This document shows positions 1-64,000 of a stretch of DNA of 64,000 bases, in pieces (the stretch's first letter is position 1; every line of letters begins with the position of its first letter). The notes below the pieces were generated by a model. The model worked only from the letters and a program-made list of their open reading frames with translations, made no database searches and had not been told where the DNA came from. Source of the DNA: Branchiostoma floridae (Eukaryota; Chordata; Leptocardii; Amphioxiformes; Branchiostomatidae); assembly GCF_000003815.2 (NCBI RefSeq), contig NC_049979.1:31262271-31326270 (forward strand), given 5' to 3'. The position numbers were made by a program, and so were the translations under genes.

Positions 1-1782
1 ACATAAACTATAGAACGCCCATGTTTAGGAACCAAAACAATGCTGACCTTCTGTCAGGTGATTGGTGACCTGGTGAGTCGGGTCGGCTACTTTTGGAATC
101 CAAATAAAATACGCCAAGTACAGGTAAAGTCCTTGTGTCTCTAAAGGAATGAAACGTTTGTCGGCAAAACGTTACCATTGTTAAGATATAATAAGAACAC
201 AGTTTGCACAACACGCCAGCTGCAAAACTGGGGGTTCTACACCACAAAGAACCCATTAAAACACACATCACGCCTGAAGCTAGACGCCCATATATCTTTA
301 AATTTGTCACATAAGGCCGTCGGTAACAACTGATAACCGTACGATAACATGCCAGGTGTACCTGGTGACCGGGTCCGATCTGTTGGACCATAACATCTAT
401 TCGTCAGCTTTGTGATATGATGCCTGACCTGAACTGAATTTGTCATTGTAACACAGAAGTATATGCATTTCTTTAATTTCATTTCCTTCGTTGATTCAAC
501 ATGACAGACATACACATAATGGTAGCCTGGATGGTGATGGAATTTAGAACAGACACATAACCTACTCGGCCCACATATGTTTATAAAAACAATATATATG
601 AAAATAGTATACAGCATCCCTGACATTGAGTAAACATCATTACAAGCTAAGTGTCTATAGTCTTGTTTTACAAATTGGTTATCAAAAGCTATATATAAAC
701 ACAAATTAGAAAAACCTGCCTGCTGCAATACCTAATTGCTACCTTTCTTTATGTTTACATTCTCCCTTCGTCATTTATCATACGACCACGCACAATGTCA
801 AGAGGATTGGTTACATATGAAAATAAGGGTTATTTTCGTTACTTACTCTCATATCTTTTCCGTGCAATGGCAGGCTATTAGAAAAATATACAAAAAACAC
901 ACCCCGAATGATAAGAAACAAAAGAAGACGACAAACCTTTTAAAAAGCCGAATAGCTGAAATGCTTGGTAAATCCGACCACATTTACGTTATATGCTTTA
1001 CCTGTTTAATATTGACATTCCTGTTTATCAGCTAAAAGAAGATTGCGAACAGGATTGTTTGGGGTGACCTCATCGCAGTAACATTTTTGCACATACGTAT
1101 ACCCCCGGTAGTCTCGGGCAGAGGGATTTCATCATGAAAACAACAGAGTAAGATGTAAGGTGGCGTAGTAGCTTAAGTACTTCTTCACAATAGGGCAGTG
1201 CTGGTGTTGTGTTTACTACAACAGACAAGTCTGTCGCCCAGCAGGAGCACTGTTTACACATTTGGTGACGCAGTAGTTTTTTATGCAGAGGAAAGAAAAG
1301 CAATATCACGTTAGAAAAGCGATGAAAATCATAGTGGTGCATGTGGTCTAAGTTTACTCTAACCTTACTATTTAGTACAGGAGACTAACAAGATTTCAAT
1401 AGTACTACGTAACCGTAAATTAAAAAAAGGTGCCATGGCTACGTGTCAAGGCTATAGGGACTCGACAAAACTATCAAAGGGCATTTACTTTTTATTTGTT
1501 GTGAAACTGGTATGTGTTATCCGTTGTTTCCGCACAATTCCGGCCCTTGAATTGTTTTTTGTGGATGTTTCATGGGTAAGCACGACTGCCGGTTACATAG
1601 CAGACAGTGATAGTTTATTGTGTGCTTTAGTAGTGTACCCATGATCTTTAAGGTCTCTTAACATGTAAATGTTAGCCAACTCATTGTTTTTATACTAGAC
1701 TCTTTTACCTGCGCTTTCAATGCACACCATTTATACAGTTATTCAGATACAACTGTACTTGTAGTGACAGGCATACAAACAA
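1..1782. other. No recognisable gene
   Basis: AT-rich sequence with scattered open frames on both strands. None shows a domain, splice structure or repeat match that I can recognise. Confidence 0.5.
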
Positions 1783-1938
1783 NNNNNNNNNNNNNNNNNN
1801 NNNNNNNNNNNNNNNNNNNNNNNNNNNNNNNNNNNNNNNNNNNNNNNNNNNNNNNNNNNNNNNNNNNNNNNNNNNNNNNNNNNNNNNNNNNNNNNNNNNN
1901 NNNNNNNNNNNNNNNNNNNNNNNNNNNNNNNNNNNNNN
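1783..1938. other. Assembly gap (156 N)
   Basis: Run of N; open frames crossing it are meaningless. Confidence 1.
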
Positions 1939-3491
1939 TAATTATTTCAAGAATACCTTTGTGTAAATCATTTCATTATTGAACATTTCCAAGTTTGCAT
2001 ACAATGCTGATTCAGAAGTTTAGAATGTGGCTAATTAATCAATTTCCTTTTGGGCAGACTGAGGGACATCCACGTAGAGGGGCTAAAAGTATCACTTATA
2101 TATACTCGTTAATTAATGAATTTGAGTTGTTTAGTACAATGTATTTCGGAAATATGTAAATTGCATCACCATTATCACAATCATAAGGCAATATCTAATA
2201 GTGTATTGTGCAATTGGACTAAAAAATTATTTCCTGCACATTCTAGTAATGAATTAAAGTCTTTGACTTTGTAAACAAATCTTAGTCTAACTGTTATAAT
2301 AAGTTTAATATCTTTTTACACATTTTGAATAGAGATATAGAAAATAGAAACATTTCAAACTGTGAAACTGTAAACTCTGAACATTCGTGGCATACAACAC
2401 GTTAAACTAAAGTGTCCTTTGCTCTGGAATCGCATTTGTATAATCGCCCCCCACCCCCCATCCTACGATTTACGTCTGAGTTTAATTCTTCCGAATCCTT
2501 GTTTCCAGCAATATCATCACAACTTGTGCTGCATTTTTGAAGGAGGCATCTGCTGTGTTGAATATAAATAAAGGGAATCAATTAGACAAATTAGAAGACA
2601 AAACGCGAAACATGGTTCCATTTGTCAAAAATGAATCTGGGCATCCATAGATTGAATACATACGACTTATATGTCTAACTTGAACATGATATTGATCAAT
2701 CAGATGTAAGGTTAACTGAATACACGCTACTGATTCTACCTCGCACAAACTGTGAGCCTTTTTGATACACTGAATGCCTGTGAAATTTTCCTAGCCCATT
2801 GTTCTACAAGATCATCAATTATTTACCACTCAGCTGCTTGTTCTTTCGTATCTTCAACCCGACATGAATTCCTGTTGTCCATTGGCCATTATGGAGAAGT
2901 TGCAAGTTATAACGTTTCTCACAGCACAGGTGGACAGGTTAGTTTGAAGTTTTAAACTATTAAATGTCATGATATGCCAGTAACATAATGCGAACCTCGT
3001 TTTGTCAGAAACCGAAACTTCATAATATAATTTGTACTTACCAAAGGACCGTCCCACTTAATGTCGAATCGACTTCACTGCCGGTTGTGCAATTATGGAG
3101 GGGGGCGACGAAGATTACATCGACGAAGAAGCAATGTCACTATACCGCGCCTTCAAGATTACACCACATTCCCTTCGAATCTTAAGCCACTCCAAATCAC
3201 TACTGTAAACTCCGGTGATGCCATGGACAGCACAGGGAGCGATGAAATGACTTTCATATCTGTGCAACACCCTGAACCAACAACGGTTTCTGCCGCCCAC
3301 TTAGCACGCTGTATCTTATGGGTAATTAAGGACTGCGGGTTTCGGATTCGCGTCGTATTCGTCGAAAACGTCCCCTTATGGCCAGTGTACTTTTTATAAT
3401 CTGCAAATCTGCGAAATTTCGATTGTCGGATTTTGTACGGATCTGGCAAAGTGTCCACTGGAGCGGTGCTTTGTGGGTAATTCGGAGATCC
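1939..3491. other. No recognisable gene
   Basis: AT-rich to about 3000, then mixed composition. A short open frame starting at 3095 (plus, about 38 codons, acidic start) resembles nothing I know. The stretch 3320-3480 has imperfect internal repetition that leads into the repeat at 3492. Confidence 0.4.
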
Positions 3492-3810
3492 GTGAAATCC
3501 CAGTTTTCGTATTTCTACAGATTCTGCGAAGGTAGTAATCCGATGAATTCCGGCAGTCTAATTTTCTGCGCTTCCTGATTGCACTTCTCAAGTTTCTTAG
3601 TAGTGCGGTGTACTGTTATTAATTATAGTCAATGCGAAACTCCCCATCAAAATCGCGGGTTTACCCAAATACGCCACCGTATCTGTCAGTATTCGAGGAA
3701 ACTCGTATCCGAGAGGTATAAGGCACCGGAATTGGTCCGATTTGCGATGCATCGTCATATTCGAGTAAGGATCGTGGATTTGTCCGGATTCGCTCGGAAA
3801 CGTTCCGTGT
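3492..3810 (+). repeat. Direct repeat A, left copy
   Basis: Nearly identical to 6567-6884, with a few substitutions in the first 40 bases and scattered differences after that. The right end of this copy and the left end of the other copy are both cut by N gaps, so the true repeat is longer. Confidence 0.9.
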
Positions 3811-4420
3811 NNNNNNNNNNNNNNNNNNNNNNNNNNNNNNNNNNNNNNNNNNNNNNNNNNNNNNNNNNNNNNNNNNNNNNNNNNNNNNNNNNNNNNNNNN
3901 NNNNNNNNNNNNNNNNNNNNNNNNNNNNNNNNNNNNNNNNNNNNNNNNNNNNNNNNNNNNNNNNNNNNNNNNNNNNNNNNNNNNNNNNNNNNNNNNNNNN
4001 NNNNNNNNNNNNNNNNNNNNNNNNNNNNNNNNNNNNNNNNNNNNNNNNNNNNNNNNNNNNNNNNNNNNNNNNNNNNNNNNNNNNNNNNNNNNNNNNNNNN
4101 NNNNNNNNNNNNNNNNNNNNNNNNNNNNNNNNNNNNNNNNNNNNNNNNNNNNNNNNNNNNNNNNNNNNNNNNNNNNNNNNNNNNNNNNNNNNNNNNNNNN
4201 NNNNNNNNNNNNNNNNNNNNNNNNNNNNNNNNNNNNNNNNNNNNNNNNNNNNNNNNNNNNNNNNNNNNNNNNNNNNNNNNNNNNNNNNNNNNNNNNNNNN
4301 NNNNNNNNNNNNNNNNNNNNNNNNNNNNNNNNNNNNNNNNNNNNNNNNNNNNNNNNNNNNNNNNNNNNNNNNNNNNNNNNNNNNNNNNNNNNNNNNNNNN
4401 NNNNNNNNNNNNNNNNNNNN
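3811..4420. other. Assembly gap (610 N)
   Basis: Run of N between repeat A and repeat B. Confidence 1.
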
Positions 4421-4436
4421 CAGTTCAAGTCAGCCG

Positions 4437-4980
4437 TACCGCGATGCACTATTTTAACCCGAACTACTTTTGGGGACGGGGGTCGCGGATAATTACTGTG
4501 TTATGAGACCTTAAGCCAACTTGACCTTGGATTTCTTTACGTTCATACAATAAAACTAGTCAAGATACAAAACCGTACCAAATTTTAGAGCAGAAATCCA
4601 AATGGTTCCTGAGATATGGCCAACTTTGCACTTTGGCGCCTAGCACAGGTGTCGGCACTGTACAAGGACTATCTGAGGGGCCGCTTATTGGTCTCATTAT
4701 CTCAACAAACTTGATATTCTGGTTGACTTTTTCTGTTATAAGGAGCTTGACAGACCACATTCTACCGTTCTGAGTGATTGGGGTTGGGGGTTTGTCTTTT
4801 TTAGGGCGGAAAAAGGGGGGGGGGAGTCGAGCGGGCTTTAGACCGCACTAAGTCCTATACTTAAGCATAGGGAACGGTCTAGGCGGCCGTTGCCATGGTA
4901 ACGGCGGGTCAGACGGTAACGAAAATGTTACAGTTCAAGTCAGCCGAGGTCAATTACCAACATATCGGTCAAATTTAATG
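4437..4980 (+). repeat. Direct repeat B, first copy
   Basis: Almost identical to 5420-5966; visible differences are one extra G in a G run and one extra C near the end. The 16 bases just before it (4421-4436) repeat a segment found near the end of repeat B, as if this were the junction of two tandem units. The family is not recognised. Confidence 0.9.
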
Positions 4981-5419
4981 TGCTTGTCCGTCCCTGGGGA
5001 ATTCACGCTGTGGATAAAGGTCTCAGAACACAGTTTTTCGGGTATGGGGATTTACATGGTTAAGGACCCCAAAGTGAGGTGGTTCGACGACTCAAAACCT
5101 ATAGTAGGGTGCAGATACAATTCACAAGAATTTAGTATGTTCAAGTTGAGGGTACAAGCTACAAAATATCTGAAGATGAGCATAGATTTGCCGGCTCGTT
5201 TTTCTATAACAGACACTTTGATTTGACCCCCAGCGGAGGTCATGGAACTGCAGGCGGCGAACAGGAAGTGCCGGTAACATATCAAGGCGCAAATTCCCGC
5301 CGGCCGAAAAAGCGACGTAATCCAACTTATACAGTATGAACGCCGATGTATTCCTCTACTATTCACCACAGATTCCACCTCGCTGTCGTGCACGGAAGAA
5401 TAAATACGGCCTTTGCAAG
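4981..5419. other. Unique spacer between B copies
   Basis: About 440 bases separate the two B copies. An open frame at 4978-5226 (plus, 82 codons) covers the first half but matches no family I can name. B-spacer-B recalls an LTR arrangement, but B lacks TG/CA ends, so I do not call it one. Confidence 0.4.
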
Positions 5420-5966
5420 TACCGCGATGCACTATTTTAACCCGAACTACTTTTGGGGACGGGGGTCGCGGATAATTACTGTGTTATGAGACCTTAAGCC
5501 AACTTGACCTTGGATTTCTTTACGTTCATACAATAAAACTAGTCAAGATACAAAACCGTACCAAATTTTAGAGCAGAAATCCAAATGGTTCCTGAGATAT
5601 GGCCAACTTTGCACTTTGGCGCCTAGCACAGGTGTCGGCACTGTACAAGGACTATCTGAGGGGCCGCTTATTGGTCTCATTATCTCAACAAACTTGATAT
5701 TCTGGTTGACTTTTTCTGTTATAAGGAGCTTGACAGACCACATTCTACCGTTCTGAGTGATTGGGGTTGGGGGTTTGTCTTTTTTAGGGCGGAAAAAGGG
5801 GGGGGGGGAGTCGAGCGGGCTTTAGACCGCACTAAGTCCTATACTTAAGCATAGGGAACGGTCTAGGCGGCCGTTGCCATGGTAACGGCGGGTCAGACGG
5901 TAACGAAAATGTTACAGTTCAAGTCAGCCGAGGTCCAATTACCAACATATCGGTCAAATTTAATGT
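5420..5966 (+). repeat. Direct repeat B, second copy
   Basis: Second near-identical copy of 4437-4980, 983 bases downstream. It runs into an N gap. The high identity suggests a very recent duplication or an assembly artefact between collapsed haplotypes. Confidence 0.9.
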
Positions 5967-6566
5967 NNNNNNNNNNNNNNNNNNNNNNNNNNNNNNNNNN
6001 NNNNNNNNNNNNNNNNNNNNNNNNNNNNNNNNNNNNNNNNNNNNNNNNNNNNNNNNNNNNNNNNNNNNNNNNNNNNNNNNNNNNNNNNNNNNNNNNNNNN
6101 NNNNNNNNNNNNNNNNNNNNNNNNNNNNNNNNNNNNNNNNNNNNNNNNNNNNNNNNNNNNNNNNNNNNNNNNNNNNNNNNNNNNNNNNNNNNNNNNNNNN
6201 NNNNNNNNNNNNNNNNNNNNNNNNNNNNNNNNNNNNNNNNNNNNNNNNNNNNNNNNNNNNNNNNNNNNNNNNNNNNNNNNNNNNNNNNNNNNNNNNNNNN
6301 NNNNNNNNNNNNNNNNNNNNNNNNNNNNNNNNNNNNNNNNNNNNNNNNNNNNNNNNNNNNNNNNNNNNNNNNNNNNNNNNNNNNNNNNNNNNNNNNNNNN
6401 NNNNNNNNNNNNNNNNNNNNNNNNNNNNNNNNNNNNNNNNNNNNNNNNNNNNNNNNNNNNNNNNNNNNNNNNNNNNNNNNNNNNNNNNNNNNNNNNNNNN
6501 NNNNNNNNNNNNNNNNNNNNNNNNNNNNNNNNNNNNNNNNNNNNNNNNNNNNNNNNNNNNNNNNNN
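5967..6566. other. Assembly gap (600 N)
   Basis: Run of N. The round length suggests an estimated gap. Confidence 1.
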
Positions 6567-6884
6567 GTGAAATCCCAGTTTTCGCATTCTAGAGTTACTG
6601 CGAAGGTAGTAATCCGATGAATTCCGGCAGTCTAATTTTCTGCGCTTCCTGATTGCACTTCTCAAGTTTCTTAGTAGTGCGGTGTACTGTTATTAATTAT
6701 AGTCAATGCGAAACTCCCCATCAAAATCACGGGTTTACCCAAATACGCCACCGTATCTGTCAGTATTCGAGGAAACTCGTATCCGAGAGGTATACGGCAC
6801 CGGAATTGGTCCGATTTGCGATGCATCGTCATATTCGAGTAAGGATCGTGGATTTGTCCGGATTCGCTCGGAAACGTTCCGTGT
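6567..6884 (+). repeat. Direct repeat A, right copy
   Basis: Second copy of 3492-3810. The two A copies bracket the gap-B-spacer-B-gap block. Sequence continues here to about 6990 where the left copy is lost in a gap. Confidence 0.9.
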
Positions 6885-6984
6885 TCGGCATGTCGCCCGA
6901 TTTCGGATCCGTCGTAATTTGTAGGATTCGAAGTCGTTTTCGTGCAGTGAACCAACTGACAACATTCGTGCATACATTATCTGT

Positions 6985-7660
6985 AATTGCTGTCAGAGCC
7001 AGTCTATTCAAAATCACTCAACTGTAATTTATCGGGGCCCAGCTCAGGGTTTGAAAACTTCCTACCGAACAGAGTCCCTGTATGATCGTGACCAGCAATA
7101 CATTGTTTTTAACTAATATTAACAACTACTTCTAGCCGTCTTATGAGGAGTAGTGTGTGTGTGTGTGTGTTTGACTCACAACCCATCACGAGCCAAGTAA
7201 CAACATCCATCCCAACATAAATTATGTGCAATTTCTGTCAGAGCCTTTTTAAAGCCATTTAACTGTAATGTTTGGTTGGGGCCTAAGTCCCGGTTTGAAA
7301 ATACCCCACTAGATAAGGGCCCCCGTCTTGGATGATTGTTACCAAGACTATAATGTAAATGCAGAAATGTTCGCGGTAGCTTTGTTTTTGCCCCTTTTGC
7401 GGTGGCCACTTCATCGCGACATTAAAACTACCGCGAACATTTTTCCAGTTTTTCCATTTTTTTTCATCGTATGTGAGCTGACGTTAGCCACTAGTTTTTT
7501 TTCTGAAATGGTTCTTTTTAATTAAAAACCCAACCCGATCCAACTAACAGAGATCTGGCATTGCATTAATTTTGCGTAATTTTGTCAGAATTAGTCTATT
7601 CAAACTCATTCTGGTATAATGTATTGGTTGGGGCACAAGTTAGGGTTGAAAATTGCAGCC
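6985..7660 (+). repeat. Diverged tandem repeat, three units
   Basis: Three units begin with a similar TGTCAGA-type segment near 6991, 7236 and 7583. Each continues into a GTAAT/GGGGC segment followed by a 'gggtttgaaaa'-like motif. Units are about 245-350 bases and heavily diverged. A short GT microsatellite lies near 7151-7170. Confidence 0.6.
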
Positions 7661-7885
7661 ACAGTTTTCACGTGTCCTTCTCTTGCCCGCCCACCCAATA
7701 ACGTCCCCAACCCGCCAGTGCCCTCGACCCAACTCGATAAATTGTGACAAAGAATAGTTCTAAGCTATGCTGAACTGGTACCGGCAACGAGTTACTACAG
7801 TTTCAGGTTGCTTTATGATAAAAATTTAGCTGAAGATTCATTTCAAGTACTGTTTAGCAAATTCAGATAATGTCCTAAAATATTA

Positions 7886-10010
7886 GGTAACATAATGGTG
7901 TATTTGCCAGCTTTACGTTGATAAATATTTATGGTTTCTCTTATTCTCGATATATTTCCCGATTGTTGGCATTCACGTGTCAAAGAGGACTCCTAGCGGC
8001 GATTGTGTCTGTTGCATATCTTATTTTTTGATGGATCAAAGAGGGCACCTACGGTTTTACCCGGTACTGCACTTAGCTTGTTTTATTTTGTTTTGTTTAT
8101 TCATTTTCAGAAGAAAATACTTAAAATATGATAAGTAACAATACATAAAAGTAGGTGTAGTAGGAGGAAAAGCATACGTACCTTAAACTAAGCCACCCTC
8201 TTTATACTTAACTAATTTTTTTCTAAACTAACAATTAATAAAATACAAGTAAGGACATATATTTTTGTGTACTGAAATGTGGAAGTGTTAAATAGTAGGT
8301 AAGGATAACAAAGTTCGAATTAAGATTAAAAAAGGAGCTTGATATATGATTCTAATACCGGAGGCTAGGGTTGTTTATTATCTGAATTTTAAGGAACTTT
8401 TGATGTGTTTGTTCGACTGCTTGGTCATATGAATGGAAACATCAAGCGTGGATTTCCCATATGGCGGTTAAGTGCCAGGGTTCATGGCTAGAGTTTCTCT
8501 ATTTATCGACTTTCAGTAAACAAATATGACAGCTTTGTTTACCGGAATATTTCAGTAAACATTTTTTTTCGACTCGGAAGGTTAAAAGACCAGTATCGAT
8601 GAAATAGACATTCACTACATGAAACTATAACGATAATTCGTTTCTATTAATACATGGATATCCAAGAATGCCAATTCACTGATGATACTAACAGCATAAA
8701 TAAAACTTCAGGTAACATGATGGTGTTATTTGCCAGCTTTACTTTGATAATTAATTTCGGGTTCCTTTTTCTGTCTGACTCGATGTTTCACAACAGTACT
8801 GTTTATTCACGTGTCAAAGAGGACTCCTAGCGGCGATTGTACCTGTTGCATATTTTAGTTTTTTGATGGATCAAAGAGGGCACCCGCGATTTTACCCGGT
8901 ACTGCAATTGTTTTGTTTTGGTTATTTATTTGCACAAGAAAACGCATACAACATAATACGAAATAATACGTAAAAGTAGGTGCAAGAGGAGGGGAAAGCG
9001 TACGTAGCTTAAATTTAGCCCTCCTCCCTTATACTAAACTATTTTTTGTACAATCGATAAATAATGCAAGTAAGTTGATATATTTTTGTGTACCTAATGG
9101 GGTAGTGGTAAATAGTAAGAAGGGGTAATCAAAAATAAATCATGACAAAATAGGAGCTTAATATATGATTCTGATACAGGGGGCTAAGGTTGCTTATTAG
9201 ATGGGTTTTAAGGAACTTTCAAATGTCAGAAAAGACGATGTTGTACAGCCTTACGACTGCTTCCTTATATCAATGGAAACATCAAGGGTAGATTTCGCAT
9301 ATGGTGGTTAAGTGCTAGGGCCCATAGCTAGGGTTTGTCTGTTTATCGAATTTCAGTAAGCAGACATGTCACATTTGTTTACCGGAATATTTCAGTAGAC
9401 ATTGTTTTACGACTTGGAAGGTTAAAAGGCCAGTATCGATTGCATGGACATTTACTACATGGAATCATAACAAAAATTTGGTTCAATACATGGATATCAT
9501 ATAAAATTCCAATTCACTGATGATACTAACAACACACTTAAGATAATAGATAACATGATGGTATTTTTGCCAGGTTTACTTTAATGATTAATTACGGCTT
9601 TCTTTTACTCTCTGACTCGATATCTTTTACAACGGTTTGCATTCACGTGTCAAAGAGGACTCCTAGCGGCGATGGTACCTGTTGCATATTTTATTTTGAT
9701 GGATCAAAGAGGGCACCTGCGATTTTATCAGGAACTGCACTTGTTTCGTTACAATCATTACAAGCGATGGATACGGTAATATACTTAATGTGGTCGCGGT
9801 AAATAGTAGACACGGGTAATAAAAAACGGATTAAGATAAAATAGGAGTTTAATATATGATTCCGATACAGTCGGCTAGGGTTGTTTATTAGATTGACTTT
9901 TGAATGTCGGTGAAGACGGTATTGTTTGCACACTTCTAGGACTGCTTCCTTATATCAATGGGAACATCAGGCGTGGATTTCCCATATGGCGGATAACTGC
10001 CAGGCTGTCA
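7886..10010 (+). repeat. Tandem repeat of about 830 bp, 2.5 units
   Basis: Units start near 7886, 8710 and 9548, each with a 'taacatgatggt'-type start. The segment tcacgtgtcaaagaggactc recurs near 7975, 8810 and 9646, and a 'gatggatcaaagagggcacc' segment follows each time. The third unit has lost about 140 internal bases. Units carry many substitutions, so the array is not recent. No coding frame is conserved. Confidence 0.85.
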
Positions 10011-11640
10011 CTCCTCGCTCAATGACGACATCTTGCAGTACCCATATGAAATGCAGACATAGCTTGTAGTCAGGATTTGGGCTCTAGATTCCTTTTTTTG
10101 TCGTGTTGTTTTCTGCCATTCTGCCATAAATGACCACAATCAAACAATTTAGGAATTAGACTGAAGTAGAAATAAATATCGTGCACATGTCTAAAGAAAG
10201 TTTTGTAGAGTACCGTACGACTGATTTTTTCACACAAAAATTAACAATGTTAACCAAAAACAAATGCCTACTCACATTGTGCACATTATTTGTCAGCTTT
10301 TAAAGACATATAATGGCATTGAATTGTGCCCAGCTATGCGTGGTGTGGTGAGGTTAGCAATTCCGAGGAAAATACTCATCTTGCATGCAGCTTCAGTTTT
10401 TTAGAAAGCAGCTGTTCAATGTATGCATAAATAAATCATGAAAGTAATCGACCAATAGATAAAAGTATGAAAAGAAAGAAAGAAAAAGAAATAATAGTCT
10501 TCTGTTTTCTTAGATACCCCTATAAGTGAGCATCAGAGGCAGCTGTATGGATCAAAATTGCCCCCAAGCAGATCAAGAGATGATTGCAGAAAATTACTAA
10601 TAGCTGCAAAAACGATAAGAATCGCTAGGAGGCATCAATGACACGTAGCACTGTCCATATGTCACAATGACTGCTAATCACACAGGGTGCTTAATGACAA
10701 TAGTAGGTATTTATGCAAATTTTAAAGAATTCAGTATGATGAATTACATTTACCTAGAAAAGTTATTACTGAATTTAGTCAGGGTTTAGTCATAGCAATG
10801 ACCGTACACATAAAACTGGTATCCGTTAAAACACCTATGTTTCTCAGCAGTGGATGTCATAAACATGCAATAGAAATAGAGTCCGTTGTATGCATCAAAA
10901 ATACTCCCCAGCAGTTCAAGAGATTATCACAGAAAATACCTAATAGCTTCAAAAATGATATGACTCGATAGGGGTTCTCAATGACACGGAAGGATTGACG
11001 ATTGTCCACATGGCACAAAAATCGTTGTAAACATTACAGTTAGGGGGTAAATGAATGTGTGGAATAAATCAAAGAAACAAAGTGACGTCATTGTTTTCCA
11101 AACAAAATCAGTCAGCATCTAGTACTTAACGCTGTAATGAGGTTACCTATCTGTGCTGACCTTGTTTATTACTACAATAGTGTCAAGGGATTTATCAAAA
11201 TACGATTCATATGTATGTAAAACCGTTCAGATATTAACACAGCAATTACCGTTAGAATGAAGTGCTTTAGCATTTCATGCTTTATAGTGAACATCCTTTA
11301 GACGGCGTGTTGTCATATATGCACTTAGCCCTTTTGGTATGAATATGCAATGAAGTTTGTTTAATCGCACTGCGTTGTAATAGATCACCTTGTATGCTTT
11401 TATTGACAGTCTTGCTAATAACCGGATATATCAATATCACGACATTGTAAAAGTACACAGAGAGTGGGAGAGCTAAGCAGTTACCAGGAATAGACTTACC
11501 TTGCTCTTATAAGTTTACAAAGCGGCTGTTCAACAAGAGCAAATAAGGAAATTATTGCATAAATGGTATCTTTGTATGTTCCATCTACCTTACACTACAC
11601 ATGGTACCTGTATCTAAGTCCAAGCAATGCAAAGCAAATA
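10011..11640. other. Gene-free stretch with one diverged direct repeat
   Basis: Segments near 10541-10625 and 10884-10966 are diverged copies of each other, sharing the pattern 'atcaa-atgcccc-agcag-tcaagagat' and 'aatagcttcaaaaa'. Nothing else is recognised. Confidence 0.5.
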
Positions 11641-11868
11641 TTAGCATGAAAGCTCATCTGTGTTGACGTAGTACATATTGAAGATTTTCCACTGTCTTAC
11701 AACACCAAAATTAGCTTACCTCGAATTTTCAGTCGCACTTCCGTCGACCTTCTTCAGGAGTGATGATTCAGTTACTCGAAATATTCGAGGTAAGCTAATT
11801 TCGGTGTTGTAAGACAGTGGAAACTTCAATATGTACTACGTCAACACAGATGAGCTTTCGTGCTAATA
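11641..11868. repeat. Terminal inverted repeat (inverted pLTR) of the Penelope-like element
   Basis: Arms 11641-11736 and 11772-11868 are reverse complements with few mismatches, around a 35-base loop. The loop-proximal part on the minus strand holds a hammerhead-like core. Confidence 0.85.
11721..11795 (-). ncRNA. Hammerhead-ribozyme-like motif in Penelope pLTR
   Basis: Read on the minus strand: CTGAAGA at 11757-11751 fits the CUGANGA core. Stem II GGTCG/CGACT (11749-11745 and 11735-11731) is followed by GAAA at 11730-11727. A short stem I GAGT/ACTC (11777-11774 and 11761-11758) follows a TC cleavage dinucleotide (11779-11778). Hammerhead motifs are known in Penelope-like elements. One unpaired A at the base of stem II and an imperfect stem III leave its activity unknown. 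Confidence 0.55.
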
Positions 11869-11869
11869 T

Positions 11870-14843
11870 AAGAGAAGATTACGGCAAGGATTGTCTGGAT
11901 ACTGTAAGATGCATGGAAAAGACCTGTGTGAAAACCGCGCGATATCGGAACCACTTACGGTTTAACCTCCACTGTAAACATCACGATGTCACCCCGGCGA
12001 GTCTACGGTTGTCTAGCTCAGTAAAAGGGGAAAAGGCTCATGCAATCCTCCGACGAGCAGAGAAACAACTTTTGAATGTAAGAATCGGACAAACCGTACA
12101 CAATTCAAGTCTTTGGATGCTCAAAAATCACACCTGGAATGCACGCTGGAAAGCGCCCTTCCGGTGGAAATTTCCCAAGAAGTCAGGTCTTGGGTTGAAA
12201 GGTCACAATTACGGAACACCTGGTAGCTAAAAGCCGTCAACAGAATAAATTCTCCCACCTTGTTCAAAAGAGCAACAGCCAGGACAGCGCATCCATTGCC
12301 TCAGACTGTATTAAGAAGTGGGTAAAGAACTTCTCGGACAGAATTTTAAGTGACCCAGAGTTTTCAGTACTTGCTAAAGGGCTAAATTTTGCACCAACAG
12401 AGACCAAATTACCGGTTGTTGATATCATTTCACAGACTGAGTCGGCCTGTCGTAAACTCCCTAAAAAGAGGCTAATGTTTTTAGATCAAAGTTTCAAGTG
12501 TCCTCATTCACCCAAGGAAAGTAGATTCGAACCTCACTAAGCATAACGTCCTTGCACTAAGCAAGAACGTGAGGCACTCAAATCCCTTCAGAAGGACGAA
12601 AATATCCTATCCCACCGATAAGGGTCTCTTGTTTGTTTTGAATTACCATCGTAAATGTAAGGCCCTCTTGGACGACAACTCTACTTATGTAAAACTCGGG
12701 AAAAGAGACCCTACATCTGGATATAAGAAACTCTTGATATCTGTGCTACAAAAAAATAGAGAAAGATAAAGGCATCAACAGGGTTACATATAGACAACTA
12801 TACCCTACGACGGAAATACCCCAAAATTTTTTGGCTTTTCTAAGGTCCACAAAGGGGGCATACCGTGGAGACCGATAGTCAGTAGCGTTAGTTCTATCAC
12901 TTATCCTAGCGCTAAGTTTGTAGCCGACATTCTTTCTCCCCTGGTCGGAAAATCCCCCTCACCATATAATAACTTCGCATCATTTTGCCGGTCTCATTAA
13001 AAGCAAGAGGGTAGAGCAAGACGAAGAACTTAGATCTTTTGATGTTACGGCTCTGTTCACTTCTGTGCCAGTTGACAAAGCGCTTGACATTATACTAGAT
13101 AGACTACAGAACGATAGTACACTTTCACAACGGTCTACATTGTCCCCAGTTCATGTCAGGGATCTTTTGTAGGTTTGTTTAGATTGTACTTACTTTCTAT
13201 ACAATGGTAAATTTTTCAAACAGATCCACGGGGCGGCCATGGGCTCCCCTGTTTCCCCAATAGTCTGTAACATTTATATGGGACATTTTGAACAGGTGGC
13301 TATCAACACCGCACTTCACCCGCCCTTGTGGTGGTATAGGTATGTAGACGATACTCACACAAAGCTGAAAAAGGTTCACGCACAGGAATTTGCTGACCAT
13401 ATCGATAGCATTGACCCCGACGTTGAATTTACTTTTGAGGAACAAAAAGACAACCCCTACCATTTCTAGACACTGTGATACGAGGGGCGTTCAATAAGTA
13501 ATGTCCCTGACCCATTTCCCATAGCAGGAGATTAATGAAACTTGGCACAGTTATTAGTATTTCTCTACATAGGAACCACCTAGAGTTATACATTTCTTCC
13601 ATTGTTTGATGCAGCTCTGGACACCGTTTTTGTAGAACACCCCAGGTTGGTCCTCCAACAGATGCCTCATCAATAGCAGAAGAGGGACGACCAGCTCTGG
13701 GAGCTGTTTCCACAGACTTCCGGCCATGTTTTAATTCACGATGCCAGCGTTTTACAAGGTCATATGACGGGGCATCATCACCATAAGTTTCTTTCATTTC
13801 ATCAAAAGTCTCCTTTGGTGTGCGTCCTTTCAAATACAAAAACCGGATCACTGCACACACTCAACTGGCTCCATTTTACACCTGGCTCCATTTTACACCT
13901 GATTCACTTCAAACACCTCTAAATCAGAAACCACAATTAGTTCATAGCTGCTTTTTGCAACATAACCCATAGAGATATAAATCATTACACATGCAAAATT
14001 TCATGTAGATCAGACAACTGAAAGTGGGTCAGAGGCATTACTTATTGAACGCCCCTCGTAGTTGTTAAAGAGGACGGTTCTCTGGACATTGACATTTATC
14101 GCAAACCAACCCACACAGATCAGTATTTGAACTTTGAGTCCAATCATCCCTTAGAGCACAAACTTATCGTAGTCAGAACACTTTTACACGGTACCAACAC
14201 CATTATCACTGACCCTATCAACAGGCAAAAAGAAACACTACACGTAACACAAGCACTTAAGCAGTGTGGGTACCCGTCTTGGGCGATAAACAAAGCCGCG
14301 GCACCTAAATCCACTGTTTCCCGTGACCACAAGCCGCACCTTACCAACAGACAGAACAACAGAGGGTTGGTTGTCCTGCTCTACGTGAAGGGCGTCTCGG
14401 AAGATCTGCGTAGGATCTTTAAGAACCACAACATACAAACCTGTTTCAGACCTGCACGTACCCTACGACAGTCACTGGTGGCACCAAAAGACAAGACAAA
14501 GAAGGAGGATAAGTGTGGCATAATATACCACATCCCGTGTCAGGGAAGAAATACCCGTGGTCTCTGCCAAGAATCATACATTGGGGAAACCGAGCGCTCG
14601 CTCAAGACTAGGTTCTTGGAGCACAGGAGAAAGAGTTCGGCCTCGTCAGAGGTGTCACAGCACATTCATATTGAGTCACCGGGACATTTCATCATCTTGG
14701 ACAAAGTACAAATATTGGACGCCGAACCGGATTACTTTGGGAGGGGGGTAAAGGAGGCCATCTACATAAGGGCACACCAGCCGACACTCAACAGAGACGG
14801 GGGCCGATATCTCTTGCCAGGCATTTATGATTCGTTACTCTAA
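11870..14843 (+). pseudogene. Penelope-like RT / GIY-YIG endonuclease, broken
   Basis: Recognisable pieces in order are: an N-terminal block with 'HLRFNLHCKHHDVTP' (near 11950-11995); the conserved 'LAKGLNFAPTETKLPVVDII' block (near 12372-12430); 'KVHKGGIPWRPIVSS' after a frame change (near 12846-12888); RT motif A 'FDVTALFTSVPVDKA' (near 13037-13081); motif B 'HGAAMGSPVSPIVCNIYMG' (near 13227-13283); and motif C 'YRYVDDTH' (near 13336-13359). After the MITE, 14127-14843 is open and encodes a GIY-YIG nuclease: 'GIIYHIPC', then 'YIGETERSLKTRFLEH', ending at a natural stop. Several stops and frameshifts lie between 12530 and 13200. The catalytic boxes look intact, but no continuous frame exists. 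Confidence 0.92.
13481..14058 (-). mobile_element. 578-bp mariner-type MITE, nested in the Penelope-like element
   Basis: Terminal inverted repeats begin CGAGGGGCGTTCAATAAGTA and are flanked by a TA duplication at 13479-13480 and 14059-14060. On the minus strand it encodes the N-terminal helix-turn-helix of a mariner transposase ('[20 protein letters not shown] ... PSYDLVKRWHRELKHGRKSV') but no catalytic DDE domain. With the element and one TA removed, the Penelope reading frame runs through. A second copy of exactly the same length is at 59761-60338. Confidence 0.95.
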
Positions 14844-14886
14844 TCACGTTTCTCTAAGTCACGTGATCAGAGTAACTGAATCATTA

Positions 14887-14968
14887 CTCCTGAAGAAGGT
14901 CGACGGAAGACAGTGGAAAATTTTCAATATGTACTACGTCAACACAGATGAGCTCTCATGCTAGTATT
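14887..14968 (+). repeat. 3' terminal repeat of the Penelope-like element, with truncated hammerhead-like core
   Basis: CTGAAGA with the first stem II strand is present from 14889. The second stem II strand and GAAA are lost by a deletion of roughly 45 bases relative to the left copy, with a short AAG at both edges. The remaining terminal segment 14909-14967 matches the left end. Confidence 0.75.
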
Positions 14969-15610
14969 ATACATTTGATAATGTCTTTTTTAATGACATA
15001 GCTATAACAAAGACCAAAAAGAGACTGAAACAATTACAATCTATCGCATAATGTTAACCTTCACATGGTCTAGCCTAACAGACTATTGCTCTGTCTTTTC
15101 CGAACCAAGCACATTCAATTTGATTGTGTATGATAACCAGCCCCTCCAACTCTCTCCTTGCTACCAACTGGTACAATATGTTACTCTTAAGCTTCAAGCA
15201 GATGTTCGGCTCCGGTTGTTTTAATGCGTTTTTAAGCGTTTTCTCTGACTTTCTATTTTGTATGGTTTTCTTTATGTCTCGTGGCATAAAGAAAATTGGA
15301 CTACCATGTTTGAATTGAGAAGTGAGTAGATCATTTATGAATACAATACGCACTGTAAATATATGAATAGAGACAAAGCAACACAATACGATATCAATAT
15401 TATTACAAAACATATACCACATCAAAAAATCAATAGTATTCTAGAAACTCCGATTCAGTGCTTTGAGTCAATATCGTTTCCAGTCACAAACTAGTTATGA
15501 TTTACAGTAATTATTACCATCCTTAAAACTTCTAAACCTATTTCGTTCACAAGATACAGATTACCAGACGTTTCTAGCCAATTATCCATTTTGAGACAAG
15601 TACATTCTAC
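14969..15610. other. No recognisable gene
   Basis: AT-rich sequence downstream of the Penelope-like element. Open frames at 15075-15425 lack any recognised domain. Confidence 0.45.
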
Positions 15611-15611
15611 C

Positions 15612-16290
15612 ACAGACGTACGCGTATTGAAAGTCATTACATATATACATATATTGCGTCAATACATGAGGCTGACATGCGCTCGTATCTGTTGTCTACA
15701 CTAGAACAGACGCGTACGTAAAGCACAATTACGATAAAGAACTCGACTTCAAATGTAGGTACAAATATACGGTCTCCTTTGTATTATGTTCTGAACGCGT
15801 GTTGAAAGTCATTACATATGTACACATATTTCATCAATGCAGGAGGCTGACATGGATCTGTTGTCTACACTAGAACAGACGTTAAAGTAAAGCTTAGGGC
15901 ACAACCCGCCGTACGTGCAATTTGTCCGTACGTTTTTTGGGAGGCCACGTCCGCAACGTTCAGGCTGTACAGGTCAGTCGCGTCGCCCGTACTGGGGGGG
16001 GGGGGGGCGAATCCGCAGCCTGATGGCACACAAAGTTTTGTCTGCACGTAAAGTTCTACGGCGCGTCTGCATGCTCCAAAATCCGTCGGATTCCCTACGA
16101 GTCCGTACGGAGGCGGTACTTACCACCTACGGATCCCCAAAGATTGCCCACGTTTTGGCACGTAGACACCACGCAGTTGCAGGTACGGCGGGTTGTGCCC
16201 TTAGCTTAATGTGCAGTTACAATGAAGAACTCAACTTCTAAGGTAGGAAATATACGTTTTCTTTTATATTATGTTCTAAACATGTCCGCA
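15612..16290 (+). repeat. Tandem duplication of about 180 bp, second copy split by a MITE
   Basis: Copy 1 (about 15612-15790) and copy 2 (about 15793-15890 plus 16207-16290) share segments such as 'ttgaaagtcattacatat', 'gtctacactagaacagacg' and 'gaactc(g/a)acttc'. Copy 1 keeps the uninterrupted sequence at the point where copy 2 carries the MITE, giving a paralogous empty site. Confidence 0.8.
15891..16206. mobile_element. PIF/Harbinger-type MITE with TAA duplication
   Basis: 316 bases with terminal inverted repeats starting AGCTTAGGGCACAACCC, flanked by TAA at 15888-15890 and 16207-16209. A related copy lies at 46887-47344 (flanked by TTA). Three-base TWA duplications are characteristic of PIF/Harbinger elements. 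It contains an 11-G run and no transposase. Confidence 0.88.
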
Positions 16291-16340
16291 ACATTTTCCG
16301 TATGAAACCACCGTATTTACACAGAAATAGCACTTATGTT

Positions 16341-16634
16341 TTACACTGCAGTTTCTCGTTCAACATATGTGACTTCCTTTTCGATCTTATTCATTACAAA
16401 AAGCTGTATTTTCGTTGATGAGCTACCTGACGCTCCTGATACGTTACAGGTCAGAAACCGAGAATCTACCTGAAGCGTTTCCCTCTGACCTGCTCGTCTG
16501 TTCCCTCTCGGTATCTGCATGTGTTTTTTCTTGCAGAAGGTCTGCTTGATGCATTGCCTGAAGTTGTCACCGACAATGGCATAGACGAAAGGATTCATGG
16601 TGGAGTTGGCATAGCTAAGGCAGATTCCCACAAA
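16341..16634 (-). CDS. GPCR exon 5 (TM7 and C-terminal tail)
   Basis: Acceptor TTTTTCAG, then FVGICLSYANSTMNPFVYAI, a polar tail and a stop at 16343-16341. A cysteine near the end of helix 8 ('QTFCKKK') is a plausible palmitoylation site. Confidence 0.9.
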   Translation of the reverse strand, partial: FVGICLSYANSTMNPFVYAIVGDNFRQCIKQTFCKKKHMQIPRGNRRAGQRETLQVDSRFLTCNVSGASGSSSTKIQLFVMNKIEKEVTYVERETAV

Positions 16635-19600
16635 CTGAAAAACAAAAATAAGAAGAACAAAATCAAATTAGCCAACTTTTAGGTTTTAAAACGCCCCGTG
16701 CAGTTCCAGAGAAATTTGCTAGAGGGCCAATACATATACCAAGAGCTATCTAACAGCTAAAATTGTGACCATAGCCTGTCCAGAATTCGAACATGACATA
16801 GTAAAACGGAACTTGCGCTGCAGTACCATGCAAATGGAAAGCGGCTAGTGGTCCCCAAATCGAATTATTTCATCAAGCTATGTTATGAACACAGCTTTTA
16901 CATTGCATGCCAATTAAAAGCACCTGCTGATAAGGTTTTACGGTTATAATAAAGGGATTGTTTATTTGTGTTTTGATCAAAGAAGTTGCTGACCCGACCA
17001 CACACGGACCCACCAGGGTCAGCTTAATTAGCTACAGGCAGGCGGGACAATCCGGGGCTCATTCCCGGACCGCCCTTCAAAGCGTGCGGACGCGAAACCT
17101 CTTCTCTCTCCAAGCGCGATGGCCGACTTCGATTTTGCAGAATGGTCCCAGGCAGCGAAGCTGACCCCAGCTACGGTCAAGGCCTTGGCCAAGGCCGAAC
17201 TTGCGGAGAAAGAAGCCCTCCTGTGTGTTACTACCGACATGCTGCAAATACTGGATCTCTCTGTTGGCCAGTACGCCCTGCTATGCAGGGCAACCACTAA
17301 ACTGCAAGCGGCGTGTTATCATTGCCTCGAGTATAACACTATACACGACTTCAATTGTTTTTTTAAAGGTACTATATTAGTGTCTGCGTTAATTAAGCAA
17401 ATCATTTTGCAATTTACTCGAGTTGCCTATGAGGGTCTGCATGGGGGGGTCTTGGTAACGCTTAACGGTGAATTCAGGAGGCCCGGTAACGCTTAACGGT
17501 AAATTCAGGAGGCCCGGTAACGCTTAACGGTAAATTCAGAATGAGTTACAAAGCATAACAGTAACATTGACGTGCATTCCTATTCATACAACGCTAGAGT
17601 AGTTATATCAATGGGTGAAAATACATTGTGCGAAGCAAAAGGTGCCCAGAACCCGGAGGAATGACAGTGACAATGTCCATGACATCTGTGAATTGACGGA
17701 GGCAAAGTTCCCGGCCCGCCACAGAGATGGCGGCAGCAAATCTCTTATGGGGGGATTGAACTATTGTTTCAGCACATGGAGCGCCGAAGGCGCAACGCAT
17801 TCCAGGGGGTCCGGGGGATGCTCCCCCCCAAAAATTTTAAAATCAAGACCCTCTTAAATGCTATTTCCTGCATTTTCGGCAAATTTTGCCGACCGACTAA
17901 GCTAGGTTGATTTTGACATTTTCATCAAATTACACATGATTATACTCGTAGCTTTGGCCTCCACCCCCAGAGCCCCGGCATATTTTTACCATTTCGAGTT
18001 CGAAAGGCACGAGACGTTACAATATAAGTCCGGCGAAATTTTAAAATCTGGGCCGTCTGAAACGCCATTTACTGCATTTTGAAGGACAGATTTTGAAGGA
18101 AGCTAAATTAAATGACATGTTATTAGGGAGAAAAGTTTTATTTGTGCGAAAACCGACGCCCCTAACATATTTTCGCCGTCGTGAGCGCCAAAGGCGCAAG
18201 CCGTCGCAATAGAGGTCCAGAGAAACCTCATTGTCTGCATTTTAGGAGAACCTTTTGCCCGAAACTAAGCTATGTTTGACACTGAAATCTGTATGAGTGA
18301 TAAAGTTTTGAGGGCGACGCTTCCGCAACATGTTTTACCATGTTCAGAGCCGAAGGCCGGGAGGCTCGGAGAAATTTTGACATCTGGACCCTTTCAAACG
18401 CCATTTCCTACATTTTCAGGGGTTCTATCTGGCATTTGACTTCGTGTGTATAGTATAACGGGTTACGAAGAATTTCTTGGTAACGCTTAACGGTGAATTC
18501 GGGATAACAGATAACGATTAACGTTGAATTAAAACGACCAATAACGCTTCACGAAGAATATGCGGATAACGGTTAACGTTGAATTAGAGCGGGTCGGTAA
18601 CGATTAACGGTGAATTAAAATGGCTCGTAACGCTTAACGGAAAAAGGCATGCAGACCCTCGCCTATGTAATTACTATCACTGGCGCCATACTTTTAACAT
18701 CATTGAATGTAGATTTCACTACTAGGTTATGCAAATCTGCATTCGTTGCATCTTATTTTGTTAAAATATTCGTTTAGATTCCAATGCCTTGATTTTGACT
18801 TTAATGTTTATATTCAGCCGCTTATTAAAATATTATTCTATCAAGTTACTCTTATATGACTGGCAAATCTCTTTCAAGATACTTAAATGATAATGTAGTT
18901 TTCTCTAAGAATGATTCGCTTTGTTGTTTGATTTTAAGCTATTATAATATTTCCTAACTTCCTAATTTTGATAGTACAGTTTGCGCGTGTACGTGAAAAC
19001 AAGAGCATCCTGATTGCACATGCCAAATCAAGTAAGACTTTGCAAGTTTGCATTTAGGCATTATAGGTTTAGAATTCAAAGAAGTTTAAATGTTAACTAG
19101 AGTTCGGCGACCTCATACCTCCATGAAATATTCAGAGCTTTTGTAAATGTAATCAAATGACTTGCACATTTTCATGATTTATGCATGGTGATGTTCATCA
19201 TTTACTAACATGCATCAACACACGAAGTATGAAACCAATCCATTAAGCCGTTCTTGAGTTATCTTGTTTACACACACACACACACACACAAAGGCTAGTG
19301 AAAATCTAACATCCATGACATTTCATGGATGTAATTATTGTTTCATGATGAAGGTTACGACAGTTATCGAAACGTAGGTTGAAAATAGCACTTGATTTCC
19401 TACTAAGAAAGCTGCTCTATCGCTACAGATGCTGCTGGAAAATGGCACAAATAAGAAAGAGAGAAACAGCATGCTGTATTAGCCATGGCTCATTTACCTT
19501 ACTGTAGTAGACAGCGGCTGTCAGCTGTTTGTTGGTGCTGCTGTGCCACCACAGGTTGATCACGTGATTGGGCAGCCAGCACAAGGTGAAGAGGATGATG

Positions 19601-22600
19601 GTACCAAGGACCATGAAGGTGCTTTTTCTGGTCTACAAAACAACATATTCATCGATCATAGATTTCATCTCCATCATATTTAAGATACTTGTACTTGGTA
19701 CTTCAATCGACATAAGACACAAATATCGTATTATTATCCGTACTTATGTGACATTGTGCGTATACATTCCACCCTTCTTCTTCGCTATCTTTCGCTCATC
19801 ATAACTATATATATTTGATTCATAATAGAACAATAACTGGATCGAACGCATTATACATTCATGTATCACACAAGGGCCATGTGCACTACACGAATATATA
19901 AGGGCCAAACACATCAAACGTACATACATAGTTACATAAATACATGCAAGGGTCAAACACATCACACATACATACAAGGGTCAAACACATCACACATACA
20001 TGCAAGCGTCAAACACATCACACATACAAGGGTCAAACACATCACATATACATACATACAAGGGTCAAACACATCACACATACATACAAGGGTCAAACAC
20101 ATCACACATACATACATACAAGGGTCAAACACATCACACATACATACAAGGGTCAAACACATCACACATACATACAAGGGCCATGCACATCACACATACA
20201 TATAAGAATCAAACACATCACACATACATACAAGGGTCAAACACATCACACATACATACAAGGGTCAAACACATCACAATCACACATACAAGGGTCAAAC
20301 ACATCACACATACATACAAGGGTCAAACACATCACACATACATACAAGGGTCAAACACATCACACATACACACAAGGGCCATACACATCACACATACATA
20401 TAAGAATCAAACAGATCACACATACAAGGGTCAAACACATCACACATACATACATACAAGGGTCAAACACATCAAACATACAAGGGTCAAACACATCACA
20501 CATACAAGGGTCAAACACATCACACATACATACAAGAGCCATGCACATCACACGTAAACACAAGGGTATAGAGACGCATTTGGCCAACATTTGAAAAGCC
20601 ACCGCACCTTTTCTGCATTGTTCTGCGGCACCATGACAGAGACGCCGTCAAAGCGATGCCACAGCCGGTAGATGATGGGCACGCAGCTGATGAGGCAGAC
20701 ATCCAGCGGGATGAAGTAGATGGCCAGAAAGGTGTAGACTGCGAACCCCTTCTCGAAGTCTTTGGACGGCCAGACCGGGCGGCAGATCGTCTGCAAGCCG
20801 TACGGTCTCCAGTTCAAGTCCACCAGGCGATAGTGCAGGGGGACCGGCAGGGCCATCAGGAAAGATACTTCGGGAAAGAAAGAAACCTTTACGTTGGCCA
20901 CGAAACCAATAGATAATGTTGAGTAGAAGCTGATTGTTATGTCGATGAAGGTTAAACATCCAAATAAAAAGAACTAGTCCACAAATTGTAGGAATATGTG
21001 ATCTACCAAGAATGGCATTGTACAAACAGGCGTTTCTTACCATCATAAACCATTTGCTTAAAGTTATTCTACGTATGCCTATATAGGTTTGCTGAATAAA
21101 AGATAAAAAAATAGAAGATACGCCAAATAGCACATACTCAAGCAACTGAATATGACTTTGGAAACAGACGATTCAAGTAGCACCCACAATCTTTTAACCA
21201 CTATAGTATTAGCTTCTGTAGTCAAGCAACAGGAGCTGATGGAATAATTTGCATGAACTGTGTATTGACTTTGTCTTATTCTTTTTGTTTTCTATTTGAC
21301 TATGTGAAATTTGTCATTACCTTTTTTACATTATCAACCACTTGTGACTTCATACTGCTCTTCGACACTACTGCTCGATGCTATTTGTTTGTCTTACCGT
21401 TTCCAAATTAAGTCCAGTTTCTTGAGTAAACGCTATCTGAACTAGTTGTATGGCTTGTATAGTCATCTGCCAACCATACCCACCCAACCCCCATTAGACC
21501 GTAACCATGTCCTGTACGTATGAACATTTACTGCATTGTAACTAATGCCCACACTATTGTTCTAGGTATTTCATGCTTTAAAATTAATATAAGGCCTTCT
21601 TTCATGCCGATTATATCAAAACCAATGGATTCATAATCTAATTCAATTAATTTTTAAAATATATATGTTACTCACGGATCCAAATGAGAACGTTGACAGA
21701 GATGGCTACACCCTTCCGGCGGAAGGTGAGGGAGGCCACGGGGTGTACAATAGCGCAGTACCGGTCAACACTCACGGAGGCCAGCGTCAGACAGGTTGCC
21801 TGAGCAGTTACCTAAAGAGAGAAATACAAACATGATGAAAATACTTCATGTTTGGAACCGCATCTGTAAGCAGCGACACCTAGAGTTACAAGTGAACCAG
21901 TCACAACTGCCCGGATGAAGGTGACAGACGGTCACCAAAACGTTGCTTGAATAAAACATTTATTTGTGTAACATATCATCTTGTTATTCTGGTCCTCTTT
22001 TGTAGCCTATTGAAACACTAGAGGCGAGTGGAACAGTTTTTACCCCAGGCTCGCTCCCAGGACTCGAACCATATCCAGCCGGATCCGGGCAGCCAAGATC
22101 CCAAAACCATATACGCTACCGATGTCGCCACAAAATCTCAGAGCTCATTGGTAAGGACGGTAGGTGGTACTTGAGCCCCACAGTTATACTACTCCCCCTT
22201 TTCTTGTCAAGATTCGTCCTCGAATCTCCAAGTTCGATATCCCCGTGGGCAGGCACATCTCTAGCCTGTTAGACACAAGGCCGGTATGGGAACCAGTGAG
22301 CTCCTTGGCAAGGACGGCAGGCAGTACTTGAACCCCACTGTTACACTATTGCAATTATCGACTTGAGGACTTACCTGCATCATGTAGTTGACCATCTTGC
22401 ACATGCTTTCGCCGAAGACCCAAGAAGGCATGGCGTACTGTGCTGCGGTGAAAGGAACACAGCATAGCAGAAAGGTCATGTCAGTCACGGCCAAGTTGCA
22501 CAGGTAAAAGTTGGTAACGGTTCGCATTTTGCGGAAGAACGCCACCACGTAGATCACAAGGGAATTGCCAGTAACCCCAACGAGAAAGATGAAGGCAAAG

Positions 22601-22755
22601 ATAGCTGGTGGGACGTAGTTGTCCCAGGACAGTGGTATTGGCAGTGTCACTTCGTCAGCTCCACCGAAATCTTTCGTACAAGACGAGTTCGGCACCTCCT
22701 GTATCCAGCTGTCGGGGCTGGATACATTTGCCGTGCCATTCACCAAGGTGCACAT
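16341..22755 (-). CDS. Kisspeptin-receptor-like GPCR, five exons, 401 aa
   Basis: Class A neuropeptide receptor of the plasma membrane, expected to signal through G proteins. Joined exons 22375-22755, 21676-21811, 20608-20867, 19498-19632 and 16341-16634 give 1206 bases in phase (introns 0, 1, 0, 0), all GT-AG. The N terminus has glycosylation sites at N6, N10 and N23. TM1 holds GN at 63-64; TM2 holds LAVTD (88-92) and then TFLLCCVPFTA, a stretch very like vertebrate KISS1R. C119 is the TM3 cysteine. DRY is at 143-145, CWLP at 277-280 and NPFVY at 318-322. The tail is about 75 residues and polar. Length matches KISS1R (about 400 aa). TM3-TM7 also resemble galanin and allatostatin-A receptors, so the exact ligand is an inference; kisspeptin-type is the best guess. 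Introns 1, 3 and 4 are full of repeats. Confidence 0.92.
17119..17496 (+). CDS. ORF with SAM-like N terminus, probable retroelement fragment (antisense in GPCR intron 4)
   Basis: About the first 65 residues ('MADFDFAEWSQAAKLTPATV...' through 'LSVGQYALLCRATTKLQ') have the helical leucine pattern of a small SAM-like domain. After that the frame loses character and runs into the repeat at 17421. The leader just upstream is GC-rich, unlike its surroundings. I infer a fragment of a repeated gag-like gene rather than a host gene; no reverse transcriptase follows. Confidence 0.35.
   Translation: MADFDFAEWSQAAKLTPATVKALAKAELAEKEALLCVTTDMLQILDLSVGQYALLCRATTKLQAACYHCLEYNTIHDFNCFFKGTILVSALIKQIILQFTRVAYEGLHGGVLVTLNGEFRRPGNA
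17421..18669 (+). mobile_element. Composite repeat element with GGTAACGCTTAACGG blocks
   Basis: GAGGGTCTGCATG at 17431-17443 recurs inverted at 18649-18661. Inside each end is a block of 'ggtaacgcttaacggtgaat' repeats: three 31-base units at 17450-17540 and about six diverged units at 18475-18640, in the same orientation. The core has about four diverged 120-170 base units, each with an 'aaattttaaaatctgg..cc' segment and 'aacgccatttcctgcatttt'. It lies in GPCR intron 4. Confidence 0.6.
19269..19290 (+). repeat. (CA)n microsatellite
   Basis: About 11 dinucleotide units in GPCR intron 4. Confidence 0.9.
19344..19374 (+). ncRNA. Degenerate hammerhead-like core
   Basis: ATGATGA, then GGTTAC/GTTATC arms and GAAAC. 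This matches the CUGANGA-stem II-GAAAC layout with the first core base changed. It is probably the relic end of a Penelope-like element. Confidence 0.35.
19498..19632 (-). CDS. GPCR exon 4 (TM6-ECL3)
   Basis: Acceptor TTTTGTAG, donor GTAAAT, phase 0 on both sides. It encodes 'TRKSTFMVLGTIILFTLCWL' and the end of TM6. Confidence 0.9.
19880..20565 (+). repeat. 24-32 bp minisatellite in GPCR intron 3
   Basis: More than 20 units of 'acatacaagggtcaaacaca' plus a 'tcacacat' tail, with variable numbers of CATA steps and a few variant units ('agggccatgcac', 'agaatcaaac'). It ends about 40 bases from the exon 3 donor. The unit keeps frames open on both strands, which produces long fictitious ORFs. 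Confidence 0.95.
20608..20867 (-). CDS. GPCR exon 3 (TM4-ECL2-TM5-ICL3)
   Basis: Acceptor TTTCCCGAAG, donor GTGCGG after GCAGAAAAG, phase 0. It contains the ECL2 cysteine ('LQTICRPVW') and TM5 'YTFLAIYFIPLDVCLIS'. Confidence 0.9.
21676..21811 (-). CDS. GPCR exon 2 (TM3, DRY, ICL2, start of TM4)
   Basis: Acceptor TCTCTTTAG precedes GTAACTGCTCAG. Donor is GTGAGT after GGATCC, phase 1. The exon encodes 'QATCLTLASVSVDRYCAIV', typical TM3. Confidence 0.9.
21912..21944 (+). ncRNA. Degenerate hammerhead-like core
   Basis: CGGATGA, GGTGAC/GTCACC stem with a short loop, then AAAACG. The core fits CUGANGA-stem II-GAAAC with two substitutions. It lies in GPCR intron 1, downstream of exon 2 on the opposite strand. 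Confidence 0.4.
22048..22130 (-). repeat. tRNA-like SINE head
   Basis: On the minus strand a GGTTCGAGTCC B box (22070-22060) follows an A-box-like TAGCGTATATGG. It lacks a proper cloverleaf, so it is a SINE head and not a tRNA gene. In GPCR intron 1. Confidence 0.5.
22141..22355 (+). repeat. Short direct duplication in GPCR intron 1
   Basis: 'agctc-ttgg-aaggacgg-aggt-gtacttga-ccccac-gtta-act' occurs near 22141-22190 and again near 22288-22348. Confidence 0.6.
22375..22755 (-). CDS. GPCR exon 1 (start codon, N terminus, TM1-TM2)
   Basis: ATG at 22755-22753. The exon encodes residues 1-127 and ends ATGCAG before the donor GTAAGT (22374-22369), phase 0. The ATG was chosen because it precedes a glycosylation-rich extracellular N terminus of normal length. 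Confidence 0.9.
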
Positions 22756-22884
22756 CTTCTCCAGCTGGGGCTAGGGTTGAGAGAGTTTACCATAAATGTC
22801 GTGCTGCCCAGGGCAAAGGCCCTATGCGCAATTCAATCTAAGAAAGAGAGAGAGCATAAATGAATCGTAATCATTAGGGTTAGG

Positions 22885-22962
22885 GGTAGAAGATTCAGGT
22901 CCAGGTCCGGTTCAGGTCCAGAGGATCAGGTCCAGGTCCGGACCTGAACCTGGACCTGATTA
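22885..22962. repeat. CAGGTCCAGGTCCGG palindromic repeat
   Basis: Repeated 'caggtccaggtccgg' units followed by their reverse complement 'ccggacctgaacctggacct' form a potential long hairpin upstream of the GPCR start. Confidence 0.8.
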
Positions 22963-23149
22963 AGTATGTGAAAACTCGTGAATAAACAATGGTCCATTTC
23001 GCAACAAGGAAATCTGTTTTGTGGAGTATAGGACTCCCACTGGCGTTATGAAATCCTACAGGGCTAACTACCTCTATACGATTGATTGTAAAACTTGGTA
23101 GAAATGACTATAAACTCTACTTAGTTCTTGTTATTTTCTTCGATGGGTA

Positions 23150-23900
23150 AGCCCCAAAATGCCTGATCACATAATTATCTTCGCCAAGAAGATAATGTTT
23201 TTGCCGACTTGGGTCTGTATGAAGGTCAACAGGATATAACTCGAGAAATTATGGATGGAACTTTTTGATTTTTTGCAGGTGTGTAGCGGTTGTCAAAAGG
23301 CATGCCTAGTCCGAAAATGGTTTACCTGGCGTTTTCCTACGGTACAGTAGCGAGCTTGGTATTTTTTCGTGTGTTTTTTCGGGAAGCATAAGTCAAAATG
23401 CAGCTGGGCGATTTCCACGATATTTGGCAGGTGTGTAGCGGTTGTGGAAAGGATTGTCATGTGCAAGAATGGTTTAGCTAGCTTTTACCTATGGTGCTGT
23501 AGCTGGCTTTGTATGTAAGTGCGTTTGTCTGTATGCAAGATAACTCGAGATGTTCTAGATGGATGCTAATGATATTTGGTTGATAGGTAGGGGACATAGA
23601 AAGGAAGGTCAAGTTCGATAATGGGCCTCCTGGTGACTTGTTTTGGTACTGCAAGTGAGCGTCAAAGTTTGCGCCTAAATTTTCCAGAAGTGCCAGGTTC
23701 ATGAATTTCAAGTGGTGGATAGCTGTTGGGACTAGGAGTAAATGGTGTAATTTTGGGACCCCTAGCAGCTTGTTTGGAACTGCAGTGGGTCTTATTGTTC
23801 GTAACTTTTTAGATGGATAACTCCTGAGGGGATTGATGGATATTCTTTGTTTTTGGTAGGTAGGTACTTTGGGTGATTATCAACATAATGAGATGCAAAT
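23150..23900 (+). repeat. Dispersed repeat with 'cttcgccaagaag' edge
   Basis: Starts at the edge motif 'cttcgccaagaagataatg'. Diverged internal units each carry 'gtgtgtagcggttgt-aaagg' and 'taactcgaga'. The inverted edge motif 'ccttcttggcgaagataag' appears at 27500-27520, and a similar body at 26090-26300. No coding capacity. Confidence 0.5.
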
Positions 23901-24239
23901 TATGTAAATCACTATCTGTTTAATATAATTACTTAGGGAAACTTAATAAACTGCAAATACTGCAGAGGCATATTGGGTTGGTACATACATGTGATTTAGA
24001 TGTAGGTCAATAGGTCGCCTACAAGGATGTAATGTGTTGAACAGTTTTACATAAACAAACAGATGTCACCTTCAGAGGTACGCTCTGATTAGAGAAATAT
24101 TGCGGACTAACATATCTGACTGCAAAGATGAGAAATGCCCCACTTTATGCCTTTGAAAGTTTGATAAAAATTGACTGTGAAGCGTAAAAACAAAGTGTGC
24201 TACAATATCGCCAAATGATACCCTATATCACTGGACTTG

Positions 24240-24400
24240 TGTGTACTGTTCACCAGTGTGGGGAGGTGGTGACCTGGTTACACCAAATTAACCCTGACTG
24301 AAGCAGCATAAGGGAAAGAACCACACATCTGGGGGAGGTGGTGGCCTGGTTACACCAAGTTAACCCTGGCTCAAGCAGCATAAGGGGGAGAATCACTCAT
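24240..24400 (+). repeat. Two-unit tandem repeat, about 77 bp
   Basis: 'gggaggtggtg-cctggttac' and 'agcagcataaggg' recur in two consecutive units. Confidence 0.75.
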
Positions 24401-25900
24401 GTGGAAGCGAATTCCGAGAGTTTCCCCGAAGAGACCAGACCTGCCCAGCCCTTTATGTCACTGGGCTGAGTTGTGATTAGAAGTGTACCACCTGTGTTAT
24501 AGAGGCAGGGTATGGTCGGGTCGTATGACTTGATTATTACATGTTACGCAGTGTAAAATATTTTAGCAGATAAGGACATGTTTGTCATGTAAAATACTTA
24601 GCAAGGTCTCCTCTAGACTGTTTCTTCCACAGTTTCAGCCGATATAATAATCAGAAAGCCCCTTGATATGTTCTATAAATGGGCACCATGTGTGCCCCAC
24701 AAGGCAAGTTGGTGTGATAGCCAGCTGTTCCCCAGGCATGCTTCAACCTTCGGGGATCTTCGTGAGGGCCTTCAACGAACAGAAACCCTCTTTTAGCGAC
24801 ATTAATTCTCGATATTCCTGAGGGCCAAGCCTTATATGGAGGAAGCAAGTGGTCGTCTGTCATGTTAGCCGAGTGCCTGTAGATTTGATTGGCGGCTCGG
24901 TGTGCCAGCGTATTGCATGTTTCAGCACTAGATTTGTCACTAAGAAGTGAGGCGGACACAAAACCTAACAAGTTTACAAAATGTTCCTCATGAAGTTACA
25001 TGTATGAGGGCCATCTAATATGTATCAATGGGTGGAGAGTTTGTGGATGTTCCCTGGGGCTGCATCAGGGATTGCCTATCATGGTGCAAGTCTGCCTGGG
25101 ATGACCTGGTTACTAAAAGGTCAACCATATTTCCTTTCACCTCCTCACCTCCTCAGTCCTGCTGTGACACTTGCTACCTCCCCAGAAAATGTGGGGAAAA
25201 TCAAAAGCCACAGTGCTGCACACTATAATGTACATACACTCACATCTAAGCTTATCTTTAGTCTTATAAAATGTACATCTATTCTAAGCACTTATGTAAA
25301 AAGTTAGCATTTGAAAAATACAAGCTACATCATGTTACCTGTAAATAAGTCCGGCAATAAGTTTAATTGTAAATAAGATCATCCTAAATAAGCATACTAA
25401 TTAACTCCAACTTTGCATAATTGACAATTTAAAATGTACATCTCTACCAAAAGTAACAATATGCAAAATATCATGTAGATCCAACGTTCCTGCAACCTAC
25501 CGACAAAAAATGAAAACCATACCATGTCCAAGTAAAAAGATACCACATACCAAATATCGTTACAATCCATCCAAAGATACTAAAGTTATGCTGACCACAA
25601 AAATGCAAAAACACAGACATACCAAAAGCTATGCCAAATGCAGGCAAAAATACACAAACAATATAAATTCACTGCATTCCAAAACAAGATACATAAGCTT
25701 CGAAAACTCACATTACAAAAGCATTTCATTAAATATCTATTTTCGAAAATTAACAACATTTCAAAAACAACAATCTTCATAAAAAAATTGTTTATTTGGC
25801 GAAGATATGTGTTCGTGGAACTCTAGTCTGTTCATTTTCTAATAGTTCCAACATCCAGTCCAACGATTTTTGTTTCAAATCCATTTTTTCTGGACCGGTC
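24401..25900. other. No recognisable gene
   Basis: An open frame at 24651-24971 (minus, 106 codons) is the only one with near-normal amino-acid composition. I recognise no family and see no splice context. Confidence 0.4.
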
Positions 25901-25920
25901 CAGTAAGAAAAACCGGTTTT

Positions 25921-25972
25921 GTAACGGTACACTGTACCGGTACCCAGCCCTACCGGTACCCAGCCCCAGTAA
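25921..25972. repeat. ACCGGTAC palindrome repeat
   Basis: 'acactgtaccggtacccagc' and a second 'taccggtacccagcccc'. A related palindrome occurs at 52690-52730. Confidence 0.6.
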
Positions 25973-26420
25973 TCATCATTACTACCGACGATTGGCTCTG
26001 ACAATTGACTGACTATTGACTGATCTGTCGAACGCTTGACGCATCTATTGACTGTATTCGTCAAGTACATTTACATTTTAGGTGCCATTTATCTGTTTGC
26101 GTGAGGGCAGGATAACTTGACTTGAGAAACTGTGTATTTGGAGTGGTGGATAGCTCTTGGAGCAAAGACTAGGTGGTGTAAGTTTAAGATCTGGCTTTTC
26201 TGGACTGCAATGGCCGATATTGTTCAAGCCTTTGAATGAAAGTAACTCAAGAAGGTGTTGAAGGATCGTCATGATTTGTGGTGTGTAGATAGCTGTAGTC
26301 ATGACTTACATATGTAGATATTAAGTATACGAATCTACTTTGTTAAATTAATGAGAAAAGTATATAAATCCACCGCATTTAATAATAGAACTTGAGCATT
26401 TGACATGTGTAACTTAGAAG

Positions 26421-26710
26421 GTTATGTTACAATTTTAAGACTTTATATCCGTGCACAAAATAAAGCGCTTAGGAACAAGCTTTCGATCAGTCCTCTGATC
26501 CTTCTCAAGTTGAAATGACCCAAAACCTAAGTCACCACCCACACATCCTGAACGGAAATGTGACGTCAGCAAAGGGTCAAAGGTGCTTGGCAGTCGGTAT
26601 CGGTTTTGGGTCTTGGGTTTTTGTTCATTTCAGAGGACTGATCGAAAGGTTGTTGGTGAGCGCCTTATTTTATGCACGGATATGAAGTCTTAAAAGTGTA
26701 ACTTAATGTT
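26421..26710. mobile_element. Inverted-repeat relic with hammerhead-like core (probable Penelope-like ends)
   Basis: Arms 26421-26495 and 26634-26710 are inverted copies ('aagactt-atatccgtgca' and 'gcacggatatgaagtctt'). On the minus strand 26510-26478 shows GAUCAG/CUGAUC arms followed by GAAAG. The preceding core CTTGAGA deviates from CUGANGA. The centre has a second, smaller inverted repeat ('gacccaaaacc'/'ggttttgggtc'). Confidence 0.5.
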
Positions 26711-26827
26711 GACTACCTGCACATATGAACTTACATTCAAACTCATGAAGTTTGATATCACTTTGCGAAAGTATGGGGTTGTGGAACTTATGTTTATTTA
26801 TAGTTCGCCCGTCTTTTGGCGCAAGTA

Positions 26828-26950
26828 TGGAGGCGATTTGATTTGATTTGATTTATTCGGATGTTTACAGAGAAATACAGCCCGGGCTACCCAACTAGCT
26901 GGAGGCTATCATTTGGGGCTAGCGCTTGTAGCTACACACTATACAAGAAG
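26828..26950 (-). mobile_element. Non-LTR retrotransposon 3' tail
   Basis: On the minus strand a GC-rich segment ends in AATAAATCAAATCAAATC, a short microsatellite tail typical of CR1/L2-like elements. Confidence 0.5.
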
Positions 26951-27567
26951 AATATAAGAATATAAACTGTTTTACGTACTATCACAAACAATGCAAGCAA
27001 TGAATAGCTTTAGATACGGAGACGGTTTGTGTTTACTTAGCAGACAAACAAGTGCACTATTTGTGATAGAAGCTATATTACCAATCTATCTAAGTAAACC
27101 TGTTGGGAATGTTTATTTCATGTTTACGCTAAGATATATACATGTGGGCAGGTCATTCAGTATGAACAGAGTCTTGGTAGTCATGTGTTTATCAAGCGAT
27201 TTCCGATGTAAAGGGTGTTGGTATAGTGTTAGTATCAAGCGTTTACACAGTATTTATTATCGGTTGATGTTCGGAGTTTGCTTCTAAAGTCCCCTTCACG
27301 CGAGAGCAAGAATCAGCCGGAACCCCGTTAGAATGAAAATTAATTCTATTCCTGGCAATTCATTGCAATTCGTAGTGTGTTCCAGAAATTCTCACTGCAT
27401 TCCAGCTATTCGTGTCCGTTCTTTTGGCTGGCCCGAAAGTTTTTAATTCCATAATAGATGCCATGGTCACAAGGGGGGTGGGGGTGGGGGTGCATTTAAC
27501 CTTCTTGGCGAAGATAAGAACCATTGACCTCTAAAATAGATTTCCTAAAAATATCAGTGATGTAGAG
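26951..27567. other. No recognisable gene
   Basis: An open frame at 26991-27287 (plus) has no recognised domain. A G-rich 'gggggtgggggtgggggtg' run lies near 27473-27491. Confidence 0.4.
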
Positions 27568-28540
27568 TTAAGCCCCGGTCACAAGAATCGTAAGCTTGAC
27601 TGCGATGGCGATTTTATGCTTGGTATAAGCGCAGTACTTCGTAAGTCGGGGAAGAATCAGAAGCAATGGTTTAAATACATAAAGTTGTGGTCACAAGAAT
27701 CGTAATGCATTGTACGATGAGGTCATAAGAGCGTACCTGCGTCAATCGCATGTGAATCATAGCAAATCGGGGAGCATCCTATGACGAAAATAGAGCTGAA
27801 ATAGATTTTGAACATGTTCAAAATTTCTCCACCGTCGTACGATTTTTATTGCCCCCATATCAGACTTCATTACTGCCATTTTTTTCTACTGATGAAGTTA
27901 AAGATTTATAAATTCTTAGCATGTGGTCATGGTTTCAGTTTCCCCTGATATTGTCGTTGTTGACGAAAAAAGAAACTATATCAGTTGCAACTGTTCACTG
28001 TAGCAACCCGAGAACAAGACCCCGTAAAAGAGCCTGTGTTCAAGACAATATTTTCCACGTGGCAGATTCAATATCACGCATAGGTGATGCATGCATTTGT
28101 TTGATGGCTACATACTCGTGGGTTCATAATTAGATCAGATCTCAGCACTCGCCTGTTTCGGGTCAGTTTACCATAACCGTAACCAAGGGGAAACTTGAAC
28201 AGAAAGGCAGGCTTATGATATAATGTTTATGATATGATTTTTGTCTGATGGTATTTTTTCTTGATAGCATATCATAAAAAAAAGCAAAATATGATTTTCG
28301 AAAAAGCCAGACTCGTAAAGACGGCAAGTAGGCCGATATAACCATACTAGTACCTGATTTGAATCTATGTTTGTAAGACTCATTTTGTTATGGTTTCTTT
28401 TGATTTGTTTTTTAGTAAAAGGCATCATAGAAAAGTATTCAATAGCAAGGTTCACTTCCGAAAATAAGAAGGTTCACATTTGATTGGTTAAAGAAGCACA
28501 AAAGTGGTCAGGCGGGCAAGTATACAAAAGTAACGGGTTC

Positions 28541-29000
28541 CGCACTGGTGTTCCAGTGCTGAATCAATGGGTCGAATCGGCCTCAGCACTGGTTCTCCAG
28601 TGCTGAAGAAACGTCAGCACTGATTTTCCAGTGCTGAACGGCCTTGTTCGAGTGCTGAAGCTCCCTCAGCACAGGAACTCCAGTGCTGAACCCAATGCGA
28701 GCACTGGATTTCCAGTGCTGAACTTCTCCGAGCACTGGTTTTCCAGTGCTGAACTGCCGTCAACACTCGGGTACCAGTGCTGAACTCGCGGCAGAGGTCA
28801 TTCAGCACTGGTTACCCAGTGCTGAAACCGCCATCAGCACTGGAACCGAGTGCTGATATACAAAAGTAACGGGTTCAGCACTGGATTTACCAGTGCTCGG
28901 GAACTTTTCAGCACTGGAAGACCAGTGTTGTAAAAACTTCAGCTCTGGGCTTCCAGTGCTGACGTTTGTAAAGCACTGGAACGTTCCAGTGCTGAACGTA
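28541..29000. repeat. Array of about 14 CAGCACTGG...CCAGTGCTG hairpins
   Basis: Each unit is a palindrome with arms TCAGCACTGG and CCAGTGCTGA around 2-4 bases, separated by 6-20 base non-repeated spacers. 'tatacaaaagtaacgggttc' occurs just before the array (28521) and again inside it (28856), with an inverted match near 30370-30384. Confidence 0.95.
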
Positions 29001-29269
29001 ATATTCGTGTACTAGTAGCATGCGTCCGTACGGCTGTCTGAGTTATTTCCTTTAGACTTAAGTATCTGTGCGCGTTATTTAATCTCCAAGCAGATCTTGC
29101 GTGGCACTAGCTTTTACTAGCTTTAGACTAGAGAGTAGACACTTGTGATATTGTTAATTGTGTATACAGTTAATGGCACTCAAGTTTCTTTTCTTTTGGT
29201 CAATTGATACCAAAATTTTAAATCAACAAATCACATATTCTATACTTGTGGCAAAGTAGTGTCTTTTTA

Positions 29270-30120
29270 GTCAGAGGTAGACAACTAACAGTTGGTCCAT
29301 CTGTGTGGTAAAGAGATCGCTTGTTTTTTTTTTTTTACAAAGAATAGGTAGTTACAGGTGGACGACACAATCTGCTTGTGCGGCAAAGTAGCATCATTTA
29401 AAAAACAATAGGTAGTCAGAGTTAGACAACTAACAGTTGGTCTAGCTATGTGGTAAAGAGATCGCTTGTTTTTTTTTTTTTACAAAGAATAGGTAGTTAC
29501 AGGTGGACGACACAATCTGCTTGTGCGGCAAAGTAGCATCATTTAAAAAACAATAGGTAGTCAGAGTTAGACAACTAACAGTTGGTCTATCTGTGTGGTA
29601 AAGAGATCGCTTGTTTTTTTTTTAAAAAGAATAGGTAGTTACAGGTGGACGACACAATCTGCTTGTGCGGCAAAGTAGCATCATTTAAAAAACAATAGGT
29701 AGTCAGAGTTAGACAACTAACAGTTGGTCTAGCTATGTGGTAAAGAGATCGCTTGTTTTTTTTTTACAAAGAATAGGTAGTTACAGGTGGACGACACAGT
29801 CTGCTTGTGCGGCAAAGTAGCATCATTTAAAAAAACAATAGGTAGTCAGAGTTAGACAACTAACAGTTGGTCTATCTGTGTGGTAAAGAGATCGCTTGTT
29901 TTTTTTTTTAAAGAATAGGTAGTTACAGGTGGACGACACAATCTGCTTGTGCGGCAAAGTAGCATCATTTAGAAAACAATAGGTAGTCAGAGTTAGACAA
30001 CTAACAGTTGGTCTAGCTATGTGGTAAAGAGATCGTTTGTTGTTGTTTTTTTACAAAGAATAGGTAGTTACAGGTGGACGACACATTCTGCTTGTGCGGC
30101 AAAGAAGCATCATTTAAAAA
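29270..30120 (+). repeat. Six-copy tandem repeat, about 145 bp
   Basis: 'agacaactaacagttggtc' recurs near 29279, 29424, 29570, 29713, 29855 and 29998. Each unit also has a 9-14 base T run and 'aggtggacgacaca'. Units are over 95% alike, with T-run length differences. Confidence 0.95.
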
Positions 30121-30164
30121 ACATTGTATAATACAGTTGTCCATTCACCAACTTTATGCATTTT

Positions 30165-30365
30165 ATACTCGGTTTCCAGTGCAGAATATTTGTCAGCACT
30201 GGATTTCCAGAGCTGAAATGTCCTCAGCACTGGAAATCCAGTGCTGATTGTAGTCTCAGCACTCGGTTTCCAGTGCTGACAGGAGGGCTTCGAGTGCTGA
30301 AGCTGCCTCAGCACTGGATTTCCAGTGCTGACGCCGGCTCAGCACTGGTGTTCCAGTGCTGACAG
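30165..30365. repeat. Second array of about six hairpin repeats
   Basis: Same TCAGCACTGG/CCAGTGCTGA palindromes as 28541-29000, with different spacers. Confidence 0.95.
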
Positions 30366-30581
30366 AGGAGACCGTTACTTTTGAATAATTGCGTCAGGCG
30401 GCTATTCAGAAGAGACACTAGTGGTTAAATCGTACGACGCTTGAAAAATTTTGAACATCATCCGATGCTCTGCGATGGCTGATTTTGATTACGATTTAGC
30501 TGCGATTCACTGCGATTTTCGTGCGACATGCGGAATATGCTATCGCAAGGACGTCGTACGATTCTTGTGACCGGGGCTTTA

Positions 30582-32020
30582 GTTGACCCGACACCTCCAA
30601 GAATTATTGCGAGCTTTCGCAAATTTTTATTAAAATTCCTGTAAGTCAGAACATGGGAAATAAGGAAATGATAGAACGTTATGATTCCTTCATTTATAAA
30701 TCAAATCAATTTGTTTTCGTATAACTTTGAAATTGCATTATATTATTGTGTTCATTATATTATTGTGTTCATCAAGCTACATGCATGGATGAAATGATAA
30801 AATACGCCCATCCTTTCTCCTGTTATCCTACCTGACATGTTCAAACAAAAGTGCCGCTATTAAATCCGCTACGATAGAATTTCTTTATCATTTATGCATA
30901 TGTTGCCCTATCAAGTATTTGCACTGCATTGTGTCATGTAAATCTATGTCTGTACTTACATAAACAAAATCATGAAATATCGGTGTTGCTCTCTTGATTT
31001 ATTCCCTTGGGATCTTTGCAAAATGACATTTGAACTAGAATAAGCTACAGAGACAGACCGTCTTATTCTTTAATTCTAAACCTTTTGTGTGATTATAGCT
31101 AAAGAAACCTGGTCGTGCCAAAGGGCTTTGATCCATGGTGTTCTGCTATGATAATCATAACTTCAGCAGTCTTACTCAAATTTAACAGTTTATAGCATCG
31201 CGGATCTTGCTGAAGAAATTGCATCATATAACCAGATTAAGATTAATGTGACAATTTAAAAACACAATATACCAGGAAACAGATATTTTCTGACCAATAT
31301 ATAGATATACATGACATGCACATACATAGGACCAGCACAGCTTCCTATTTCAAGAGAAATGAGGAGAAGATGTTGGAAAACGATTCTAAAATTTCCAAAG
31401 AATCTCTTAGATGTCAGATCGACACCTTTATGTCCCTTGCCATCAATAGCGGTCAACCCAAAAGGGAAGGGTCGGCAGCTTTTTGAGCACATTATAGTAA
31501 AATGATTCTTCTTATGATTAGCAGGAATAAAGGATGACAGCAGCAAATGTTGTGCCGAAAATTTTTTATCAATGTTTTCCGACTTGAAAATATCCAATTT
31601 GGGCATTATTTTATATGTATATGATTTGAATGGTTTATTTTGAAAAATATGGCGGCCACAGTGGAATACACCGTGGCATTACAATAAAGCATACCAATAA
31701 ACACAAATACTTATTCACAATTTGATAAAACATTTTAAAAAACTGAAAAAACTGCAAATTTTCCCTCTACAAAACTTAGGAAGGTTGAAGGTACAAAACT
31801 CAGTTGGTATCCTTGTAGCTGAATGGATGTTTTTCACCCCACACAGTTAGTTTGCTTCAGACTGGAAGAGATGGTCGCTAGACGTCAGAATATACAGACT
31901 CCGATTGAAACCCCAAATAAACTGGGGTGTACTGTGCCCCCTTGGTGGGGGCTTCACTCCCCATCTTGTTAAAATTTTCCAGTTATCGAAGTGAATCTTT
32001 TACCTAAACTCTAGATCCTG
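30582..32020. other. No recognisable gene
   Basis: AT-rich. The open frame at 31256-31606 (minus) has no known domain. Near 31895-31975 there are short inverted repeats such as 'gtgcccccttggtgggggc'. Confidence 0.45.
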
Positions 32021-32022
32021 GG

Positions 32023-32330
32023 TTATTGGGTTCGACTCCTTTTATGAAGACAGTGGAAGACGAAAGATCCCACCTTTTCTATTATTATGTGTGGGTTTTG
32101 GGATGATAAAAGGAGAACTGTTTTCTTTTTGTCAGTGAATGTGAGGAGGTTTGGGTGGAATTTGATGGCCTCTTTGAACAGCTCTTTTCTTTCGTGATTA
32201 TAGAAAGAGTAGTTTGACATGAAATATGTTTCGTCTTCAACCACGTTTGACGTACATAGTTTGCACAATATAAGTACTGCTTATGCGATATTTTATGTCT
32301 TTCTTGCCATGGCAACAACATTTATGAATA
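32023..32330 (-). pseudogene. Retrotransposon C-terminal zinc-motif fragment
   Basis: Encodes 'CKLCTSNVVEDETYFMSNYS' followed by 'FYNHERKELF'. This is the CxxC-VEDExHF-C-Y-R pattern found at the C terminus of many non-LTR and related retroelement polyproteins. The second cysteine region is degenerate (N-Y-S for C-x-x). The upstream part changes frame near 32270. No reverse transcriptase is visible nearby. Confidence 0.6.
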
Positions 32331-32339
32331 CAATTGATA

Positions 32340-33560
32340 CCAGTACGACAATTTATTTACATGAGAGATAAACAATGGGTAGGCTTACCTTGTATATTGC
32401 TGATCACGATGCAACAGGCAAACGGACTACTTTAAATGTAGGCAATTCCCGTCTCTTTGCCGCGGCCTGCATCTGTACACAGTCGATATAACCGCCCTTC
32501 TGATTGGTTCACCAGCTTCGCGTCAGTATATATCATTACACTGAGCAACCAATCGATCACGCCAAAACGTTGCACATCTAACTGGAAGCGTTGTTTGAAG
32601 CTATCTAACTATTTCTTGAGGTCCACGCTAAATACTTCTGGGGAAAAAAGAATTTTGGGACATCTGATTTCTGGCTGGTTGAAACCTCTGGTAAGCGACG
32701 ACAGGAAACCACTATTTGAATATGAATTATATTCATTAGTTGTGTATTGATATAGCGAATTATAGAGGACTGTGCGTGACATATGCCATTGTAACCATAG
32801 CATTATGTACGTAAGAGGAACCTCTTTGATGACAGCAGAATATGAAAACGCCTTTTGAAATACCCTCGCGGTAAGGCCTAGCGAAACAAAGTGTCTCCGA
32901 TTACGGTCCAGAAAAAGATACGATTGGTCAGTAGGGATCATCTTTTCTTTTCTTTTTATCCCGAACAGATACTGCACAGCAATGTAAAACTGACAGGCAT
33001 TGGGCACTGGTCATTTTAACATCATATGATAAAAATACAAATCTAAAAATTAATATACTAGTACGTTGTGCAAGTACGTCGACAAACTAAAGAAAGAAGC
33101 ACTATGCTTACCAAGTATTCTTTCATCAACTGTTCAAATCCTTATTCTTAGTGCAAATTACAGGACGTCTGTTTTTAATTTCATCACTCAGATGTCAGAA
33201 ACTGTTTGTTTTTTCTTGCTAGCCGTTAACTCAAAGAAAAGCTACGGTCCGCAGGTTTTGGTGGTGTTGGTCAGGTTATCCGAAACACACTTTCTTGGGC
33301 TTCACGACTAGATTGAATGATGCTGATTTCAAGATCCTGCTTCAGAATACGTCTCTAATTGGTCCATTTTTTGATTATCCGGGAGCTGATTGCAGCATTG
33401 TTCCCTTGCGAAGGCAAAAGTGGTAATTATTTTGCTGAATACGTAAGTTAATATGTCATCGTGAGGCAAGCTGTATCAACACAGTGATGCATTGCTCTGC
33501 GTAGGCGGACATGTGAACATGATAGCAGTACTAGTATACGGAAAATATCGTCATGTGTAC
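32340..33560. other. No recognisable gene
   Basis: Open frames at 32457-32750 and 32609-33007 overlap on opposite strands and show no family signature. Confidence 0.4.
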
Positions 33561-33566
33561 CAGTAA

Positions 33567-34109
33567 GGCCACAGCAAGTAAATTTTATGGATGACATCAG
33601 CGCGCGCATTAATTTTCGCCTGATTTAAGAAAAAAAAAACAAGAAGTTTTTCTTCTGCAGGGGTGGTCAACATGACGATAAAGTACCAAAATGAGCAAAT
33701 ATGTTATGTTGTAGCCTAATAACTGTACTTGTAGAAGTGACAATTGCGAGGTACCCAGGACTGTAGTTGTAGAAATGAATCTTATTGGATAGTTGTAAAA
33801 GTGACACCAATAATATGGAAGCCATGAGTGTGGTTACCAACTTTGTTGGTGATGCCAGTCCACCACACACTAGTGTCACTTTTACCACACCAGTACATGT
33901 CTTGAATACAGGAATTAATGCCTTGTTGGCACTGATACCATGTTTTGCCCCTTTAATTCTTGTTACAACATTCATCACAACATTATGGTGCCTATTTTTA
34001 AAAATGTAGCCATCTTGTTTTTTTCACCCATCTTGTTTCTTTTTCGCCCTATCGCACTATTTTTGCAGTCTGCAGAGGATGTCATCCATAAAATTTACTT
34101 GCTGTGGCC
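33567..34109. mobile_element. 543-bp PIF/Harbinger-type MITE
   Basis: Terminal inverted repeats GGCCACAGCAAGTAAATTTT, about 32 bases in all, flanked by TAA at 33564-33566 and 34110-34112. A second copy is at 52828-53277. Internal sequence carries several '(g/a)tagttgtaaaagtgacac' inverted repeats and no transposase. Confidence 0.92.
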
Positions 34110-34114
34110 TAAGA

Positions 34115-34470
34115 GAGATTTGTGTTTTGTTTCTAATATTCATAAACAGCGCTCAAATCTCTTTAATCTTTACTGTGGGTAGGAAAGGTCATAAGAAAGT
34201 GGAATTCATCTTCTGTATTTTCATGACATGTGGGACACAGTCTCTGAGTGGCCTTTTTTCATTTTCTGTGCACTAATTCTCAGTTTTGTAATGGTGTGTA
34301 TAAATGGTTCATTACGGATTGATGTGAGATATTCTTCCACACCAAAGTGCTTTTTGATGTTGAATAGGTTGGAAGTTTGCTGGTGCTTTCAAGTTGTTCC
34401 CTCCAGCTAGACAGAAGAGTGTCCTTCAGACGCTCTTTGAACATGTTTTCAAAATGATTGGCATTAACAG
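34115..34470 (-). pseudogene. Retrotransposon C-terminal fragment with frameshifts
   Basis: Minus-strand frames read in order: 'FKERLKDTLLSSWREQLEST', then after a shift 'KKHFGVEEYLTSIRNEPFIH' and 'TITKLRISAQKMKKG', then after another shift 'QRLCPTCHENTEDEFHFLM'. This is a typical C-terminal region with a CPxC-EDEFHFL motif. The MITE at 33567-34109 abuts it and may have inserted into it. Confidence 0.75.
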
Positions 34471-35555
34471 AGAGGTAAAGGAAAACATTTTGGAACCCAT
34501 GTGTACATAATATGTCCTAAATGTGAGAGTTGACTTGATCGATTTTGTGTTTTGCACCATGTATGTGTGTAACGATGTATGTCCATACGTTTATTCAACA
34601 ATTTTCAAATTTCTCAAATAAAAATGTTTGATATTTTCATACGCCCGTTGGGTAGTTTCACTGTCGGCGGATGACTTGCCAAGCTGTTGATGTCTGTCTT
34701 TCATATTTGTAAAATGTGAGTAAAAAAACATAGCTCATTGGTCCGAATGACTGCAAGCTTGGTGTTCTATCGGCGGTGTGCCACAAGGCGATTGTTACAC
34801 TGCTTGTAACGCAGTCTCAAAAGCAAACGTTATCATCCAACATGAATGATTTCTTTTTTAATTTTGTACGATGATCTCTTGGTTTATAAATCGATACACC
34901 AGTTACTTGTTTGGTGCTTTCAAGTAAAGAATACTGACTGACTTCCCACAGAATAAATTCAAAGATGTTTTCAAGTTACTTCGATGAAGTTTAGACATAC
35001 AGGTAATAGGATACGCCCAAATGCAGGCACTCAAACCACTGTATATGGAAACGGTCAAACGTTTCAGACACCATCCGATGTCTTTCGTCGGTGACACTGG
35101 AGACATCTGTTGGTGGGAACTTTTCACATCCTAGCTATGAATTGATATGCGAAAGAGATCTTAGTTGGAGAACATGTTTATTCTAACTATTAACATACAT
35201 GCAAAAACGATTTTCGGTAGTGCAAAGGAAACAGGAGAAAGACGAGTTCAAAATGATATCCAGTTGCTTGAGTATCTGCTTTTACCGTATTTTCAAGTTA
35301 GTCGAAAGACAGATACAAGATAAGGTTTGTGGAAATCCTAGTGTTGTAACTGAATCAAATAAAACCGCTGTAAAATCATTAGAAATACTTCCAAAATAGC
35401 TTTTCGTCGATAAAAGTATATTTACCTTGGTGCAAAGTAGGCAAAATATAACATTGAAACTGTTACTGGTATGGTATCGGCACTGTGGGAGCATCTTGTC
35501 ACTTGTCACGTTATCTTTAAATTTTCAAAATAAACGTCGCGTATCGAGTTCGTTA
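34471..35555. other. No recognisable gene
   Basis: AT-rich; holds the hammerhead-like motif at 35056-35095. Open frames at 35199-35399 and 35282-35509 show no domain. Confidence 0.4.
35056..35095 (-). ncRNA. Hammerhead-like core
   Basis: Minus strand: CCGACGA, then AGACA/TGTCT arms around an 8-base loop and GAAACG. This fits CUGANGA-stem II-GAAAC with one core substitution (U4 to C). It is likely the relic end of a Penelope-like element. Confidence 0.45.
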
Positions 35556-35784
35556 TACCCCTGTCACTTTATCCACGATCTACGGGCGTATCGATGGAAG
35601 ATCTGCCATATCTAAGATCGACAGAGGCTTGCGCGTATTTTTCACCTGAAAACCGTCCCTGTCACATATAAGCCATACTTTGTAACTTGTACAATTGTTG
35701 TGCAATAAAATCATCATAAGCGAAGCTCGGGCGATTGCCGCAGAATCGTCGTCCGATCGATTTTCGCCAAATGTGACAGGGGTA
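35556..35784. mobile_element. 229-bp MITE with TTA duplication
   Basis: Termini TACCCCTGTCAC and the inverse GTGACAGGGGTA, flanked by TTA at 35553-35555 and 35785-35787. It contains a 'tgtacaattgttgtgcaataaa' segment, like the retroelement tails at 46440 and 51525. Confidence 0.88.
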
Positions 35785-35789
35785 TTAGC

Positions 35790-36225
35790 GACACTTCAAG
35801 GTTCCGTAAAGGTACATCTGCGTTGTCAAACCCCGAAGTGCCGCACCAGTACACCAAGCCCAGTGAGATACCACCTTGATATAGATCATATAGTGAAACC
35901 AGTGTCAGGAGTTCAATTCTATAGGATCGGCCTCAGCTAGGCAACGGGAATTACGGTACTGCATTTGTCATTTCGGATATTGACCTAAAGGCGGCGGCCC
36001 CGTGTATGAGGGAGCTTCAGGCATGTCTTCAACGTCAAACCTTTAGATGTAGGACAGTGAACACCAATAGAAATCTGCATAGGCGATAATGTAAAAATTA
36101 GCATGTTCAGGGTGTCATAATCTCATCCGTGAACATTCCAGGTCATAAGAACTCACCCCACACAGCAGCCCACTATCTCAAGTGTCCAAAAGTTTTTTTT
36201 TTAAATTTCGATCAATCGGAAGGTG
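35790..36225. other. No recognisable gene
   Basis: Only a short open frame (35695-35940), mostly inside the preceding MITE. Confidence 0.4.
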
Positions 36226-37131
36226 CCGCCGCCTTCAAATAAACCGCTTATTTTGGACAGATAAGGACAATGAGGCACTTCACTCAAGTTAGTAACTTAT
36301 ATCAAAACTGCCGCCGCCTTCAAATAAACCGCCATCTTGGATTTTCATTACATCATTTTAGGGACTGACCACTTCAACTTAGGAGTCAGCACATGCCTAA
36401 AATAGGACCAAAACCTTGTTTTTTTGCCTTACCTGAACGTCTGCACCCTACACTGTCTCACCAATATGAAATGTTTCTTACATTTTCCTGTTACAAGTCG
36501 AAAATAGGCTAAAATACTGTATGGACTCAATTTGGGCCTTCTGCGGCTGCCGTCAATTAGGATCATTGCCCTGTGTAAACACTTATCGAGAAGAGTAGGG
36601 GTGACTTGACGTGCTTGGCTACAAATGTAGTACAACTAGCTATAGCTTCTTGAAAAGCCATCATGCTTCGCCTCGATTGAGGATGATTGCTTTGCCTCTT
36701 AGTCATCGGAAGTTGAAAATGAATACCTATAAAACAGACATCTGTTCGGGAAAAGTGCGGGAATGTACACCACATGGGCGATGTGCATACAATTATACAG
36801 ACATTGTGATCTAATGTTCAGCCGAAACGATTTGCGGAACACATTTAGTTACAAAGTATGATAAATAATTCCTCGGCCTCACCCAGAAATAAGCAGCATA
36901 ACTCAATTTTTGTGGGCATGACATAAACCCCGGGACAAAGTATAATACCTTTATAATACCTAACGAAAATCCAAAACGATGTGATCATTACTTTGTAGGG
37001 GACAACCGGTAGCGTTAAGTGACGGAGAGTGACAAAATTGACAATTCAGTTGAGCTATTTTTTTCTTATTTGCTTTTGGACAGATAAGGACAATGAGGCA
37101 CTTCACTCAAGTTAGTAACTTATATCAAAAG
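36226..37131 (+). repeat. Direct duplications: 53-bp segment and 'gccgccttcaaataaaccgc'
   Basis: A segment of about 53 bases beginning 'ttggacagataaggacaatg' is identical at 36252-36304 and 37076-37130. 'gccgccgccttcaaataaac' occurs at 36225 and 36310. The rest is unassigned. Confidence 0.8.
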
Positions 37132-37194
37132 TGCCACATACACAGTACAGACTAGATAATGGTAGTCTTTTCTTATAGCAACTCGAACAAAGTC

Positions 37195-37345
37195 AGACCC
37201 ATTTTTAAACCCGGGTGAAGTAAGGAAGGTCGCGTAAAGTGCCTTTCCCAAGGGCACAATGTCCCGGCACGGTGGATATCGAACTCGGGACCTCTAGACT
37301 CCGAGTCGAATACTCTACAAGTTAAGCCACACATGGCGCCACATT
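37195..37345 (-). repeat. tRNA-derived SINE
   Basis: Minus strand: A box TGGCTTAACTTGTAGAGT and B box GAGTTCGATATCC, then 'cccttgggaaaggcactt' and 'cacccgggtt', a body shared with the SINE at 54425-54785. Confidence 0.65.
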
Positions 37346-38318
37346 GGAGACTTGCGGTGCGCGGATTAACTTGTTCTGATGAAATTCAGACACCCACTTG
37401 TTTCTAGTTGCAATGCAATGGGAATTCTCATTCGAATTTTCACAATGTCTTCGAGGATTTTATTGCATGAGAAACACGACTCATACAGCTCTGAAATGTT
37501 CATCAGAAAACAGTCCATCTTGTTTTTCTCACTGACTTGACTTTCAAAATTAAAAGGACGTTCAGTAAAAGTGATAAGCACAATAATTCGACATTTTGAG
37601 GATAGTAAAAGCAGATTTCATACTTTGTGATTATGACCAGAATATAGAACGGCGCACCTTTTTTTCTGGGTGCGGTTCAGAAAATATTGATCCCCGTGGT
37701 ATGAGATATAGGGTTTGTTGCGTCGGTTTGTCTTATTGTTTCTTTATTTGTCTCCCTACATACCTTTTCCAGCAGAATATACGAAGCTATGACTAGATAC
37801 TAATAATATTTTACGCGTGGGTAGTCTAATGTGCACATCTTTTATTTTTGTTCTTATATTTCAGAAACGTGGCCCGAATTTTAAATGTTGATTGGTGCCC
37901 AAGGCAGCCCTCGGCCTTTGAAGTCATCCCTTGTCGGTTTCAAGTATTATCTTTCAGAATAATGAATTCTTAAATCAAAACATTTTCAGTAGGCCCCGTC
38001 TCTTGGCGTGTTCTGTTTTGTATGGTATTTATTATATCATTGGAGCCTTCGGCATGCCTCGGCCTTTGATTGAAATATGTTTGAAGTAATTTCTTGTCGG
38101 CTTCATATGAATTCAGAAGCCTCATTTTAAGGTCCAGAGTATCCCATTTCCGGATGCGGGGGGTTCTGAGGGTTATTCTGAATGTTAATTGGACCTTGCG
38201 GCATACCTTAGTCTTTGATTCGCATACATTGATGTCATTTCCTTAGATACTTGGATACAATTTCTTACCTCCATGATGATGGAGGTAATGTTATTTTACT
38301 CTGGATGATGTATGGGGA
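37346..38318 (+). repeat. Diverged dispersed repeat units ('gcatgcctcggcctttga')
   Basis: Units carrying 'gg-gc-tgcctcggcctttga' recur near 37895, 38050, 38195 and again near 39135. Short palindromes 'cctccatgatgatggagg' (38268) and 'cctccataaacaatggag' (39160) accompany them. 37346-37880 itself holds no recognisable gene. Confidence 0.5.
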
Positions 38319-38320
38319 TA

Positions 38321-38855
38321 CGGTCAAACCTGTCTATAGCGGCCACTCAAGGCACTGGAGACAGGTGGCCATTATAGAGAAAATGCTGATCAATTGACCA
38401 CGAACAATATGTTATACATGATTTCAGTACCCACTGATCGTTCTCAACAAGAAACATTGTCTCGATTGTCTAAAATTCAACTGACCCTATCACAGTCAAA
38501 TCTACCGGAAATGATTGATATTGCCATGCGCGATGTTGGTAAATTCGCCTTCAAAGACTTGCGCTCTAACGTTCAAGGCACGCGTACCTTCCGCCTAGAT
38601 AATAATGTCAGGAACTCCAAATCCTCGCATAATTCGATTTTAAACTCGGCGCAGGGTGACAAACGTAACGGCCACCATATGATCGCAATATGAAGTATTT
38701 CTGTATAGGTCTACGGGACCAGAAATCGTGTGGCCGTGGCCTTTTTGATGAGGTAGCCGCTATAGACTACTTAATGCTAAGGTCAATGGGAAAATCCAAG
38801 CGACCGACAAAAAGTGACCTCAATGGCCAGGTGGCCGCTAATACAGGTTGAACTG
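38321..38855 (+). mobile_element. 535-bp mariner-type MITE
   Basis: Termini C(A/G)GTCAAACCTGTCTATAGC and the inverse, TA duplications at 38319-38320 and 38856-38857. It is related to 56718-57153, which lies in the opposite orientation; both contain an 'R/VRNSKSS...NS..GD' coding-like segment. Confidence 0.9.
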
Positions 38856-38857
38856 TA

Positions 38858-39564
38858 CATACATGTACATATCAAGAGTGGCTGTTATGATAAAAGGATG
38901 CCTACTTCTAAGAGCGTCTGAATAATAGTAATGGTTTTTGGTAGGTACATATACGTATGTAGGGTGATTCAATCGGTGAAGGTCGATCTTTGGTCTCCTT
39001 GACGTTAACCTTGGTATTTCTGCAGTAATTTTTCAGCTTCAATTTTTTTTAAATATCAAACTTAGAACATCGATATTGTCCAATGTATCCCATTTCCTTG
39101 CATGTTGTGTGTTGCGTTTTGCAGTGGTTAATGTTATTTGAGCCTGCAGCATGCCTCGGCCGTTTGTTACCTCCATAAACAATGGAGATATAGTTTTTGC
39201 TCGACATTATACGACATATATTGTTCGGCGTTGTAAATAAGCATGTGGCTTATAGTTAAATACATCTTATTGCCTGTGTAGGTTTAGTCTTTTACAATAG
39301 CAAAAAATAGATAAAGGAAATTCTTAATTGAACGTTAGTTAAACCTTACTTTTCTCCCTACGGGATTCCAAGATGGTGCGATCATCTTGAGATCAGCTCA
39401 GGCACTCATAAAATAATGAACAACACATTTAGATGTTCCAGCTTAGGAAATACCCTCGTACATAGTGCTAAATACCAAGGACAGATGTGTTTCGGAATGA
39501 ATGGTGTGCGGTACCAAGGACAGGTGAGGTTTTTGTGTCTGATAGATGTAATGTGCAGTATCAT
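38858..39564. other. No recognisable gene
   Basis: Contains one more 'gcatgcctcggcc' unit; otherwise nothing. Confidence 0.4.
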
Positions 39565-40012
39565 TCGCAGGTGGGACTATGTGTGGTTAGTGTTCAGTAT
39601 CAAGGAGAGGTGCGACTATGTGTGGTTAGTGTTCAGTACCAAGGAGAGGTGTGACTATGTGTGGTTAGTGTTCAGTACCAAGGAGAGGTGCGACTATGTG
39701 TGGTTAGTGTTCAGTACCAAGGAGAGGTGCGACTATGTGTGGTTAGTGTTCAGTACCAAGTAGAGGTGCGACTATGTGTGGTTAGTGTTCAGTACCAAAG
39801 AGAGGTGCGACTATATGTGTCGTTAGTGTTCAGTCCCAAGGAGAGGTGCGACTATATGTGTCGTTAGTGTTCAGTCCCAAGGAGAGGTGCGACTATATGT
39901 GGTTAGTGTTCAGTACCAAGGAGAGGTGTGACTATATGTGGTTAGTGTTCAGTCCCAAGGAGAGGTGTGACTATGTGTGGTTAGTGTTCAGTACCAAGGA
40001 GAGCTGCGTTTA
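39565..40012 (+). repeat. 39-41 bp minisatellite, 11 copies
   Basis: Unit 'gtgcgactatgtgtggttag' plus 'tgttcagtaccaaggagag'. The 39-bp unit is a multiple of three, so long repetitive ORFs appear in several frames. Copies are about 90-100% alike. Confidence 0.95.
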
Positions 40013-41474
40013 AGTGTGTTCGTGAAAAAGGAGAGTTTTGTCTCTGTGTACCTTTGAGAGACCTTATTTGTCCATTAGCTGTGATACAGAATTGAATTGG
40101 AGACCTGGCGCATCCACGTCTTGTAATTAGCCAGCGAAAGGGTATGTCACCCCGTAAGGGGCGGTATCACCCCGTCGTGTGTAAACATGTGCGAACATGT
40201 GTGATCACGTCGACCGATGATGATGATGACTGCTAGTCTTCCTGGGTATATATAAAAGTACACATATGACATAACGTAACACATACAAAAACTTTACAGT
40301 GCAATTATTTGCAGTGCAAAATCATTCCGTGTAGACATGGATCTATATATGAAAGTCTTCTCCATGGCATTAGTTCTTGGTTTTGGTAGTCTGTATGTGT
40401 GATTGCTGGCATGACGTGTCTTGTAACTGTGTTCCTCCGTGACAGGAGACAAGTGGTTGTAGAGAACTTCTGGTTGCTTTTACCTGACAAATATGGTGTG
40501 CAGCATCAGGGACAGGTGTGTTTTTCTGTGTGAACAGAGCACCTGTAAAATAGGAGAAATATCTGCATTTTTGTATGTGCGAGTGTTTATTTGTTGCGGT
40601 ATAGTGTTTATTTGTTGCAGCAAAAGCTATGGCTCGGGACCGTGCGATACGAAGGAACCCTGTGGAGTGGAGCAAGGAAGGACACTAGGAACTGGCCACG
40701 TACTGCTACATGTGCTGAGCACTGGTTTGAACTCTCGAGCACTCGTTTGAACGCTTCGCTCACTCGGTGGTTTTACTCGGCGATTATAGCAAAGTACCAG
40801 GCGTTATGACACCATATACACCTCGGAACGGGTCATTAACCCTTAGTTATTGAATACAGAAATACAAAACCTGTCAAATCAATAAGCTTTATTCTAACGG
40901 AAAACTTGTTGCTAGTAATGTTATGTTATAAAGCTACACTTCTTGTTACAAGGCTTATGGTCTCTAAATTTGAAAATGTGGGCATCTTTTCCCCCACTAG
41001 AGAACTAGACAGGGAGCATTTGCAAACAAATACAGCATACTTCACTCCATTTCGCTTCAGTGATATAGCTGCTTTGTATGATATGAATCTAGACTTTAGA
41101 CCACAAACTGATACAAAAAGGACATACAGCTACGTCGGCAACCTTTCTTGTAAGAAGAAAACAACTACTTAGCGTTTATAAGGTGATAAACTGTTATGTA
41201 TGTATGCATGGGTTTAGCAATAATGTAACAGAAAGCCATGCTTGCGATGTTTTATAAACTACATCATAGCAACCTAGTATTTCTAGATCTTTTCCAGTTA
41301 GATAATTAGGTTCGTTCAATATGGGGAATCTGTGACAATGTCGATCGATTGCAAGTCGTCTTTGAGACGTTGGTTTGATTGAAAGTCTACTAGATACACA
41401 GCAACTCGAAGGTAACCTTTTGGCATCTTTACAATTTACATTTCCTTATATCTGTTGCGCGACAAACGCCTTGA
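40013..41474. other. No recognisable gene; 3' flank of the SET-MYND gene
   Basis: Open frames at 40493-40750 and 40906-41172 show no domain. Confidence 0.45.
40888..40893 (-). promoter_or_regulatory. Possible poly(A) signal of the SET-MYND gene
   Basis: AATAAA on the minus strand, about 840 bases after the stop codon; weak evidence. Confidence 0.25.
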
Positions 41475-41477
41475 TTT

Positions 41478-41716
41478 TTAATAAGCTGCTTAACACTTCC
41501 GAGTGCGCATGTGCGGCAACAAGAATTGTGAGTGAAACATGAATAGTGAAGACCCCTAAGACGTAAACAAAACACGTCTGGACATTGTTGTGCAAATCGA
41601 GATAATGTAATGGTCGAGAAGTGAAGTGTTTACAAGAAATGGGGTCTTCATCTTTGACATATTAGCCACAATTCCCGTCGCCGCGCAAGTGCATTCGGAA
41701 GTGCGAATGAGCTAAT
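41478..41716. mobile_element. Fold-back MITE just after the SET-MYND stop codon
   Basis: 'cttccgagtgcgcatgtgcg' (41489) and 'aagaattgtgagtg' are inverted at 41663-41710. A second inner pair 'gtgaagacccc'/'ggggtcttcat' (41547, 41641) completes a long hairpin. The end lies about 17 bases downstream of the stop codon. Confidence 0.6.
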
Positions 41717-41732
41717 ATCTTAAAGACAAGCC

Positions 41733-42377
41733 TTAATTGGTGGGCCAGGCCTTGCAGATCTTCTTGTGACCTGCCTTCCACGCCACCTTCTGACACTGGG
41801 GTGAACAATACCAGGCCCGGTGGCAGCGGCTGCAGACGGAGAAGGGGCTGTCTTTACGCGCCTTCTTCCCGCACTGCGTACAGATGCTGCAGTCGTCCCC
41901 CTCGTACTTGCACCTCTGGCACTCGCACCAGAAGTGGTAGGCGCGGTAGAGCCAGGCGCGGCGCTGCGGGCGCTGCATGGAGGTGTCGATGTAGGTGGTG
42001 TACAGCTCCCCGCCTTTCTTGATGGGCTGTTTGGCCCGGATGACCACCCCGGGTTTCCCGTCCACCACGGCGTCCATCACGTCCACGTTCTTGTCGCAGG
42101 AGTGGTTGAGACTGGACTGCAGCGCGTACAGCCCGCCGAACGTCACGTCCTTGGGCTCGCCCCGCATCTCCTGCGCCACCCGCCGGTGGTTCTCCCCGGG
42201 CCGGGCCGTCCGGTGGAACTCCGCCACGAACTCGTGCCACGTGACGCAGGGCGGCCCGAACGACTGGACGTTACAGGCCACCTGGTAGTAGCGCCGCTCG
42301 AACTCCAGCTCGTCGATCTTGTACTTAATCTCGGTGTTCTGGAAAATCGCTTGCATGATCTTCAGCATCTTAGGGAT
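41733..42377 (-). CDS. SET-MYND gene exon 7 (SET core, post-SET, MYND 2)
   Basis: Acceptor GTTCCCCAG before ATCCCTAAG. Open for 214 residues to the stop at 41735-41733. Confidence 0.93.
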   Translation of the reverse strand: MPKMLKIMQAIFQNTEIKYKIDELEFERRYYQVACNVQSFGPPCVTWHEFVAEFHRTARPGENHRRVAQEMRGEPKDVTFGGLYALQSSLNHSCDKNVDVMDAVVDGKPGVVIRAKQPIKKGGELYTTYIDTSMQRPQRRAWLYRAYHFWCECQRCKYEGDDCSICTQCGKKARKDSPFSVCSRCHRAWYCSPQCQKVAWKAGHKKICKAWPTN

Positions 42378-45300
42378 CTGGGGAACATACAAACAAACGT
42401 TTTGAACCACGACCATAAAGTGAACACATACAACCAGTACTGTTACGATTAGCACTTTAACCAATGAGATCATGACTATTAGCGGTTCGACCAATGTGAG
42501 TGTGGCTGCAAGTCTATCAAACTGTGTAGCCTTGACAGTCAAACACACGTCTATCAAAATTAGCACTTCAACCAATTAGCGGTTCGACCGATGAGAGAAC
42601 GAATTCGCAAGGGAATGTGTGCGAGGAATTTTTTGAATATTTTCGACTCAACAGCAGTGCCATACCAACGGCTCCGCCCCTGAGGCGTCGCCAAAAAGTC
42701 GGACAGACAAAAGTTCGTACCCACCTGTTTGACGAATCCGGACACACCGAAGCCGAGGAAGCGGCGGTACGGCTCCTTGGCGCGGGCCCACTGGTCCTTG
42801 GTAGGCTCCCCCTTCACGCCCAGCTCCTTCACACGGGTCAGGATGTTCGCCCAAATACGCGCCATGATCATCGGGCTGAACATGGAGTTCCACATGCCTG
42901 CGGCAAGGATCAACACAATGACAAGAGTCTGAACATGGAGTTCCATATGCCTGCGGCAAGGATCAACACAATGACAAGAGTCTGAACATGGAGTTCCATA
43001 TGCCTGACTGTGGGAAGGATCAACACAATGACAAGAGTCTAAACATGGAGTTCCATATGCCTGTGGGAAGGATCATGATAATGACAAGAGTCTGAACATG
43101 GAGTTCCACGTGCCTGTGGGAAGGATCATGATAATGACAAGAGTCTGAACATGGAGTTCCATGTGCTTGTGGGAAGGATCAACACAATAACAAGTGTCTG
43201 AACATGGAGTTCCACATGCCTGTGGGAAGGATCATGACAATGACAAGAGTCTGAACATGGAGTTCCACGTGCCTGTGGGAAGGATCATGATAATGACAAG
43301 AGTCTGAACATGGAGTTCCATGTGCTTGTGGGAAGGATCAACACAATAACAAGTGTCTGAACATGGAGTTCCACATGCCTGTGGGAAGGATCAACACAAT
43401 GACAAGAGTCTGAACATGGAGTTTCACATGCCTGTGGGAAGGATCAACACAATGACAAGAGTCTGAACATGGAGTTTCACATGCCTGTGGGAAGGATCAA
43501 CACAATGACAAGAGTCTGAACATGGAGTTCCATGTGCCTGTGGGAAGGATCAAGACAATGACAAGAGTCTGAACATGGAGTTCCACATGCCTGTGGGAAG
43601 GATCATGATAATGACAAGAGTCTGAACATGGAGTTCCACATGCCTGTGGGAAGGATCAACACAATGACAAGAGTCTGAACATGGAGTTCCACGTGCCTGT
43701 GGGAAGAATCAAGACAATGACAAGAGTCTGAACATGGAGTTCCACATGCCTGTGGGAAGGATCATGATAATGACAAGAGTCTGAACATGGAGTTCCACAT
43801 GCCTGTGGGAAGGATCAACACAATGACAAGAGTCTGAACATGGAGTTCCATGTGCCTGTGGGAAGAATCAAGACAATGACAAGAGTCTGAACATGGAGTT
43901 CCACATGCATGTGGGAAGGATCATGACAATAACAACATGAGTCCGCGAAACCTCCCTGAAGTAACTATGTTGTTTATAGTTTGGCCAATAGGTGTGTACC
44001 AGGATGTACAATATCACCAAACTCTGTTTTCTTTTATTTCCAGTTACCTGTTTACTATAACACTTGGCAGTAAACTAGGTGGTGACCTAACCTTTGCTTG
44101 GAGTGTATCTAATTAGCTCCAGGCTAGCGTCCCAGACTACACAGGCGACCAGCATCTCTCTCTCTGTCTTTCTTCTACAACTTGCAAGGAACTTGTTACG
44201 GTATTGCAACTTCGGGAATTCTTGAAACTACAGGAGTCGGTTTGTTTCAGACTTTGAAAGAGAATAACTCGAGAAAGGGTTGGTACATAGACAGCTTACA
44301 TACTTCTTATTCATAACTAGATATATCTACTACATAATCTGCATAATCAAGGATAAGAGTTTATCACCTTTCTCCTGGGTGGTCCCCTTGGCGCAGAAGT
44401 CGTACAGTTTGGCGGCAGGCGGGTTGATGGAGGGACAGAGGTGGCAGTGGTGTTGTCTCCAGGCGTGGGTACGGCACTCCAGACTGCAGTACTTCTCACG
44501 CTTACAGTGGGGACACGGGTACGCGGTCACCTGTAGCACGGTACATCGACAATTTCATACTTTCATGAAAGGTTTTCTGAAGAGTTTTGTAAATGTCTTG
44601 ACAAAATATAAGACATCTGTGTCTATCGCATGCTAGAGTTTTTACATGCTCAAATTAAACCCGGCTAACTCAGCATATGGAAACAAATTTGGACCCGGGC
44701 CAACTCAGCCAGAGGGAATAGATTTTGACCTTGGTTTAACTACGCACACACACCATGATCACACAACAACAACAACAACAAGCAAACAAACAAACAAATA
44801 GACCGAAAGCAACGGAGCCTTTATGGCTAGTCATGAGAATACCATTTGTATGGTGCGTTTTCCTGCCTAGTATTTATCTAGTATCTATTCCGGCCCTACA
44901 AGTCCCACCCAATACCCTAGGCAAATCATTACTAGCTAAACTAGAAATGGATAACGCTAGTTCACCTTTATCCGCCAGGTAACCTATATCCATTGTTTTT
45001 AGAAAAAGGATATTCAAACTGCAACATTTTGAAATATTACGACTATATAACACCAAGGACATCATTATCTCATAACACGGCCGCTTGATACCACCGCCCG
45101 TCTACTTGATATCCCCAAGGACATTATAACGTCCTTGATATCCCTAAATACTTTACTTAAATTTGTCTTCAGAAATAATGGATATAGGTTACCCTGTGGG
45201 AAAAGGTGAACTAGCGTTACCATAGTCTTTCCTCCATAGACTGACTAGTGATTTTGTAGCACATGTTTCTACCAGAGTGAGAAAGATCATCACGCTGGTA

Positions 45301-48085
45301 CTTGATATGTGCAGCTGTGTATGGCACATGCCTTTACCAGGATGAGATGAGAGTGACATTCATACTGGCACTTTAGATGTGCATTTCACTAGAATTTTCT
45401 AACAAACACAACTAAATTCAGTAGGTTAGGATGGAAACCCCACCTAGCCGTTCATGAGCGTTACGTTATTTTTACCATTTTCTACTTATGACAAGTCGCT
45501 GTATCTCAATATATGTAGTCTTGTGCTCTTAAATTCAGGTTCACATATGCGTATATAGCAACGTCCGTATGAGGTCCATGTGGAATTCTTACCCTCTACC
45601 AGGCTCCACAGGTCGCTGTAAGATAGTAGAAATTGGACAAATATAGACACATAACATCCGGAGGAGTTACCTGTCCGAGGAGTACAGTTCGCGTCCAGCT
45701 AACTCCGCTGGCATGCTATTTGTCTATATTTGTCTACTTTCTACTATTTTTCCAGGGACTTGAGGAGCCTGGTAGAGGCTAAGACGTCAATACGGACCTC
45801 ATACTGACTAAAACATATACGCACGTGTGAACCCACCTTAGGCTTAGGTCACATTTCCAAAGCGGGGTCCGGCCGGGGTGTTTTAAGAAACGAAAAATTA
45901 AATTGTATACCTAGATAAATACACAAATTATGCCCACGAAAATTATTTTAACATTTTGTGTATTTTGATGTCTTTTCTATAATTCTTTTCGTTCCTGAAC
46001 GCTGCCCGACCGGGCCCCGGTTTGGAAATGCGACATAACATAAGCCTAAATGACAGTCTAGTTCTATTGTTTATATAGCTATTAGTTGTGCTTACAGGTT
46101 GTTTCGCAGTAATGTCAGTTCGCAACCGTCAGTTCGCAACAAGGCAAGTCTTTTCGCAATAAGGTACAGGTCGTTTCGCAACAAAGTAGCGCAACATTTG
46201 AATGTATCCCTATGATTATACTCCTATCTGTGCACGCCGCGTATGAAACTGTACCGTCCGTCGTATGAAAATCATCGGGCTGTCAGGTTCATGCGACCAA
46301 ACCTATGTTCCTCTGCCGCCAGGGTTGTCTTTTGCACCCGGTAAGATTTTTACGCGAGAGGAGTATAATCAAGTTAGGACTACGATTTCTAATACTATTA
46401 GGCAATACTGTTAGTGGTTGCCATACACTGTACTTTGTACGATTGTTGTGCAAATAAATTCATTCATTCATTCATTCATTCATTCATTCATTCGTTCATT
46501 CATTCATTCATTCATTCATTCATTCATTCATTCATTCATTCATTCACTCATTCATTCATTCATTCACTAGTAATAAATGTACAGAAGAGCACCTTCGGCC
46601 AGGCCTTTTTGATGATGGCCTTCTGAGCCTTGTTCATCCTCCTGAAGGTGTCCATGCCGAAGTAGTCCTCGGCGGTGAGCAGGGAGACTGCGCAGTGGCT
46701 GCAGGCGGGGTGCGCCTTGGCGGAGTCGTCCGTCTGGGAGGAGACGAGCGGAGTGTCCCGGAACAGCTCCTGGCCTTCCGCCACGTCTTCAGTACAGAAC
46801 ACCGCGCGACCGTACTTAGTGAACCTCACCTGGAATTAATGTTGTTAAGAAATCACGATTATATTCCCACAGCTTCCCCACATTTAAGCTAAGGGCACAA
46901 CCCTTGCTTGTTTGTACGTGCAAATACTTGCTGTCTACGTAATCTCGAACCAGATCCACGGTGCGTAATGTATAGTATCAAGCTTCTCCGGTGCCCATTT
47001 GACTCCCTTGGCCGGCTACACTCCTTGGCCAGCTTTGATACTATCTTATGGCACCGTAGGATCTGCTTGGAGATTACTGTCTACGTGCCAAAACGTGGGC
47101 AATCTTTTGGGATCCGTAAGTGGTAAGTACCGCCTCCGTACGAACTCGTAGGGAATCCGATGGATTTTGGAGCACGCAGACACGCCGTAGGCAAAACTTT
47201 GTGTGCCATCGGGCTGCGGTTTCGCCCACCGCACGTGCCAGTACGGGCGACGCGCCTGCCCTGAACAGCCTGAACGTTGCGGACGTGGCCTCCCAAAAAA
47301 AACGTACGGACAATTTGCACGTACGGTGGGTTGTGCCCTTAGCTTTACGGGAAAACAGAAAGCCACGTTCCTCTTAAAATCACCCCCCCCCCCCAAAAAA
47401 ACACAATTGGTAGAAAAAATGGAGTTCTTTATCCTCCTCTGCCTCCAATAGAGAAGTCAGACGAAACCTAATATCTGAATATAGTCACTTAGTCTAGTAT
47501 TCGAGTAGTCTCTTTGTACAATGATATTTATCACTTTTCATTGTTACATGCATATTCCCTACCTTGTTTCTACTATGTACTTGCAAATTAGACTACGGGT
47601 ACAAACTTGCGATAAACTTTCTTTCTTTTGTTGATTCGACTATATGGATGGCATTTTCTTTAAACCCTAAAACTGATGCGAGCGTAAAAATAAAAACAAT
47701 TTTGTGAAAGAAATTACCTCCATTATCAAATCTTTGTGGTCAAGATGGTTGAACAAATGATTCAACACTCAGTATAACGAACAATAGATTCTTCATTTTT
47801 GTTCTTTGTGCTCAATTTACTAAAGTAAAGTCAAGTATTAGCTTACTTGTATTTTCCAATTGCTTTGTGCGATAAAGTTATCTTTTTTTGAAACGGAAAA
47901 AAATAGATGCGCGCGCGGATGTCATCCATATGATCGACCACCTCTGTCAAACTTAGAAGTATAAAACAAAATGCAGAAACGCAGATATGTCACAGACAAC
48001 TAGTACTCTCACATTGGTTTAGGCACTAATTTTGTGTGTGTCTGCGTTTGAATGTGACTGAGTTTTTGTTTGTGTGTGCGTGCGC

Positions 48086-48148
<63 letters not shown>

Positions 48149-50691
48149 TGTGTGTGTGTGAGAGAGAGAGATCGAGTGTGTGTGTACCTGTGCGTTATGT
48201 ATCTAGATTACACGACTAGAATACGTGCATGCACGTAGATCTTTAGCGAAGGAAACCAAAAGCTATCATAGCACCGATTACCTGTACAGAGGTGCCTTCG
48301 GTCAGAGGATCGTAGAAGCGGTGGATGCGGGTCTGTTGGAACAGAAGGAGAGCCTCGTAATCGTTCCCCTCGGTCAGTCGGCTGGCGCGCCGGAGCCAGA
48401 CCTCGGACAGTACGTACTGTCCCAGGCTGGACAGCACTCTTCCTGGAAGGCAGATATTTCATGCACATTTTAACATGTGAATGTAGACCTTTATTGCACA
48501 TTTTTATCCCACAGGGCTACGTACAAGTCACATTTATAAACATGTAACGATGGTAACAACCGTATACATGTACATTCATATGTACTTATAAACGTCTAAT
48601 CTTCTCTCGCGTAATATTATGTTTCCATTTCTGACATCAAGTGATAACGCTAGCTCACCTNNNNNNNNNNNNNNNNNNNNNNNNNNNNNNNNNNNNNNNN
48701 NNNNNNNNNNNNNNNNNNNNNNNNNNNNNNNNNNNNNNNNNNNNNNNNNNNNNNNNNNNNAAAACAGGATATTTAGGGACATCACGTTGATGGACGGTGG
48801 TTTCAAATTGCATTTTTTTCATTATAATGCAGTTTGAGACCTCCGTCCGTCAACTTGATATCTCGAAATACCCTTTGTGTTAGATACAACGAATAAAGGT
48901 TACCCTGCGAATAAAGGAGAACTAGCGTTACTGGCATTGACAGAGCCTGAGCGGGAATGCCAGTTATGGTCTCTGGTTATGGCCTTAACAACGGCCTTGG
49001 GTTGAAGGAGAAATGTTCGAGTTCGGATAGATGAGACCCACTTACGGGGACTCCTGTAGGGCCAAAATTAGTCTGGCGATTCCTAAAAACATGCGTTATT
49101 CAACTATGTTCACGTGCAAAACTTATCCATTATATCAAAGATAAAAAAGCGAATCCAGGGGTTTCTTATTTCATGTCCGTATGCAGGTGGTTTGTGGAGG
49201 GCCCCAAAAAGTATGAATTATGACCCCTGTTTTCCAACAGCATTTTTTTTACTATGAAATCCTCTACGTATATAACCTCTATACTTCAAATACCTTATGT
49301 CATCATCTAACTACAATATACTGGAAAGACTCTGTAAGTTTGTCCACACATGCTTTACGAAAAGAGAAGAAGCACGTAAACTGTAGTATATGTATAGCTG
49401 TCCGTTTACTCCCTCTGTACCAAACTGACTGAATTTAGCCCCAATGGGGCATATGAATATGCAGTAAATTTCATTGTCATTGTCATTAACCTAATTAAAT
49501 TTACCTCCAATTTTCCACATAGCGACGGGCCTGATGTCCTTGTGGACACTGATGCAGTCCCGGAAGGCCTCCCGGTAGTTCTTGAGGGTGAAGTTTGCCT
49601 GCGCGCGGAGGGCCCAGTAGTCCAGCACGCCCGGGTCCAGCTCCAGCGCCAGGGTGAAGTGTTCCAGCGCCTTCTCGTGGCTGCCCGTGTCCCGGAGAAC
49701 CTGCGCCACCTCCGCCTCCATGGCTGCGGCGGTGGGGTCCCGCTCCCTGGGGGAACGCAAGAGTTAGCGCGTACACGTGACAGTTAGAGACCAAAAACAA
49801 GACGTTTAACCATTAAAAACCCTTCCTTAGTGGGGTTTCATGTAAAATCTAACCAAGTTGGGGTGGCTATGGCCGAGGAATTGGAATGACTTGTTGAAGT
49901 TTTGTGTACGGATACAAAGTTTAAAATTGTAACATAACTTGTTCAATCAGTCATGATCTTTATCATCCATCTTGGTGTTTTCCGGACCCACATGACCCCG
50001 ACCCAAACTGACCATGGGGGGAGGGAGGTTTGCAGACTAACCGTATAGAATTTCTTGGAAACACATTTGATGACAGTTGAAAAAACAAGTTATTAATGGT
50101 TATATGAGGATACGTTTATATGATTTGAACTTTTGATTCTCGAGATAATAGCATCTACTTTCTTATGGGATAACGTGCATTTTCTGTATTTTCGGAAACC
50201 CGGTGCCCACCCTCCCCCCCCCCCCCGAATATCCAACCATGCCCCCCCCCCCCTCCCTCCTTACCTCTCCATGATCCATGCGGGGTCCGTGTAGCTGTGC
50301 TCCTGTAACCACCCCCATTACACTCCATGATCCATGCGGGGTCCGTGTAGCTGTGCTCCTGTACCCATCCCCCTTACCTCTCCATGATCCATGCGGGGTC
50401 CGTGTAGCTGTGCTCCTGTAACCACCCCCCTTACCTCTCCATGATCCATGCGGGGTCCGTGTAGCTGTGCTCCTGTAGCCATGCCTCCTCCCCCTCAGCC
50501 TTCTCCCCATCCCCCGGGTACGGGTCCTGACTGCACAGGCGGAGAGCGTTGAACTCGGCGTTGTCGTCTTGTCCCGCGCTCTCCAGTTCGCTCTTGAATT
50601 TCTCCAGCATATCGGACATGGTCATCGCCTCCTCTGCAAGCTTCCCTGCCTTCTTCACATCTCCGTTCGACATCTTCTGCTTTGCCTCCAT
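41733..50691 (-). CDS. TPR-SET-MYND protein (SMYD5/SMYD4-like), seven exons, 625 aa
   Basis: Predicted lysine methyltransferase of the SET-MYND class. Joined exons 50435-50691, 49505-49746, 48282-48442, 46593-46829, 44368-44530, 42725-42897 and 41733-42377 give 1878 bases in phase (introns 2, 1, 0, 0, 1, 0). In order: an acidic N-terminal region; two TPR-like helix pairs (about 92-160); SET-N 'RFTKYGRAVF' (222-231); MYND finger 1 with C263/C266, C305/C308, C314/C318 and H327/C331 inside the split SET; SET core NHSC (502-505) and 'GGELYTTYID' (533-542); post-SET C562/C564/C567; and a second MYND finger C577/C580, C593/C596, C602/C606, H615/C619 ending six residues before the stop. The NHSC-post-SET stretch resembles SMYD5, but TPRs are a SMYD4 feature and the second MYND is unusual. 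Substrate unknown. The exon 4 donor (AAG|GTGCTC) is weak but is the only one in phase. Confidence 0.92.
42725..42897 (-). CDS. SET-MYND gene exon 6
   Basis: Acceptor TTGCCGCAG before GCATGTGGAACTCC, donor GTGGGT. Residues 354-411. Its first 22 bases form the terminal unit of the 20-copy minisatellite at 42876-43935. Confidence 0.88.
42876..43935 (-). repeat. 53-bp minisatellite made of the exon 6 acceptor, 20 copies
   Basis: The unit, on the minus strand, is 'gcatgtggaactccatgttc' (start of exon 6), 'agactcttgtcattgtgttg' and 'atccttcccacag'. Twenty copies differ by a few substitutions. The last copy supplies the real splice acceptor and first bases of exon 6; the other 19 keep a pyrimidine tract and CAG. 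Confidence 0.95.
44368..44530 (-). CDS. SET-MYND gene exon 5 (second half of MYND 1)
   Basis: Acceptor GCTACAG, donor GTGATA, phase 0 in and phase 1 out. Contains 'CPHCKREKYCSLECRTHAW'. Confidence 0.9.
44952..45219. mobile_element. 268-bp TIR element (TAACGCTAGTTCACC family)
   Basis: Termini TAACGCTAGTTCACCTTTA...GGATATAGG inverted at the right end. A second copy with an assembly gap is at 48645-48930. The target duplication is not clear. Confidence 0.85.
45220..45530. other. Intron sequence, nothing recognised
   Basis: Two 'gatgtgca'-type short repeats only. Confidence 0.4.
45533..45836. mobile_element. Long-TIR element in intron 4
   Basis: Arms of about 70 bases: 'aggttcacatatgcgtata' to 'ctctaccaggctcc' on the left, inverted at 45764-45836. 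The inner termini 'ctctaccaggctcc' match the style of the 9-bp-duplication element at 51245. Confidence 0.65.
45838..46050. mobile_element. TIR element (TTAGGCTTAGGTCACATTTCC)
   Basis: The left terminus through 'ccaaagcggggtccggccgg' is inverted at 46006-46050 ('ccgaccgggccccggtttgg' ... 'aagcctaa'). About 213 bases, no coding capacity. Confidence 0.75.
46425..46570 (+). mobile_element. Non-LTR 3' tail ending in (CATT)n
   Basis: 'tttgtacgattgttgtgcaa' then ATAAATT and about 30 CATT units, a retroelement tail that has become a microsatellite. Confidence 0.6.
46593..46829 (-). CDS. SET-MYND gene exon 4 (SET-N, first half of MYND 1)
   Basis: Acceptor AATTCCAG. It runs to AAG before GTGCTC. A (CATT)n tract begins about 30 bases after the donor. 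Confidence 0.85.
46887..47344. mobile_element. PIF/Harbinger-type MITE, second copy, with nested insertion
   Basis: Termini AGCTAAGGGCACAACCC with TTA at 46884-46886 and 47345-47347. Same family as 15891-16206 in inverted orientation. Split by the element at 46940-47076. Confidence 0.9.
46940..47076. mobile_element. 137-bp MULE-like MITE nested in the Harbinger MITE
   Basis: Termini TAATCTC and GAGATTA, with longer subterminal similarity, flanked by perfect 9-base duplications CTGTCTACG (46931-46939 and 47077-47085). Nine-base duplications suggest a Mutator-like origin. Confidence 0.85.
47380..48030. other. Intron 3 sequence, nothing recognised
   Basis: AT-rich, with C and A runs at the start. 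Confidence 0.4.
48040..48190 (+). repeat. (GT)n microsatellite
   Basis: Long interrupted TG tract with a short GA segment, in intron 3 about 90 bases from exon 3. Confidence 0.95.
48282..48442 (-). CDS. SET-MYND gene exon 3
   Basis: Acceptor CTTCCAG, donor GTAATC, phase 1 in and phase 0 out. Helical linker 'QYVLSEVWLRRASRLTEGND' to 'EGTSVQ'. Confidence 0.85.
48645..48930. mobile_element. TIR element (TAACGCTAGCTCACC), second copy
   Basis: Left terminus at 48645 and inverted right terminus ending 48930. A 100-base N gap (48661-48760) lies inside, probably because the hairpin was hard to assemble. Confidence 0.8.
48661..48760. other. Assembly gap (100 N)
   Basis: Run of N inside a TIR element. 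Confidence 1.
49410..49492 (+). mobile_element. Non-LTR 3' tail (CATTGT)n
   Basis: 'gccccaatggggcatatgaa' then 'tatgcagtaaa' and a short CATTGT tail. Confidence 0.6.
49505..49746 (-). CDS. SET-MYND gene exon 2 (TPR region)
   Basis: Acceptor TTCCCCCAG, donor GTAAAT. Encodes 'AQVLRDTGSHEKALEHFTLA' and 'WALRAQANFTLKNYREAFRD', which fit the TPR consensus. Confidence 0.9.
49800..50260. other. Intron 1 sequence
   Basis: No gene; ends in C-rich runs (50213-50260). Confidence 0.5.
50262..50490 (-). repeat. Four-copy tandem repeat of exon 1 end plus donor
   Basis: About 50-60 base units, each holding (minus strand) 'gagcacagctacacggaccc' 'cgcatggatcatgga' and, in three of four, GAG|GTAAGG. The copy at 50435-50480 is the real exon end. 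The copy near 50326 has a damaged donor (GTAATG). Confidence 0.93.
50435..50691 (-). CDS. SET-MYND gene exon 1
   Basis: ATG at 50691-50689, residues 1-85 plus two bases. Donor GTAAGG follows GGAGAG at 50434. The last 38 bases and the donor are repeated downstream in the intron. Confidence 0.85.
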
Positions 50692-50862
50692 GTTGGTATC
50701 CCTCTTTCAGTGCTAGTATATACAAGCACCACGTGTACAGTAAGACCAGAAGGTGGATTTTACCAGAGAGTTGTTAGTACAACACACACTCAGGCCGGCC
50801 GGGGAAAATGCTGTCTTTGACGCTAGCCAGATAGCTGCGGGATATTTTTAGAGAGAGGCGTG

Positions 50863-50872
50863 TCTATATATG
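50863..50872 (-). promoter_or_regulatory. Possible TATA box of the SET-MYND gene
   Basis: CATATATAG on the minus strand, about 175 bases upstream of the ATG. Position is plausible, no other support. Confidence 0.25.
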
Positions 50873-51139
50873 GCACACGGGCCGCCGTGACATGTACAGC
50901 TGCCGGGTGCATGTTACACGAACGTCCCGCAAACAGAAGTCATGTCAATCAAAGGGGTGAAGTATGCACACCACGCAGACGTGAAGTTGGGTAATCATCA
51001 TTCATTTTTCTTATGAGGTTTGATCGAACGACGTTACACAAACACATCTCAAGCTACATATTCAACATTACTAAGAAACGAGAAGAAGCCGAAGAAATGT
51101 ATTAGACTAGTTTTAGAATCCATGTTTTAGAAACCATGT

Positions 51140-51234
51140 GTACTGCACTACTACCTTTTGTATCTATATGCCTGTACTTAGCCCGATAGGGCATGAATGT
51201 GCAATAAAGGCTATTATTATTATTATTATTATTT
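51140..51234 (+). mobile_element. Non-LTR 3' tail (ATT)n
   Basis: 'gcccgatagggcatgaatgt' 'gcaataaa' then an ATT repeat tail. Confidence 0.65.
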
Positions 51235-51244
51235 ACAGCGTGAC

Positions 51245-51366
51245 TAGTCTCTACCAGACTCAGTACGCGTACCGTTCCCTAGCCGGCTACACTCCTCTGG
51301 CCGGCTTACTCCTCTATTTGTTCCCTTTTTACGGTTTGCCAGTGACCCGGAGTCTGGTAGAGACTA
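51245..51366. mobile_element. 122-bp MULE-like MITE
   Basis: Termini TAGTCTCTACCAGACTC and its inverse, with 9-base duplications CAGCGTGAC/CAGCGTGTC. Core 'ccggctacactcc...tggccggct' matches the nested element at 46940-47076. Confidence 0.88.
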
Positions 51367-51489
51367 CAGCGTGTCGTGTGTGCTAGATTGATGCAATTAC
51401 TAAGTACTCTGTTATAACGCATTAGTCTATATTGTATCACTGTGTTTTCTTTCAATATTGTGTAGCCTAGAACCTATAGACAGGTGCCT

Positions 51490-51568
51490 TATATAATGTA
51501 TATTACTTTGACTTACATTGTACCTGCGACAATTGTTGTGCAATAAACTTTGACTTGACTTGACTTGT
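51490..51568 (+). mobile_element. Non-LTR 3' tail (ACTTG)n
   Basis: 'acaattgttgtgcaataaac' followed by 'tttgacttgacttgacttg'. Confidence 0.6.
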
Positions 51569-51771
51569 TACGGAATTTGGCATTATTACGTACATCTCTT
51601 CCACATTTGCATTGCAGGACTCATACGTCAACTGTAGAGTTCCAACACTGATAACTAGTTATCAATTTTGTGCAATATTATCTTTGGTGGATTTAAGTGA
51701 GTGATGTCCAGCTTTGTCCAGTCTTGTTATTTTGTTGGGTAAAAATTTTATTTTGAAACATCGCCACTGGG

Positions 51772-51868
51772 CACTCACTCACTCACTCACTCACTCACTC
51801 ACTCACTCACTCACTCACTCACTCACTCACTCACTCACTCACTCACTCACTCACTCACTCACTCACTC
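51772..51868 (+). repeat. (CACT)n microsatellite
   Basis: About 24 perfect tetranucleotide units. Confidence 0.97.
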
Positions 51869-51869
51869 C

Positions 51870-52827
51870 GGCGAGCTCGTTCGGAATCTCCGCATGACTA
51901 ATTTCCTCCACCCCACTGGACAGTGTATCATAATTAGATCAAAATAATCTATTTCTAAGCTTTCCTGCAATTTTGAATTAGTAACGTTAACTATTATTTC
52001 TTGGACGAGTAGGCAAAGCTGAAACAAAAATGTTGGAAAATGGGCAAGCTGATCAATTTTCTTTGTTATATATTTTTTATACTGGAATGGTAATGATAAT
52101 TGAGGGCCAACGTCTTATTGCTTTGTTCGTTTTCCTCATCAGATTTGTGGTTCTCATGTGTGTCAAATACTTTCATCTAAAAAGCGCTAAAACATTATTA
52201 ATCAAAATAGCTACCAATGTGCCAAATGTTAATACAATCCATCCACATTCTCTCGACTTATGCAGTTCATCCACACACACACACGCATTTATAAACACAA
52301 AAGCACACATACACACACATACACACGCTACCCATAACACAACCTTCTTGGCATACTGTCATGAAATACTATATAAATGTATGAACTTTATTGCACGACA
52401 ACTGCACACGGTACAAGTTCAAGGATTTGGCTAAAGTAGGAAAAGTTGTTGATGCCATCAGCAGCGAACTGATCAAGGAGACAGCGTCTACCATCATTAC
52501 TAGAACATACAAGAAAAGAAGGAAAGAAGGGGGGGGGGGTCAAGCTACCCTCAACAGGTCACTTGTATGGGCAGTGAAGGCAAGGGTAGGGAATTTCCGA
52601 ACAACAAAAAACTACCTAACTTACAGTAGTACAGCAATTATGTGTCAAAGCCCTCCTTATTTGTCCCTTTGTCATAACTGTTGTGTCTAGGGCTGGGTAC
52701 CGGTACAGTGTACCGGTACCCACCCCTAGAACTTGTGTCCCATAGTGGCATACAACAAGTTCTATGCAGTACGTACAGCCTGGCAGGGTTGCTCCACCCA
52801 CATCGGGATGGGCACTTATATACTACA
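51870..52827. other. No recognisable gene
   Basis: CA-rich tract 52265-52330. Palindrome 'gggtaccggtacagtgtacc' at 52690-52730, related to 25921. The frame at 52391-52690 starts with a lysine-rich helical stretch but has no family signature. Confidence 0.45.
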
Positions 52828-53277
52828 GGCCTCAGCAAGTAACTTTTATGGATGACATCCACGCGCTCATTAATTCAAGTTCGCCTGATTTCAATAAAAA
52901 AAGATTTTTTTCTTCTTCATGGATGGTCAGATAGACCATGTGTAAACATGTTGTGTTGTAGCCTAACAATTGTATGTAGAATTGACACTACAGAGGTAGC
53001 CCGTTGACTGTAGTTGCAGATTGTGAAACTTGCTGGACCGTTGTAAGAGTGACACCAATATGGAAGCCATGAGTGTAGTTGCCAACGTGGTTAGTGATAC
53101 CAGTCTACCACACTAGTCGGCTGCAATGCCATATTTTGTCACTTCAAGTTGTGTTACAACGTTTATGGTGTACATCTTTTTAACCCATATTTTTTAAGCC
53201 CTATCTTTTTAATCACGCCCTGTCTCATATTTGGAGTCTGTAGTGGATGTCATCCATAAAATTTACTTGCTGTGGCC
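52828..53277. mobile_element. 450-bp PIF/Harbinger-type MITE (same family as 33567-34109)
   Basis: Termini GGCC(A/T)CAGCAAGTAA...GGATGACATCC and the inverse. TTA follows the right end, but the left flank is ACA, so the duplication has decayed. Internal sequence is similar to the 543-bp copy. Confidence 0.88.
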
Positions 53278-53279
53278 TT

Positions 53280-54110
53280 AGTTTTGCTAATAAGTGAGGC
53301 GGGGTCTTGAAAAGGTAAAGTATAAAAGGCAGGCTTCTTTACTAAGATAAAATTTTCATACTTTTGTAAGTTTTGAACAACTCATTTTTGTCTGGATGTC
53401 TCCGTACATACAAATCAAGATCATTTTTAAAGTGATAAGTCTGTAGTTTAAGTGGGTATCAAACACCTTAACCACACCGTAAACACCATGAAATTACTTC
53501 ACACTAGGATTGTGTTCTGCGAACTCTTGTTGGTGAATACTGTTACTGTATGTCTTTTCAGCTGTATAGTCATCATTTTCTCAGGTGATATTTGATATAA
53601 AAATTTTGGTTAAAGCGCATCACCTCTGCTTTCTGCTGTGATACGATTTATGAAAAAAATAATGTCCTCATTTCAGTCATTGGCGCATAACTTCTATTCG
53701 CTTTTAGTCTCCTTCACCCAAATAAAAGAAGTTGAGTTCATCTTAAGAAAGAAGACTTTACTAGCATTTATGCAAACGAGGTCCTCATTTACATAACCTA
53801 TATTCAACGATGTTCACTTTCACGTAACTTCCAAATCCCAAAAGTAAGAAATCCACGTCGTTAACCAATATGGAATTAACCGTCATATTAATTCATAACG
53901 TAATTTTAATGCAGATTTGGGTCTTCATTTGCACAACTTTAACCTATCAATTCTTTTGGTGAATCTATTTAGAAAGTATCAAATGTTTTCCGGATCTAGA
54001 TTGTCATTCCGGATTCTCTGGCTTTGTCTGTGAGGTGTGTTGTGTATCACCCACGGCGACCTCTGACCTTTGGCGTCATGATCTCCATAGCGACCAGGTG
54101 TGTGAGGCAA
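53280..54110. other. Upstream region of SAMD15
   Basis: AT-rich to about 53990, then richer in GC. No clear TATA box near 54060. Confidence 0.4.
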
Positions 54111-54111
54111 G

Positions 54112-54231
54112 ATGGCGGCCGCGGCCAGAGAGAGGGACCGGGAGATAGAGATGGCTGTTCCCAACTGTTTACACTGGAGCTGTGACGATGTGGCGGACTG
54201 GATCGAGCAGCTAGGGTTCCCACAGTACAGG
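54112..54231 (+). CDS. SAMD15 exon 1
   Basis: ATG at 54112 in a GCGGCC-rich start; donor GTAAGA after CAGTACAGG. Residues 1-40. Confidence 0.85.
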
Positions 54232-57200
54232 GTAAGAGCTTGAAGGCTTTTAGAAACGTGTCGCGTGGCATAACGGCTTGGTATTTGGCCCCGAAACCAG
54301 AGGTCTCGGGTTCAAATCCGCTAATACCACGGAGGTTCCCTCTTTCAACCTCCTTGCTAATACCGATCTTGTGCTTGTGGGAAAGGTCTTTTGCACGAAT
54401 TTCCTGACGTCACTCAGGTATAACCGAGTACCTTGCTTTTTTTCAGGCCTGTCCTTGTGTAGGACATTAATTAAATGGAGGTTCGTTGTTTGAGGAGAAC
54501 CACACCTCGAGCACGTTAAAGAACCCACAACACTTATAGAAGAGTAGGAGTCCTTCCCAGTGTGAGTGGATTAATTAGATACAGTCATGATTTAACGTCC
54601 TATCCGAAGGACAGATCTAACCACAGTTGGGTACTCATGTCCACCTGAGTGAAGTGAGGAAAGTTGTGGAAAGTGCCTTTTCCGAGGGCACAAAATTGGT
54701 ATTAAACATGACAGGATTCGAACCCAGGACCCCTTGGTTCTGGATCAAACACGTTGCCCTTTTGCCATGCAACTCCACAATATTGTTGTGTACTATATCG
54801 CTGAAGAGATACCCAGAGGTACTAGCATAGGTCATGTAGGTGTACATGGTATATATGATTTGGAGAGTGCTTCCATATGGACTTTAGGCCACACCAATTT
54901 AATTTCTTGGTTCACGGATTCGCTCGCTCCGATTTTTTGGAAAAAAAAATAAAAATAAAAATTACCAATCAGCAAATTTTCACCATTAATGAAACCATTC
55001 ACCAACTTCCTGGTGTAGCAAATTGGCCTTTATATCATAAGCTCCTTAAAATCAACAAACAGGTGCTGTTATTGTACAGTAATAGTGGTTTTGTACTTTT
55101 TTCAAGCAGAAAACTTTTTATTCTTTATATTTTTGATTAGCCCTTACCTTTACCCCAACCATTTTACAATTTTTATTTTTATTTCGCCCTTTCGCTCCAT
55201 ATTTTTTATGAAAAAATCCGTGAACCAAGAAATTAAATTGGTGTGGCCTTAACGTTTAATAGTTCCGTGCTCCAATGAATAATTTTATATTGGAATATGT
55301 GTACATGATAAGCGCATGGTAACATTTCCTAAGGATAGGTTACCATGTCTACTGTACAAAAGTGTTTCAATTATTTAAGTCTTCATTCTGCTAGCATTAT
55401 CAATACAATTTTGGTGCCCAATAGCTATGTAGCAAGCTATGATAGGAATTTCATACTTATGGTAAAGTTGAGTAACAACAACAAACATGCATATAGAATA
55501 CAACACGGTGTATTCCGTATCACCCGAGGTATCAGCCCAACCGCGGGCCAGATCACCTGACGGCCGGTCTGACCCGCGGCAGGGCTAGGCCGAGGGCGAT
55601 GCGGAAAACACGGATTTCATTTATGTCATACCCACCTGAGAAAACCCATGTTTTCATGCGAAATGTGCCAGAAATTGAACAAATTTGGTGCCCTCAAAGA
55701 AAATGTTCCAACGTCCGAATTAGGTATTAAAATTTTCGCCCACGCCACACTCCGCGTGGGCAGGGTACGTTCGAATTATTCGATGGAAGCCTGTGTGATA
55801 CAACCTCGAAGCCTGTGTGATACAGCTTTTTATCACACGGTCCGGAACATCTGTATCAAACATTATCGCGGCCCAGGTATGACATAATCATGCATGTAGT
55901 ATTATGTAAATGAGGATGTGATGTGCATGCTTTAATTTCTCCCTGTACAGGAATGTTTCACAACTAACCTGATTAACGGCAGGAAGCTGATCCAAGTGGA
56001 CTGTTCGTCCCTGCCCAGACTGGGCATCACTGACTTTGAACACATGAAGGTTTGTGCACAATTCAACATGTTTTAAAAAAGAGCATTAGCCTGAGTACCA
56101 TCCAGAAAGTAGTTGGCTCCACGTTTGTTTTACACTATGTGTACATTCGCATCTCGCTCTGACATTCATTATACACTAGATACAGTCGCTTCTCTGCTGT
56201 TCCGTCTAGGAACCTTGACCACCTTAACGACTAGTGTCATTCAAATTTTGGAGGAGGGCACTGATTGGTCCCTACATGAGCGAATTAAGGAATGGGTTCA
56301 AGAGCTCGTTTAAACAGGCGTTCCAACACCCCAAACACTCATGTCCACCGTCCACTTGCAGGAGGGCCTGTTGTTGTCAAAGAAGCGCTCTAGAACCCAT
56401 TTCTTAATTCGCTCATTAACTGACATAACCACCAAAAGGTTTGAATGTGTAGGTCTCCAGACTGGTAGCAGAAGCGAACATAGGAGAGAACTACTACCCA
56501 GATGGTAACCAGGCTAAAAGACCATAGCATGTCTAGGACAAAATGTACACATGTAAACTGGAAGTTCTGCTGCAGTACCAAGGTCACGCACCAGGTGGCC
56601 TCAAATTGACCGTCTTCCCGACCCCTTTAAACAAACCAAATATCATTACGATTCATACAGAGGTTCTTTTATAAGTTATGCTGACCACAAATATTCAGAA
56701 CACAAACTATACATGTACAGTCAAACCTGTATTAGCGGCCACCTTTGCATAGCAGCCACCTGGCCATAGTGGCCACTTTTTGTCTGTCCCGTGGATTCGT
56801 AATGATTAAGAAATAGGCTTAGCGGCCATCTGTCTAACGCGGCCATGGCCACACGATTTCCGGTCCCGTTGATACAGAAACACTGCCTATTGCAACCATA
56901 CTGCAGCCTTATGTCACCCTTCACCGAGTTTGAAATTGTAGTTTGCGAGGATTTGGAGTTCCTGACAGGGTCATTTTCGCGGTAGCAGGTTACGTAATGC
57001 ATGGCTTTAGCATTTAAGTGCAAGTCTTTGTCGGTGAATTTACTGATCGAGACAATGTTACTTGGTGAGAAAGATTAGTGGGAACTGAAATCATGTGTAG
57101 CTTGCTCATGGTCTATTGATCAGTCCCCTGGCCGCTATAGACAGGTTTGACTGTACCTCTATTTTTCATGGTCTTTTGACTAAGGTTAACGTGGCTTGTG

Positions 57201-57386
57201 TTATATCATCCACAACAGCTGATCGCTCGTAGCGTACGAGAGCTGCTCGGGATCGAGGAACCCCGGTGGGACCGCAGCATCTCGCTCCATCCGCGGGAAC
57301 CAATGGGCATGTTCCTGGAGCGGAAGAGTAACACTGGGAGGAAGGCAGACAACCTGACGTACGCGGGGTTCCTCAAGGGGAAATAG
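54112..57386 (+). CDS. SAMD15, three exons, 128 aa
   Basis: Small SAM-domain protein. Exons 54112-54231, 55951-56049 and 57219-57386 join in phase 0 at both introns with GT-AG sites. The SAM domain begins at 'HWSCDDVADWIEQLGFPQYR' (21-40), continues with 'ECFTTNLINGRKLIQVDCSS' and ends 'ARSVRELLGIEEPRWDRSIS'. These blocks match the C-terminal SAM region of vertebrate SAMD15 closely, including the conserved tail 'MGMFLERKSNTGRKADNLTY'. Vertebrate SAMD15 has a much longer N terminus; here only about 20 residues precede the domain, so the gene is either short or has an unseen upstream exon. SAM domains mediate protein or RNA binding; the role of SAMD15 is poorly known. Confidence 0.9.
54255..54424 (+). 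repeat. tRNA-derived SINE head in SAMD15 intron 1
   Basis: A-box-like 'tggcataacggcttggta' and B box 'gggttcaaatcc', followed by 'gggaaaggtcttttgcac'. Confidence 0.6.
54425..54785 (-). repeat. tRNA-derived SINE, minus strand
   Basis: Minus strand: B box GGGTTCGAATCC (near 54725), then 'ggcactttcc', 'cacttcactcaggtg' and the body 'gttagatctgtccttcgga', 'gggttctttaacgtgctcga'. Confidence 0.65.
54887..55248. mobile_element. 362-bp PIF/Harbinger-type MITE in SAMD15 intron 1
   Basis: Termini GGCCACACCAATTTAATTTC and the exact inverse over about 33 bases, TTA at 54884-54886 and 55249-55251. The outermost bases GGCCACA-CAA resemble the family at 33567. Confidence 0.93.
55508..55611. repeat. Imperfect 100-bp hairpin
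   Basis: 'gtgtattccgtatcacccga' pairs with 'gggcgatgcggaaaacac', with CG-rich sequence between. Confidence 0.55.
55951..56049 (+). CDS. SAMD15 exon 2
   Basis: Acceptor TTTCTCCCTGTACAG, donor GTTTGT. Residues 41-73. Confidence 0.9.
56087..56516. mobile_element. 430-bp MULE-like MITE in SAMD15 intron 2
   Basis: Termini TAGCCTGAGTACCATCCAG and inverse CAGATGGTAACCAGGCTA. Flanks AAAGAGCAT/AAAGACCAT form a 9-base duplication with one mismatch. An inner inverted pair lies at 56275-56305 and 56386-56417. Confidence 0.8.
56718..57153 (-). mobile_element. 436-bp mariner-type MITE in SAMD15 intron 2
   Basis: Termini CAGTCAAACCTGTATTAGC and inverse, TA at 56716-56717 and 57154-57155. Same family as 38321-38855 in reverse orientation. 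The right end lies about 65 bases from the exon 3 acceptor. Confidence 0.9.
57219..57386 (+). CDS. SAMD15 exon 3
   Basis: Acceptor CATCCACAACAG. Residues 74-128, then TAG at 57384-57386. Confidence 0.9.
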   Translation: MIARSVRELLGIEEPRWDRSISLHPREPMGMFLERKSNTGRKADNLTYAGFLKGK

Positions 57387-57416
57387 GGGGAGTGGATAGA
57401 GTCTAGACATTGCAGT

Positions 57417-57644
57417 CCCCTTTGCAGAGCCTCGCCCACAGCCTATACAGTAAGCATTGGTTATGCTTTGCTAAACCAGGCTGAGGTTTCCACTTTAGTG
57501 GGTGTGGCTTCTAACCAATTGTCAGCCAATCAGACACATGCCTTAATGTTTTCTTCAAGTAAAGTCGACTCTCTGATTGGCTGGTTTGTGGCCATACCTA
57601 CGAAAGTGGAAACCTCAGGCAACAGGCAAGGCTCTGCAAGGGGG
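57417..57644. mobile_element. Fold-back element in the SAMD15 3' UTR
   Basis: Outer arms 'cccctttgcagagcctcgcc' and 'ggcaaggctctgcaaggggg'. Inner arms 'ctgaggtttccacttt' with 'agccaatcaga' are inverted at 57573-57619. Confidence 0.7.
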
Positions 57645-57759
57645 AATGAAACATTGGGGACACAATTTTATACAAAATGTTGCAGAAATAACTTTTTATT
57701 TCAATTATGGAGATGGTATTGTACAATTTGTACAAAGATTTATACCGTCTGAAACAAGG

Positions 57760-57765
57760 AATAAA
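57760..57765 (+). promoter_or_regulatory. Possible SAMD15 poly(A) signal
   Basis: AATAAA 374 bases after the stop, following AT-rich sequence. Confidence 0.5.
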
Positions 57766-57779
57766 GTTAAATACTGAGT

Positions 57780-59140
57780 GAACTAACAAGATACATAATG
57801 ATTGTATATTTGACTGATGTGTGAAAAGGAAATTTATTACTCTATACACTACTTGAATGAGCCGATATCAAATCAATTTAGAACATACATAGTTGTTGAA
57901 CAATGTGATTGCAAGTGTTATACTAACTGATGCATGAAAGCAACACTTGTAACTTTAGAAAAACAACTGTAATGTGCCAACTAATTGACAAGTTGTTCAT
58001 CAACTTTCTATTACATCTTTATAGATATAGCATACAGTAGTATAGAATCTGGAATATTATAATTTTCTACAGCTGTATACTTAAATACAACTCTTAAGTC
58101 TAAAGCATTTACAATGTACAGATCACAAGATTTCTTTTCATATTTCATAGAAGTCTATTTTTCAGCCTTAACACTGTATTTTACAGTGTTGTATGCAAAG
58201 TTTTTACTAGTAGTTGCCTGAAACAGAATCTTAACTAGGACAAGTTCCACCTATGACTGTTGACATCTTTGAGTCAATGTGCTCTTAGATAATCCTATGA
58301 TTATGAAACACTGTAAGTAGTCTTTATCATGTTTTATTCCATACTGCCATTTATATGTGTGGTCTAATAAACAAATGCCGAGAGTGTGTTTCAGTATATG
58401 TCATTGATCATATCAAAAATATGCCAACTCTAGCCCTATTTGTGGCTAACCGCTGGTTAAGACCATAAAAATTTCAACCTGGTTACGACCACAAACTCTT
58501 GACAGATTGAGCCATGGAACAGTTGATGTCAGGATGGGTACTAAACATTGTACTTCTTTGTTTTGCTTATTGATATACTTGTACATTAATTGTTGAACTA
58601 TATAATATGATGTTGAAAATACTAGTATCACAGTCTTCATGCCTTTCGGTTTTCTTGTTGGATGAATTCATAAGACCATGTAGATTTGATGATAATATGA
58701 ATAACATACAATAGTAATAGTAGCAAATACATTTTCGTCTGCTTCTTAAGACCAAAATTTTGACCATACTGATTACTGTTAATTGTACAAAGCGGCCGCA
58801 AAATGAGCATTTGAAATATAAGCCATGAATTGCCATAAAATATCCAAAAGCAGGTACTCACAGTTGTAGAATGCAAAAGTCAGTTTCAAAATCAAAGACA
58901 AGGTGAAAGATCAAAAATGAAAAATCTATTGTTCGGTGTCAAGGTTCGGTGTATACCATACTCGAAAGTCAATTATTCAACCTTCCTGACCACTTAGATT
59001 TCAAATGGAGGGCTACTTTTTTTTACAAACTTTTTTGTCTTTGCAGTTGCACGCTCATATCAGTTTTGGGGTTCTCAGAGGAAGTCATACACATAATCAA
59101 ATCAGCATACATATAGTTGTCAGTCTGAGTTGTATTACTT
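57780..59140. other. Intergenic region between convergent SAMD15 and ZW10
   Basis: AT-rich, no recognised gene. Probably includes the ZW10 3' UTR, since minus-strand AATAAA motifs occur (for example 57838-57833). Confidence 0.5.
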
Positions 59141-59143
59141 TGT

Positions 59144-59469
59144 CAGGGATCGAAATACTTTAAAATTGTAGGTAAAATTGGAGCTGTGCAGGTATTTCTG
59201 TTGTCTACCTGCACCTAACCTGCACTGGTCCATTTACTGGGTTTTATACATACATGTCTTATGATGTAGGTGTATATGGATTGTTATCAACTGTTACAAC
59301 CTATAAAGTAGAAAAGCAAAAATAGCAATGGTTCCTGAACAACTTTAGTACTAGTATGATCCACACTTCCTGAATTCAGAGTGGTGCAGGTAAAATTTGT
59401 CTGGTGCAGGTAATTTCCCATGTTACCTGCACCAGTGCAGGTATGCAGAAAAAAGGATTTCGAGCCCTG
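59144..59469. mobile_element. hAT-type MITE with 5-bp duplication
   Basis: Termini CAGGG(A/C)TCGAAATAC and inverse, with perfect TTTGT duplications on both sides. Contains palindromic 'gtgcaggtaa'/'ttacctgcac'. Same family as 61718-62075. Confidence 0.88.
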
Positions 59470-59622
59470 TTTGTGGAACAGTGCAATTCAGTTAACTATA
59501 TGTACATCTAGTTAACTGCTAGACTGTCATTTTTAACCAAATCATCATCAACATGGCTTGACCGGAAACACAAGGTTGAATTTTCCTCTGCCTGAGTACT
59601 GTAGAAATGATAATCAAAGAAA

Positions 59623-59733
59623 TCACTGCTGCTTGATCTTGGCCAGAACTGCAGCTCTCCTGTCAGTGTTCTGGAACAGGGCCCTGACCAGCCCCCGTAC
59701 CTCCATAGCCGTGAACTCATGCCCCAGGGGACC
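59623..59733 (-). CDS. ZW10 last exon
   Basis: Acceptor TGTCCCTGCAG, then [20 protein letters not shown] to the TGA at 59625-59623. Only 27 intron bases lie between this exon and the MITE at 59761. Confidence 0.93.
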
Positions 59734-62700
59734 CTGCAGGGACACAATAGGGAACATTTACGAGGGGCATTCAATAAGTAATCCACCTGACCCACTTCCA
59801 GTTGTCTGATCTAAATAAAATTTTGCATGTGTAATGAGTCATATCTCTATGGGTTATGTTGCAAAAAACAGCTCTGAACTAATTGCGGTTACTGATTTAC
59901 TGGTGTTTGAACTGAGTCAGGTGTGAAATGGACCAGGTGTGAAATGGAGCAAGTTGAGTGTCGCGCAGTGATCCGGTTTTTGTATTTGAAAGGACGCACA
60001 CCAAAGGGGACTTTTGATGAAATGAAAAAAACTTATGGTGATGATGCCCCATCATATGGCCTTGTAAAACGCTGGCATCCTGAATTCAAACAAGGCCGGA
60101 AGTCTGTGGAAACAGCTCCCAGACCTGGTCGTCCCTCTTCTGCCATTAATGAGGCATCTGTCGGAGGACCAACCTGGGATGTCCTACAAGAACGGTGTCC
60201 AGAGCTACATCAAATGATGGGAGAAATGCAAAACTCTGGGTGGTTCCTATGAAGAGAAAGACTAATAACTGTGCCAAGTTTCATTAATCTCCTGCTATGG
60301 GAAATGGGTCAGGTGGATTACTTATTGAATGCCCCTCGTACCTACTGCTGTCAATAGTATCATCAGGTTAGTAAGTCACTGAATAAAGAGACTCTTTACG
60401 CAACCACCGTTTATTTACACCAGCGCTTCGGTGCCTGTCTGTCAGCTTCCTCAGGGCAATAATGACTGGTGGTTCACAAGAACGGTTGTGTAAACAAGTG
60501 CTTTAAAAAAAAGCTGTGCCTTGCCGCGTAGTAGGGTTATCGTCAGGAAAAAGTGCCTCGCCGCTTCACCCATGTTCATCAGTAAAGATGAGGATCACAT
60601 AAATTAATCAGAGACAACCAGAAAAATAAACGTTAGCTGTTTTATTTTTACAATTAAAGAATGATGAATCCTTTCCAGTGGACTTTTTCCCTCTAAAAAT
60701 AAAATTTTCAACTGTTACTGGGGTCTTAAAGTAATAATCTGCTCTTTCAAATAGTGCTACTCTCATTCTGCTGTGGTCTAGCACGTCGATGCTCAAGTGC
60801 CGTAAACACAGGGTCACACAGCCAGTGCGGTATCAAGACAGTTCGGTAGAAAAGTCTGCATCGACAAGCTCATAACATTCCACGTTATCATTAACACATC
60901 AAGATTCCCACACCCCTTGTCATCATACAACACTCTCTTGGGACAATATGCCGGTGCCCAAGGACGCCAATGAAACCAGGCCAGGTTTTGCTATCGCAAA
61001 CCTGAAACTATATGGCGGCGGCCAAGTATGCGTGCAAGCGTGGCATGGCAAAAAAGTCCCTTTATTCAAGTTATTAACTGGAAACCAAACCAAGGTCTAT
61101 CTTGGGTTACCAATATACAACGATTTCAGATGCTGTAAAAAGGTACAGGTTGTCCCATAGCCCATAATAGCCCATAATAGGCTGTTATCCACTGTGTCTA
61201 GGGCATGAATAACATACAAGGTAAGGACTAGGTGGTGCCCAACTCTCTCCTTCCACCATTGGTGGCATGTCAGGGGGTTCAAACACAGTAACTCTGGGCC
61301 AAACCCTAACCATTATGGCAACTGGGTGCCCACATGAATCTTGTCAGACATACTTCTTAAAAGCTGATGATGCAGCAAGCGTATTCAATTCTGGTGGGGA
61401 CTACTCTCCATGTATATGCACATGCAAAATGGCCATGTAGAAAATTCCTGCAAGCCTCAAAGAAAAAAAACAGGAACAACCTAGGCTATGCAACAGACCT
61501 GTGTCTAGTTAATCTTGAAAGTTGGAGAGAGTAAAGATTTGGTCCATACCTTGCCATCAGCCCAGCGGTCAGCGATGTCCTGCAGGCTGGCGTCCAGCAT
61601 GACCATGAGCTCGCTGAACTTGACCCACTGTGGTACGTACAGCTGGACCTCTGCTTCTACAGCTTTCCTACTGCACAGGGAGAGAAACTAGACTTTCTCA
61701 AGCTGGACTTTAACTAGCAGGGCTCGAAATACCACCTACATATGCAGGTTAGTGCAGGTAAAACTGGAGCTGTGCAGGTATTTCTGGTGTCTACCTGCAC
61801 CTAACCTGCACTGGTCCATGTACTGGGTTTTATACATAAATGTCCTTATGATGTAGGTGTACGTGGATTGTTATTAGCTACATTGCTACCAAAGCTTTCA
61901 TTGACTGTTACCACCTAAAAGTATAAAAGAAAAAATAGGAATGGTTCCTGAACAATTTTAGTATGATCCATACCTCCTAAATTCAGAGTGGTGCAGGTAA
62001 AATTTGTCTGGTGCAGGTAATTTTCAATGTTACCTGCACCAGGGCAGGTATGCAAAAAAAGTATTTCGAGCCCTGACTAGCGATCAGTGCTGTTCTGCCT
62101 GAAGCAAGTACCTCAATGGATGACAAATTCCTGTACCACTTTTTTCCTTGCGATCCACTAACGCATGGTACACGCAATGACAGCATTGAAGACATTGCAG
62201 ATTATGTTGATACAATCATTTCAATTCTCAAATGTACAAATGACAAGCTTTTGTTAGTTTACCTTTATACTACCATTTACATGTAAGTTGTTTTCTGGGA
62301 AATTTGACAACCCAGCACTGATTCTGTGTTAGGCCTACATTCGGGACAACATACATATTGAATAGTTGAATGGAGAGTGAAGGAGAAAGCAAGTTTACTT
62401 TTTGGTGTCCTCCTTGACAACAGGGTGGAACAGTAGAGGGGCCCTCTCTTTGACTATCCCACACAGGGAGTGGAGCTGAGCTGCATCATCTGCAGAGATG
62501 TCTTCCAGGGCTGTCACTTTACCTGCAACACATAGATGATAGTGTAAATGCATTTAAATTCACAGGGATTTACTTTTGCAGTAGCCGAAAATGGACATTT
62601 CGCTGTGGTTTTAAGTTCGCAGTAGAGTCCATTCCAAGACACCATGAGGGTTTTTAGGCGATATTTATAATTAGTCTGAATTATTTTGAATAAAAGAATA

Positions 62701-63938
62701 TCTGAGCCACAATAATTAAATTATTTTCAAAAAATTGACTAAGAAAATACTCATTTATTTGAATTTCTTTGAATATTTTAGAAACATTTTGAAAGTAACT
62801 GTACAAAAATATCTTTATTTAGAATAATTGTGAAACCTCTCTGTGATTATTTCACATTTACAAATATTTACAAAAAATGGTAAACCTGGCCAAATGGTAA
62901 AATTAGTTTATTGCCCCCATAAAAGTAAGCCCTATTGTTGCATCTGTATATTTTTAGGTTTCACTGCTGGGCACTGGTGGATCCTTTGTGGTGGGCCATT
63001 GTTGCATGGCACCCAACCATACTTTGCAAGGATGTGTGAATTGCTATCTTCCCAGCCCACCGAACCATTTACAAAAAATGGTAGAAAATGGTAAATAATG
63101 GTAGAATGCTGTTATCATTATTTAGAAACCATTAGAAGTATCCAATTCCACACCATGAATATTTCAAAAGTTTTACAGGACCAGGGAAATATTTATAAAG
63201 TTGAAACAGTGTTAAAAATATTTCTGAAGTGTCAAATGTCCTAGACATATAATTACAAAACTTTAAAATCAATTCTAAACAATGGCAACATACATCCGCA
63301 TGGTGTCTTGGAATGGACTCTAGCACCATAGTCTGTAGTCTCATACTATAATGGAAAAATGATTGCGGTGGTTTTAAGTTCGCAGTGAAGCGACCAACGC
63401 AAAAACTGCAAACATAAAACCACCGCATAACTTCAGGGTATTTGGCTCAGAACCCAGAGGTCCTGGGTTCGAATTCTGTCATGCTACAAATCTTGTGCTC
63501 CTGGGAATAGCATTTGACTTTCCTCTCTCCATTCATGATGTAAAAACGTTCACAAATTGTACTCATAGCCACACCCAAGCATACGATCACACCAAAACCC
63601 AGCGCGTGGTGGCCCAAAATTACCTAATTTCTTTGTATACACATGTACAAAAACCTTTTGAGAATTTGACACATGAGATCAGTTGAATGGATAAAAGGGA
63701 ATTGTCATGCTGCTATAAACACAGTTCATGCAGTCATTTACATTTTGGGCAAAACTTTTTTTAGAATTATAGTGAAAAATTATACACAGTAATACATGAA
63801 TGAGACCTTGTTTACGCAGTGCTGACCTATAATGTCCTGTATGGCAGAGTTGAGCAGGGAACCCAGAGCCTTACAGTAGATGTTGGTGGGAAGAACATCC
63901 TGCCAGACCTTACTTAGGTGGGTCAACTGGTGCAAAAC
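59623..63938 (-). CDS. ZW10 kinetochore/NRZ complex subunit, C-terminal four exons (partial)
   Basis: ZW10 acts in the RZZ complex at kinetochores and in the NRZ tethering complex at the ER. Exons 63827-63938, 62399-62522, 61550-61670 and 59623-59733 give about 155 C-terminal residues (intron phases 1, 2, 0). Blocks match vertebrate ZW10: '[20 protein letters not shown]', '[10 protein letters not shown]', '[20 protein letters not shown]', '[13 protein letters not shown]' and the terminal '[19 protein letters not shown]', followed here by QQ and a stop. The 5' exons lie beyond 64000. Introns carry a mariner MITE, a hAT MITE and fold-back sequence. Confidence 0.95.
59761..60338 (+). mobile_element. 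578-bp mariner-type MITE, second copy, in the ZW10 last intron
   Basis: Termini CGAGGGGCATTCAATAAGTA and inverse, TA at 59759-59760 and 60339-60340. The frame at 59923-60252 (plus) encodes a mariner helix-turn-helix region without a catalytic domain. Same length as the copy at 13481-14058. Confidence 0.95.
60426..60455 (-). ncRNA. Hammerhead-like core in ZW10 intron
   Basis: Minus strand CTGAGGA fits CUGANGA exactly, followed by a GCTGACAGACAGGC hairpin-like segment and GAAGC in place of GAAAC. Probably a Penelope-like relic. Confidence 0.4.
60460..61540. other. ZW10 last-intron sequence
   Basis: Nothing recognised; the frame at 60948-61160 (plus) has no family signature. Confidence 0.4.
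61550..61670 (-). CDS. ZW10 exon (second from the end)
   Basis: Acceptor CCTGTGCAG, donor GTATGG after GATGGCAAG, phase 2 in and 0 out. Confidence 0.93.
61718..62075. mobile_element. hAT-type MITE with ACTAG duplication
   Basis: 358 bases, termini CAGGGCTCGAAATAC and inverse, flanked by ACTAG at 61713-61717 and 62076-62080. Inside are paired 'gtgcaggta'/'tacctgcac' repeats. Confidence 0.92.
62399..62522 (-). CDS. ZW10 exon (third from the end)
   Basis: Acceptor GTGTTGCAG, donor GTAAAC after ACCAAAAA, phase 1 in and 2 out. Confidence 0.9.
62575..63430. mobile_element. Fold-back repeat in ZW10 intron
   Basis: 'gagtccattccaagacacca' (62627) is inverted at 63300-63322, and 'ggttttaagttcgcagt' occurs near 62609 and 63373. 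The middle is AT-rich, with 'atttacaaaaaatggtaaa' segments. Confidence 0.6.
63435..63560 (+). repeat. Truncated tRNA-derived SINE
   Basis: 'gaggtcctgggttcgaattc' B-box region followed by 'cttgtgctcctgggaa', as in the SINE at 54255. Confidence 0.55.
63561..63826. other. ZW10 intron, nothing recognised
   Basis: AT-rich intron sequence up to the exon at 63827. Confidence 0.5.
63827..63938 (-). CDS. ZW10 exon (fourth from the end)
   Basis: Acceptor TTTTGTGCAG, donor GTCAGC after ATTATAG. Encodes [20 protein letters not shown] and onward. Confidence 0.93.
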
Positions 63939-64000
63939 CTGCACAAAACAACAAACATGACACTTTTACAAATAACAACATTATATTATACAAAACCAAG

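Follow-up and report, generated by a model that had tools for sequence, protein, structure and literature searches.

A Splice Acceptor Repeated in Twenty Tandem Units at an Exon Border of an Amphioxus SET-MYND Gene

The window analysed here (the whole stretch of 64,000 nucleotides from Branchiostoma floridae) carries on its minus strand a SET-MYND gene whose seven predicted coding exons join without a frame break into a protein of 625 residues followed by a stop codon. In the predicted protein a TPR region is accompanied by a SET domain at residues 227–540, interrupted by one MYND finger, and by another MYND finger at the C terminus. The C-terminal part of its SET domain matches the SMYD3 and SMYD2 chains in the PDB. 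The coding part of exon 1, starting from the ATG (50435–50691), and exon 3 (48282–48442) are placed by the joined frame, and exon 2 (49505–49746), which encodes the TPR region, by the joined frame and a domain match. Exon 4 (46593–46829) opens the SET domain, and its borders are the least certain of the gene model because its acceptor (3.99) and its donor (3.22) both score low. A microsatellite of 27 ATTC copies occupies 46458–46566 in intron 4, starting 26 nt past the predicted exon 4 donor. Exon 5 (44368–44530; donor AGAAAG|GTGATA) encodes the first MYND finger, and taken alone it gives a MYND match of 21.2 bits, slightly below the Pfam cut-off of 22.7. Exon 6 (42725–42897; donor AAACAG|GTGGGT) is 173 nt long and is entered in phase 1, so that the last base of exon 5 and the initial GC of exon 6 form the glycine codon of GMWNSMF. 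In the whole-protein search it gains no separate domain match and sits inside the split SET region, and it is predicted to be coding from its open, joined frame. Exon 7 (41733–42377), supported by domain match and frame, encodes the end of SET, the second MYND finger and the stop codon. When the whole protein was compared with the genome (E ≤ 0.001, best candidates scored), all seven matches were the exons of the gene itself and none was a paralogue.

Other features were recorded elsewhere in the window. Two open stretches, at 13432–13860 (minus strand) and 59911–60249 (plus strand), contain a Mos1-type transposase helix-turn-helix (PF17906) and are possibly mariner remnants. A 142-bp unit is repeated six times at 29268–30123 with 95% matches, and the array is also detected with a 287-bp unit. 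Twenty-two copies of a 28-bp minisatellite lie at 19940–20567, within the intron of a minus-strand GPCR (7tm_1) gene. By a boundary judged by eye they start about 40 nt downstream of the exon, so that the array does not span a junction and was rejected as a case of the kind described below.

The acceptor array at intron 5 and exon 6

A tandem array at 42876–43935 on the minus strand extends across the junction of intron 5 and exon 6. Tandem Repeats Finder reports a period of 53, 19.9 copies, 92% matches and a score of 1713, in exact agreement with the coordinates, period and 20 copies of the preliminary description. Direct parsing resolves 20 units in the assembled sequence, all of 53 bp except for one that a 4-bp insert lengthens to 57 bp, with a mean pairwise identity of 92.0% when the insert is dropped before comparison. 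The units combine a pyrimidine tract and an acceptor with the first 22 bases of exon 6, as had been described from the letters, so that 22 of the 53 bases derive from exon 6 (42876–42897) and the remainder from intron 5. The authentic copy is unit 20 (42876–42928), in which the TTGCCGCAG acceptor leads into the exon's own first 22 bases. The other 19 units, which we call decoys, extend over 42929–43939 by direct parsing, the array end given by Tandem Repeats Finder being 43935. The claim that they supply 19 decoy acceptors holds for the number of extra units and must be lowered to 18 for the number that bear an AG, since the distal-most unit has lost it (CACAT). CAG|GC is in place in 15 of the 19, the AG is displaced by one base in units 12 and 15, and unit 18 has two AGs. 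The retention of CAG|GC in these 15 decoys could reflect constraint or merely recent homogenisation.

The arrangement of the units tells something of how the array grew. Four pairs of identical units stand three apart (3 and 6, 4 and 7, 12 and 15, 13 and 16), and identity at lag 3 averages 94.3%, compared with 92.0% overall (P = 0.0016 by shuffling of the unit order; 0.017 when the best of lags 1–7 is taken). This pattern fits duplication in blocks, partly of three units, as in ordinary minisatellites, and such block growth suggests past length instability of the array.

Tandem repeats that span exon-intron boundaries are known in amphioxus as mirages and have been described in Adh3, globins, troponin C and PGBD5 (PMC3087553, PMC3902484), with the phenomenon in print since at least 2002 according to PMC3087553. 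The array in the SET-MYND gene is a mirage, since its unit spans the boundary, 18 of its 19 decoys keep the AG and the genome is that of an amphioxus. It is thus a new and large example of an already known kind, and among the literature matches listed we found no report of a mirage in a SET-MYND gene.

A donor array in the same gene and a globin array in the same genome

The acceptor array had been presented as a one-off, which does not hold, as its class is already known and the same gene harbours a second mirage on the donor side. At 50255–50481 (minus strand) a 57-bp unit is repeated 4.0 times across the junction of exon 1 and intron 1; three of its four donors share the sequence GAG|GTAAGG and the fourth is destroyed, so that GTAAGG is kept in two of the three decoys. 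Of the 49 GTs in a scan that began 60 nt into exon 1 and ran through intron 1, six leave an open frame as far as the end of exon 2. One is 50434, the first donor of the array; the remaining five, all upstream of it in exon 1, lack its consensus by eye, and 50531 among them is out of phase. The decoy donors do not figure among the six. In both arrays the exon-proximal copy, the last acceptor and the first donor, is therefore the authentic one by frame, and this is the choice that would give the longest intron. A nearest-site rule would not predict such a choice, and recognition together with the exon would. The two arrays are the only minisatellites inside the gene (period ≥ 10, at least 3 copies), and if one unit were dropped at random into the introns or junctions of the gene, 8.4% or 9.1% of its positions would bridge a junction. 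As independent evidence the second array is weak, the first having been the given finding.

A search of the genome with globin returned nine exon matches, one of which, at locus L017, overlaps an array of 4.2 copies of a 158-bp unit (L017 954–1601) that repeats an acceptor and the start of the globin exon. It contains four acceptors, three decoys and the authentic one at the exon, it is likely to be the published BflGb6, and it supports the assignment of the SET-MYND array to the mirages and of the genome to an amphioxus. A survey covered 69 loci, comprising all 9 globin, 30 of 116 MYND and 30 of 118 P450 matches and together 238 kb; arrays were accepted at a period of at least 10 and at least 2.5 copies and counted only when overlapping a domain match. 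Of the 32 arrays found, the globin one alone does so. The count is a lower bound because the MYND locus L027, which is exon 7 of the SET-MYND gene, by its coordinates includes part of the acceptor array and left it uncounted, this array having no overlap with the match. In L013, L075 and L028 the distance between array and match is 13, 11 and 46 nt, respectively. At a further MYND locus (L019 1778–1867), a 35-bp repeat of 2.6 copies lies within the open frame that holds the match. The sample gives no ground for calling mirages common.

Choice among the twenty acceptors

The reading frame distinguishes the authentic acceptor from its copies. When joined to exon 5, each of the 18 AG-bearing decoys leads to a stop after 2–48 codons: 13 units stop after 13 residues, two after 2 and two after 48, and unit 18 stops after 32 or 13 depending on which of its two AGs is taken. 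With both donors held fixed, we scanned all 87 AG dinucleotides from the exon 5 donor to the exon 6 donor, and three leave the frame open into exon 6, namely the authentic site at 42898 and two sites of the form CATGTT(T/C)AG (CATGTTTAG or CATGTTCAG) within array units. The tract of these two is poor by eye, so that among the three only the authentic site has a good pyrimidine tract. Of the 20 homologous acceptors, only the last is thus predicted to give the full protein, and the use of 42898 is predicted from frame and domain logic. Two earlier claims, that the gene-proximal copy is the functional one and that splicing to a decoy meets a premature stop, stand on this frame logic, the former because one copy in 20 would keep the protein open and the latter for 18 of 18 AG-bearing decoys. 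A later acceptor at the edge of the array, CATGTTCAG|CCCG, was also considered and is absent from the three frame-keeping AGs among the 87. Cryptic exons arising from the decoys are unlikely, as no donor candidate in the array scores above 3.94, compared with 3.22–10.60 for the six predicted donors of the gene, yet the exon 4 donor (3.22) is weaker than this candidate.

The local properties of the sites point in no such direction. Acceptors were scored with a weight matrix of approximate frequencies. The authentic acceptor reaches 6.59 bits over 14 nt and 8.12 bits over 20 nt, and by either score 14 of the 18 AG-bearing decoys stand higher, one is equal (unit 19, which carries the same TTGCCGCAG) and three are lower; a stronger authentic acceptor is thereby rejected within this approximate matrix. 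In three folding settings the unpaired probability of the authentic AG is 0.098, 0.054 and 0.019, which ranks it eighth, third and second lowest among the 20 AGs, and a stretch of three units folds no better than shuffled sequences (z = 0.09). Masking of the decoys by RNA structure, which CCACA/TGTGG hairpins had suggested, was rejected for these two reasons. Because the authentic site scores below 14 of 18 decoys and is no more accessible, local strength and accessibility do not favour it and do not account for its choice.

What separates the last acceptor from the others is its surroundings, since it alone is adjoined by the body of exon 6. The exon 6 donor CAG|GTGGGT is a good one, scoring 9.52 with approximate frequencies, and the exon defined with it measures 173 nt from the authentic site, 226 nt from decoy 19 and up to 1131 nt from the furthest AG-bearing decoy. 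Past the authentic AG, GAAG first occurs after 67 nt; for the decoys this distance is at least 120 nt. TCTT follows every AG-bearing decoy, at 22–27 nt in 16 of the 18 and at 76 nt in two, and none follows the authentic acceptor down to 42600; an action of PTB-type repressors at these motifs is speculation. Exon definition alone discriminates only weakly, because splicing to the nearest decoys would still yield exons of ordinary length (226 and 279 nt).

Explanations and relation to known mirages

We consider it probable that the array is a neutral mirage, in which a tandem duplication spanning the junction grew and was tolerated as the innermost site is recognized together with the body of the exon. 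In this scenario, 53 bp spanning the boundary of intron 5 and exon 6 would first have been duplicated in tandem, with later growth on the intron side, partly by three-unit blocks. The last acceptor would then be chosen because it adjoins the exon 6 body and its donor, through exon definition plus exonic enhancers, and RNA from occasional decoy use would contain a stop and be lost to decay. The Adh3 data and globin RT-PCR in PMC3087553, which suggest that splicing across mirages is regular, speak for this reading and partly answer the puzzle of the many acceptors. The anatomy, the frames, the block growth and the lack of any advantage of the authentic site in strength or accessibility are observed here, and the mechanism of splicing, the decay and the neutrality are our inference; the array itself is most likely neutral.

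It is unlikely, but by some way the best of the alternatives, that the decoys are used appreciably, so that stop-containing RNAs are degraded or a truncated protein is made and copy number sets the output. This reading draws on the AG kept in 18 of 19 decoys, all 18 of which would lead to a stop after 2–48 codons, and on the 14 of 18 that outscore the authentic acceptor with the approximate matrix. Against it, Adh3 data and globin RT-PCR in passages of PMC3087553 suggest regular splicing, though RT-PCR may miss degraded RNA, and a passage of PMC3902484 describes the Adh and troponin C mirages as being without aberrant mRNAs. Tuning by copy number, which the preliminary description had proposed along with variation between individuals and, as an alternative to strict choice of the last acceptor, tolerated truncated isoforms, is possible. 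One form of it is a splicing rheostat, in which a hypervariable ladder of intact poison acceptors, mirrored by the donor ladder, would divert a copy-number-dependent share of transcripts to decay; this we regard as improbable. If it were true, heritable and somatic changes in repeat number would adjust the dose of a SET-MYND methyltransferase.

An artefact, with the array expanded or misassembled, is very improbable. Array lengths are often wrong in assemblies, and the BflGb6 mirage was itself aberrantly assembled in the genome draft used by its authors, as noted in PMC3087553; here, however, the units are not all identical and follow a patterned higher-order arrangement, a mirage of published design occurs in the same genome, and a search of the 513.4-Mb assembly (best candidates scored) gave one match, the window's own. 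Very improbable too is a recursive ladder, in which CAG|GCATGT would act as both acceptor and weak GC donor and intron 5 would be removed unit by unit to give the same mRNA, for although this motif fits seven of nine donor consensus positions (a hand count) and scores 3.26 after the GC penalty, near the 3.22 of the weakest predicted donor (exon 4), it is present in only 8 of 19 decoys, being GCACGT, GCACAT or GCATAT elsewhere, GC donors are rare, and the junction differs in the globin mirage at L017.

The acceptor array offers a natural test of how splicing chooses among many near-identical sites, and the same gene sets the mirror problem at a donor. Its 53-bp unit and 20 copies make the array well suited to weighing exon definition against nearest-site choice with minigenes and long reads. 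It also bears on intron gain from splice-site duplications.

Amphioxus mirage minisatellites were reportedly described at Adh3 by Canestro et al. in 2002 (Nucleic Acids Res 30:2871). The model of Rogers, as presented in PMC3087553, derives new introns from tandemly duplicated splice-site sequence, and potato RdRp is reportedly a case of this kind (PMC4974935). The SET-MYND duplication resembles what these sources describe in carrying splice signals and could seed new introns; unlike the model, no new intron or exon is seen, and the repeats stay within one intron and one exon edge. The Adh3 mirages of Branchiostoma are likewise boundary-spanning tandem repeats, with units of 10–72 bp, length instability that includes somatic change and splicing reported as undisturbed in passages of PMC3087553, the gene being a different one from the SET-MYND gene here. 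The nearest design among the globins is BflGb6, which in the account of PMC3087553 duplicates the 3′ end of an intron and the 5′ part of an exon, with many units keeping splice signals, just as the SET-MYND array duplicates the end of intron 5 and the start of exon 6; its units of 150–160 bp, in 6 and 3 repeats in two haplotypes, differ from the 20 units of 53 bp found here. BflGb9, described in the same source, differs from the acceptor array in that it duplicates the 3′ boundary of exon 2. PGBD5 of lancelet, a domesticated transposase gene, has fewer copies, given in PMC3902484 as 2 or 7 of a 60-bp repeat and 3 or 6 of a 108-bp repeat in two assembly versions. As described there, it shares with the SET-MYND gene the presence of two short arrays overlapping splice sites in one and the same gene.
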